A stretch of 64,000 bases of DNA from positions 28,682,801 to 28,746,800 of the forward strand of contig OX359247.1 of the NCBI GenBank assembly GCA_947179485.1. Reading direction: 5' to 3'. The notes under the pieces were generated by a model. That model was not told the DNA's origin, searched no databases, and saw only the letters and a program-made list of their open reading frames with translations. The position numbers were made by a program, and so were the translations under genes. This stretch comes from Allacma fusca. Taxonomy: Eukaryota > Arthropoda > Collembola > Symphypleona > Sminthuridae. Below are positions 1 through 64,000 of the stretch, piece by piece (within the stretch, counting starts at the first letter, position 1; each line of letters begins with the position of its first letter).

Positions 1-879
1 CTGCTCCCGTGCGCCGCTTAGTTTATCATTCTTGAGAACCAGTTTTCCATAAAACATTGCCCCAATTGTGACATGTACACTCTCTGTGAGAATTTTTTTG
101 CAAAATATTTTTTACCAGTAGTGTATCTCTCTCTCTCTCTCTCTCCTTGTCGTCAGCGTCAGCCCATTAGGACTGATAAATGTTTGATAAAATATCATAT
201 TACAGTCTGAATTGCTCGGTCCAACAACAATAGGAGAAGTAGGAGCAGCTGTCAAAAGATGTTTTTAGATTTAGTCCCAAGCAGTGCAGTACTACTATGA
301 GTGTGTGCTCGTGCTGTGGTATAGTAGCTGGAATTTGACCGGAGACAACCTCATTATTGTCTCGGCTCTAGAATGTGACACCTCCTCACTCCAATTGATA
401 TTTTCTCGGAATTACCAACAAGGCTCAAGACTACTTAGAAGTAATTAATTTTACTTTTTCCTCTCATTGTCAGACCCCAATAGAGTATAGTGCAATAACA
501 TCGAACACCAAACTCTGACGCATGCGGTACGGCTACATAGTACATTAGTATTAATTACAAACGATTGCATTGTGCATGCAAAAACCACAAGGAGCCGACA
601 TTACACTTGTGGTACATATGGAAGTGAAACATTTTTCAATGTTGGACTTGTTGCAGGAACTCGGTAGAGATAACCGTGGAAAATCACAAACCTTGTGAAA
701 GCCATTAGGTGGACTGCGTGTAAAAAAAACAAAGAAGAAACGTGAAGAGTGTGACCGTATCTGGGAAGATGCAAGTGTGTCCAAGAAGGATGACTGACAT
801 GAGTCGATGCAGCTGGTGAGGACTTTGATTACTAATTGTGAGTGTCAAATGTTACTGACGATTCTCAAGACACAAGGAA
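1..879. other. Upstream flank, no gene recognised
   Basis: AT-rich flank to the left of the first SMOC leader copy. It holds a short (TC)n tract near 126-146. The open frames are short and show no splice structure or family resemblance. If the exon at 981 is a real first exon, its distal promoter should lie here, but I see no TATA or initiator that I would defend. Confidence 0.5.
126..146. repeat. (TC)n microsatellite
   Basis: About ten uninterrupted TC units. Confidence 0.9.
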
Positions 880-980
880 GACAATTGCATGTGGTAGAAT
901 GTGGAGGACCTAGCGATATGGTTAGTTGTGTGCCTAGTGTCCTGATCATCCACAATTGTCCGGAGTGTTGATATTTAACG
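880..980 (+). promoter_or_regulatory. Leader/5'-flank, distal copy of duplicated SMOC exon 1
   Basis: This stretch aligns to 6970-7073. The two share blocks such as TTGCATGTGGTAGAATGTGG against TTGCATTGTGGTACAATGTGG, a GGAGTGTT block just upstream, and the ATGAAC start. It is probably 5' untranslated sequence and/or proximal promoter, kept along with the coding part of the exon in both copies. The transcription start is not visible. Confidence 0.5.
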
Positions 981-1088
981 ATGAACTTAGTCTGTCTATT
1001 AGCCACTTTATTTACAATGGATTCTATCATTGCCTTATCAATACCATATGTAGAGAGGAAGTCGTGGATCCGGCATCGTGCCAAAAGG
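981..1088 (+). CDS. SMOC: SMOC alternative first coding exon (distal copy), signal peptide
   Basis: Thirty-six codons open with MNLVCLLATLF, a hydrophobic signal peptide, and end in RHRAKR at an AGG|GTAATT donor in phase 0. The protein is 27/36 identical to the exon at 7074-7181, with no gaps, and nearly all differences are conservative (L/V, T/A, M/I, Y/H). The donor and following bases (GTAATTTCC) are also the same. The phase fits the shared exon at 7810. I infer an alternative first exon with its own promoter about 6 kb upstream; a recently dead copy would be expected to carry stops or a broken donor, and neither is present. Confidence 0.65.
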
Positions 1089-3598
1089 GTAATTTCCAAT
1101 ACAAATATTTTTTCTTATTATGTAACATTCCCAGTTCATTCATGTTTTCAGCTGTCCCAATTCTATTTATATGCTCTTCCATACTAAATTTATACACGTC
1201 TCTCTGATCAGGGTTATCCTCCCTCCTTGCAAGCCCGTTCCAAGGAATTGATTCCCTAGTATTTATTTGATTTGCAATGCACATCTCACACGATCTCACT
1301 TGATTTATGGGACGATTGAGTCCTGCTTGCGCAAAGCGTTTGAGAAAAAAGACAGTCAATTTTTATATATAGACACACTCACATGTTATGCAGGACGTGA
1401 CATTCCCTGTGAACCTGTTGTAGCGTAGTCACAGTCAGTGATTACTGTCTGTGTATGGAGAAATCTGTAGACAGGTGTTGAATTACACCTCTAATTTTTA
1501 AAGTAAACCTTTCCACAAAAATTATCAGAGACTGAAACGCAGAAAAAGGGATCTTTATACCAAGGTTAAACTCATATTTGGAAAATGTTCTCGGCTTGTA
1601 TAAGCATAAAGGGAATCCAAATTAGTGGTTGGGGGTGAAATTAACATTAATTTCCAAGACGGGAAAAAATAAAAGATGTTGACTCTTGTAATAGCACGGA
1701 CAGTAAATATGTAGTTACTTTAAAGAGTAAATTAACTCTAAGTCTGTACAAACGTCCGAGTGAACAAATACAGAAACCATGTGGATACTGTACAAGTAGA
1801 TAAGTACATACATGTTTGAGAACAGATAAAGTTCGTAGTGTGCACAAGATATAATGAAGCACATTATGATGCAGCAACTTTTCCTGCTTGAGAACTTTCA
1901 TTTTAATGCAGTTTCATTGTTTTTATACATGTTACAAGTATATTGCTTGCCTCATATTTTACGATATGAGTTGTATTATTTTAATTCTGGTTGTTCCTCC
2001 TAGTCAAGATTAATTTCCTATAAATAAAAGAACACAAGCCACAGGCGTCAATGGCTAACTCGACGTAATTGAAATGAGAGTTCTCAACAATGCTTGAGTA
2101 ATTTCTAGAGAATCTACAGAAAAAGGAAAATGGATTTTACTAGTACGATTGGTTTAACTACGTTGATGTCTGGCAAGACAGGTGTATTTCTTGTACCTAC
2201 TACAATACAACCCAATGAATTTTTTCTCAAGCTCTTGTAACAATAATATTCAAATGCGGAGATATGGCTAGGAGGAAAAAAAACAAGTTAATTAAGAACC
2301 AGTATACTTATCCAGATTCATGTTGATTTTTAATACCGAAAATGAAAAGGTAGTTTATATGATGCAGTTGATTTCGCAATAGATAAGGTCCGATGAGTGT
2401 ACTGATTAAAATCATAGGACTCCCCTGTCGTGTCTCATAGATACGATTGTTGTTTGCACACGGAGTTGCATCAACATCCTCAAAGAAGTCACATACTGTA
2501 TAGTCAGTTTGCGGTTAAGGGATCTGGCGGTTTTATGTTATTTCAGCAGCCTCATTAGTCAATATGGTAACTGGCACGTAGGCAAGGAACATGCCCAATG
2601 TTCCCGACAATAATGACAGATTTACAACTTGAATAACAGTCAGAGAAAAAAAAATGAAAGGAGGAATTTCCAGCCGATTCTCTAGAGCTTGTTTACATTA
2701 TTATTAATGTGGATGTCCATACATTGATGTTGCACTCGAAGGTCTCTGTGGTTTACTGTGGACAGGAATTCGCAGAGAGATGCAAACTTGTTAAACAGAT
2801 CAGTACTGCATTATTATCTCATGGTTGAACAGCTCCGAGAATTGTTTAGTCTCGAAATGCAATCATTGAGTGATGGAGTATGAAAAACTTTGCTCTTATC
2901 TCTCTTTCCTACAGTTCCTTCCTTTGTCTATCTGTTCCTGCCAAACAAAGTTTTTCAATTGAATTTACAAAGTTGTGGGATTTTTTTTTCCTGAGAAAGT
3001 TTTAACAACTAACCTTGTTTCTCTCACTCATCTCCCCACCCAAAATGGATTTTGATAGGAAAAAGTTATGGACAGACGTTCTCCCCCTCCCCCGTCCAAA
3101 AAAAAGTAGACATCCAAGGTGGATTTCGGGATGAATACTGTTTTTTTACGGCAGTGTAGTATTATTTATACACGTTATGTAATTGTGACTTTTGTGACGG
3201 ATTCCCAGTCCCTGGCATTCTACTATCTGGAGTTTCCAATGGGCTCTGAAATGTGTGTATTTATGGTAATATTCTGGAAACACATGGACTATGTGAGGTT
3301 AAGCCTGTTACTTTATATGATTACGTGCCGTGCATACATTGAGGGCATTTAATGGTAAATATGAGTAATAAAGTGCATGGATAGAGAGGAAAGTTGTAGC
3401 ACGCAGAGGAAGGCCCCCCTTCGATTTGAATGTCGGTGAATTCCCGACACCTGTGCGACCCGCAACACCTGTTTACCCTCTAGCATTTTCAATATATTTA
3501 TTTCTGTATGATAATATTATAAGGTCTACCTTGCTCTCTCATACATCTTGTCCATTTGCCAGCGTCCCTTCGCCTGGCTGTGTATGATTGAAGATTGA

Positions 3599-3652
<54 letters not shown>

Positions 3653-6600
3653 TACGGGAAAACGGTCATGACTCATTCTCTCTCTATACCATCACACCTA
3701 CAACAGACCATTAAACAGAGCCAATAGCACTGCCTACACTTTACACCTCCATCCAACAATCCTACCAAAAGCATAATCTTGCACTAAATATTATTTCTTA
3801 TTTCATTTTCTCCGCAGTAAATTCCCAGCAATCCCATACATAAATTTAGTTACATTTTTCTAATCTCAGTATCCTTTAAATAATCCTTCTTTTTTTGAGT
3901 TGGAGTAATGACTTGGAAACAAGAATTGCTTCATTAAGGTAGTGATTACAAATAATTCTAAACAACAATAATATTAGTACTTCCCCTGGTATCTGGAGAA
4001 TCTGAACAACTGAAGATCCATGTACAATTCATATCTTTTATATAATATTTAAGATCAATCTGTACATTAATGATGAGCCAGCTGAGCAAATCCAATATTA
4101 TTCATCATATCTGACAGTTTGTGTTATTCTGTAGTAATAAATATGAAACACGTGGAAGGAAATTGAAAACACAGTAGGTATCTACTGATAGCAATGATTA
4201 TTAATTGTTAATAGGACCACTGTGTATACTATGCCCATGAGTCCCTGACTTCCTAAAGCCGCCATGTGATAAATTACAAGTGGGAATTGCAAGATTAACA
4301 GATGAACTGGTCAAGTTAGGAATTTAGACCCGATAACTGGCTATGAAGGAGTTTTAGTGGGACTAATGGGATAGGAAAACATGCAAATTTTTATGGTTAT
4401 TGTTGCCAAAGCTGTCGAGGTAATTATGCATAAAATGCTGCTCTGCTCGTGGGGAATTCTTTTGTCGTACAGCTTTCAATATCTACTTAATAGTCCCCGG
4501 ATTTTCATTAAGGAAAGAGTGAACAAGTGATGCCTAATTTGGTGTATTAAAATTCCGTATGGTTGCATCTGCCACAGTACAGTAGGTAGAGGGTAACACG
4601 GTGATAGTAAGTTGAGGCTGCTCTGTTGATTGTGCACTTAAAAGTATTGATTGGATTTGGTGTTTCGTGTAGGAGCACAGACACGAATGCTCTTGGAATT
4701 CTCAGATGTTGTCCAAGTGCAGAGACAGGTCTGAAGAGTATGAATGGAAACAATGGCTGGAACAAATGCTTGAAATCCCATAGATTGATTTACCAAAGTT
4801 TACATGTTTTAATGGCGTATAATAACTGAAGAAAAAGTCAGGTGGACCCGGCCAAGTGTGTACAAAACAGTAGATTATATATGTAGATACTTAGAGCAAT
4901 TGAGTAGAATATACATATAGGGTCATAGTGGTAAGGACGTCTTAAGTGTAGGATGGTGTTGTAGAGAAAAAATCATGTTTAGTTTTTATGAAGGGCTCTA
5001 ACTATGCCTTCACCATATATGACCATACTTGAATTCCCATGAGCACTCCTTGTACTGAAGATTTGACGTACATATGTACATATGAGGTACATAAGAATGT
5101 TAAAGATTAAGGATGGAGCCTGAAAGTCTGGTGCGGTGAAAACGTGAGATTTGTATTCTCCTTTAGCAAGTGGTTTTACAATTGGTTATTAGGGGCACAC
5201 ACAGGTAAAGGTTAGGGCCTTCGTCATCACCAATGCTCTCCTGCACGTGGTCATTTTTTTTTTGAAATGCAGTTTGAACACCTGCCTACACATGCCTGGC
5301 CTGAACTTTTCACTTTTGAGATTTCTGGTCTCACGTCCAAGTAGCATTACGTCAAGCAGAACTAGACCCATGGGAAAATTAGATGGGACTTTTATAAATT
5401 CATAAAATATACATAAATTTCCAGCTGTATGGAGTCCGTTGAAGAAAAATATACTACTATTAAAAATTAAAAAGACTGAGGATTTTAATTATTCGAACAT
5501 TTTTAGAAAGAAGTGCACACTTGGGAACCTCCATTCACTAGGTACATTTACCTTTCAAGCTGTTAGGGAGTTCTGTCCTTATAAATCCCATGCACTTAAA
5601 AACCGTTAAATTGTTGTTTGAAGGAAAGATATTTCTATTTTTTTTTGTTGAAAGTATAGACGCTAAATTTACTCAAATCTTAGGTTAATATCCAAGTCCC
5701 TGTACATTTTTGGGGAAAGATTTGATTTTTCTGTCCTGACATGGTACAGGTGAATTTTTCTCATTGTTCCTTTCCTGTCCAGAGTAACATCTCATTTACC
5801 AAGTGGATGAGAATTTTCCAACGGGTGAGAAGAAAGTACCTTTTTGAGCTCCAGTATCATAAGTTTGGACTATAAACGGTACAGGAACATGAAATAGATT
5901 GAAAAACTAAACTTCTACACTTACATATATACTTTCTGGTTTAGAGTCCCTCTCCCTCTCTGTTGCTTCTATGTATATATATAATGACCAGAGAGGACTA
6001 ATATAAACTCTTGAAGCCTTCCTTATAGCGACACAATGAGCACTGGATGCTTCCCTTGAAGGATATATGGTGAACATGAAAATGAGTTTTAACAACTTGC
6101 GAAGGAAACCATAACTACTAGATATATAGTGGAAGGTATATCCCCTTAATAATATTAAAGACATTCCTCAAAGAAGGTTCATCCTCATAGAAATACCGGC
6201 TTGTTTTCCTACCTCCAATTCTTCACTGGATAGTGTATCTATGTACAACTCGAGGCAGTCAGAGAGGAGAAATCATAAAAGGGCTACTTGATTCTAGTCA
6301 AGTTGGTACTCCCGGTGTCAGTTCAGAATTTCAATATCACTGAGAATGTCTCAACTCGTGGGCTGTCCAGTGAACAAGATAAATTGAAATAGTTTCAGTA
6401 GTTCTGAGGTTCATAACATTTTTAGTATCCGTATAATAACTTCTTCCTATCTTTCCCAACAACTTGTACAGGTGGAATTTCCGGAAGTGAGGGTCACTAT
6501 ATTTTGACTCAGTGAAGTCCCCACCAAGGATTCTAAAACTTTCAACGTTCCCCAAAGTTTTTGACCTCCACAGTGAGTCCATGCACAGTTAGTGAAGATA

Positions 6601-6969
6601 GCTCCATTGAGAGTTTTTTTTTAGTTTTAGATCCTGAACATTCCCAGATGATTGTAGTGTTTTCAAAGCAGTCAATCAAACTTTAAAATATACAAATATA
6701 ATGTTTACTTCTTATTATGCTGTGCTGGTGATGGACGGGATTATTTTACTTACTGGATCATGAAAATATCCAAACGTTCCTTTTGACTTTAATTCTTTGA
6801 CGTAGATATTTATTGTTAGTTTAGCTCAGATTTTCTGACAGTTAGAACACTAGAGTAGTTGTGATGCATGGATTACAAACAATATTTTTTACGGAACTAC
6901 CTGTGTGCATGAGGCGACGGTTCTACTGAAAGTGTGTGTTGTGTGATTTACTATATTTCCCTGAAATGC
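1089..6969 (+). other. Intron between the two alternative SMOC first exons
   Basis: Nearly 6 kb of AT-rich sequence with no exon I can support. It contains a pure (GA)24 tract at 3601-3648 and several TACATATGTA-like words near 5070-5090. I searched in particular for a cysteine-rich Kazal/follistatin exon, which other SMOC genes have at this point, and did not find one. Confidence 0.5.
3601..3648. repeat. (GA)24 microsatellite
   Basis: Uninterrupted run of 24 GA units. Confidence 0.95.
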
Positions 6970-7073
6970 TAGTTTTGCATTGTGGTACAATGTGGTGGAC
7001 ATAGCAATATTTTCACGGGACTGCCTGGTATGTGCTCTTAATCAAAAACTGCCAGGAGTGTTTATATCTAAAG
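6970..7073 (+). promoter_or_regulatory. Leader/5'-flank, proximal copy of duplicated SMOC exon 1
   Basis: Homologous to 880-980 (see that entry). The ATG at 7074 is preceded by AAAG in this copy and by AACG in the distal one. Confidence 0.5.
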
Positions 7074-7181
7074 ATGAACTTGGTCTCACTACTAGCCGCT
7101 GTATTCGCAATTGATTCTATCATCGCCGTGTCAATACCTCATGTAGAGAGGAAGTCCTGGATACGGTACCGGGGCAAAAGG
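7074..7181 (+). CDS. SMOC: SMOC exon 1 (proximal copy), signal peptide
   Basis: The ATG opens MNLVSLLAAVFAIDSIIAVS, a plausible signal peptide with cleavage near residue 20, followed by a basic stretch ending RYRGKR. The donor AGG|GTAATT is phase 0. This ATG was chosen over the in-frame alternative start at 7032 because the upstream codons are not hydrophobic and because the distal copy starts at the same codon. Confidence 0.75.
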
Positions 7182-10100
7182 GTAATTTCCCCTAGATTTA
7201 TTTTTATTGTTTCACATATGTATGTACATATGTACTGCCTCTGCCTTTCGGTCCATCTTTCTCAGGCAGTTTGTCAACTGTCAGGGTAGGGACTACCTAC
7301 GCAATATTTTGTCCATTACTGTTTTCCTCCCGGCTCACGGGTTGTTTTATTCATGGTCATGGTGCATAAAAATTTCATTTCTCAAAGCATCACAAATCAA
7401 AACAATGCCGAAAGAAACCCAATATTTAGAAGGGATGCCTAATGCACCGTATTTTCCGGCAGAATTGACAATAGGGAACTTCCAAGAGCTTTGATTAAAA
7501 TCAAAAGGCTGCCCTGTCTTTTACTAGATATGATGTATGTAGGGCTGGCCATAAATTACACTATGAGAGCTCATACAGACCAGACACAATTTTCATATAT
7601 AAAATCCTGTGTGTGTACATGTGCAACAGCTTGCATGTAAATACCATGTATAATTATAGAGTATAGATCTATCTATACTTATATAATTATATGTGCATAT
7701 ATAAATATATACCAGGCGATTGTTGAAGCATTGAAGCACGGAGAAAATTAATTTTACGAGAGAAATATGCAAGGAAATGACGGATGGGAATTCTATTGTG
7801 TTTTAAAAGGAATGGCCAGGCCCAGACTGCTTGTCGGCAGATGAGGACGAAGGCCTCAGCTCGACCAACAGAACGAGGGATTGTGCTGCAGAGCGTGTCG
7901 AGAAACTGGGTGTATTTCAAAGGACCGGCACCCGAGAGTTCATACCAAATTGTCGAGCTGATGGATCCTATGTTCCGATTCAGTGTCATAACTCAACCAG
8001 GTCTTGCTGGTGTGTCACCGAGACAGGGAGACCCATCCCGGGCACGTCTGTGCTCTACACTTCCGGTTCGAGAAGACCCAACTGCGCAAAGTACCATCCT
8101 AGAGCTAAGTCCGCCACGAAGAGAAGGTCATCTCAGGGTCGGAAGAACAGAAAATGTAAAGCGGGTTATCTATAATAATTAGATATGTTTACATGATTTA
8201 TATTCCTTCCAAAAGGAACTGTAGTAGTAGTATTCCTCATACTAGCTTAACTCTAACTTTTCATCAATGTTGACATAATTGAGACAAATGTCGGGGAAGA
8301 TGTCCATGTAAATCTAATTTGATTTTTGTAGCATGCAATCATGCTGACAGAGCACAATTCAACCTAGCACTCATAAAAACTTTCCGAGGAGAATACGGGC
8401 GCTTAAAATCCTTCTCATCTTCTTTCACTGGTAAGTTATTCCAGAGACTATCTTTGTTTTCAGGGGCATTGATATGCATTCCACTGGAAATGACGAGGGG
8501 TAATCGTGTGAACGTGAGAGTATTATGTATGTATGTATGTATGGGAAATGTGAAGTATGAGCAGCCCATTCTTATATTATGTATGTGTGAGTATATAATG
8601 TAAAATAAATGACCATTGTCGGAAATAAAATCGGAGCATTTGTTGGATTCAAAGGATACGGGGAGATGGGCGGAGAGGATGAAGTATTATCATGGAAGTT
8701 TGATCATTTGGATAAGAACAAAGACAATTTTTTAGAGAGGAATGAGACAGTGATTCTAAAAAGATTGGTCAAGCAGCAAATCCAACCTCGTCAATGTGCC
8801 AAAACATTTATATCTTTCTGTGCCAATGGCGACAAAAAAATCACCAAGAAGGAATGGGTGGATTGCCTCAAGATTGGATCTATGGAGAACCGTAAGTGAA
8901 ACATTTCCAGTGATTTAATCTTCAAATGACCATGATTCTCTAATAGTTTTCTCACTCATTCTCAGTCTCATAAAGTTCCAAGTCATAACTTGCAATAAAG
9001 TATAACGTAATGCTAGATTTGAAGTTACAGTCATTTAATACTCATATGTTCAAGTTGTTGTTTTTGAATGAGCCAAGTAAGATATTATTAAGTAGTCCTT
9101 GTTGACAAAGCGTGTGTTCTGCTTTAAGCCTAGTATATGGGCTCACATTTATGGAGTTGAGGGATCTTCTACGTACTACAATATATATGTAGATATTTAT
9201 ATATATATATATATATATATATAGGATATAGAACAGTAGTAGTCACTATAGACGTCATCCTGCACGTCGTGCACAATGTGTAGGTAACATAGAGGCATCA
9301 GTAGGAGAGAATGTGCAGATTATTGATGCATATAGGGAGGAGTAAGGAATGGATCCAGCAAATTGTTACTGCCGCTATAAAGGGTGATGAGAGGCAATAA
9401 ATATGAATTGATTTTGATGAAAATTAGAATTTAAACGAATGATGACAATTTGCACTTGACGATGACAGATGTAATAAATTACAATTTTAGTATCTTGTAA
9501 CAAGTTTGGTATGACAGCCGAGCCAGTTTTTGAAGGAATTTTAAGTGAGAGCGTTGACACTTTCAGAGCACTGTGTTTCATGTCTGATTTGTTTTGAAAG
9601 AAAAAAAAATAGTTTTCGTTCTTGTAAATGTGCGCTTACTCTCGAAACATTTTCACACATTAGACATGAGAGATAGGAACAATATAAAAAAATTGCTCGA
9701 TATGACATTTGCGTATGCAATAGCTTCCTTGTTGCACTTTGTAGTGCCCTTTGATACATTCAATTCCTTGGTGGATTCAGGCTCAACCCGAGGTATGCAC
9801 CCATTCCAACTTCTCAAACAAGGTAATTTTCGTGTATTATTCATACATTTTGGGACTGCATTTCTCTCTCCCTTCACCGCTCTTTACTCACCATTTCACA
9901 CTTCTTCTTCTTCTTCTTCTTAGTACTTGTCTCTCAACTTTACTGATACTCCTTGTTAAATTATAGACCTACAAACTATATACAGATAGTAGAGGTGAGC
10001 TTATATTCCTCACACCTGCATTAATCCGATTGCTTTTGCTTGGGCTTGAATTTATTGTTCAAGTAATGACACTTTATTCTATCCTAATCTTCCTGCTCTA

Positions 10101-12101
10101 ACCAAACATGGTCAGGGAAGGCCATGTCAGGTGTTGTTACTATCCTTTGCTTCATTGAACTTCTACCGCTCCATTGTTTTACTTTTTGAAAGGTTGCAGG
10201 TGCAAAATGTAATTGATGCTTTTGCTTACAGTATGGGCTTTTTGCTTCGGTTTGTTTTTTTTGGTGTCATTTAATTCTCACAACTGGCAAAACATCAGTT
10301 ACTGCTGAGGGAATTATTAGAAACTAATTATTGTTAATGTCGGGCAGACGGAACTTTCCTATTAGTTACAAACGTATATGGGCTTCAAATTTCAAATATG
10401 GCATGTCTTTAAAATGGGCAAAATATCTGAACAAGGTATATAGGGTCTGGCATGGTTAAACCTTTTGCTAATACTTGTACAATAATAGCTTGACATGGAT
10501 GTGTATCTACTTATAAGTAATTATATAGTATGTAATAATTACCTTTATGTACTATTTTAACTTTAACGCATAGAATTTCCAAGTTATTAATTTCCAGCTC
10601 CTTCTGGTCTTTCTATTTATTTCAAATGGAGCTTGTAATACGAACGTGGATGTGGAAGGAGCGCAGTGTCTTAATTATTATAGTCTCTTTATCTCTCGGG
10701 GTTCTCGGGATATCGTAGATAGCATATTTATATAAAGATACTTCAGATGTGCAAAGGATTCCATCAAGTTTTCCACACATGCTGGGAGATATACAGAGGT
10801 TGAGTTGGAGTTAGTCGTCTCTAAATTGACTTGTGTATGTATCTGAAGCGTCCTGGTGAAACTTTTTAGCAGTGTTTACTTTTTGGGGTGTTTATCTAAG
10901 CACGTTTTTTTTTATTTTCCTTCAGGCTCATCACTTCCACACGGAGATTTTTCACCCCCTCTCAGTCCAAACTCCCGAAAGGACTCGGATACTCGGGAGG
11001 TTTCCAACTGCTGGACGGATAGACAATCTGCATTAGCCAGCAGGAAATCTGGATCCAATGAATCCGTGATTATTCCAGAGTGTAATCCTAGCGGACTCTA
11101 CCAAAGAACTCAGTGTGCTCAAGGTAAACAAATATGTGTTTTGAGTGAGGTTGCCATCGTGGTGGAAGTAACTCCTTCCCTATAAGCAATCATCTATGTT
11201 TGTTTTCCAGGGAAAGCATACTGTTGGTGTGTGTTTGAAGAGACTGGTCTGCAAATACCCTTAACGGTCGTCATTAACTCCACTCCTGACTGCGATAAAA
11301 AAGTTGCTGCGTACAAATCCATGAAAGGTATGGTGTAATGCTTTGAAATCTTGCTAATTATTTATGACTCCTCTCTATTTATCTTGATGTATCTAAATGG
11401 TTGATTGTGAGTGAAACTTGTTCCTATTTTTTTAAGGATGTTCGGGGCCGAAGAAGACGAAGTTCGTAACGGATTTAATGGCTACCCTATCCAAGAGTAT
11501 GCAAGAGGCTCTTAGCCAAGGGAAGAAAAGGTAGAATAGATTTAGTAGCTCTATAACTAAATCCATATTTAAAATTGTTCTTAAAAGTAGTAGTATTGAG
11601 AGTATGGGGTTTAACAAGGAAATAACTTAGAGGGATTTTTAATTAACTCCATTGGTTTTTAATATTTTTGACCAGACTTCCAGGCGACTTGGAGCACATG
11701 AATCCTCACGAGCAAGTTGCAAGATGGCATTACAATCGTTTGGACGCTAATAATAATGCGGTGAGTTTCTTTAACCTTATAATTTAGTCAATTTTGAAGG
11801 CTGTAGCCAATAAATATGAGCATTCATGATTGAATTCCTATTGTTGCAGATTCTCGAGCGAAAAGAATGGAAAGTATTTAAAAATGAGACTTCAGGGGAC
11901 CGTAACTTAAGAAGATGTGGGAAGAAATTGGGGAGAGTATGTGATGTGAATCAAGACCGAAAGATTACGCTGACAGAGTGGCTAGATTGTCTAGGAATTA
12001 AATCTTCGGAACAATCACAATCTTCCTCTCGCAAACCAGTGCATAGATCCAGCAGTCCAAGGACTGGGAAGAATCCCTTTACAGCTATTTTAAAACAATG
12101 A
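7074..12101 (+). CDS. SMOC: SMOC-family secreted modular calcium-binding protein (whole gene)
   Basis: Extracellular matrix protein of the SPARC/SMOC family; Drosophila magu (pentagone) and vertebrate SMOC1/2 modulate BMP/Dpp signalling at the cell surface. Coding exons are 7074-7181, 7810-8155, 8332-8430, 8655-8891, 9781-9822, 10926-11123, 11211-11327, 11437-11530, 11676-11760 and 11850-12101. Every junction is GT-AG and all phases agree, giving about 525 residues: signal peptide (1 to about 20), TY1 (61-128, CWCV core), a basic linker 129-151 that may bind heparan sulfate, an EC module (153 to about 259), a tail with HPFQLLKQ, TY2 (306-371, CWCV core), a second EC module (384-489) and a tail with NPFTAILKQ. 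Vertebrate SMOCs have an N-terminal follistatin/Kazal domain and a single EC module; here I see no Kazal domain and two EC modules. The first exon has a second copy at 981. The family call is secure; the exon 2 start and exon 5 left edge are the least certain points. Confidence 0.92.
7182..7809 (+). other. SMOC intron 1 (proximal), no exon seen
   Basis: About 630 bases between the signal-peptide exon and the TY1 exon. It contains TATGTATGTACATATGT words and AT-rich tracts near 7600-7710. Translating all forward frames gives no six-cysteine Kazal pattern. Confidence 0.5.
7810..8155 (+). CDS. SMOC: SMOC exon 2, first thyroglobulin type-1 domain
   Basis: A whole TY1 domain in one exon: DCAAERV opens it, then FIPNCRADGSYVPIQC, the CWCV core, and a final cysteine at protein residue 128 (six cysteines in all). 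A lysine/arginine-rich linker follows. The start at 7810 uses acceptor TTTTAAAAG, the only nearby acceptor whose phase (0) matches exon 1; acceptors at 7820, 7826 and 7841 are phase 1 and would need an unseen exon upstream. The donor is AAAAT|GTAAAG, phase 1. Residue 43 is an extra unpaired cysteine before the domain. Confidence 0.85.
8332..8430 (+). CDS. SMOC: SMOC exon 3, first helix of internal EC module
   Basis: Acceptor TTTTTGTAG and donor ACTG|GTAAGT, phase 1 on both sides. It encodes CNHADRAQFNLALIKTF, the amphipathic first helix of a SPARC-type EC module, and is equivalent to the CSGPKKTKFVTDLMATL helix encoded at 11437. Placement between TY1 and TY2 shows that the internal region is a full EC unit and not only an EF-hand pair. 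Confidence 0.75.
8655..8891 (+). CDS. SMOC: SMOC exon 4, internal EF-hand pair
   Basis: Acceptor GGATTCAAAG and donor AACC|GTAAGT, phase 1 on both sides. It encodes LSWKFDHLDKNKDNFLERNE, where residues 204-215 form a canonical 12-residue EF loop (D, N, D, E, E at positions 1, 3, 5, 9, 12). The second EF-hand, FCANGDKKITKKEW, is one residue shorter than its C-terminal equivalent and lacks the first Asp, so it is probably not a normal calcium site. The paired cysteines (232, 240, 255) match those of the C-terminal module. Confidence 0.85.
9198..9223. repeat. (AT)n tract in SMOC intron
   Basis: About 13 uninterrupted AT units, preceded by a shorter AT run at 9181-9188. Confidence 0.9.
9781..9822 (+). 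CDS. SMOC: SMOC exon 5, small tail exon
   Basis: A 42-base exon, phase 1 on both sides, encoding STRGMHPFQLLKQ. It echoes the protein's C-terminus (GKNPFTAILKQ), which argues that it is real. The donor is CAAG|GTAATT. A longer form starting at 9745 after acceptor CACTTTGTAG is also in phase and open; I cannot decide between them. Splicing exon 4 straight to exon 6 would also keep frame, so this exon could be optional. Confidence 0.6.
9901..9920. repeat. (CTT)n microsatellite in SMOC intron
   Basis: About six to seven CTT units. Confidence 0.9.
10926..11123 (+). CDS. SMOC: SMOC exon 6, linker and first half of TY2
   Basis: Acceptor TTTTCCTTCAG, donor CAAG|GTAAAC, phase 1 on both sides. A Ser/Pro-rich linker (PPLSPNSRKD) is followed by NCWTDRQSALASRK and VIIPECNPSGLYQRTQC, the first three cysteines of the second thyroglobulin type-1 domain. 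TY1 is encoded by one exon, whereas TY2 is split by an intron just before its CWCV core. Confidence 0.9.
11211..11327 (+). CDS. SMOC: SMOC exon 7, second half of TY2
   Basis: Acceptor TGTTTTCCAG, donor AAAG|GTATGG, phase 1 on both sides. It encodes GKAYCWCVFEETGLQIP and the last TY2 cysteine in STPDC. Confidence 0.9.
11437..11530 (+). CDS. SMOC: SMOC exon 8, first helix of C-terminal EC module
   Basis: Acceptor TTTTTTTAAG, donor AAAAG|GTAGAA; phase 1 in, phase 2 out. CSGPKKTKFVTDLMATL matches the start of the vertebrate SMOC EC domain (pattern C..GKK.EFI..LL). Confidence 0.88.
11676..11760 (+). CDS. SMOC: SMOC exon 9, start of EF-hand 1
   Basis: Acceptor TTTTTGACCAG, donor AATGCG|GTGAGT; phase 2 in, 0 out. 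It encodes HEQVARWHYNRLDANNNA, equivalent to the vertebrate SMOC segment before EF-hand 1. The EF loop (residues 437-448) is cut by the next intron and has Asn at position 5. Confidence 0.9.
11850..12101 (+). CDS. SMOC: SMOC exon 10, EF-hand 2 and C-terminus
   Basis: Acceptor ATTGTTGCAG, phase 0, ending in TGA at 12099-12101. It encodes VCDVNQDRKITLTEWLDC, a canonical EF-hand 2 with flanking disulfide cysteines, then a Ser/Arg-rich tail ending NPFTAILKQ. Confidence 0.92.
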   Translation: MLERKEWKVFKNETSGDRNLRRCGKKLGRVCDVNQDRKITLTEWLDCLGIKSSEQSQSSSRKPVHRSSSPRTGKNPFTAILKQ

Positions 12102-15100
12102 CTTTGAATGGTAGGAAAAAAGGATGGAAGTGTGTTCCAGATTATTTCTGGGAGAGCCCTACATAAATGACACGCTCTTCCTGTACTTGCTCCCTCCCCG
12201 TGCCGATAACCTCAAGCTTGTGAATATTATAATGCAAAATTTTGTAAATCCATAAACGTGATATAAATCAGAGAGTTTCCGTGTAGTTGGATTGTCCATG
12301 CTTTGCATATCAAAATGCCATCCTGCAATGTAAGAATAGAATACTTGTTAATTTATATGGGTAGATAAGGTTCCTTGGATAGTGTCACTTTTGTAACGTT
12401 TAAAACTGATGATTTATAAATGAGTTTTACAAGGACTCTTTTGGTAGTGAACTGTTTGCTCCGTAGTTGTTTACTCTTTTTTGAACTCCTTTCTCTGATT
12501 ACTCTTTAATAATAATAATTAAAGCAATTTGAGAGGCCGGAAAATCCTATTCCTCAATTAATCTGTAGTGATTAGCACGCATCCGTAATGTTTCCCCTTC
12601 AGGCCCATAAGTTAACAGATTTAAGATATTTTGCAAAAAATGTTTTAATTCTGGAAATTCAAGAACTTGAGGTGTTGATTTCAAAACAGAAAGTGCGACA
12701 TGACTTGACGTAATCTTCTCTTCGTAAATATTTTAGGAGAGGGAGGTGATCCACTTTTAAGTTATCTCAAGCAAGAGTACCGAAGAATGTTTAATATTCT
12801 CACAAATTATTCATGTTACTTCAAAATAACGAAGTACCAATTTATTCTACGATCTTTCTAAAATTTGTTTCAGTAGATGTCAATCCGAAAGCAAGTGTGG
12901 AATTTCGTATGGATAATTTGACTTATTGCTACTATGTATCAACAAGTGTTGAATTATTAATGATTTATTCAAAGTCATGTTTAATGTATAGCTTTTAGTA
13001 CGAGGCCCCGTATCTCGAGACTTTTGTTATGAAAATGATTTATTATAAATACAATGTGACCTCAAATAACCAAAATGTATTACGAAGTTGTCAACAAAAT
13101 TCCTAAGATAAACAGAGCAACCACCTAAAGATCAGGGTGCAACCAAAAGATTAAAGCAGATTCATATTCTATCAAAAGTCAAGTGAAAAGGTTAAGTGTA
13201 ACAGAATAGCCACATATCTTCAATGGTTTTTCATCTGCAACTGGTATCTGTACAGTTTATACCCCCTTTGAGTATTTTATTGATGCGGGCAGTTTTATAG
13301 TTTACAGCACTTATGAATCATAAGCCGATATAATTCAAATTCAAGTAATTGCCTAATTATTGTTGACGGAAGATATTTTGCGGAAGAAACTTGAGTGCCA
13401 TCTGTCGCTCAGTATTTTATACTGAATTAACAATCACAAAAATTACACCTACGTTTATTGAATAAACTGCCAGGAAATGATATTTCTACAAATAAAACAC
13501 CTGCTCCATATTGTCATACTATTTTGAACATGCAATTTGTGTGGAAGGAAAATGAGAAACCGTTGGTAGAAATAATTTTCAGCTCAAATTATTCACAAGC
13601 TTTTTCAACTTCTCATTTTAAATAATTCTACAGCCATTCAACAGCTAAACGTCGACAAAACCCGTACAAGCTTTCTATAAGCTATAAGAGTCCTGAAGAC
13701 TACAATCATTCGAGAAATGAAATTACACAAAAAAGAACTAGAAATTTTGAAAGTCCAAAATGACTACTTCCTTTGATTATGATTCTATTATCAAGCATTT
13801 CAAATTATTTGCACGAAAATTCACTTCTCGTTAAAAAGATACATTTCAGTATGGCTAACATTTTGCGTGGGCTAAGAAGCTTATGACTCAAACTTGATTT
13901 AGACCCATTGAAAGTATAATATACGGTCCGCACATACATAGTTTAGAACTGTAGTAATTTAAATTTGAATAAATAAACTGAGCTGGAATGAATATAATTG
14001 AAAAAATATTATTGGAAAAAAGTTGTGGACAGAAGTTTAGTAATGCAGAATTATCGATGAAAAAACGATTGTAACAAAATTTGCAATTCAAAACAGGAAC
14101 GACAGCTGGAGTTCCGCAGAAAGAAGGAAAATCCCTATTATGATAATGAAGGCACAAAATTACATAATGTAAGTTGGTAACTTACTTGGTAGCATTTTAA
14201 AATTTCTTCTATAGACCGTGTTACGGGTCATACTCCTAAATTAAGGTCTCCAATAATCAATCCTCCAAAGCTAACAAATTCTATTAACTGATTTTGACTG
14301 CTGTGACCTTGCAATTTGCTCTCACATTTAGTCATTTGAGTCATCGAGACTGTCCTTATGTATTATTACGGCTTGCACCCATTAATAATTGAGTAAGTAT
14401 TTCCTCAAGATTCTTCCAATTTCATTTCAATGAGCTGTGACAATGAGTGGCAATGTCAAATCCTGGGTCATATTTTTACACCAACAAATACATAACAACC
14501 CTATAAATCCGCCATGCGCGTATCATCTACATACTAATAGAAAAGAACCAACGAAAGGCATGAAGAATTTAAATCCGAGAGCTTTATTACGAATAAATTC
14601 GAAATGAATTTTCCCTAAAACTACTATTTACACGATAATACTAAATCCTTATGCCTAGTTACATACACACATAAAAATCACAGTTTTTGCAAAGAAACGG
14701 AATTTTAAAATTGTACGTTTACAACCTTTGTTTGAACTTAAATTCACTTTTTGAACTTTGCGTAATGATAAATAATAGCGGCATTATTATCATACATTAC
14801 TTACAATTGCCAGAATACTAACAACATATTTTGTTCCAGTACGAGATTGCATTTCTAAGCATTACAAACTTTCAGTATAGTGGTAGACTTCACATAATTT
14901 TTTTAAATTTTATAGACTACATGCACAAAACTCTCACAAATATGGATGGAAACGATTGAGATGACATTTTAAAGTGTTTGTTTAATTCATAGACATCTTG
15001 AGACGGAATTCCAAGTAGATGCTTGTGAACGACTCTAAATCCTATGTTTTAGCATTCATAGTTTCTAAAAGTATAGTTGAACTCTCTGGTCAGAGTTTAA

Positions 15101-15662
15101 TTAAGAAGGCACTCCAAGCTTAATACCCTACGATAGTTCTAAGTCCTACTACTATTTAGTACAGAGTACAAATCATGCAAAAAACTGTAAGTATCCGTAT
15201 TTTTATCTAAAAAGTTGATACACAATCTAATACTTGTCATTGACTGTTAAGCATTAAATGCTTCCAATACTTTTTCAGAATATAGCGGTGCGGTTTTAGA
15301 ATCTTCAATCTTCTCAGGATACAACGGATAAGAAGACAAGACTGTATTTTAAGTTGGAGCGTGATTTATAAACGGGCGAGAAAACAGCGTTTCGGAAATC
15401 ATCTCTAAATTTTTAGCCTCCTTGGTCAAAATATTCGCTCAAATTTTAAGTTTTTCTTGTAGTAGTTGATGGTACAAGTACCATAAAAATCAACGGAAGT
15501 TACATTCACAGTACAGTACATACGCAACGTAGATCCTCAATACCATTCTCTCCTCAAACATTCCCATTCCCAGCTATGTCAGTCTAATGTCGAGAATCCC
15601 AATTGCTTTGCAATCATTCGAGGAATTGTTTTTATGCGAGCAGTTGTAATATCCAGGAAGTT
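12102..15662. other. Convergent intergenic/3'UTR region between SMOC and the STMND1-like gene
   Basis: Both genes point into this AT-rich gap, so it should hold both 3' untranslated regions. There is no AATAAA close to the SMOC stop. The nearest candidate is ATTAAA at 12518-12523, and a clear AATAAA is near 13967. On the minus strand an AATAAA equivalent (TTTATT) occurs at about 14582. No coding exon or recognisable element was seen. Confidence 0.5.
12518..12523 (+). terminator. Possible SMOC poly(A) signal (ATTAAA)
   Basis: Common variant hexamer about 420 bases after the stop, just after an (AAT)n run. It was chosen only for its position. Confidence 0.2.
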
Positions 15663-15728
15663 TTACAAGTAATCAGGAGCGCTCGACTCGTCCTTCTCTG
15701 CTGTTTCAATCTCTCCACCATAGTCGTT
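15663..15728 (-). CDS. STMND1: STMND1-like exon 4 (C-terminus)
   Basis: Acceptor TTATTCCTAG, phase 0, stop TAA at 15663-15665. Acidic tail NDYGGEIETAEKDESSAPDYL minus its last residue fits the acidic C-termini of STMND1 proteins. Confidence 0.6.
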   Translation of the reverse strand, partial: NDYGGEIETAEKDESSAPDYL

Positions 15729-16727
15729 CTAGGAATAATAAATTAGTAAATACCAAGGTCATACGTACATATTAATACCTATGCATTCGTATTATACACT
15801 GCATTGATAATAATGTGGTAATGATTCGATACAGAGGATCTGTCTTACGGGATTAAATCCGCCGGAGTCAAACAAAGGTTTATGAACTCTTCCGGATTTT
15901 TGACGAGCACTTGCGACACGCTGATGAAGAACCTTTAAATTAATTTAAGGGGTAGAAATTGTAGCTTTTATTAAATTCTGAACATCAAGCGTACGTGTAC
16001 TAAGGTGTAATTATTTGAATTAGGAGAATTTATTTAAAAATAATTGGGAGCAAAGTAGTCACCATATTTCTCCTTTCGTTAGCTTGAAGCACCTTCTCTT
16101 GAATAGCTTCATGGGTTACGGGAAGAGCTTCATCTACTTGATCTTCAACCATTTTCCTTAAGCGTCGAGGGGGATGGCGCTTGATTAAAGATACCCCTCC
16201 AGTTTCCTCTCCTTCCTCCGCGGGTACTTCAAAAGCTACAGGTGCTGCTGGTACAGAAGGATCACAGATCATGACGGATTACTTAAGCCAAAGTAGCTCA
16301 CAGGAAATTAGTAAGAGAGATTAAACTATACTCTGTAGTAGAGAGAGAGAGAGAGAGACAGGATTAAGGTCTTACTGCTACGTCGATTCTGATTAACTTC
16401 CGAATCATCGTTAGTATTCTGGTCGAGGAAACCTATTCGGCCGCTGGGCTTAAGAGGAGGTAATTTTCCCAAGGGATTATTTGTAACTCCATTTTCAGCC
16501 CCATTTTGATACTTCTCATGAGCGGGTATTGTGCTGGCTTCCGACATTGTTGAATTTATGGATTCTTTACATTTTCCGTCTTCTTTGTTGTGATTATCGG
16601 CTATGTCATCGACTTTCCCGTTGGATCTACTTCTTGATTTATTTCTCTTCCCTTCCTTGACCTGCTGCTCGTTTTGGGGGGAGCTGACGGAATTGATCAC
16701 TTCACCTCGGGAACTTCCGCAACCCAT
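15663..16727 (-). CDS. STMND1: Stathmin-domain-containing protein 1-like (whole gene)
   Basis: Minus-strand coding exons 16376-16727, 16063-16247, 15849-15932 and 15663-15728 join with matching phases (1, 0, 0) and GT-AG borders to give 228 residues. The N-terminus MGCGSSR fits the N-myristoylation pattern (Gly2, Ser6) with a palmitoylatable Cys3. Residues about 20-117 are polar and low in hydrophobics. Exon 2 carries SLIKRHPPRRLRKM and then THEAIQEKVLQANERR, which resembles the stathmin-family helix (EEIQEKLEAAEERR type). Exon 3 has QRVASARQKSGRVHKP and exon 4 ends SSAPDYL. The MGCG start, the PP-RL-K motif and the stathmin-like helix in that order are as I recall them in vertebrate STMND1, a little-studied protein; that is my basis for the name. 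Stathmins bind tubulin; whether this protein does is not shown. It converges on SMOC. Confidence 0.6.
15849..15932 (-). CDS. STMND1: STMND1-like exon 3
   Basis: Phase 0 at both ends; donor TCCC|GTAAGA. Two acceptors keep frame: TTTAAAG (start 15932) and the more pyrimidine-rich TTCTTCATCAG (start 15917). It encodes RVASARQKSGRVHKPLFDSG. Confidence 0.55.
16063..16247 (-). CDS. STMND1: STMND1-like exon 2 (stathmin-like helix)
   Basis: The acceptor is a CAGCAG tandem (NAGNAG): the exon may start at 16247 or 16244, which adds or drops one residue without changing frame. The donor ATATG|GTGACT is phase 0. It contains VSLIKRHPPRRLRKM and a charged helix ending QANERR. Confidence 0.6.
16341..16358. 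repeat. (GA)9 in STMND1-like intron 1
   Basis: On the coding (minus) strand this is a TC tract inside a 128-base intron and may serve as its polypyrimidine region. Confidence 0.85.
16376..16727 (-). CDS. STMND1: STMND1-like exon 1 (myristoylated N-terminus)
   Basis: Starts at the MGCGSS methionine at 16727 and not the in-frame upstream Met at 16787, because myristoylation requires glycine directly after the initiator Met and the upstream stretch reads like untranslated sequence. The donor AGCA|GTAAGA is phase 1. The segment is rich in Asn, Ser, Lys and Glu and is probably disordered. Confidence 0.6.
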
Positions 16728-19027
16728 GTCTGACTCTGGACTTGGGCTCTGGAACATATGTGTTTTCAGAAAAAAAGCACTCACCATTATTACCTGGGAT
16801 GCGTGACATACCAGAATAAAATCCTAGACTCATAAAAATATCTTGATTATATTTGTTTTGCTCAAAGATGCTTCCGTTGTAATCCAATAAGGATTTATGG
16901 CTAGTGAAGTTTACCCCGTGTCTGGGCCATTTCTCTGGATCTAATCAATACATGTCCGATATAGTTTCAACTAATTAGACCTGGCTTCACTTTTTTTTTC
17001 CTCCTTCCTTTTGCTCTGCTCCACTTACGCTAATTTCAGCTGATACTCTCATCCCCGTGCGAAAAGTTACCATATGGATAGGTTACCATTCAGGTAGAAC
17101 CCGAGATTTGAAACAATAAAGACACTAGACTCATTCCTGAACTTTTCCTGACCCCAGAAGTCATTGTCTAACTTTTTCTCATCCCACCACATTGATTTTA
17201 GCTGGAGGGGAAGTAAATGTCATGGACTCAACGTCAGCCGTATAATTATTACAGAATTACTTACTATTGAATTTATTTAATTATTGTGAAATCCCATATA
17301 GACTTCCCGATACTCTATAATTAAATTAGTCATTAAGTGTGAGGAAAGCGTGAGTTTTGCACGCATGTGGAACATTTACTGTAATATTATTATTACAGGA
17401 GCCCTACTTTTCAACCATTTTGACCTAAAATGTTTTTAGAAGCATTGGAAATAAGATCTTAATTTTATACTATACTCAATTCGGCACTGCACATTTATTA
17501 CCTACATATAAATAAAATGATGGCTGGGACAAAGTCCCAGAGTCCATAGTTACAGTGAAATAAGTCTGGTATTTATTGATTGTAGTAATAGCTTTCACTT
17601 TCTTGCAGTCGGAGAAAATATGTACATTTTACTTACATATGTATGTGCATATTATTGATACATACATGTATACCATAAATTTCCCACGGAACAGACCCTG
17701 CAAAATTACTGTACAAAAATACAGGCTCCACAATATCCATCCCGTGATTTCCAACTTTAGTACGACGTCACTTAACTCTTGGATTTAAGAGACAACGATC
17801 TCTACCTGTCAAAATCGGCTTAGAAACTTTCTACTATAATGACTTCATAAATGACATAATTTTTAAACATTCAAAGGAAATGTCCCTACAAGTAATTTTT
17901 TTATTTGGACTCATCCCCTTCAATTCGATTCACTTAATGTTTTTCAAAGTTCAGTGAAAATGCTGCTCCATTCACGTTATTGCAGAATCAACATTTTTTA
18001 ATATATTTAAAAAAAATTACACAACCAGGAGATTATTGCTATCAGGTGCTATTGACTACACCTAATGTGCTTACTAATCGAATCACGTGTTTCAGTCAGA
18101 GGAAATCATGTCCCACTACCTATTACTTGCATGAGATACGATTGTAAGGGGTTCTGTAAACTTCAAAAACTATAGGGTTTTTTATCATTTCGTTTACATT
18201 TTTACAGATGTGCTAGTTACATACGTAGATTCTACTATTTTATAATATACACAACGTGAGAGGCATCGGCCTAGCTAATACATCCCAATCCCAATGGAAG
18301 CGTTCCGCAGGATTTGTCATAAATGCAAGACCATGCATTTTGCAACGTCAAGCTAATGACAGATAAACTCTGAACCCAGCAATACTATGAACTAGTTTTA
18401 AACCAATGAACGTAAAAAAAACATACATACATGACAAAAATGTAGGACAAATAAGGACCTGAAAAGATCCAATCTCCTGACCAACTTGAGATTTGCCCGG
18501 CAGGTCCGTAAATATACGTATGTACACAGAATAGTGGAAGATAAGGACTAGAGTAAAAATACGGCTGAGAATTTATTGTGTATACGCTTAAGTAAAAGTA
18601 CGAGTCTACGACGAATTAAATTTGTTGACTCTTGTACATCCAGAACTGGAACTATATGGATTTGTGGGAGTCCAACTCTGTACCATCAATGACTATCACC
18701 TTTGCATGTTTGCAATAAACAAAATAAACCTTGAGATGACAATTTCTTAGAACCACACAGATTGAAGATAATTTTTTATTGTTTTCCTTCACCTTCACTC
18801 CCACCCGCGTGCAAATGCCAATCCGATTTGTAGCACACTAATGGATCCTAATAAAAAAAATAAAAGGTAATCCTTTTGTGTGAACACAAACACTCGTACA
18901 CACTGGTCTATGGGGAAAAAAAGGGGAGATAAGAATCCTCCTGTGCCGTCCGCTCCAACTTTACGTAATAATAAATTAAATACTCAGCAAGCCGTTTTTC
19001 CCTTAAATTTAGCTCACCACTCGGTTT

Positions 19028-19044
19028 TCTTCTTCTTCTTCTTC
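19028..19044. repeat. (TTC)n microsatellite
   Basis: Short run of five to six TTC units. Confidence 0.8.
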
Positions 19045-19844
19045 TCAACACGACAATAGACTTTTTGAAGACTTTTCTTTCACCTTAGATAGTCTACTTG
19101 AAAGGAGCTTGAGAGACTTTGCGCCTGTTCTATGATAAAAAATGATTGGAAAATCATTGACACATGGGATCATGAACCCCGTATTGTTTATTAAGCTTCA
19201 CATGCACTTACGTCTCCTACGTTTCCATAGAGAATTCATTGATTGATATGCCAAACATTTGGAGTACCCTCAAGTGGTAGACGTGTTGTTGTACCTCATC
19301 CGTCACAGTGTCATAACGGTACATAAGGCGGTAACGAGACAAGACAACCGTTTGTCATCACACTACAAAATAACCACCCGCCGCACTCTAATTCCCCCAA
19401 TATATGTTTTCTGTGTCAAAATTCCCTGCAACATGACTCACTCATTTCCGCTATACCCATTGTTATAGACTTCTCCATTAATCAAAAAAATCAGGGACAT
19501 GCAAAAGCGTCCCCAAGAATTCTTATACACAAATTAATTATCGACACTTGTACTTTTGTTGCTTTTGCCAACTTCCCAAAATTCCCATTCAATACACTTT
19601 AGATAGATACTTACAGATGTAGATACTTGCAATTTATTCTTCCGAAGGAGACAAATTGCATAAATACCTGGTCACCTATGTACACCACCCGAAACCAACA
19701 CTACTTAATTTCGTTCAAGTACTTACCCGCTGGGAGATGCGTGTCTGATGCATAATGTAAATTAGGAAAAACTAAAGGCACAATTACCTATCGCACATTT
19801 TCGAGATATTGCTTCTAATAGGGCGTTAAGGTAGCTTACTAAGT

Positions 19845-19887
19845 GAATCCTGACCATGATTAGACCGTCTAATCATGGTCAGAATTC
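19845..19887. repeat. 43-bp near-perfect palindrome
   Basis: Arms 19845-19865 and 19867-19887 are reverse complements over 21 bases with one mismatch (19849 against 19883) and a single-base centre at 19866. The core word is CTGACCATGATTAGAC. No direct repeats or transposon ends were identified around it. Confidence 0.9.
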
Positions 19888-22435
19888 ATATACTCTAACC
19901 TGTCACGAACTCCCTGGACTTTTCAAACGCACCAATTGATTAATTATTCCTCCTCGTAACATGTAAACTTATTACATTGATCCATAAACACTATATGTGT
20001 CTTTAGAGAACCCCGCAGTCAACCCATTGAAGAGATTCAAGTTCAATTTCAATGAGGTATTGTCCAAATAAGGATTTCCGTGCGTCGTACATACATATAT
20101 GTTACATCTGAAAAATAACAAGGTACAGGTCAAGCAGAGTTTTCAACACTTTTAATTGATAGGATTATCGCATGAGCTGTACGTTTTATGTTTGTATGTA
20201 TGTCTTGAAAACCAAGGGATTAATATAATATTATCAGATGAGACATAATTCATAAATTATTGTAACTCTTCTAAAGCATGACTTGACAGACTCTGCAAAA
20301 GTTTTGAGTCCGGATTTAGCAAATTACAACAACCTTCTTGTTCAAAATTATCTTGCGTCTTTTTCTTCCAGTAAGTTTAATTAATCGAGATTTTGGTTCC
20401 TTAGTATTAGCGGATATATGTATATGCAGATTAAATTAAAGTACTAAATTACACTGATGATTTCTAGTATAGGTGATATTGAAGTCAATCTCAAGTATGG
20501 CCTGGGACAGCCTCCGTGAAAATGCTGTTACAATTATGAGTTTTTGATTATTATCGTATCCAGTATGACGCAATCCCTATTTCTATATTTACAGCATTGC
20601 CGGCATTGAAAAACTTCCTGCCTGAAGGCTTGTGTAGAATAACATCCTTATCTAGAGCTTAAATTTAAAAACTTTTAAAATGTTCAAGCTTAGCATGCAA
20701 GGAACAGATTAAACTTAAATGGGTCAAGCGTGATTCTTGTGCATGGGTATATATGTATGTACATAGATGTATACATATACTACATATGTATGTACTACAT
20801 GTATCCATGGAGGCTACAAACATACAAGTACGCACTCACGTTGTTTTACAGAAAATGAAATATTGCATGCAAAATGAGTTATGACTGCATTAGATTATGC
20901 ATTTGATTCCCCCTGCACACATTTATTGCAACTTGCACTTTGACTTTAAATTGCAGACTATGTGAAAAATACATATGAAACACATGCCTTTGGCTCATCT
21001 ACATATGTTATTTCATAATATTACTGTCTACAACTGCCCAGACGTCCATAATTACAAATTACATCCAATTATAAACTATTCTATGGCTGATTTTTTTTCA
21101 GGCTCTGCACTATTTAACTTTTGTGTGATTACAGTTGATTAGAATTGCACTGACAATGAGGTTACAATTTACAAGTTGTAACTTTTTTCCATAACTCGAG
21201 TTTTCCCGTTTCCTGGAGCTAATCGTATTGACTTTATGAGTAAATGTTGTACATTTTAACTACTTATGAAAGGAAAAAATTAGAAGCATTTAAGTTGAAA
21301 TGTAGGCATAAATATTGCAAGTACACTATTATTAGGACAAAGATTATTCTCGTGGGAGCCATATGTGAAGTCTTTTATTATTATTAACACTACATGTAAT
21401 TATATATGTGTCATTACATTCGACAATCTACTTGGCACTGTCGATATGGTAACACTGTCATTATAGAACATTGTGTCAGATTTGCGGCAGGGTTTTCCTT
21501 GCCGACAGACGGGTGCCAAACTGAAACGCCCTTTGGAGCTATTATTACAAAGCTAATAATTGTAAATGTGACATATGTAAGAGTTCACAGTAACTGCAAC
21601 CATCAGCAGGCCTTCACGTTACAATTAATAATAATAAGAGCTTACAATTACTGCTTTCACGTGTTAATGCTGTGAATGCTTTGTCTTGAAGTCACAATCA
21701 GTGGCCCCAAGTCATTGACAATAGTATTTAGGTGACTTTAAAAATGAAATGGTTTGCTTTTGAAGGCAATAAAATGCATGTATAGGGTGTTTCAGATTGT
21801 TTCATATGCTTTTATCCCCTCTAACCCAATAAGGTACAATGACATAATTCCCCCCATTTTCAAAAAGTTTTTCCATAATTTCTAAAATTTGTTTCATTGT
21901 CGTAGGTCAAGAATTACGGTCAAAATTTTTAAGAACAGGAAATAAAGTCGAGATCTTTTGAATATTTAGACTTTGATTAAAGATTTGATAGAATTTAAAA
22001 AAAAAATCATGAAAAGAATGACTTGTTATGAGAAACTATTCTCCTCGATCTGATCGATTAGGTCATGTCACAAAATTGTAATGAAGTAGATGACCAAATG
22101 TCTTAAATTGAAATAAACATTGAGACACTGGCACGATTTAAATTTATTTATTTAATTTTTTATGTTTCGATTTATAAAGCTGATTTACGGTTTTGTGCCG
22201 GAATCTTGCTTTACATTCTTGCGGCCTTTGTCTATAATATTCAACTTTGCTACCTTATGATGTGCTTCTTTGAAAGTCCTTCAAATATCTACAAAGGGTC
22301 TAAATTATAAATTTTGTAAAATTTGAAGAGAGAAATCAAAAGCTTTCATTTTCACCCATAAATCCTGAATTTGCTTCACTTCAAACGCTGTATCGGGAGT
22401 TTCTGCGCCAGGAGTATGGGACAAGTTGTTTTAAA

Positions 22436-22503
22436 CTGGGAGAAAAATTGAAAAGCTGGAAGAAAAATTGAAAAACTGGAAGACATTTTGGCAAGAAACT
22501 GGG
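22436..22503. repeat. 20-bp tandem repeat, about 3 copies
   Basis: Copies begin CTGGGAGAAAAATTG (22436), CTGGAAGAAAAATTG (22456) and a diverged CTGGAAGACATTTTG (22476), then AAACTGGG. Confidence 0.8.
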
Positions 22504-23137
22504 TAATATACATATCAGTAATTATGTATATGTATGTTTTAACATGTATATGTTTTTTGACCCTTCTATGGACTACGAGGAGAATGTCTTGCGGTACATT
22601 GTATACTATATTCCATCCGACCCCCTTAAGTCATTTATCCAGCAAATATTTTATATTTTGACCAAGACAGAATAATTATATGAATTTCAACCATTCCTAA
22701 ATTTCAGCCCTTGCATTAATATTTTTGTCATTAGAGTATTCCTTCTGTTGAAAAAATATTTTTTTACAGTCTGGGCAACATTTCCTTGAGGTGTTTTCTG
22801 ACGCCCGATTTATTTTATTGTCGGGATTTCAGCCTTATCAGGATCTGTTTTGTACTTCAATTAATTTGAAACCCATTCTGAACTGTTAAAAAAATTATCC
22901 GTTATATACATTGTCATTAAACATTGCATAGATACATATAAGGGCTTGTGACTGACACAGTCAGGGCAGTTCACTTTATGTGCAATATAAGCTGTATTTG
23001 TTTAAAACGAATTATTACTGTACTATAAATCAAAGTAAGTTGCTACAATAAATTCCTGTCAAATAGCTGATAAAATTTGCATTTTCCAATAGAAGACTGC
23101 GAAAACAATATTTTTTTTGTAAAAATAACAAAAAATT

Positions 23138-23320
23138 ATGCGGGCTCGCAAGTCGGTTCGGGTTCCTTCGGAAGAACATTCAATGGATTGCGGGCCGGTC
23201 CGGGTCAAAACAAAATATTCTCGGGTCGGGCCGTACTGTAACATTTTATCTTTCGGGCCGGGCAGCTTCGGGTTACACTCGTATCGGGTTGTGAAACGAC
23301 TTACGGGCCACGCCCTTGGA
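23138..23320. promoter_or_regulatory. CGGG-rich GC patch upstream of the gene at 23493
   Basis: CGGG occurs eleven times between 23141 and 23307, mostly as CGGGT or CGGGC, in an otherwise AT-rich neighbourhood. The patch is rich in CpG and lies 170-350 bases before the ATG at 23493 and inside the zone where strand skew reverses. It could be a promoter island or a degenerate simple repeat. Confidence 0.4.
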
Positions 23321-23492
23321 CTTGAGATTGAGCGCGGAAGCAGAACACCCCCAGGCTGGAATACAAATGGTGGAAATGTGTCTTGCTCAAAAAAGCTGAG
23401 TGAGCCTGAGAGCCGATCTTTTTACCCAAGTTTTAGCCTTAAAAAATTACAAACTTCCAACACCTTGTTTAGTAATTACTCAATTGAAGAAA

Positions 23493-26172
23493 ATGCCAAA
23501 TAAAACCAAGAAGGACAAGGTAAAGTGTTTTCATCTCTCCTCATTTTTCCTCCCATAATTTTTACCCATCTTTTGGAAAATACCTCTTCCAGAGAGAGAG
23601 AGGTCGTTTACTCCCAAGGAAAAAAGTTAAAAACAAGTGGACGAATCTGGCTTTAGTTGTATTCTATCATGTAGGTATATTATCTCTCTCTCTCTCTCTC
23701 TGTGTATATACAGTGCACTGGAAAGAAATGAGTCAAAAAGAACTGCACTCGTTGTTTCTTGGTACTATATTATTCATACTTTATTACTTGTATTTGACTT
23801 GTGCCTCTCTATTTGTCTACTTATTAGGACTGACCGCGTATTTCCATTTGCTCATTTAATATGAACACCGACGGGAGTCTTTTTTCCGTAGCGTTATTAA
23901 TGCCGTGTGTAGGTTTCTATGGAATGTAATCAATTTAGGCAATTTTGTCATTTGATGTTCATGAATTTGATATATTGGGCTTTTGATTAACTTGAGGATT
24001 GGTCAATTGATGCTCAATCTGCACGATTATATTTGTTAGGAGCAGTTAAAGAATATAAATTGGAGCCCGTTTGGTAGTAAGGGAATGAATTGCCCATTTA
24101 AATAATTAACTCAGACCAGGTGTTCTATATAGGGTGAGGTGAAATGGAAAGTGTTGGGGAATTAAAGCTATTGATTTTGACATATTTTTTTTTTATGTAA
24201 TTACCAATTCAAGATTTTTTTTACAAATATTTGAATGCTTGGTATTTAATTTGTTTTTAAAAGTATTGGAATAGGGAGATACTTAAAGTGGAGCTGATCA
24301 TGTTTGAGATTTTATGGGTTTTTATGGGTGTTTCAAAAGATCGGCTTTAATGCCAGGAAGGTTATAGCTTACAGTGGCTGATTTTATTTGGGGCCGTATC
24401 TTAGAAAGGAATAGGGTTAAATTTTGGGATGACGGCGAATGTACAACTGGAAGGCGGGGTTTAGCTTCGTTTTGGATCATTACGAATTTTAAAGGTATTT
24501 GAGGGGGATATTATATTGGTGGGTAGATTTTTTACCGGTTTGGACAGCTTGCTTGCGGATTTTTATGGTACTTGGGAGTCCTAATTGTTGTTATTATGCT
24601 CAATTGCTTAGGGTTAGGGTGTTTTGAATGGGCTATGGATAATAATTTATTTTTTGTGACTTTACAAGTTATTGCGAGGTTATCCGAGCCAGTTTATTGG
24701 AAACCATTGGGTTTGGCGAGCATGTTTCAGACCAGGATGAAATAGGAGTAGTGCCTGACGGTATTTTTCCAGATTTGCATTGCAAATGTTTAGTTGCTTA
24801 GTAAATGTTATTAATTAGCGTCTGGGTTGATTAACATTGTAAATGGATTGATGGATGTAGTGGGAGTTGTGGACATCGTAGTTGGTAGCGTAGTTTGTGT
24901 TGTGGAACATGAGCAAATATTTGTAATTTTATCGTTTCTCACGGTAGGACTCTATCATTTCTGACCATGAGGGAATCTGTGTGTAAGTAGGACTTGAGTC
25001 GGACAGGGTTGTTTAGTATTTTAATCATTACCCATAAGTAAGCATTTAGATATAGTGTTGTCACTCTCCATAAGCAGAGAAGGATGAAATGTATATTTGC
25101 TTTGGTTCAGTTTTTTTTTGGTATAGTTTCCTTGTACGGACTTGACGTATAGAGAAAAGTGTAGACTGTAACAAGCAGATGTACAATTCTCAAGCCTGTC
25201 ATGTATGAGAGAGCACTATTGCTGTTGAGACTTAATCAGACTATTTGAGCTGAGGTGTGCCTAATTAATTCACACTAGCTAAGCCAAAATTACACACATT
25301 TATACGAATATTCCTCCAAGAAGTGTGAAATTTGCGGTTTGCAAAGGAACACAAATTTAGAATGAAATGAACCCTACAAAATATTGTAGTGAATGCGAAA
25401 ATTTGTGGGTTATAAGGGCTAAGGCCAAATCGATACTAGTAAATAAACTATCTATCTAATTAATTCACTTGCATGCCATATGCAATGAGGCTCGAGGGGA
25501 ATAAATTAGAGGATTTTCCCCTTATGTAATCACTGTGACTGACAATGAGCTGAGCAGGATAACCTCGTAGGCCGTTCATGTCTTGTTACAGTTCCTGTCG
25601 TCACTACTATGCCAGTAGAATGATGTCGTGTGTAAGAGTATGCAGGTGTGTGTATGATCTCTGGGCGTATTTTTTGATGATTTCCCCAGAGGAGATGAAG
25701 ATGCTAATATCTGTATAATCCATTAGTTTGCATTGGGAAGTCTTGTCATTAATTATATGATTTTTATTTTATTTCCAGGAAGTGTCTAAAGACTCACAGG
25801 CTTACTTTGTAAAAGATAAGGACGTCAAGACCACACCGAATAAAAATATCAACGGGGAGACTGTAAGTTATTTCCTTTAATCATGTCCGTATCACATACA
25901 TTATGCTATTTTTTAGGTTCATTCAATCATGACCAGCTGGGAATAGTGGTGCCTAATACTCATTCAGTGCCAAATAGCCCAGTGAACTTTCCCGCTGTTT
26001 GGTTTCATCCCAGTGAACTTTAATTGAGCTGTCAATTGAATCGGAGGTTATGTAGTTGCATTAAGAACTGTTCCAAGTGTTGCATAATCAAACAGTGATT
26101 GTGGAATTGTAAACACGTTGGGATTTCTATTTTCTTTTCCAGCAGACACGCGATCATCGCCAAGACTTGTAG
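23493..26172 (+). CDS. Small charged protein, three exons (46 residues as read)
   Basis: Exons 23493-23519, 25779-25862 and 26143-26172 all join in phase 0. The ATG begins MPNKTKKDK at a CAAG|GTAAAG donor. Exon 2 (acceptor TTTTATTTCCAG, donor GACT|GTAAGT) encodes EVSKDSQAYFVKDKDVKTTP and more. Exon 3 follows acceptor TTTTCTTTTCCAG, where CAGCAG gives two in-frame starts, encodes QTRDHRQDL and ends at TAG 26170-26172. The protein is hydrophilic, lysine/aspartate-rich and probably disordered. No family recognised. The good splice sites make exons 1 and 2 credible; exon 3 may be one of several alternative ends, because other phase-0 acceptors occur at 28042 and 32039. G-over-C skew in the 2.2-kb intron supports + strand transcription. 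Confidence 0.5.
23520..25778 (+). other. First intron of the gene at 23493, strongly G-skewed
   Basis: In 24301-24540 I count 71 G against 22 C on the + strand. No exon or mobile element was recognised inside. Confidence 0.45.
23683..23701. repeat. (TC)n microsatellite
   Basis: About nine TC units in the first intron of the gene starting at 23493. Confidence 0.85.
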
Positions 26173-28041
26173 AATAAGCAATGGTTAGTTTCTACAGAGA
26201 GAATGTAATCCGAAGAGTATACTAGTGAATCCTTATCAAATGGTGTCTTTTTTAATCGTTAGAGAGTTCGGCACAGGGTCGAAGGTGGCTGGTGGTTTCG
26301 GGTCCCCAATTTCCTGTGGAGTAATGTAGGTTTGATTCCAAGGATTTAAAAACCAGTTAATTTGGCAAACCAAATGAATTAGGTGAGGTCTTGCGGAGTT
26401 GACCTAATGACTGATAAGACCCGGCGTTTAAGTAGCAAGCATTTCGAGCGATTAGACCCCTGACTATTGGAGGTGTCTAAGTTGGCATTGCATTTTGCAT
26501 TAGCACGATTACAAAACATATGCAGGTATGGAACTCGTAAGGTTTGTGAACCGTGCAGTACGATCGCTGCTGTCGGAGAAAGAGCTAAAGTAAGCGTGCA
26601 AATATTAAATCATGATGAGCTTGGGCTTGGTCTTTCAGAGGAAAAAGGATGGGAAGCATCTTACTTTGGTGGGCTTGCAGGAGGGATACATATGGGGTGT
26701 TTATACTGATTACTGATGTAATACATTTAGAACGTAAACATAATCATCTGTAGATATGTTGTTGAATGTGTGACTGGACTTGTGCTGAAGAGAAGACTTT
26801 AACAGCGCTACTTCCTTTGGGAGTAGTAACTTACAAGGGAGCGATTTGGCATGTCCATCCTGAATTTAACCAAAATATATATCACATGCTGTAGTACTCC
26901 CCTAACAAGTTTCGGAGGTCAGCTAGTATAACTCCAGTGCACTTTGCCCCTCTATTCGACCAAATTTCCAAAGTTTGACATCCTTAAATTAGGGATGGGT
27001 GGAGACCCTATGTCACTTAAAATTTTGCATGCTTCATCCCGTAAGAACTGCTTTTCCAAACTCAGGGAAAGATTTCAGATGTGCGAGAGAGGATTCTCTT
27101 AAATGCCTGATAATTTTTCCCATTCGAAATCCTAAAAGGAATTTCCAGTTGGAGGGCTAGCTAAACTAATATTTGAAGACCGCGTGACCTTGTGAATAAG
27201 AAATATGTAACACAGCGACAAGCTCGTGACAATCAGGATGAGCCCGGTACAGAGTATTTGGTCAGTTATGTACGTCTACATATTTTCATGTTTGTAATAC
27301 AATATGAACCTTCAAGAGTGTGTAATTTTTTTAAAGGAAGGATTCAATTTCATCAGCTGGCAAACTAAGCTGGAGTAGAATTGAAACATCAGAATGAAAT
27401 GATGAAATTGTGACTTCTGAGAGCGAGATCGGTTGAAAGGGGAAAATAGGAATGCCGCGAAGGGAAGATCAGGTTTTTAAGTCCAAATGGCTGAGTGTTA
27501 TTATTGGGTTTTGGTTATTTATCTTGAGGTAAAATGCTAGATGCGTTTGGGAGAGTGGGGAGTTACGTGGTTTTAGGAAAGTAAATTAGAGCATTTTTTT
27601 CCCTGTCGGGACAATACTTTAGGAGTTAAATATCTTTGGTGGGAGACGTACATTGAAAGTTGGATTTGATGTGGAGAATTAGGGAGTACTGATGCTGGTC
27701 CAGATGGAGATGAAGGTAGTGTAATGTTTATCCACTCAGCAGGAGCTCTTTCCTAGAGAACAAATAATTTTGTTCGGTAGTTAAGTATCTGAAGATGTTG
27801 TTTGATTGGCTCCATTGCCTAATGGCTTGCTCATGTGGAGGACTTAGAGTTGGGAAGGAATTGACGTGGGTAAGGAATAAAATAAAATGGAACATGTAGA
27901 TCGGAATTGAATTTAGTGATTCCGTGTAACGGTTATGGGATGTCTAGGATTGCAGTTGCATGTTCTGATCCATGGGTCTGCCAGTACTTTGGATGTAGGT
28001 GAATGTTTCTTTTATTTGTTTCTGTCCCGAATCTCTTTTAG

Positions 28042-28108
28042 CCGACGTATCTCTATTATCTCGCTTTCAAGGATTCGGCATTATCGGCTCTAATAGACAT
28101 TGAGAAAG
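28042..28108 (+). CDS. Candidate coding exon, weak
   Basis: A long pyrimidine tract ends in CTCTTTTAG. The phase-0 frame is open (TYLYYLAFKDSALSALIDIE) to a possible donor AAAG|GTAGAC (phase 1), or runs to a TGA shortly before the stronger donor AAGTG|GTAAGC at 28146. It could follow the exon ending at 25862. No homology recognised. Confidence 0.25.
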
Positions 28109-30433
28109 GTAGACAAGTCCAACGCATCTCGGGCTGAGAGAAGTGGTAAGCCAATCTCTCTGGGCCTCGGCAAATGCTTCTATTATTTACATGCCTCAAA
28201 TTACTGTACTGACGTGGACTGGAACTTTTGGCCAATGTTTTACCCTCAACTTTGAGTGTGGGCATGTATCCCTAATATGTTGTGATTCCTCACAATGGTC
28301 CAGGTCGGGACCCAGGCAACGTACAGATATGTAGTACCCACTCTGATTTTGGTAAGTAAGCCCTGAAACTTGGACTAAAGCACACATAAATCCTGCAATG
28401 TTAGACGGTAGCAAACAAGCCTCTCTTCCTCTTCTTCATCCCCAACCTCACGTAATAATGGACACTTCTCTCACATGAGAATCTAATCGATTCGAAAGTT
28501 TTTGTCGAAAAAAAAAATCATATTTCAAGTGGACTTTCCACCCAATTCCAAAAACTCCAGGAGTTGCTATTATCCCTTGTCTCCAACTCTCCTCTTATAC
28601 TCCATTCGAACAAACAAACATTGCAAACAACTTCAACTTTTAACAACCAACCTCCGTCTCAGTTTCATGTGTGCTTCTAATTTATTCTCCAACAGAACTC
28701 ACTCCTTGAAATCTCTCCTTTCGACAAGTGTGTATATATCTCTACCTCTTTTTAAAATCTGCAGTTTTTGCACACAAAAAAATTGTTTTTACTACTTTCT
28801 AAGCACCCTGTTCAATCCAGGAGCTCCCACTGAGAACAGCTATACATTTCACACTCAAGGTCCTATTGGTAGTTACACGGAGCAACTAAAAGTCATTGCT
28901 GTCGTAACTTTTCAAATGTACAAGACTTATGCACAAGAATGACTATCTTGTCAATATGTACAAGTTATATCTCCCGTAATAAGTTATCCCTCCTGTTTCT
29001 CCAATAATATTTTCCTTCCCATTCCTAATTTCTCAAAATGGCACGTCAGACAGAGCCAAAATCCTGTATTCTCTATTCAAACTTTATTTTGATTTCCCTG
29101 AAAATCATTCATGTTGCTTTATGATCTAAACAACTTCTGAGAGGGTAAAATCCGAAAAATTTCATCGGATTACGGCTGATCTCCTCCCCTTCGCAGGAGC
29201 TTCAGTAAACTAGTCATTTCTTCGTTAGACGTGGAGCATATATAAAATTAGACTATTTGGGAGTTAACTGCATGTTCCAATTGAAGATCTAAAATAAGAC
29301 TCAGGGATGGTAACGATTCAAAACAGTTATTGTGTTTAGACCGGTTGGACCAGATTGCTAATTCATTGTTATTATCATGGCTGATTTGAGGAAATCCAGT
29401 TTAAATTAAATAGGAAATAATTGTTCAGGCGACTGACTACCAGATGTGTGTATCTCATCTCCTCATATTGCGGAATACCGAAGTGGGGAGAAGCCTCTGC
29501 ATTAATTCCATACTGAAGGCCAGGGTTTGCTCAGGAGCCATCTAGGCAGGGATGGAGACACCAAAGTGTGGAAAGGGATCCGTCCCCATCTCCTCAAGTG
29601 ATATTTGAGTTGTAAATATTATTGTTTTAGTTCTCCCGTCCTGGTCGGTTAAAATAATTGATTCTATTATTGAATTGATGGTTCTGTGTGTGCTGTCAAG
29701 TTCTTTACCTCATGAAGGCGAATGGCAATAATTTAATTAGACCACAATAAGACATCATTTATCATGTCCCCTCCTTGTGTAGACGTAGGTCATGGGTTCA
29801 TAAAAGTAGATTAAACTCAATTATGTTCAACTGACTGGAGCAAATGAAGATAGGCTTCATAGAATGAGAGGAGAAGGAAGGGGAGGCAACTCGAGTCCTA
29901 TCACGAGAGCATATCATTTTGTCTAGGCTCTTTCCAGAAGTATCTTTGCATATTCTCCCTAGGAGCATTGATAGAGGCTGGAGTCACATAGACAACAAAA
30001 CTTCACTGTCCTGGCAATGGGAAAATTATATTTTTGCCGTTGACTATAGTTTAACTTGCCGTTCATGTGAAATGAGCTGAGGAGTAGTGTCAGCGACAAT
30101 AGTACACAATTAACTTTCAGGTTCGCTTATACGCTTTTAAATCGACGCTTTCAGCTCTGAAGTAATCACATTAAACTTTAGTACTGTCACACGAGAGAAT
30201 ATCTGTAGTCTGTTTGCACAATGCTCATAGATCTGTGGATTGATATAATGGTAAGTATATCTGCCTAAACTATGAGATGTAGTTTTTTTTCCTTCCGGAA
30301 TGAATCCCTAGCATATTCGGGATGCACGCACAGTTCGTGCATTTTTCATATTTTTGACGCTCATTTCCTGTAAATATCCATATATCTATTTCGAGAGCTC
30401 GTATTACTTTTTAAGAGTCACAAATGTATGTAT

Positions 30434-30470
30434 GTACAGGCATGATCAAAAGTATGACATACCTAAGCTT
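30434..30470. mobile_element. Possible Tc1/mariner-like terminal repeat remnant
   Basis: TACAGGCATGATCAAAAGTA followed by TGACATACCT has the typical form of a Tc1-like end (TA, CAG, then TGxTCAAAAGTAT). No transposase frame or matching inverted end was found, so at most this is a decayed fragment. Confidence 0.3.
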
Positions 30471-31950
30471 TTACGATTCGAACCAGATATTTATTTTGAG
30501 GAGTAGCTGAGGACAGAACCATTTCTTTTAATGTGACTGACGTGTGTGTGGCACTTATTCGAAATTAAATTTTGAATTCAATGAGTACATCCTTTGTTAG
30601 GCGTATATTTTTATCAACGGAAATGATTGACGAATGGGATTCAACTTAAATTCCCAATGTGTACGTTATGAAGTAATTGGATAGTGCACATCATCCCAAA
30701 CTACTAAATTTTGAATTAGGAAAAGTTCCACGTCAAGTCCGCATTTTTTAGCCCTTTCAACTGTGACAATCTTAACAGGTGAGTGTGGTTAAGAGCCCGA
30801 TGATGAGAGGGAACTCAGTCAGTATGACACGGGAGAGTGCAAGTGTATGTACATATGTGGGTGTGAACAACATGGTACTTGTCAAAGTCGGGAAGGACAT
30901 TTTCCCGAAACTTCTTGCATCCCATGGTTGCGGGCTTCTCGGTTCAGTACAGTAGTAGGAACAACATAACCTAATGTAACGTAGATGTGGAAAGTCTCGG
31001 GATACTTTTTTTTTTGTGTGCTCCGTATTTGCTATCTATCTTTAGATTGGATTTTTTGTTCCAATTTTTTTTCATTCTTCCTCCGTTCAGGTACTGAGAT
31101 GATAACATGATTTGTATTGACTATCTGTGGGACAGGAATTGGTCTGTAATTGGGTAGTAAACATTCTAATGGGATTTTGAATTGGGTAATGGTAGAGAGA
31201 TACCAAGTGAAATATTACTTTCCCCTCTGAATCCCACAAGTTAGAATGAATTCACAGAGCAATAGATATTTCGATTAGAAAAATGTTTATGAGGCATTCT
31301 CCTGGCTAAACGACATTTTAGGAATGGGGAGGACTGGGAGATGATGATCTGACAAAAAATTCGTTTACATAACTCAATGAATAAGTATACAGAGACTGGG
31401 ATGGGGACATAAAGACGAGTAATTCCCAGAGTCCGTGCATAACAAATGGAAGAATAGAAATTCCATGTAGAGAAGTTAAAAGAGAATTTTACCTGAGTTT
31501 AGTGTACTGGAAAGGGAAATTTAGTGACGTTTTTTTTTCCGGGATGAAGGGGGGAAGTACTGAGTGAGGCTGGAGATGGAATTGAGCATTCCGCAATAAT
31601 TCCCAAGGTTTTCCAATAGAAAGCGCCCGGAACCCAGAGTGCCTGGTCTGGCAGAGCTGGGGTGGGATTTTTCTGGAAAAGCTCAAGATTTTCCTTAGTG
31701 AAAATGGTACATTGGAGAAAATTTGGCAATTGAAGGTTAGGCGCATGGCTGTCCTCATTATTAAACTCGGTCGACTATACATGAGGGTTTTGGAGATATA
31801 TTGAAAATGCACGAGCCTTGTCAGCCTTTTGCATCATCAACATCGACCCATGACGTCAATGATTTTACCTTTACTTTACCAACTAGCTTTATGACGTCGT
31901 TGTCGTTCGGAGCTGACCTATATATCTATCTTGGTCTACCAAATACTATC

Positions 31951-31970
31951 TGCTCTCTCCCTCTCCCTCC

Positions 31971-32001
<31 letters not shown>

Positions 32002-32015
32002 GCCCTCTCTCTTTC
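31951..32015. repeat. (CT)n-rich tract
   Basis: Interrupted CT repeat of about 65 bases directly upstream of the acceptor at 32038, where it would form an unusually long polypyrimidine tract. Confidence 0.9.
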
Positions 32016-32038
32016 TATCACTCCTAACACCTTTTCAG

Positions 32039-32077
32039 ATCAAACCAGTAACAATGGTTGAGTCCCATGTTCCCGAG
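32039..32077 (+). CDS. Candidate 39-base exon, weak
   Basis: Acceptor CACCTTTTCAG after a long CT tract, open phase-0 frame IKPVTMVESHVPE, donor CGAG|GTATCT. It contains an ATG in a fair context (AACAATGG), so it could be either an internal exon or a first coding exon. Confidence 0.25.
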
Positions 32078-33701
32078 GTATCTCACCGTCTCCTTTTTCA
32101 AGGATGGCATATATGTACCTATGTATGACTGGGAATGGGCTCTACGACCACAGTTTCCATCTCGAGTGACGAAAAAAGGGAAAAATTCCGTAATAAAGGT
32201 GGAAAAGAGCAAGAATGCCACAATAGACCTCAAAACTTTCAACATCTTTCTTCCTCCTCCTCCTCCTTCGTCTTTTCTTTCGCCTTCCGCTCCTTCTCCA
32301 AGACATACTCTTCCTCGCTTTGCTTTATCACCTTTTCCTCACTCTCTAGTGCTGTAGTATCATATGTGAAGGGGCTCCGCATCTTCAACGGGATACGACA
32401 CCATCATAGTTTTGAAGAAGTGGCTCGTAGCTATTTTCCCTAGAAAAAAAAATATGCACATTGTAGGATGTTCCCTGTGAGTCAGCTCGGAATAGTTCTC
32501 TCTTTGTAGTGACTCTCCATGATGCCCACAGAGGTGGTACTCAAGGTATATAAATAATCGTAATGCTGCCACAGTGTCTCGAATATCTTGTATCATTAGC
32601 TCCATGTCTTCCTCACTCACTGTCGCTTTATAAACAAGGTCATATTTATAGACAAGTGGATTCATGAGCAATTTCTTGTGTGATATCTTTTTCTTTTTTT
32701 TTTTCGCGGAAACTCATACCCATAGAACTGTCACCCGTTACTTTTCCCCATGTGCCGTAATAATTATCGGCTTTTCCGTTCCCCATCTCATGACTCACTC
32801 GATGTACATAATTATTTACTTATATGTACATATGCCAATATGCGGTTGCGGTTATCATAACAGTCACAGTCACGACATTTCCAATTGGGCTTTCGTACAT
32901 ACAGTATAGGGAGAGGCTGTCAGCGTGTGTCATATGTAAGACGTTTCCAAGTTGGTATTTAGTATTTCAATACCATTGTGATGACACATATCGGAGATTT
33001 TGGAGAGGATTTTCCGCATTTACTGTGATCGTGTTAGCTTCTAATACGTATGGAGTGTGTATATGGATAATGTCCTGTATGTATTTATAAAGAAAAGAGT
33101 GAATCAGATTTGATGCTCTCAAATAAATCGTGCCTGTGTTTGTGTTCCACAGTGTACTGTTTACGTTACGGTATATTGTGTTTGAGGAAAGTCGACCGCA
33201 AAGTTTTCTTTTTCTTTCTCTTTCTCTCCTTCCTCATATAATGTAACATTGGTTGTATTTGTTGTGAGAACCTTGGTTGAAACCCTTTCCTATTTTATCT
33301 CTTGTCATGTGCCACATCTATGTGTTTTGTCACGACAGAGCTCTGCAGTTTCCCGTTTACACACTCCATTGTTCTAGGGTATGACTGAGGAAGTATTAAC
33401 AGAGGTCTGATTTAGAACTCACAATTAGCCAATACATGTATCTATGTATGTGCTATCGGAGCCGTTTTGGAGGTACTGGATATTGAAGTACATGCGTACA
33501 TAATGATGTGTGTAGATATACGGAGGGTCTAGAGCAGTAGAGTAAAAGTACTACAGGAGTAAACAGTACTAGAAGGATATTTATTTATTTACATTTATCC
33601 CACTTTGGAACAAACATTTTGGGGACAAAGTCCGTCTTCATACATTTACATTACGGGAAGTAACTCATGGTCTTAACTTAATCAGCTCAGGGCGAAACCC
33701 T

Positions 33702-33978
33702 ATGGCTTCCAAAATTATCTCTCCCACCGTCCTCGCTGCCTTAATGCTAGTTCAATCGATAATGTCCGTCGAGTGAGTATTACCTGAGCTCACAGTCCGT
33801 CCGAGGATAATCACATTTAATTCCTAGTCATTCCCGCTCTGACATTCTCTCTTTCATGTAAAATTTCTTTTGTGCTCTCAGAACGGAAAATTCATGCAGG
33901 GCCAATGTGGTGGTGATACAGGAGTTGGACCCACTCAAAAATAATGTCATTTCATCCCCTCCCTGCATTTTTGATTGA
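33702..33978 (+). CDS. Small secreted peptide precursor, two exons (55 residues)
   Basis: Exon 1 (33702-33772) encodes MASKIISPTVLAALMLVQSI and on to V-E, a typical signal peptide, with donor GTCGA|GTGAGT in phase 2. After an intron of 109 bases, the strong acceptor TTTTGTGCTCTCAG opens exon 2 (33882-33978), whose phase fits: TENSCRANVVVIQELDPLKN, then VISSPPCIFD and TGA. The mature peptide of about 32 residues has two cysteines 23 apart, so one disulfide is possible. No dibasic cleavage sites are seen. Not recognised as any known hormone; a cystine-knot fragment was considered but has too few cysteines. It could also be the first part of a longer, alternatively spliced gene. Confidence 0.45.
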
Positions 33979-34725
33979 ATCCTTGTGCAATTGCTACTTT
34001 AATCACGGTATAATATAGGGATTTTGGGAACAATCGCAAGGTCAATGGAAAAAGTAGTGCGAGGCAAATGTCGTAACAATAATAATTCAATTCCTATCAC
34101 TTGGGAATGGGATGTGGACTCAAGTAGAAAAGGTAATCAAAGATATGCGGTGTAAATAGAATATGGGCTGGAGGTGCAGGCGCATTTATATGCATGGTGT
34201 ACATGTCCTAAATGTATAGTTGCCTGAAGCTATTCTGCTGTAACCATAAAGTCAGAGCTACATATACATAGCAACACTTCAAGGTGATTATATAAGAACC
34301 GTTCTCTCATGTGCAGAATCATGTGTGCACTCACCAGTTACGTCTATAAGCTGTCGATAGGAGCCAATGTTGTGAATCCAGTGAATTATGCTGGTGAGGA
34401 GTGGGAAAAATCTTGGGCTTGCCTATATTATGAAGAGGAACTTGATAGAAAGAGGAAAATGCGAGAAGCGATGGCGTGATAGAAGACATTTGACATTTAA
34501 GAGGAACTCATTGGGGATTCAAGGGAGTGGAACAAATTAAGCATGGGAGATTCGCAGAGGAGCGAAGTCTATTTTTATACATACATCAGTAGTAGCATGT
34601 AGTATTAAATGGAAAAATTAACCTCCTACTTCCTAAGATTGTTTACACGGCTATACTTGAGAGAAAACTTGGTGGAAATAATTAGGAAAAACTTTTATCT
34701 GTTTAAAAAGAGGGTCGACAGAAAT

Positions 34726-34749
<24 letters not shown>
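34726..34749. repeat. (GA)n microsatellite
   Basis: Twelve GA units, followed by a further impure GA run. Confidence 0.9.
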
Positions 34750-34756
<7 letters not shown>

Positions 34757-35363
34757 GGAGGAGGCGGAAACTGAAGAGGAATTAGTCACAAAAATTGAGA
34801 GGGTAAGAGATAGAGAGGACAGCTAAGTTGAGATAGAATTAGTAAAAATTAATTTCATTCTCTAATGGAAATTTTCTGTGGAGGAATTAGAAAAATGAAA
34901 GTTTGGTAGGGGAGACTTCTTTTTCGCGTATGAAGATATACTAACATCTAGCTCTGCACATGGTACCTACATTATTATCTGCACATACCCATATCTACTT
35001 TTTTGTTCCCTGAGCTTGGGACAGGTGTGATAAGAACTGTCTACTGAATGTATGCCAAAGGAAAAGCATGCTAAAAGTCTGAAAGTTTTATTAGTGGAGT
35101 TACGCAAAAAAAAAAGAAGAAGTGGAAAAAAAACAAGAGAACCTGGGTTGGTTAAGTGTCAATGGATGGAACACATGTCTGGTTGGAAATAACTTGACAT
35201 GGTTTTAAAAATAAATCTGGCTTGCTTAAAAATATACACATACAGCGACAGAGTGGAGGAAGAGCAAGGGCTACGTATGTACGGATATGTGCATATTTTA
35301 TTCCTTTGGCATAATAGAATATCTGTCATTTACAACTGCCTTATGGTTCTTTCTCTCTTTCTG

Positions 35364-35384
35364 TCTCTCTCTCTCTCTCTCTCT
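35364..35384. repeat. (TC)n microsatellite
   Basis: About ten TC units. Confidence 0.9.
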
Positions 35385-36396
35385 GCAATGAGCAAGACGA
35401 CGGCACACGTATCGGACGGATGCACTTTTACACCACACAAAATTGTCATGGCAGGGTAGGAAGGAGTATCTACAGAAACAGAGAGGAGCGTAATCAGTGA
35501 AATGCTCTTTAGGCCCTCACGTGTCACCTCGATACTAGTAGTAGTCGATGGACAAAAATAATTCCTCAATGTGCAGTCACATCATAAAAATCATTTTTTA
35601 AATTTCAGTTGAGCCTGTGTGAATGTAGATATGTATGTACCGCTTGTCATTTGCATTTCCTCTTTGAAGTAAATGTCAGAGGGTAAGTTCAAGAATAACT
35701 GGAAAAGCGTTCCACAGAATACTTTCCTTCCTCCTGCCAATTCCTTTGTGTAGCTTTAGCAGATTCAGTTCGATTCTTTTGCATGGGCATATATGTACAG
35801 TCCCAGCCCCGGCAGTTCATCTACAAGCACGAGTTGATCACATAGAAAAAGTTGTATGACTGTAGTATCGCGTGTGGAGAAACTGTAGGCTTAGTCTGTA
35901 TAATGTATACATTTACAGTAGCAAAGTAACACTTTACGGGTATCGTGGAGTGTGTAACATGAGGGTAACTTTAGCAGGAACTTTCGCAGGAACCCAGTTT
36001 GAAGTATTTCCGATATTATTATATACTTGATGATGATGACGTTAGAAGTAGAAACGATAAATATACAAAAGGTCGGTACAGCCTCATGTGTGAGCAAGGG
36101 AGTAGTATCTGTAAATACGTGGTTCCCCTGCCTTTTGAACCTGCTCAATTTTCTGTGCCAAGGTAAAATGCGGTAAAATTTACTACTGCAAGATGACGTT
36201 TGACATCGGAGCACTCAAGAGCCACAGAGTACTGGCTCGGTACTCCAGAAACATGTACTTTGATCGTTTGAGTCGGCTTGATTCCTATGTAAATGTGCAC
36301 ACGCTACCCAGAGCCTGTAGCATGTAGACTGTAGGTATGTACATATGCATCTGCATATATGTATGTACACACATAGGAAGGGGTTCATCTAGTAGT

Positions 36397-36416
36397 ACAC
36401 ACACACACACACACAC
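36397..36416. repeat. (AC)n microsatellite
   Basis: Ten AC units. Confidence 0.9.
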
Positions 36417-37022
36417 TCCTTACTCCTGCTTACCTTTACCCTTTGTTAATAAAGCAGAAATCTCAGCGGCCCTGTAGTGTATTTCGCATGGACTACAGAC
36501 AGCGGCTACTTTCCTCGGAATACATTCATTATACACACGCTGTTTATTGTGGTAGAACCAACTCCATTCGGAAATATAGGATTCCGTTGGGGTCTCATTT
36601 GTTTTTCATTTTACGCGCTATTTAGTTCAAATTTGGAAATATTTTTAGGTCTGGGAAGCCTCATTGTATAGTCGGGAGGGAACTATAGGAGTTTTTCCTA
36701 GTCGGCTCCAAATACTCTCTTTGAGAGTTGTTGTTTTAGTGGAGAGGTTAGAGTAGCGTAACCTGCATTCAATGGAGCTTAAATTAAGTGTACTTCAGAT
36801 GAAATGTACTTACCCTGTGTCTACTGCAAACTCCCAATCGGAGTAAATATAGTCAGATATGTATGTGGCACAGTCGGGGCTTAAATAATGTAAACGTTAG
36901 TTTGTGAGTACATACTTTTATAGCTACGGCTGTATGTATGTACAGGAGGTTGCAGTTCAGGTATGTGGAGTACACTTGATGGAAATATTTTATTCATAAA
37001 TAAATGCTACATTATGGCCAGG

Positions 37023-37024
<2 letters not shown>

Positions 37025-37058
<34 letters not shown>
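37025..37058. repeat. (GA)17 microsatellite
   Basis: Uninterrupted GA run. Confidence 0.92.
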
Positions 37059-37062
<4 letters not shown>

Positions 37063-40000
37063 GGGATATTCCAGGAGCAGTAATAGCCATATTCAAATCG
37101 ATCGTGTACTTGATTCTTTTTTTAATGGGGGAATTTATGCATGAAGATACTGGCTATGTAGGATTGTATTAATTATTTTCCTTATAATTTAGTCAAGGTT
37201 TATGACGGACAATAAAATTTGTCACAAAAAAGTACTTTCAAGGATTTCACAGTTGAATTTGTCTTATGTTGAAATTAAAAAAAAAACTAGATGAATCTAC
37301 TACTGTTTTTAGTTGGGACTCCGTGTACACTCTGCCAACTTATTTAGGGAGTACCTACTCTTGACTGGCAACTACCTATAAAGTAAAGGTAAGCAGAGCT
37401 GCGGAAGCCTGATAGGGGTAAATGTATATGCATAAGTATTAGTGTAGAGGTCCTTCATGGGGCTCCATTTTACTCTATTACGGCACATGGTGTGGATTTT
37501 AATGGGTGACAATAAAAATTGATGCTAAAATGGGCAGAGCCTGTTTTTGCAGGAAGATTAGGTTAGAAAGCACTTGCTGCTAATTGGACTCAATAGTCAT
37601 TTACTTCAGCAAGAGTTTAAACTGTCACGCACCAAGGAGTCCACTACTACTTACTTACATTCGGTCTCCGCAAATTAATACTAGTTTTTTCTCATTTAAT
37701 CAGTTTGAGAGTTTTCAAGGCGTACTTGTTTCACTTCACTAAATTAATTTTTCTTCACTTTTCCCTTCTCTCTGTGTCCCTGTCTGTCTCACTGTCTGTC
37801 TCGTTCCTTCCCTGAGTTTATTATTTTCTTTTACACACTATCTCTATATAGCAACCTATAAATTGGATTTGAATTATTAATAAAAAGGAAAGTGAGAGTG
37901 AGGTAAAGTATGAGTTGGAGTAACTTTGATCTTACAAGCACTTCTCTCTTCCTAAATTCAGGATACTAGTAGTATGTGTTGTTGAAAATAAACAGGGCTT
38001 TTATTGCGACAAAGCCCTGTCTCAACTCTTGAAATTTGTAACATTCATTGTGCATAATCTTTTTCCCCCACTGGCTCTTCATCCTTGAAGCTTGTTGTGA
38101 CAGCTCCAATCTGCTCCGCCATGGTTTACAGTGATGAGAGTCTGTCCACGACATGATTCTCTCTAACTATGCGCCTCTTTTATTTTGGGTTAGTTAGTTT
38201 CTGCCTCAGTGAATGTTTCTTTCAACGTTTCGTTCAACACTAAATTACCCAAAAGGTATTTCAGTTTGAACTTGTTCTCAGCCGAATGAGTCAGTTTCAC
38301 TGAATTTACATGGTTTCCGGATAACATTAGTCCAGCTATGATTCGTTACGGTTATGTTTATTCTCATGAACACCTTTGACTGTGGGCGTGCTGCCGATTC
38401 CTAATCCGGAATTACTGTCTCTTTATACGAAGGACATCTATAATGCAGTGATTTATCAAATTGGATGAGGAAAAGTCGTTAATGTAAAGTTGACTGCTAA
38501 TCAGCGTAAATTCGTTTTTAATTGATAATGTCATCTTTGTACTTTTTATCCCTTAGTTTTGACCTTAGCATATCTTACTCTGACTGTGTGACAACTAGAG
38601 AGATATCAAATGGGACACAAGATATTTCTAATTACTGGTATCTGTATTTTGTTTTTGTGGAAATGCAGATATTTGGAGGTTACAAAATTAAATTACAGTC
38701 AGGGAACGAGCCTCATGTACTCCTGTAAATATTTAATGATAACAAAAGAGAGGCTTTGAATTTTTTAGAGTGAACGGATCCGAATTCGGTTTTCTTCCTA
38801 TGGTTACGTCGGGAATCGATTGAGTTGATAAAAATAGGCAGAATCGGATTTCAGATTTAGGAACAGTCGTTACCGAATTTAGCGTAAGCTGGCATGGGAG
38901 CTGGAGACTTATCAAAGACATCAGTCCTGACGGGATACCGCTTTTATGGATGCATCGCGGTCATTTTCATCAGGACTAGGGATTGATGGGACAAAGCACC
39001 ATCAAATCCGCTTTATTATTTAAACTTATACTTTCCCTTGACTGCAATCCTTACTCCTTATACTTACATGTAATTCCTTAGAGCATGACGGGAGTAACTC
39101 GGAATTATACTTGCCTTTAAAGAGTCATATTAGTACTTGCTACGCAGCCAGGTATCTCGTATACCCTTTCCATCTCGGCGAGACGTTCAGATTTAAATGG
39201 GAGGTAGGGACTGAAAGGGAAGGTGATTTAATAGAAGAAGAGAGGTAACATTTTGAAAATTATTTTTAGAGAGGATCGGATGTAATCTTAGATTCGGGTC
39301 AATAAATCCGGATCGGAATCAAGATTCGACGACACAGAACGGTTTTTAGTGCCTTGTCGTCCGTCCTACACTTCCATCCTATACCTCACCGTTTCCCTAT
39401 CGAGTCCTGCACGTTTCGTTCCTCGATCAAAGTCAATTCTGGAATTATAGCGAGTTTTATACGGGACTGGAGTTAACGGGGACGGATGAAATCAATAGAT
39501 TTCAATCAAACTTGATTCCTGTAAAGTCACGTTCCTCCAGATTTCCATGAATTCATACGTGGAAATAATGAAGCTAGTTTTATTGTTAACACAGAGCCTG
39601 CAAGAGGGAAAGAGCTGGATTTCGTTGAAATGAAATTCTCAAAAAAGACGTGGGTTTAATCACATCATCTGAGATGGAGGAAAAGTCAGGATCAAAATAT
39701 ATAAATCATGAGAGTCGGGAGTGCCAAGTTTGTCCTAAGATTTTCCAAGACATCCTCGTTCATTCTAGAAAATGACAGGCAGTGTCTGGAGGGGACTGTC
39801 TTGTTGTACAACTTGCGCTTTTCCCATCTACAGGACCTATGAACATGTACAATATCTACCACCAGATAATATTAGTTTGTAAGAATCTCTGATGATGCTG
39901 GATTTACCAGTCCGTTTAGGGTACATTAGCACTGCAGCAGAATCACAGAACAAAAGTATTGGTGCTAATTAATTATACAGAAGCTCTCTATGTACCTTTT

Positions 40001-40589
40001 ACACTCTCAGACTAAAAGGACTCTTTTTCGGCAAATACGACGATTTTAATCTTTACTTCGAGCTCATAGATCATTTTCTGAGTTCCGCCCCACGTCCGTC
40101 TTGGAGGAATGTGCGAGACATTAATGCTTATGGAACATGAGGCTTATGTACAGTATGTATCGCTAGGAATTAAACAATAATTTCAAAATTTACCAACGGT
40201 AAAAGATGTAGACAATATGAAACAATTTTTCTCGAAAACATATCTGCCATTTTCTGTTACTTATGTATGTACAGTTCTGTCTTTGCATTTATCTCAACTG
40301 AAAGTAAAATATGATTGAGTAAAAAATAACCTGTTATAGTAATAAATTTACAACCTTTAAAAAATTAGATTCCTGATTTTCCACACAAATGTACATATTT
40401 ACAGAGATGAACCGCCATTTTGCCATTAAGGTGTGCCTTATTACTGATAGCTGGGAACCGGTAGGGAAGTGAGAGGTTAATTGATGGTGGAATCATTGGG
40501 TTAGATATTTACTCTTTTGTGATCCAAATTCGTCAGTGAGCTTGTGCCAGGCGACTCCATCACGTAAAGTATTTTATTAATTTTACCAG

Positions 40590-40659
40590 GCTGTCAGTCT
40601 GAGAGCTTTTCATCCGTGAAATCAGATTGGATGGGGACTATAGCCCATATGTTTACAAG
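40590..40659 (+). CDS. Candidate 70-base exon, weak
   Basis: Acceptor TTAATTTTACCAG and donor ACAAG|GTAGGT flank one open frame, CQSESFSSVKSDWMGTIAHM (phase 1 in, phase 2 out). The two other frames have stops. Its exit phase fits the candidate at 55477 and its entry phase fits 28042. No family recognised. Confidence 0.3.
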
Positions 40660-40904
40660 GTAGGTATTGTATAGGAAGATGTTGGGAAGGATTTCCTTAA
40701 ATTGAATATAAAATCCAAGATGTCATTATTTTTCCTTCCAAGTACAATATGTACGCTTTGGGTACTAAGTAGTTCACAGCTTCACACCATCCGCTAATAA
40801 TGGACTTGTGAGGTAGTGGTGTCTGTATGGAGAGTACATCCCGCTTGTATTATATTCTTCTTCAAAGAACATGAAAATAATACCTATAATGATATTCACT
40901 CCCT

Positions 40905-40931
40905 GAGAGAGAGGGAGAGAGAGAGAGAGAG
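40905..40931. repeat. (GA)n microsatellite
   Basis: GA run with one interruption. Confidence 0.85.
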
Positions 40932-42165
40932 GCCAGAGAGCGGAGCTCCTCTGACAATAACTCAATGACGACAAGGCAATTTTAAAGTGTAAATTCAACA
41001 GCAGCCTCATGATGAACAAGGAGTGGAGTAGTGGTAGGGTGTAGTAACACATTAAGGTTGTTAGGAGACATGTCATCACACGCATCCATATAGACAATGT
41101 GCACCTTATATAGGTAATCAATAATTAAATCATGATGGTTTGAGTGGAAGGCGGCTTGTAAAAGCAAGCCCGTAACGTTGTCATTAAAGTGGAGCATTTA
41201 CAACTTGTCGTTTGACTTGTCTCCTCTCACTTGATGATAGCATGTAATGAGGAGAGGCAGGGGAAAAAAGTGGAAAAGTGATGATTATGTAAATACTTCT
41301 AGCACTCGCTGGTATAATTAGACTTGAGAGCATCTTCTTCAACCTTTGCAGAAAATAAAGAGCGGTTAAGGACGACACATCACTAGTAGTGTAGCTTGAC
41401 TTCTTTCACATTGCTCTTGCTCCTGTTGTACTCCTTCGGACTGATGGAACCAAATCCGTCACCCTGCCGTCCTTTGTCATCCATCCTGTCTCTCTTTGGG
41501 GTAGGGGCTGGTCCCAATAATAATAATCCGAGTATCTACAGATATCTCCTCCAGTAACCAGGGGGTTGAATAGGTTAATCCCAAGAATCAATAAGGAAAA
41601 ACATTCGTTTTATTTGGGATGATGTTAGTGGAGTCAGTCACTACTAGTCAACTTGTAAATAGTGTAGTTACTGTAGTAGTTGTTGTTGTTTTTGTTTTGT
41701 TACTCCTTACTGCACCTTCTGGAATCTACGGGGTTGTATGTATGTATGCATTGTAGGGGTAGGGCAGTTACGCCTAGTGTTCTTCCCCTTTGGTGGAACT
41801 CGTGGTTCTGCAGTCTATCTGGGAATCTGGACCATGGAAAGGGTTAAAGGGACATACTACTACATACCAGGGGAAAGATAGGGAAAGGAGACAGGGGCTC
41901 GTGTCCCTGCTCGAGATACATGCTGTACACGGCGTGTGTACTACAGTAAGTACAGGAGAGAACAGGAGACCTCCGGAAAGCTATTTTTTAGCCTGGAAGG
42001 TTATTTTTTTCTATTGAGATTTAAGTTTTCATTTTATGTAAGAGGTTGACTTGTGTAATTCGAGGCCAGGCCTGAAGTTCCATGGTTGGGATGTTGATGT
42101 TTGACTAAAAGTCCTCCGAGCTTTCCTATGTACCGCTGCCATAAAGACAGGGAAAAATGGAATGA

Positions 42166-42906
42166 ATGGACGAGCTGGAATTGGGGAGAGAAAGCAAGTA
42201 CTATGTGAAATTGTGCAATCTGGACATTGTTCTACGTTCCAGAGACATTTGGCTCAAGTCTAAAAATTTTCTCGTAGGAGTCAGATTTGGACTTTGGTGT
42301 TTGGGTTGCTGTCTGGCCAAGTCCATTGGTGCAAATATATTATTATATAGGTACATGCTTCGCACACAGGCTAGATCCGAGGAACTCACATACAGGCTTG
42401 CAGTTGAGAGAGGGAATAGGAGAGGCAAGACGAGTGAGACTTACTACAACTATACAGTACATGACTGTTACTGCTGTAAGGTTTGCAATCCATAGCGTAG
42501 TAGCTGGATCCCGAAAGCACACACAGCATTGGCTCATACATAGTACACACACCAGCACAAGGTTGGTTCCTCGAAAATTTTCGTGGCTGCGGCGACTGGG
42601 TATCGCGCAACGGATGTTGGCGCAGATTGATTTCGGGAGAAAATCCTGTCTCTCTCTCCTTGCTACGGCATATAGCACAAGTATAGAGCAGTATCTGCAA
42701 AAATTTTCGGTGCAAAAGGGAAAGGGAAAACCCGAGCCACGACGATTCCCCCCAATTCTAGAGTCTTTTTCCCGTGGATGACAACTTTCCGCCAGCCGTG
42801 TTTTTTGTCGCCGCTCCCTACCTTTCTCCCTGACTGCTGCTGTCCTTTTCTTCGTGCATCCAGCAATTCTCAATGTGAACCTCTCTCTCTTCGCCGATGT
42901 AAGCAA
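42166..42906. other. CpG-richer block with long open frames on both strands
   Basis: Overlapping frames of 109 and 164 codons on + (42166-42495, 42287-42781) and 187 codons on - (42343-42906) share this block. The predicted proteins are basic, cysteine-scattered and mutually exclusive, with no family resemblance. The 42560-42900 part is richer in CG than its surroundings and the following 400 bases are CT-rich. I read it as a possible promoter/5' untranslated region, with stop-poor composition explaining the frames, not as a known gene. Confidence 0.3.
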
Positions 42907-45900
42907 ACTCGCTAGTCACAACTTTTCCGAGAGCTCCGCCGGCTTACATCAACCAGATATTTAAATTATTAAACGATTGATAATTTTCCTCGAGTCTCGC
43001 ACTCGTCCAAAATAGCGCTTCTCCATTGAAATTATTCTATTCTAAAATAATTCCAAAATAAGAATATCATAAAATGAGCAAAGCACTGGAGTAATATCCA
43101 AAAGTCTATTCTCTTTCATTTCCAACTCCTCTGGAATCTCTGAGAGTTCCCTTCAAAAGTCACTCTTTTCTTCCAAATCCAAGTGTTATTTTTCTCTCCC
43201 CTCACTTTTCAAATCTAGACCTTTGGTTCTATTTTTTCTTTTCTCTGGGTTTCATTTGTCATTTTTGAGTCAGTGATTAAAACATTTTTTGAGTGTCTCT
43301 CTGGAGAAGTGGTATGGCTTCAAAATCTTTCCACCATTTCTACTTGGTGTAAGCTTTGGAGTCACTTCAAGGGCAAACTAAATCTGTCCCTCCGTCATCT
43401 TCATACTATTGATTCGACTTTCCTTTTGAAATAAAATACATAAACTCACACCATTTATCAAGATCCTGGGATATCAAGGACTATTCCTCCTGTTTCGTTG
43501 CGTCTCTTGTCACTATACGTATCTATATATATCTATATAAATTGTACATCTCTTCTAACCGTAGTTAACTTGCTTCTTCTCTAACTTGTCCTGTGTTTTT
43601 GAACCAAAGTGAAGTGTCTGCCTGTGTATCTGTGGTTTTCAGTATCTTTCATGTTTTACATGTACTGAATGTGCGTAACGTGACTAAGACTGTATTTCCA
43701 CTATTGAAATCCAAGGTTTCAAGGAAAATACTAGGAGGAAAAGATTTTCACGTAAGTGACTTTTCTCCCTCTTGGCTTCCCTCTATTTTGCTAATAATAA
43801 TGTGCTTACTTTGCTCTACTGGAGGAACCTTCGGAGTATCTGGATTGGTAAATGTTGGGTTTCTCACGACTTTAAATTTAAAAAAAAAGAAAGAAGTTGC
43901 GTGGGGTTAAATTTTAGAGGTGTGGTGGGAAAGGAGTAGCTGTAATTGAAAGTATGGTATCACGTTCTTTAAGAATTAACAGTAATAATGGTAAGGGACT
44001 GCCATTATATAAAGCCTCCTATTTAATTATCTCGAGCATTATTTTATTGGTTTAGTGCATATGTATACTATTTTACTGGTCACAGTGAGGGACACAGACA
44101 CGAGCTTACGCTCTATGTACGGTATAATATGCTCCACCAGAATGATAAATATTAATGCGCTAAGTGTGTGTATGTGTGTACGTTGATAGGGTTGTATTCG
44201 AACAACTTTTACCATCATCATGACACGCATGCAAAAAAAACTCCATATATTAAAGCAGCTCCTACAGAGTCTACTATTATTGATGTTGGGAGAAATATGG
44301 TGTTGCTATGTACGTCCCTCACTTTACTCTTTCACTGACTAGGGAAATACATGTCCTGAGTGAAATTTAGGGCATGCAAGTTTTCTCTTTTTGGTTATCT
44401 ATGTTTCTCGTATAGCCCAGGCGATGGCTACATTTGCATTAATGAAATGATGCATGGCTGGAGCAAAAGGGTAGATAGCTTGGTTTCATTACGTTTGCTC
44501 CATGAGTTTTATTGCTTGGCCTATATATTTATGTAGTGTACAGCTCCCCCATGTCCATACAGCATACATACCTCCTGTACAAGGGGAAATACCGTATCAA
44601 GGAATAACAATCATCATAAGAGGGTTTCCGAAACTACAGCATGGACCATGCTAGAAATTAACGTATGCATTCACCCTAATACTTAATAAATATGTATAAA
44701 TGTTGTCAAGTATTTTTAATGGTCTTGAGAAAATCGAAGGTAGTAGAGGAAATAGGAGAGTTGCGGTAGCTTATTACTCTACAATTTCCACGGGGTTTCT
44801 CCCCTTTTGTAAGAATATATATCTACCTATTTATTCGTCGGGACACAAAATGTAGCATACATTTAGCATACATGCGTATTAAAGATTTATGATGTTGGTG
44901 TTCAAGTTTTTATTCCATTCCGAGATCCCTTTTACGTGCGAGTCCGAAGGAAACCCAATTTGCGTGGAAGGACTATTAGTTCAGGGATTGATTCAGTCAA
45001 TTTTTCCCCCTAATTTGATCACTAGAATAATCCAACAGCATATAAGTCATGCTATTTTAAATGAATGCTAACGAAGAGCCAAGTTGAGTTTGCCAAATGG
45101 CCAGACAGTCTTAAGCAGACCAAGTCCACAAGAGGTCACGAGTCTACTCAAAATATATTCTTGGAGTGACATGCATAGTACATGGGAGGATTTTCCAGGT
45201 CGGAATGTTTCCATATTTATTTCCATCAATTGACTTAACTCGCACCACTGCACTGCTAAATACTATATCGTGATCAATTAAGCACGGACATGACTCATGT
45301 TGTAACCTTTTTTATTATTTGGTGGTGCAAGGCTGCAGTGGATCCAGACTGCCTAATGAAACAGTAGCTTGAGCTCTTCTATTAGGGCCGTCAGACACTG
45401 ATAGTCAAAATTCCATTTAAGCCCCGGCTCACCTTATCGTTCCATTATTCACGTATAATTTATAGATGGAGACCTACTTTTGGAAACTGTTAAATTCTCA
45501 AAACTGCATTGGGGTATTGGGGGATGCATGGAGTATCTATTTTATTCATTTTATGAGCCTTGGGCTCGCCTTTAACGATGGCTCGGCTATACATACATAT
45601 GTACATGAGGGAGTTTCTCCTACAAAACTTGCTGGAATTGCTCAGCGGAAAAGATATAAAATTGAGGAGATGGAAACGGAGGATATTTTGTGAATGGGTA
45701 TTGATATGTGTTGTGTTCCAGTTATTTTGAGGGAGTTGTATGCACAAATGGTGCTCTTTCCAGGTAATGGTACGGGGCTACATCCATGACAGTCTCTCCA
45801 TTGAGTTTCTCAGTTTAAATCGGTAACTTTTTAAGTTTTTAGTGGGTAGTGGCCAATAACTAGCTATTGAATTAATTTTATACTGGCTTTCGTAAGAGTA

Positions 45901-46068
45901 TAATGTCGGAGAGGGGAAGTGGAGGTTTAGGTTGACCACTTGCACCGTCCTGTGTGCACTCAGGCATTTCTCTTCAAGTCTAAGAGAAGATAGTTGGAGT
46001 CGTTGTGGGTACACTCCTTGGAGTCAATGGTACTACTCACGATGGTCGTAGGTAGGGCCTGCCTGGCC

Positions 46069-46092
46069 TGTGTGTGTGTGTGTGTGTGTGTG
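46069..46092. repeat. (TG)n microsatellite
   Basis: About twelve TG units. Confidence 0.9.
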
Positions 46093-46271
46093 AATGTTGG
46101 CTGCAGAGAATTTTCTCTTTTGTGATGCAATAGAGTGCGGGATGTGCTTTTTCCACATTCTGGAAGAAACAGATTTGTCTGAGATACGAGTATAATCTAT
46201 ACAGGGGAGTGGGGCTATAGGGCTGACATTGGAGGCTGTGTGAGGAGATACAGGGAGAGAGTGCGAGGGAA

Positions 46272-46272
46272 G

Positions 46273-46300
<28 letters not shown>
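46272..46300. repeat. (GA)n microsatellite
   Basis: About fourteen GA units. Confidence 0.9.
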
Positions 46301-46303
<3 letters not shown>

Positions 46304-46838
46304 GATCGTTAGATTTTTGGCTGGTTGGCTGCTGTGGCCTAGATTGAGCATTTTCTCCAGGATGGATATATTTTGGTGGGAGATAGAGAAAGAAGCGTTG
46401 GGGAAAGTAGACTCGACGTTGTTCTCTCATATTGATTCAGATCCACACCCGGTTTTTCCTTTGACTTCACTTTCCCGGTTTGAAGAACATGAGTAGCGGC
46501 CATCAGAACCGCCTAACTTACTCATTCTATTGGAAATTTTACCCTTTAGCTAAATCTCATCAGAAAACAATTTCAACTTTGAGACTTCTTTGGGGAATTT
46601 TCATTCAATTTCAAGCTTGTCACATTTTCACATGAAATTCATCCTCTGATATGTGGAATTATACACGTACATTATTTATAAATGTACATAACCACAGGGT
46701 GAGCACACGGACATATAACTTACTCAACTGGATTCTCCCCCGGAACATTTAAACCTCTATAACTTGCATGATTTTTTATTGGATTTTATCCGGAAATTCA
46801 ACAAATTTCCGCACGGATAATTTTACAAGCAATATATA

Positions 46839-46895
46839 CAGTCAAGTCTGGCTATAAGGGGAAATTCATTTGTTCGGTCCCGGCAGAGTGTCCAC
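46839..46895. mobile_element. Possible pogo/Tigger-like terminal repeat remnant
   Basis: CAGTCAAGTCTGGCTATAAG, followed by TTCGGTCCCGGCAGAGTGTCC less its last base, has the layout of pogo/Tigger ends (CAGT, a CTATAA-type block, TCGGTCCC, GTGTCC). No second end or transposase was located within the window. Confidence 0.35.
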
Positions 46896-49800
46896 ACAAT
46901 CAGATGTATAGGATTCCCTCACGTCTGGAGAACACGACAAATTACCCCTCTGTATAAAGGATTTCCGAAAAAATACCCGATTTCCAACTTTTTCCATTCT
47001 AGGATTCTGGAAGCAGAAATGCCCACATGCTATTCAATTCCTTCACATTGAATGTAAAGGATTTTAATTCTGATGTGTGGAACCATATATGTACTCAAGT
47101 GAGTATAGTTTTTCTAAAACATTACGTTGATTCTGATAACAGTTAGCCTTAGTAAGTATGAATTTAGATTTGGGGTAAAATAGACACATTAGCAGAAATT
47201 ACACAGTCATTCTCATCAAGTGTCTTACTTGTAGAACGATGCAGTACAATTTTGAATTACTACATTTATAGTATCCTGGATGAAGATAATATTTTGAAAA
47301 GATCATTCTCATGTACGAATTAAGCAACAAGATTAAAGGACTTAACATAGTTCCACAAAATAACAAATTTAAATAATGAGTTTAAGTTAAGGATATTGCG
47401 AGATTATTTTACATCCTCTTCTCATAATCTTGATTACGAAAATTATGGGAATTTGAACAACCTTTCCCCCCACCCCCGTGTTGTTATATAATACTTGATT
47501 AAGTTAATCTCATTATTTATAAGGGTGCCTTTTTAAAGTAAAAATTCAAAGTTCCTAGAATATCCCTTACAGAGAATGCGTTGACGTAGTCTTCTTGTGG
47601 ATAATATTGCAAAACTACTTGATAATGATAAAGGCTTTCAAATCCCAATTTCCCTGCTTATAGTCTATTATACTACATCTGTGTTCATATTATGCATAGA
47701 TACAATGGAAGGTACACACATCGTTATGTATGCAGATTTGTGCTCTTGTCCTGAGGTTGCTCCTCTGACGGGATCTATCCTCGGGTTCTCAATAGATAAG
47801 CCTTCTTACAAAGATGCCGACCTAAACTCCGCTCATTTTATTTATCTGTCGATTAGGACAAAAGTGCACTAAAAGATGGATGAATGTGATAGATTCCTTG
47901 TGCGTCCTACATCACACATACATAAGTACATAAACGAATGTATGTATCTGCATTGATTCCTATAAAGTTGGATTCATTTTCCCGTAGTTACAACCCTGAA
48001 CCTTTTCAGTTGAGATTAAATTGATCATAATAGAAAAATGACTTGGAACAAGATTCACTCTCCATTATAATATGTACAAATTGCTATATTTCATTGAATT
48101 GGCTCCAAAGGCAGATTTTTAAATTATTTGCTTTCAAGATAGTTAGATAGAGATCCACCTCCATACATTTCTTCACAAGTAGTTTGCTTTCCTTCCTCCA
48201 TGGACATGCTGGAAGACAAAGATGAAAGAAGGCCATTAGTGTGCATTAGTTTTATTCTATTCTTTTAAGGATGGATGAAATTGTGATTGAGTTCAACTTG
48301 GTTAGCCTTATAAAGGCATACATATTCCTATTTATATGTATCTATCCATATATGTACAAATAATCTTGGGCTATAAAATATGTATATACTCGGGTTGTAT
48401 ATTTGCATCCAAAGGAGCACGGCTATATTCCTTGAGCATCCTCTGCATGCACGTGAATGTACATATTAAAGTGTATATACTTGAGCCATAGTGCTCGAAA
48501 ACTCTGCCGGGCTCTTGAAGCACTGTATGTATTTGTGTATGTGGGGCTAGGAATGAGAAAATGGCGATCAATATTTTGGCACTTGAATTGTGTGGAGATA
48601 AATTGGAGGAGGATTCAAATAAAATGGATTTTTTGTGTTTCTTTCGATTTTTCCTCTCTGTACGTCTACGTCTGTCTTGTTTGTACATATGAGTGTGTTT
48701 GTGTATGTGTACGGGAAAAGTATCCTTGTACAAATAGAAATTTCATCGAAATCTAAAAGGCTGGTATGTACATATGTATGTACGTATCTAACATCAGGCC
48801 ATATCCCAATGTCCTTGCAACCCAACCAGCTCCGTATTATTTGTCTTACTCAACAATTTTTTTTTCGTTTTAAACTTATTCTATCATACTCTCTACTTTT
48901 CAATATTTATGTCTCCCGCTTACGAGAATCTCTATCACTGCATCTTTCCACTGTATATTTGTTTGTCAAAGTTAATCTTTCCTATGAGAAAGGACAATTC
49001 ATATGAAACACGTACACATACATTGTACATATCATACCTCAGCATACGAACACATACCCTGGATGCATGAGGCTAAAATGAAGTTCCGTATTTTCCAACA
49101 ACGCCAACATTACTGTAACAGTAGCAGAGATTCATGTGTGTGGATTTTTTATAGGAATCATAAAGTCAAAGAGTTACATACTAAAAACAGCTAAAGTAAA
49201 TGCGTCAACTCAAAAATAAGAGTCGGCAGTAATTTCTTCATACGCTGCGTATTTCCGAACGATATGAAATAGTTTACTGTCTCCACAATCATAGATACTC
49301 TGACTAGTCATAAAATGTATGAACTGACAAAAATGAGTCAGAAATAACTGGAAATTACTGGAAGTGAGTGTACAAAATCGCTACTAATTGGGTATGGTAT
49401 ATTGTATTTACCACAGAAAATAATAATAAAAACAACTGAGTGAGCAAACATCTTGGTATTTTTTTTTACATATGGAGCAATAATAAAATTTATTTAGATA
49501 CAGAAAACCCATTCTTGTGAACCCTGCGTCATGAATGGCTGAGCACTGTATAATTCCTAGTTGAACTCCATTGCATTTGTATATTTAGGGTGTAAGACAT
49601 ATCTATCTATTGTTTGCTCAACCATTGACGTCGGATTCAAGAGAAAATCGATGAGCAGCACTTAATCACAAATTAACAACTTATGTTCTATACTAGCGGA
49701 AATGCAAATCCTACCCAGTTCCCCACCAACCAAACTTTCCTGGCTTATGAAATGTGGGATAGCGTATACACTATGAGCACTCATAAAAAAAACCTCAGCA

Positions 49801-52800
49801 ATTTTCATATATATCGTATCTCTTGCATTGCGGAATTCAATTTGTGGCTACATATTTTACGAGTGGGCAAGTATGAGACTGGATGTAAAATATGGGCTGA
49901 GACTGAGGAAGTCCCATGAATATAGCAGAAGTCACTCACTAAGGGTAGCTGTTGTACGTACTCATTGTACGGAGTAAAACTGTATCATCTTGTAACTTCT
50001 AACAAGATAAGGTAATTTGGGTGGTTGATGTCACATCTAATCGTAGTCAATGTTGTTTGAAACTGTAGAGTTTATTATGAAAGTTTGTTCACATTAAAAA
50101 GTCAGGCTACTATGAAGAGCCGTCATAGTTTTCCATCCCCAGTCACTGGCTTGTGTAACTCGATGAATCAGGCTTGTGTTGGTTCGTTTTCCTTATACTC
50201 TGGTTCTCTCATGTATGTAAAGTTACATGTATATGCGTAGCTTGTCAATACAATTTATACTTATGTCTCTGCATATGAATAAGTTTTTCCTCGAGAGTTT
50301 TTGCTTGATGGGAGTTTGAGAGTAAGTTTTAGGTTTTTCTCTGGGAAGACAACACTTGGTTGGGACACTCGTAGTCGCTCCTAGAAGCTGAACGTTCTAA
50401 GATGAGCATAGTTAAGGAGGATCTTCTTCCTAGAGTTTACATACTGAGCTGAAAGGAGGGGCTGAGCACTTATGTATCTATATGTATGTATCTAAATATG
50501 TCTGTATAAGAAAGAAAGAGAAAATTGTGAATAGTTATTTTCTCCGAGAGTGTGTGTCAGGAGAGTTGGGATGGAAAAGTTGACTTTTATGGAAATTTCT
50601 AAAGTTTAGCTAGATTTGCCTTTGGAAGGGGGCCACTGGATAGCTTATAAGGGAAACAGCATGGGATTTATATTTTTGGTCGGATGTAGAATCAGACATA
50701 TGTATGTATGTACGTATCAGGAGGTAGCGTCTTCTTGATGAACCGCTTTCATAAGATCTCTCAACCCACAAACGTCACGGGCCTGTCTCTACTGTGTGTA
50801 TGTATCTACGCGGAGTATTGATTCAGGCGTCTTCGCTGTCCCTTCCACGTCAACTTTGATTTTCTCATAATGCTAATACAAGGGTAATGAAAACATTCTG
50901 CTGAGACGAGACTTACGGACTTATCCTGCGTTATATGGCCATGGTCATAGTAATGACAAACTTTATGGATTAAGATGATAAGATTATTAATGATAATCAA
51001 GGGGGATTCCTTTTGTATGTATACATTATTTCTTCTGTTATATACAAAATATTTCCTTTGAGCAGCACCATCACCATCAGCAGAAGCAGCAGCAGCAACA
51101 TCATCTGAATTTTCTTCCACAGATGAATAACTATAAGTTGATCCGATGATCGATCCTCACTGCTTTTAGATCTCCGCTCATCCATTCATTCAAATTGCAT
51201 ACTTGCATGGGAGAGATGGGAGGGAGTCTTACATGTTTTAATATTAAATCATGGTTTCTGCTTTCGTACACATTTGCACAGGGTAGGGATAAAACTTTAG
51301 CTGGAGAGAGGGAACCATAGGAGTGAAGGAGGAAGACTTATTCTCTCAATAGAGACTTTTAGGAACATGAGAGAATATACTTGGAGTGCTCGATCTTGAG
51401 AGTTTCCCTTTACCCTTCGGGGATTCTCAGATTTGAGAGCAGTTTTTAATGGGGAGGGTAGGCCCAAGTCCGTAGATACACATGTGTTCCTCTAAAACAT
51501 TTAAAAAAGTCCATACTTGCCTTGGCGGCGCACTCACAATACACTCAGGAGGATCCTTGGTGGGCTTTTATGATTTTTTATTCTGATGCACGGACAGGAG
51601 AAGCTACCGCACATTGGATTTCGTACTTTTAGCTCTTAAGTCTATGCTAAATTATGAATCAAATTAAGTAAGTGGAAGCGAGTCACGTCACAGTATCGGG
51701 GAGTAATGGCTACCGTGTTCTGCAATTATGAGATGTTCTTTATGGTATTATGGTAACACATCAATCCTGCAAGTTTTATTCCCAAAGAATGGGAGCTTCA
51801 TTAAAGATGCATAGGTGGAGGAGCCCAAATGTACACAAGCAGCAGGACAAGGTGAAACACAAGCAAGGTCCGCAGAGCCGTCTGTATAGCTCTGTCTTAG
51901 CAGAGCAGACTATGTATAGGAAAGCATGTTCATACATAGGCATGTTGTACAATTGGAATGGCTTATTGAAATTTTTTATGAAGGTAGAACAGTTACAGGG
52001 AAGTTAAGTTTTACAGATGCTTTGTCTTCTCCTAAGCAAAGCTTCAACAATCGGAAATTTGTCTTGGCTGGGGAAAGAGCGGAATGCATTAGAAAAATCC
52101 CAATTACGTACAGATATATGTAATTACATATGTATACGTACACAGCTTCCTGTGCCAGTTTGAAATCATTTCCTTAGTTAGACGATTCCTGGTTAATTTC
52201 TGTAGTGTTGATTTATTTATGAAATGTTTTAAGAACTTCCTGCCGTACTTTATTGCACATGGCGGAATATTTTATTTCATTGAGTTTAGACACAGGATCG
52301 TAACGGACATGCTATCGGGGAGGTTGTTAGCTATAAATTACGATCTGTATAAACAGTTTTGCACATGGCACTCGATATAGTAGGCTAACTACTACATGGA
52401 GAGGGAACTAACTTGCTCAGTTTTAGCTGTTTGAGTATCTATCACGGTGTTATTTTTTATCACATTCTCTCGGAGCTGTTATCAGGTCAATTATTGACAC
52501 AAAAAATTTGATTATACGCTCCAGTATCGATTAGGTCCGTGCTCGTATGCGTGTGTGGAGGTTTAATAACTCTGCCATGTTTTTTAATGTAAACTATGTG
52601 AGCGGCTTTACTTCTCCAATTATTCCTTTTCTGAAGGATCACTTACAAATAATTTAGTATGTCGGGACTCCCATTCATATCCATGGAGACTGTTTTTGTC
52701 CATTTATTCACCATTCCCCAATTCTGCTTGAGAATTCCTTCGCTGAATGCTCACATTTTTATGCTTTCATGAGGAGGGAAGGTACGGTACATATGTATGT

Positions 52801-54511
52801 GCGAGGGAAGGGGACACACAACAAGGTGGGATTATATACAGAATAGTACTAAAATTAGAATCCCTTATTTTGTAATGTCTGCAATTTCGGTAAAATTTGT
52901 CAAACGTTTCTCACTCTCCTCACGTAATTATATTCACGAGGACACATCTGCTTTTAAAATTAGAAGCAAATTCATTGGAGCTAAATTTAGAAATGGGAAA
53001 TTAAAAGGGAAAATAGTTGAAAAGTATCTACTGATTTCAATTCAGAGGAAGATTATAGAACGACTCGGCACATTTGGAGGTAAAATAGGTTCAAAGGTAT
53101 GGGAGGGAGGAATCTAGGACCTCCTTTGAATACTTCTAAAGATGAGGATTCAAATAGATTGAATTTACCAACTTTACAAATTATTCCAAAGGAAACTTTT
53201 CAGCTCTATTTTTATAAATTAGGAGTAATAAATTGAAAATGATAAATCACTCCTTTCGGTATCCTATGATGATTTTCTAGGTCATGTAATTAAAGCATAC
53301 TACTGAATACTAGTGTGATAATAAAAATTATAATAGGAATGTTAAATCTCAAGTTTTAATAGCCCCTATGATAATTCTACACGCTCACATTAGTCTTTCA
53401 GGATATGTTTTTTGCATTCGGAAATAACTCATTGCACAATCATGTTTGCAGAAAATTTCAACTGTTTAACGTAAGAAAACTAATTGAATAGCAAATAGCG
53501 TTAAGGGAGAAGTGTATTACTGTGCTACGGCTGAACGATGAACCACACGCTCTTTAAGATGACCTTCACTCAAAATTGTCACTTACTTTAGGGTGTGAGG
53601 TGAACTCAGTGGATGGAATTACACATGAGATGGATATAGTATATTAAAGCATGGTTAAGGTTTGTAGTATCTAATTATGTATTTACACGGGGGATTTCAA
53701 AATCATTCCTTGGGTATGTATTAGCATGGGAGGACCCTAACTCCAGGAGCCCCATCATCTACATACACATGAGTACCGACAAACAACACTATCTATACAT
53801 ACAAACCTTCCTGTTTAATTCATACCGGACAATTCATAAAATTACTGAATTTCCTGTGCTTTGCACCTGGTCAAATCCTATCTGGTATCTAGGATTGATT
53901 TAGCAAAAACATGTGTTCCCCTCTAACTGATAATAAAGCACACATGAAGGTTCAGCTCTCATGTGTGATAATGTCCTTAACAAGCTGTACAGGGAAATCC
54001 ACACATTGGTAGCTGAGAGCCGCACGGCTACTAATGTTAAAAGTACAATACACAAATGCAAATATCTCCGTCGATGTAATTACCTTCATCATAACATACC
54101 ACTTGATTCCATTATGTCAGTGTTTGTAGATAGCATATGAGACGAGAGAAGAGCTCAAATACGGTGACTAGCTAGAACTCGATTTTTTCCAGCAGCCCTA
54201 CACAATACACTCTCCCACTCAGGACAGTAGTTAACCAGATCATATAAATGCCTTGATGGAGTGGTACTGGAGAATATAATGAAGCAATAATAATTATTAC
54301 TTGAGCACTAAAACACTGTATGTACCACGTTGTCAGTTTTCCGTCTGTACTTATTTGACTCAGACTCTCACTATCATCATATCATCTGTATCTCCCCACA
54401 CTAATATTTCCTAAGGATATATTTCCCCAACCCAACTCCAGCATAGTATGAGAATGACTAATAGCCTCTTTGTCATCCAAACAATTTTACTTTAGAAATT
54501 TAAATCTAAAA

Positions 54512-54956
54512 TTATGCACTTTCGGGAATTTTTAAAACCCGTTCAATAAACTTGAATGTAGCACAAGGCACATTCTCTTCTACTACTATAACATCCATTG
54601 AAGTTGATAACAAATCCAGTTTGTATTTACATTCTATATTAACTCCACAGGATTGATTATTATCATTGTTTTTTTTTTGGTCTGAAATGAGGAAAAAGTT
54701 GTTGTTTACATAAATGACAACAATGAATACCGTGGGGATGCTCAGGAAAATTACTTGGAATAAAATCCGTTCCAAGATATCACCATTGTAGAGGCAGAAG
54801 CTGCATATTTTTTTTTTATGACTGGGGAAGAAACAGTTCTGTAGTTGTACGTCCAGTTTGTATGTTCCGGTGAAGTTGGGGTGATAAGAGTAAATGCCGG
54901 CGCCAAAGTGTGTTCGAGTGGCAATTGTGGATGTATAAGTATCTCTCTGTGTCATA
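54512..54956 (-). CDS. Candidate terminal exon with membrane segment
   Basis: Open frame of 147 codons after acceptor TTTAATTCCCAG (exon start 54956, entry phase 2, or initiation at the ATG 54955). It encodes HPNFTGTYKLDVQLQNCFFP, a CSFC pair, then a hydrophobic helix ILFQVIFLSIPTVFIVVIYV at about residues 64-83 and a polar tail. On the + strand nearby DNA is C-rich (16 C against 4 G in 53761-53820), consistent with minus-strand transcription. An extracellular cysteine-containing domain plus one membrane pass is a reasonable reading; I do not recognise the family. Confidence 0.35.
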
Positions 54957-55084
54957 CTGGGAATTAAATAATTCGATTACATATGAGGTACTAAACTAAC
55001 TGCAGCTGATATCAGTTGTTGTGGTTGACGACGATGGCAAAATCTGAGCTCTTGAGCACGCCATGAGGTAGGTACTTTCCTACA

Positions 55085-55236
55085 TTCCTTGGGAAAGCAA
55101 ACGTACAAGTGCTATATATCCAAATGTTACTCTCAGGACGAGATTCATCATGGGGTATGCTCAAAAATGTGTACATAGGAAAGAGTAAAGAAGCTGATTT
55201 TTTGGTGGGTACAGTCACAGCCGAGCTCACATTGAA
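55085..55236 (-). CDS. Candidate exon upstream of 54956, weak
   Basis: Acceptor ATACTCTCGTCAG opens FNVSSAVTVPTKKSASLLFP and a frame running to a stop at 55012. A donor GGAAA|GTACCT near 55085 (phase 2) would join it to the exon at 54956. The donor is weak. A further possible minus exon at about 55309-55393 (AELRKNELLSHVQELTKDKG, good borders) does not match it in phase. Confidence 0.25.
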
Positions 55237-55476
55237 CTGACGAGAGTATAGTATACAGTGTATGAAGACTGGAGACCCAGTTTTAGCTGGTAAAATTCCA
55301 CTAGTTGGTTTACTTACTTATACTCGGCTTGGTTCCGTTGGCTCCCTTGTCCTTCGTCAGTTCTTGCACATGTGACAGGAGCTCATTTTTCCTTAGCTCA
55401 GCCTAGGGGTTAGACGTGTGTGTCTCTCTTCCTTCTGTAGCAGTGCAGTGTGTGTCTCTCCATGCCACGACTGTAG

Positions 55477-55534
55477 TCGAATTGAACAATTAGCACGCAA
55501 GCCGGATAAATGGGAGTTTAAATCTCATCTCCTT
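55477..55534 (+). CDS. Candidate 58-base exon, weak
   Basis: Acceptor GACTGTAG and donor CTCCTT|GTAAGT flank the open frame RIEQLARKPDKWEFKSHLL (phase 2 in, 0 out). It lies about 85 bases from a minus-strand exon candidate, so at least one of the two is probably wrong. Confidence 0.25.
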
Positions 55535-56210
55535 GTAAGTTTTGCATTTACATTTATTTTCCTTCCTATACTATATTATATTATAATACTACATCTTAAA
55601 TATTAAGTGAGTGGCTCACAGTAATTAGTAGAGTACAAACTGGGTTCCTATTTATTTACATTACATTGAAATATATTTGAATATGAATTATCAGTCGGTG
55701 ATTTCCTCCTGTTCATAAACATTCATCATCTCTGCCTCCCTCCATGGGCTGTATTCACAAAATTGCAAACCTTTACATATTGTGTGAAAAGGCTTGTGTA
55801 ATAACAACACTCTGTGACTAGTACTACGACAGTACTACAGGAACTGTACGATTAGATTAGCTGGACATACTTGAAGTCAGCTCATTTTATTCTTTGATGT
55901 AGGCCCACAAGAGGAAAAATTTTTACATGTGATAATTAATTCCCTGTCAGAATATCACTTTTGTTTCACCAGACCCCTCTAATTATATATTTATTCGGAA
56001 TATATTGATGTCAGGCGTATGTATCCCCCCCCTGTGGGTGAGTATGTATGGTAGGGAAATCCTGTGAGATAAACTTGAAAAAATTGGATTGACAAAATTT
56101 ATGTAATTATTATCTCTGATTAGATAAAAGCATTTAGTGGAAACGAATTTATAGTCTTACAGAAGTTGATGTATGTCTCTGCTGTATGTGCTGGTCTCTC
56201 TTGTGTGCAG

Positions 56211-56300
56211 AATCAAGGAGAGAGTTTAGCTTTGGTTAGCAGGGGCTTTCAAGAGATTATATTATGCAGGGATTTAGGTGATGATGTGGTTAGCACATAA
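56211..56300 (+). CDS. Candidate exon, weak
   Basis: Strong acceptor CTTGTGTGCAG opens NQGESLALVSRGFQEIILCR in phase 0. The frame ends at TAA 56298-56300 or at a possible phase-1 donor TTTAG|GTGATG near 56277. It joins in phase after 55534. Confidence 0.28.
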   Translation, partial: NQGESLALVSRGFQEIILCRDLGDDVVST

Positions 56301-57411
56301 GATTTTTTTTTGTTGAAGAGAGTCGGACGCGAATGGATTTTTTTGCAGGGTTGGAACTAGCCATGTAGGATTTTTTTGTAATGTGTGTGTCCCTACACGT
56401 TAGTGTTAAAAGGCTTGAATTGAAGACCTTGAGATTCACGCAAGTTGCAAGTACATGTGAATGATTTGAAACCAGAAGGTTGTCTCTACAGAGTCGATGG
56501 AGATAATACCATCGTGCCATTTCCAAAATATAAATACCGAGAAAGATTGATCATTTTATATATCTTTACCCTATAACCAAGCTCCTTGACTCCTTGCCAT
56601 TTCTATACGTATGTATACGTGTAGGTCTCTTCATGGCCTAGGCCACACTGTAGTTAGACAGTCGTTAGTTTGAGAGTTGAGTCTATACATGCATACATAG
56701 AGAGGAACATGCAGCTATACCGGCCAGTCTCGTACGTCAAAATTCTTACTTGGCCAGTTTATGAAACGAAGGAACTTCATGAAATTGTACTGGTTAGGCA
56801 TTAAAAGCATGCACTCAAGTGTACTGTGTAGAAGTCTGAAGTTACCTGAGTCTAATCTGAACCAAACAAGGTACCTACTTCATTTTTCTGCGCTTGCAAT
56901 ATCCACTTTGAAAGTACTCTTCGTCTCCCTGCTACACATATTTCATGAGTTATAATCGAAAGTTGTTTAGATGATCCTTCACTTACCCACGACTCGCAAC
57001 CTTTTCGTTCCCTCATCTTGATCTGTGTCCGTCGTACCTTTGTAGTATGTACGTCCAGGGAGAAGCTATTCACTGGGACGTGTAGATATACCTTCCCCGT
57101 ACATTATTATACTTATACTGCGGTTTCAGCTCATTATTTTTTTTTACTTGGAGTTTATATTTTTGATTTTATTGTTCCTTCTTGACTACTCATATTCCTG
57201 AGAACATCTCCCATCCCCATCATACTACAGTGTATAGCAGAATAATAATGAATCGTTCGAAGAAAATGATTCTTAATGGCTGGAACAACAAGGGTTCGAG
57301 GTCAAATTTCCGAACTATGTGCTCATACGATGGTTTGTAAAATGCAATTCTTATGCAATTAATCTATAATTGTTTTGAGTATGAGTCTCGCTCTGAACTG
57401 CGGGTTTCATA

Positions 57412-57423
57412 TCTCTCTCTCTT

Positions 57424-57467
<44 letters not shown>

Positions 57468-57476
57468 TCTCTCTCT
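57412..57476. repeat. (CT)n-rich tract
   Basis: Long CT repeat with a few interruptions. Confidence 0.9.
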
Positions 57477-58660
57477 ATCTGGTTATAAGAACAACTAAGG
57501 AAAAGGAGTATTTTATGTGGAGCAGTTCGAGCGCGCAAGATATTTTTATAGAGGCAGGAGCATGATGTTGAACGTTGAGGAATTGTCTGTATGCAGTTGT
57601 AATTGAAAAGCCGTACCATCATTGTTCAAGTGCTCTTGAATCAATTGTCTTATAAATGTTGGAGGGTTAAAAACCACAACGGACAAGAATAGAAATGATG
57701 GAGTTGTCGGAGCAAGTTATAGATATATGTACATATGTAGGGTAGGGTTGGATGAGGAGGTTCAACTCTTTCATGTAACTATTTCCGTTGCAGTTTTGCC
57801 TGCTGGACAAATGCCCTCTCTAACAGGCTGAAGGGAGAGAGTAATGGTGTGAGTTTGGAGTTCTAGGGTGTCTCTGTAATGGTTTGAGTGAGCTAGGAAA
57901 ATATAATAATTATAGACATCCCATAACTTCTCCTTTGGTATTCCACATTCGTTGTTATGAAAGTCACATGAATAAATATAGTCTTGTTAATTTCAAGGGA
58001 GTCTTGGTGGATGTGACTTACAGGGAGAATAAAACATAGTCCGTCCTCAAGTATTATCATATTAGATGTGATTTATTTAGCAAGGCTCAATTATGGTCAA
58101 TTGACATTTTTCTGTGTCATTGTCTGTTGGACTTGGGTTTCAAACTGGGTGCAGCGCGACAGTGTAATAATGTCCAAATGAATTGACTGCTGACTACTTT
58201 GTATGGGTTAGAACGTGGCCTGTGTATAGAATTGCACATGTTTTTGTGGGGGACTTTCACATGCACAATCCCTTCAGCAAAGACATGGCACAGTATACTC
58301 AAGGGAAGGATAGATATAGGCACATGGAAATTTGTCAAGATCTATAAGGCATGCTGTGTTTGCAGACAATACCATAATAGATACTGGCAATGTCTGCTGA
58401 CTGCATTCATGCACATACTTTCAATTTGCTACTACACAATATAATGTGTTGAGCCGTATAACTGTGTGTAGAATAACGCACACTCACACGAAAAAAAAAC
58501 CTTAGTAGAAGCGAATAACCCGAAATTTTTTGTTTCTCGTACTAGTAATGGTGTTTGGTACATACTATACTTGTGCTCTTGCAAACTACAAATATCTAGT
58601 TATAACCGGTTGGGGGTTTGTTGTAAATTACACGTTGGGTTATCAGAGCCCTCGCAGTTT

Positions 58661-58678
58661 CTCTCTCTCTCTCTCTCT
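58661..58678. repeat. (CT)n microsatellite
   Basis: Nine CT units. Confidence 0.85.
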
Positions 58679-58968
58679 TTTTCCATCGCTCAACTATTTT
58701 TTCTGTGGTTGGAAAAGCTTGAACCTTACATAGAGTATTTGCAAGTAATGCTTTGATATTTAGTGTACATGAGAACGATAATGATGATTGTGGGATGGAG
58801 TTTTTATTTTGCTCTGCATCAGGTTCATAGGGACTGCTTATGATATTGCTATCCCATTTACTTACTTTACTGCAACAACCTCCCGTTTATATAGGATCGT
58901 GCTGTAGCCACCCTACCTGAGAGTTCATTAGATTACTGATATTATTGTCATCGTGTATATTCTCTCAG

Positions 58969-59015
58969 TACTCACCAAACCATCGAAGCATGAACAACGC
59001 CACTGGGTTTTGAAG
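58969..59015 (+). CDS. Candidate 47-base exon, weak
   Basis: Acceptor ATATTCTCTCAG and donor TGAAG|GTAAAC flank LTKPSKHEQRHWVLK (phase 1 in, 0 out); both other frames have stops. The RHWVLK end vaguely recalls the second strand of PH domains, but this is too short to claim. Confidence 0.28.
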
Positions 59016-59416
59016 GTAAACATTCTACAATTGCTTTATTTGCATTCCCCTGTTAGTCGTCCTTTACGTTTGTGTGTTTTCATATATATGTAGTTATATT
59101 TGTGTGTGTTTTTCAAAAAGGGAGTAGTTCGACATTTCCTCCGCGTTTCCTCTTGTGTATATCAATTATTTAAATTCGCACTTTTAGTAGTATCAAAAAT
59201 TCATAAAGTTTAGGCTATAGGTGTTTTTCTGTGGTTTATTCTCGAGTGTGCGTACATACGTAAGAGACTGGGACAGATGGAGAGTGCTGGTGAATGTAGC
59301 TATGTATGCGTGTTTTGTGTATCGTCTACTTGTGTCTGTGTGTATTGACTGTTCCTCACGGCCCTCTTCTATTAAGTTAATGTTTGTAATGCGTTACATT
59401 TATTAGATTTTCTATG

Positions 59417-59419
<3 letters not shown>

Positions 59420-59469
<50 letters not shown>
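59420..59469. repeat. (GA)n microsatellite
   Basis: About 21 GA units and a short impure end. Confidence 0.92.
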
Positions 59470-59470
<1 letters not shown>

Positions 59471-60660
59471 GTTCTCAAAACGAAAACATACGCAGGGAAG
59501 TTGATTTGGTAGTTGGCAGAGTGGTTGTGTTGCTGCTGTTTGGTCTCGGAAATAGTGAAAGTGTGTTGGTTTTCGCAGACTCACACCTTTTGTGTAAGAT
59601 TTTCTTGGATTATGTTTTAGCATCGAGGAAAGTAGGTTGAAAGGTAGGAGTCCTCCAGAATTCAGTACTGTGGATTAAATTCGGCGTGAGAGTAAAGTTG
59701 TGTAGACGCTTTGGTCCTCCAGCCCTTGGGTTTAGTCTAGTATGGTGTCTCTCTGAAGCCCATGGAATATTCATGGACGCTGATTTGACAGCCGAGCCGC
59801 TTTTCCAATATACTGTGTAAGCCCTTTACATTGGCGACATTTCTAGGGAATCCTTCCCTCTCTATACACATATGTCTCCACCGGCTAGACTTTGGCACCG
59901 TCTCTATTGTCCATCCAATCGATTTCCTTGATAACGTTGAGGCACACTAATCGAAGTAAATTGCTAGTATATCTTATAGTACCAAATAGATAGATACCCC
60001 TGAAAGACTCTAGTTATTGACGATAGGTTCTCCAATGGGAATTACTTTCCAGATAGCTACTGTCTGTATATCTATATCTACGTACATATATCTACTCATA
60101 TATTCCTCCATTACTATATATTCTATGTCTCTGTCGTGACGGAGCATTTTCTACCCCAATCCACATGCTAGGCCAAGTGTAGAGTTTTTATATACCTGTT
60201 TATAAGTCGGGATGGTTTTGTGTGATAGGAACTCTCGAGCACTTGATATTTTGGAGAGATCCAATAATTAACATATTGCTGTGTGTAAGTTCAGAAAGGA
60301 GCAGGAGGAGTTGATCCGTGAACCGGGAGAGCATCGGATGAGAATTTCTCAGAGATGAGCTCATTGCGCATCTTTTCTCGGGAAAAGTAACCGCCTCACG
60401 GTGTGCAGAAATGTCTGTATTGTCTGCAGTACGTGTGCGTGTATTTTCGTAGTGCTCATCTCTCCGTGTTTTCTACGGACGTACGTATGTACGTACGTTC
60501 GATGGGGAAACAAGAACCGAGGGAAGTTACATTGGGCTCCGAATCCAAATTATTTCTATCTGAGTGCCAAAAGTATTTCTGATTCTCACTACTTTTTTTT
60601 AGCTTCCCTTCTCCCCATGTATTAAAAATAGTTATTTACAAAATTCCCTTTAGATTTTAG

Positions 60661-60912
60661 CTCCTTTCAAATCTCCAAGTATGTAGGTTGTATGGTCTAT
60701 GTGAGGATAATCTACACGCAGGTGTAATCCCATCCATGCTCAAGGCTGATATTGTAATTAGAAGGGAGTTCCATATTGATGTAAAAACAGACCATTTAAT
60801 ACTTTCTCGTTTCGTGTGGTACTTTTCATGTAACCCAATTACGGAGAAACAAGGGAGCACTCATGTTTGCCACAACTTTAAGTGTGTTTGCATAATAATG
60901 TTTGGGGATTAG
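60661..60912 (+). CDS. Candidate exon with 83-codon frame, weak
   Basis: Acceptor TTTAGATTTTAG opens a phase-0 frame of 83 codons to TAG 60910-60912, including MLKADIVIRREFHIDVKTDH and several cysteines near the end. Its length in AT-rich DNA makes it one of the better + strand candidates; it would follow 59015 in phase. No homology recognised. Confidence 0.3.
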   Translation, partial: LLSNLQVCRLYGLCEDNLHAGVIPSMLKADIVIRREFHIDVKTDHLILSRFVWYFSCNPITEKQGSTHVCHNFKCVCIIMFGD

Positions 60913-61450
60913 GTGTAGTTGTGTAACCTTTTAATTATACACTATGTCTTCCCTTGTGTTTCTCTATATGTATATCTATGCATGGACAGCTGTATTTTCT
61001 CAGTTATTTTTTAAGCTCTCTGGGTATTGTTCCTGGTATATGCTCTACAACATATTCCTGTATACACTAATTAGTCGGAACAGTACTACTGGTTCGGGTC
61101 CAGACAAGTATCTGTTTATGAATTTACTTGTACAGTATAGTTCGTTAGGCATGTCTACATATATATAATTATATTTGCATTTCCTCCTTAGATGTCATAT
61201 ATCGGTTCGAGGTGGGGCATAATACAGTTTCAAGCTTTTGCAAACCCCATAAGTTAGTGGGGTTGTGCACGGGAACAAAATGGGGAAGTATTGATTAAAT
61301 AATCTTGCTTTGATGATAAAATCATGTGACTTGATGTGATGGAAATAACATCACGGTAATAATTAATTATATAGCTCCCAGCTACCCGTATCTACTATAT
61401 ATGCTTTTGCAACTACATTTTGCTGGTAGCACTCGGGCTTAGTTAGTTAG

Positions 61451-61460
61451 TGTGTGTGTA

Positions 61461-61494
<34 letters not shown>

Positions 61495-61503
61495 TGTGTG
61501 TGT
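61451..61503. repeat. Compound (TG)n(GA)n(TG)n microsatellite
   Basis: GT run, then twelve AG units (61471-61494), then a GT run. Confidence 0.9.
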
Positions 61504-61585
61504 CTGACTAATAATTGCAAACGTGGGCATGTGTGAGGAAAAGATTAAAGGCTGGCAAAAATTAGGAAGCAAACGGGAAAGAGTG

Positions 61586-61609
61586 GGAGAGAGAGAGAGA
61601 GAGAGAGAG
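61586..61609. repeat. (GA)n microsatellite
   Basis: About twelve GA units. Confidence 0.9.
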
Positions 61610-63146
61610 GGATTCGAGATGCTCAAAAGAAATTGTATTTCTCATTGAAAACACGACGTTATCCACTTTGTAAATGCGGGGTTTGGTTCGTCCGCGGAAA
61701 TTAATGCTGAGGCACTCGTGGGGGACAGGAATGGCATAGTTCTCCTGGAAACCAGCGTATGTATCTGTATGGGTAATTAAATTATGTCGGGAAAGTTGAG
61801 GGTTAGACGTCAGACTTGTATTCTCCTTGTTGATTCTTTCTATTGAAGAATCTTTTGCGAGCACATTTGGAAATTAAATTATCGTTGTTTCTCATTCCAA
61901 GCCATGGTATTTGATATTGTTTCTGCATGAAACTGGTAAACGAGGGACAGAGTCATAAATACAGCTTCATGTAGAGGAAACTTGCTTATTTCATTATTAG
62001 TTCATAATTTATGCCTCAATAGGAAATTATGGAAATTAAATTAAATGTATTCGCTAATTCCTTCACTGACTGAGATACATTCCATGTGGCACACAAAACA
62101 CACACACACGACTGTAGAGAGGAAGGCCGCGTGAGGCTCACGTACATGATAAGGAGCTCCTGCATGCATTCATGTATATAATTTCCACTAGTCTAGACTG
62201 GACTTGCATAAGAGAGGTTAACTCACGTTACTTGTAATATATTTATATGTAAAAAGTGTAGCACTCTTGAGACTTTGAGGTCTGCGGCGGCTACATGAGA
62301 TGCGAGTATTTAAAGATATTGAAATAGTTTTGGAACTAGAGTGTTAACACAAATTTCATGATCCCTTCCATGATCACCCATGTGCTCTACGATGAATGGT
62401 AGCTCAGCTCCCTGGAATAACCATGAAGGGAAAACATGATAGGGGATGCCTTATCAAAATTGTATTTACAATAGGCATTAAAAGTTAACTTTCAGTGTAA
62501 TTTAAATGTTCAGCCTGGGTTTTAGTGGTTGTACAAGTTGTACAAGTGATCCATATTTTTACAATGAGGCTAGAACTGCACATAAATGAGGGAATAATGT
62601 TAGCGTCAGAGCGTTAATTGCATGCATGTTGATCCTATTGTATTATTGCATGGGGGCTCCGTAGATGTGTGCGTACATACGAGCGTTCTCATGAGTGTGT
62701 GATTTCAAGACACGGTCGTTGTAATGTGAGATGTTCAGATATGGAATATTTATGATCATGGCAAACAGAGGAGACATGCTCAAGAATGGTTCGTGATGCC
62801 ATGTCGGCTAGGAATGTGTTGTCTACTTTTTGCAAATATTCCGTGCATAATCCCGAATTAACATTACCGTCATTATCATTCCCCGTTCAGCTTTCCCGAG
62901 CTACTATGGGAGTTTCAACGCTCCACACACTTCATATAGATACACAACACCACAACTAATACTAATAAATAACCGGCTACCATGCTTGGTTCCTCCAATC
63001 ATTCAAATTTATTAAATTGCAAACGTGTTCAAACCACTCCAGTTCTCTCTTGATAGGGGAACAAATCAATGAGTATATGGTTTACGGAAGGTTACACATC
63101 CAAGATAATTTCCATTCCTTGTATATTCTCGACTATTAGCACTTAG

Positions 63147-63219
63147 CACTAATTCACTAGTAGTTGTAGTAGTATCAGATACTTGAAGCACTAATTCAGT
63201 AGTTGTATCAGATACTTGA
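63147..63219. repeat. Imperfect tandem duplication, about 32-40 bp unit
   Basis: CACTAATTCA, TAGTAGTTGTA and ATCAGATACTTGA occur twice in the same order; the first copy carries an expanded (AGT)n part. On the minus strand this yields a repeated VSDTTTxxELVL-like peptide, which is probably incidental. Confidence 0.8.
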
Positions 63220-63342
63220 CCCGAGCTTTGCTCAAGGTTTTGTCTGTAGCCCACTCAAAAGTACAATTACACTGTTATGTAATTGCCTATTTGTACATTG
63301 ATATCCGTATATTTTGATGCTCCCCATATTCACATCTTGAAG

Positions 63343-63444
63343 GTAATTAGAGCACTTGGAGAAGTTGCAAAACAAAAATGTGAAACCATCTCAAATAACG
63401 AATTAGTTATGGCTTCCAGTTTCTATAGTACATGTTATGTAGAG
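63343..63444 (+). CDS. Candidate 102-base exon, weak
   Basis: After AG at 63342 the phase-0 frame VIRALGEVAKQKCETISNNE continues to donor AGAG|GTATGT, 34 codons, phase 0 out. The acceptor is moderate. The peptide looks coding-like, but no family was recognised. Confidence 0.28.
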
Positions 63445-64000
63445 GTATGTGTGTTTATCAGCACGCCTACATATACATGCTCACATGTAAATTGTAAATC
63501 TATCCTAACTAACTAAGGTTGATTAGCTGGAGTAAATGAATTTGAAGGGGGAATCAATGCATACATAGCCGGCAGGAGATGTGAAAATGACAGTTTTATG
63601 ATGACGTTGAAAGTTATCAGAATATGGCCTTTGGCTGGGATCTGGTGACAACAGACGGATTCCAGCCAGTAAAGTCCCTATATTTTTCTCTAAGCTTCAG
63701 CTCAGATAAGAACGGTCATGAGAACTTGACGAATTACCCTCAGCCGTGCAAATTTTAAAAATGTATACATACATGGTCCTATCAAATACTTAAAACCAAC
63801 GCATTGTGATATACTGGGTTCCATTCAAATGAACCAAATCCATCACTCTTATTCACCGCTCTTTCACAACAAGAGACCCAAGTTGCATATCCGTTTTATA
63901 TGACCTGATATATGGGGTAATCCATGGTAGCGATACTAGTAACTCACAAAATTGGGCTTACAGTTGATGAATGTGTGCAAATATTATACACGCACTGAAT

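What the first reader, a model, noticed from the sequence alone, without database searches (positions are those of the whole stretch)
880..7200. SMOC signal-peptide exon duplicated in tandem 6 kb apart, leader and donor included
Seen directly: 981-1088 and 7074-7181 are gap-free homologues (27/36 residues identical, mostly conservative changes), share leader blocks over about 100 bases upstream, and have the same AGG|GTAATTTCC donor. Both are phase 0 and can splice to the same exon at 7810. Inference: two alternative promoters or first exons that give the same mature protein with different signal peptides, a way to split tissue or stage control without changing the product.
Basis: partly seen in the sequence, partly recalled or inferred. 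Interest (0 to 1): 0.8.

Follow-up and report, generated by a model that had tools for sequence, protein, structure and literature searches.

The report
Springtail SMOC duplicated signal-peptide first exons
A springtail gene for a secreted growth-factor regulator (SMOC) carries two old, intact copies of its first coding exon 6 kb apart, probably two alternative starts for nearly or exactly the same secreted protein; it is a good new example of a known arrangement, still without RNA proof.

Summary
In the springtail Allacma fusca (species inferred), exon A (981-1088) and exon B (7074-7181) are gap-free homologues (27/36 residues, 88/108 bases) inside a shared block of about 225 bp (77% identity, E 2e-50) with a common leader and donor. 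They are the only two copies found in the 393-Mb assembly. Both fit in phase 0 onto exon 7810-8155 of one SMOC/Pentagone-type gene ending at 12101. The copies differ mainly at silent sites (dN 0.12, dS 0.63; ω=1 rejected); selection on both is favoured, but the test against one neutral copy is only suggestive. Orchesella SMOC carries the same PYxExKSWI peptide after its leader, so this is the ancestral first exon. The deposited A. fusca protein has neither signal peptide. Alternative first exons with separate transcription starts remain the best reading, but no RNA was available. "Same mature protein" is conditional: the copies differ at three positions after the likely signal cleavage, and products become identical only if the RxKR site ending both exons is cut. 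The kind is known (IgLON 1a/1b). Extra: a four-codon upstream ORF in both leaders and a 27-mer once in each first intron.

The parts
890..980 (+). Leader of copy A (5'UTR and/or core promoter, inferred)
   Evidence: Aligns with 6981-7073; 890-919 is 26 of 30 identical, 958-980 is 18 of 23
899..913 (+). Four-codon upstream ORF in leader A (MWRT-stop)
   Evidence: Same place and length as 6990-7004 in copy B; function not tested
981..1088 (+). First coding exon, copy A: signal peptide and basic segment ending RAKR
   Evidence: donor AGG|GTAATTTCC
2403..2429 (+). 27-mer in the first intron after copy A, shared with 7492-7518
   Evidence: 23 of 27 identical, 31.9 bits vs maximum 31.0 in 100 Markov nulls; only these two places in the window for a pattern written from them
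6981..7073 (+). Leader of copy B
   Evidence: Aligns with 890-980
6990..7004 (+). Four-codon upstream ORF in leader B (MWWT-stop)
7074..7181 (+). First coding exon, copy B: signal peptide and basic segment ending RGKR
   Evidence: donor AGG|GTAATTTCC
7492..7518 (+). 27-mer in the first intron after copy B
7810..8155 (+). Common second coding exon (thyroglobulin domain 1); begins EWPGPDC right after RxKR
   Evidence: splice model; Pfam Thyroglobulin_1
8332..12101 (+). Remaining eight coding exons: 8332-8430, 8655-8891, 9781-9822 (or 9745-9822), 10926-11123, 11211-11327, 11437-11530, 11676-11760, 11850-12101
   Evidence: agrees with deposited protein P0001; alternative acceptor 9745

Best explanation
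One SMOC/Pentagone-type gene with two homologous alternative first exons. A segment holding leader, first coding exon and donor (perhaps also part of the first intron) was duplicated in tandem long ago. Each copy is inferred to start its own transcript. A transcript from A would splice 1088 to 7810 and remove B inside a 6.7-kb intron; one from B would splice 7181 to 7810 over 0.6 kb. Each exon supplies a signal peptide and a short basic segment ending in RxKR exactly at the exon junction. If a furin-type protease cuts there, both transcripts give the same mature protein starting EWPGPDC, so the duplication mainly divides control of when and where this secreted protein is made. Shown: homology, intact frames and donors, coding-type substitution pattern, orthology of the exon to Orchesella. 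Inferred: separate transcription starts, processing, division of expression.
For: Homology E 2e-50 and identical donors; two places only in the assembly; common in-frame acceptor and full SMOC frame; dN 0.118 vs dS 0.629, Fisher P 0.0009; omega 0.22-0.24, omega=1 rejected with 2dlnL 9.2 and 8.4; 9 changed residues against 13.1 expected, P 0.018, and 50% of 20,000 random placements would carry a stop; Orchesella PYTETKSWI matched by both copies, 0 of 100,000 shuffles as good for either; leader blocks changed at 9 of 53 bases against 11 of about 26 silent sites, P 0.017, blocks chosen after seeing the alignment; the best AG of each leader scores 3.0, within the background.
Against: No transcript, cap-site or second-haplotype data were reachable. 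Only 36 codons: the model with one copy neutral is worse by just 2dlnL 4.3 or 3.5. No TSS or promoter was identified. Three of the gene's nine real acceptors score below 3.0 themselves, so the weak leader AGs do not exclude internal-exon use. The deposited protein uses the copy-A donor but in another frame and does not use copy B. No springtail relative with two copies could be examined.
Confidence: 0.65

Rival explanations
1. One copy is a relic: only A or only B is used, and the other is a decaying duplicate that is still open.
For: No RNA evidence for either; 36 codons give little power; one-neutral model not firmly rejected (2dlnL 4.3 and 3.5). Copy B has lost the Tyr shared by copy A and Orchesella.
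Against: Both frames and donors intact with dS 0.63; low dN/dS; the one-neutral model needs the other copy at omega near zero; leader blocks conserved as well.
Confidence: 0.2
2. The copies are mutually exclusive internal exons behind a shared, unseen 5' untranslated exon, chosen by splicing and not by promoter.
For: Leader AGs exist (best score 3.0 in each leader; one directly before the B start codon at 0.3), and three of nine real acceptors score lower than 3.0.
Against: The best AGs of the two leaders are not at matching places; the one that is (914 and 7005) scores -2.9 and 0.9; background 95th percentile is 4.3.
Confidence: 0.12
3. The exon-1 segment is not removed: the two transcripts give SMOC with slightly different mature N-termini (IPYVERKSWIRHRAKR or IPHVERKSWIRYRGKR), and this N-terminal peptide has a function. 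This can hold together with alternative starts, so its odds are not exclusive of the best explanation.
For: The KSWI stretch is the part conserved with Orchesella and has lower dN (0.08, against 0.15 for codons 1-19). RxKR is absent at that place in Orchesella.
Against: Both copies keep RxKR exactly at the junction, and only 3 of those 16 residues differ.
Confidence: 0.35

Closest known systems
IgLON genes Lsamp, Ntm, Opcml with alternative promoters 1a/1b (PMC5288359, passages)
   Same: Two first exons encoding alternative signal peptides joined to common exons; that paper states that the processed polypeptides have identical N-termini
   Different: There the two promoters are shown by isoform-specific expression; here only anatomy. 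Here the two exons are clear tandem homologues and end in a processing-type site; homology between 1a and 1b was not examined by me
Chelicerate sDscam 5' cassettes, with clustered protocadherins as the vertebrate parallel (PMC4835542, passages)
   Same: Tandem duplicated 5' cassettes, each preceded by a promoter, spliced to constant exons
   Different: There the variable exons encode Ig domains of the mature protein and diversify it; here one exon with signal and short basic segment
Human tandem duplicated exon substitution events (PMC9741552, passages)
   Same: Homologous tandem exons swapped between isoforms; 40 of 236 events are N-terminal
   Different: Those are annotated from transcripts; here no transcript is known
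SMOC / Pentagone (PMC5360445, passages)
   Same: Two thyroglobulin domains and two EC domains, with the extra EC between the TY domains as described for Pent
   Different: No N-terminal follistatin-like domain found; signal-peptide exon duplicated

Membership tests
SMOC / Pentagone | 1-2 thyroglobulin type-1 and 1-2 extracellular calcium-binding domains (as put in the abstract of PMC10464977, seen in the listing) | tested here: met
   Pfam Thyroglobulin_1 in 2 stretches and SPARC_Ca_bdg in 2 stretches; best named relatives are SMOC proteins
SMOC / Pentagone | N-terminal follistatin-like domain (SMOC and Pent, PMC5360445); not part of the wording in PMC10464977 | tested here: not met
   No Kazal/follistatin match at E<=0.001 in the spliced protein; four insect FS stretches by tblastn against 10 kb upstream plus the first 13 kb of the window gave best E 0.12, on the thyroglobulin exon
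SMOC / Pentagone | Secreted, modulates BMP signalling, binds heparan sulfate proteoglycans | not testable with these tools
   Only a leader-like hydrophobic N-terminus seen
Alternative first exons with alternative signal peptides (IgLON-like) | Two first exons each encoding a signal peptide in frame with common exons | tested here: met
   (hydropathy only; no signal-peptide predictor available)
Alternative first exons with alternative signal peptides (IgLON-like) | Two transcription starts used | not testable with these tools
   No RNA or cap data; leader acceptor scan inconclusive
Alternative first exons with alternative signal peptides (IgLON-like) | Identical mature N-terminus after processing | not testable with these tools
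   Depends on cleavage after RAKR/RGKR; the motif is present in both copies
Tandem duplicated exon pair | Homologous exons in tandem, same phase, both intact | tested here: met

The most novel reading that the evidence does not exclude
A whole 5' control cassette was duplicated and kept: leader with a four-codon upstream ORF, signal/pro-segment exon with a conserved KSWI peptide, donor, and a 27-mer element in the first intron. The two cassettes now divide the expression of a BMP-pathway modulator, while a furin-type cut exactly at the exon junction erases the choice from the mature protein, so that two divergent exons give one product through protein processing.
Probability: 0.25. Interest if true: 0.6.

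Novelty: new member of a known kind. Interest (0 to 1): 0.4.

Why it matters
If both exons are used, this short locus shows how control of a secreted signalling modulator can be divided by duplicating only the start of a gene, with the product held constant by proteolytic processing. It also exposes a deposited gene model that lacks any signal peptide, and it points to a conserved N-terminal peptide of collembolan SMOC whose function I could not name.

Tried and rejected
Dispersed repeat: not supported, the assembly search found only the two copies. Second, degraded SMOC gene behind exon A: tblastn of the spliced protein (E<=10) found no other SMOC piece between 1116 and 7073. A third copy in the 10 kb before the window: best match there E 8.1. 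Transcripts or relatives carrying the exon: a search with exon A plus the second exon gave 3 proteins, none carrying the first-exon peptide; a search with the two exon frames had 9 candidates, none at E<=10. Wider alignment of the flanks: upstream, the best match (23.8 bits) is within the null (mean 23.5); in the introns only the 27-mer exceeds it.

In print: searches sought duplicated or alternative first exons with signal peptides. Their listings showed no springtail or SMOC case, but searches listed only 15 of 261 and 10 of 58 papers, and the library lacks most subscription journals. PMC12758981 and PMC5896119 were opened for passages only: the first mentions exon duplications of a wasp serpin, the second an upstream alternative first exon of GNAS similar to part of exon 1.

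Not completed: whether the 27-mer is a dispersed repeat in the genome, and whether the assembly holds a SMOC paralogue; the genome search did not complete.
Full report
WHAT WAS CHECKED. Exons A (981-1088) and B (7074-7181) are both 108 bases, open and in phase 0. They match at 88 of 108 bases and 27 of 36 residues without a gap. Local alignment of the surroundings gives one significant block, 890-1112 against 6981-7205, 173 of 225 columns identical, E 2e-50. Identity in the 30 bases just 5' of the block is 20%, and 31% at intron bases 25-60. Within the leader it is patchy: 26 of 30, 9 of 18, 13 of 20 and 18 of 23. Both donors read AGG|GTAATTTCC. A search of the window's own assembly with 881-1100 found two places, the copies themselves.

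WHERE IT IS. The assembly has 392,743,791 bases and the window lies on a contig of 66,084,411 bases. The best protein match is Allacma fusca, 100% identical over 92% of the query. The published A. fusca assembly has 392.8 Mb and a scaffold N50 of 66.1 Mb (PMC10427803, passages). The species is therefore inferred to be A. fusca, a springtail (Collembola, Symphypleona, Sminthuridae).

THE GENE. Nine exons from 7810 to 12101, with either first exon in front, give a 525-residue frame ending in a stop. It has two thyroglobulin type-1 and two SPARC-type EC stretches, in the order TY-EC-TY-EC. Drosophila Pentagone is described as having an additional EC between its two TY domains (PMC5360445, passages). 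A second acceptor at 9745 would lengthen the fifth exon by 12 residues and matches Orchesella dallaii better (P0004). The deposited A. fusca protein P0001 agrees with the model from PDCLSADE onward but has another N-terminus. Its residues RGSRGSGIVPKG come from 1054 onward in another frame of exon A, up to the copy-A donor; STDTNALG... comes from 4674; PDCLSA from 7822. It has neither signal peptide and looks like a prediction artefact (inference). Its MQL start is probably at 807-815 (read by eye).

IS IT UNDER SELECTION? Between the copies there are 11 silent changes at 25.8 silent sites and 9 amino-acid changes at 82.2 sites: dN 0.118, dS 0.629, Fisher P 0.0009. A pairwise codon likelihood gives omega 0.22 (F3x4) or 0.24 (equal frequencies) and rejects omega=1 (2dlnL 9.2 and 8.4). 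Random placement of the same 20 substitutions changes 13.1 residues on average (observed 9, P 0.018) and makes a stop in 50% of 20,000 trials. A model with one copy neutral since duplication is worse by 2dlnL 4.3 and 3.5 and pushes the other copy to the lowest omega tried. Constraint on both copies is favoured, not proven; 36 codons are few. Two leader blocks (9 of 53 bases changed) evolve more slowly than silent sites (11 of about 26), Fisher P 0.017; the blocks were chosen after seeing the alignment.

IS IT THE TRUE FIRST EXON? SMOC of Orchesella dallaii (P0004) begins with a hydrophobic leader followed by HPFPYTETKSWIHQ, and O. cincta (P0003) has the same stretch. PYTETKSWI matches exon A (IPYVERKSWI, score 42) and exon B (IPHVERKSWI, score 37); 0 of 100,000 shuffles of either exon did as well. 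Folsomia candida (P0002) shows no such stretch. The exon thus predates the split between Orchesella and Allacma, and its conserved part lies after the signal peptide. Whether the duplication is equally old cannot be told: the Orchesella proteins show one first exon each, and no symphypleonan relative could be read at this place.

HOW IT MOST LIKELY WORKS. Each exon would give a signal peptide, with cleavage near ALS|I or AVS|I (recalled -3,-1 rule; hydropathy; no predictor was available), then 16 residues ending RAKR or RGKR at the exon junction. R-x-K-R is the furin-type motif (recalled). If it is cut, both mature proteins begin EWPGPDC; if not, they differ at three positions. With two starts, exclusive use needs no splicing regulator: A transcripts remove B inside the 6.7-kb intron, provided B has no used acceptor. 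With a small matrix made from this gene's nine acceptors, the best AG in each leader scores 3.0. The real acceptors, each left out in turn, score -0.8 to 11.6, three of the nine below 3.0, and the background 95th percentile is 4.3. Internal-exon choice is therefore less likely but open.

EXTRA PIECES. Both leaders hold a four-codon upstream ORF at the same place, MWRT-stop at 899 and MWWT-stop at 6990; leader A also has an unshared 17-codon one at 918, and each leader has one further unshared short one. Each first intron holds one copy of a 27-mer (2403-2429 and 7492-7518; 23 of 27 identical; 31.9 bits against a maximum of 31.0 in 100 Markov nulls). A pattern written from these two copies occurs nowhere else in the window with up to 3 mismatches. 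These suggest, weakly, that the duplicated unit was larger than the 225-bp block and held regulatory sequence. Whether the 27-mer is a repeat elsewhere could not be checked; the genome search did not complete.

COMPARISON AND NOVELTY. IgLON genes use two promoters whose first exons encode alternative signal peptides, with identical processed N-termini (PMC5288359, passages). Tandem 5' cassettes with their own promoters are known in chelicerate sDscam, with clustered protocadherins as the vertebrate parallel (PMC4835542, passages). In a human set of 236 tandem duplicated exon events, 40 swap N-terminal stretches (PMC9741552, passages). The springtail case is a new member of this known kind. Its added features are the clear tandem homology of the two signal exons and a processing-type site exactly at the junction.

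VERDICT. The regulatory reading is plausible and untested. Interest is moderate.

Noticed in passing
window 807-7822: The deposited A. fusca protein P0001 has an N-terminus read from exon A in another frame plus a piece at 4674, with no signal peptide; likely a gene-model error.
   Followed up: partly
window 9745-9822: Two in-frame acceptors for the fifth exon (9745 and 9781), 12 residues apart; the longer form matches Orchesella dallaii, the shorter one P0001, and O. cincta P0003 lacks the segment.
   Followed up: partly
related proteins P0001-P0004; window 1-13000 and L003: The four named collembolan SMOC proteins carry no Kazal/follistatin domain in the listing, unlike nearly all other rows (P0062 and P0064, both fragmentary, also lack it), and no such exon was found in 23 kb around this gene. 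Possible loss in springtails; some N-termini are unreliable.
   Followed up: partly
L003:505-3745, minus strand (about 6-9.5 kb before the window): Pieces of a protein kinase gene on the opposite strand, head to head with the SMOC gene (Pkinase in 2 of 3 ORFs scanned, one of them below Pfam's cut-off).
   Followed up: partly
window 16326-16823, minus strand: An open frame containing MGCGSSRGEVINSVSS..., which looks like the start of another protein.
   Followed up: no
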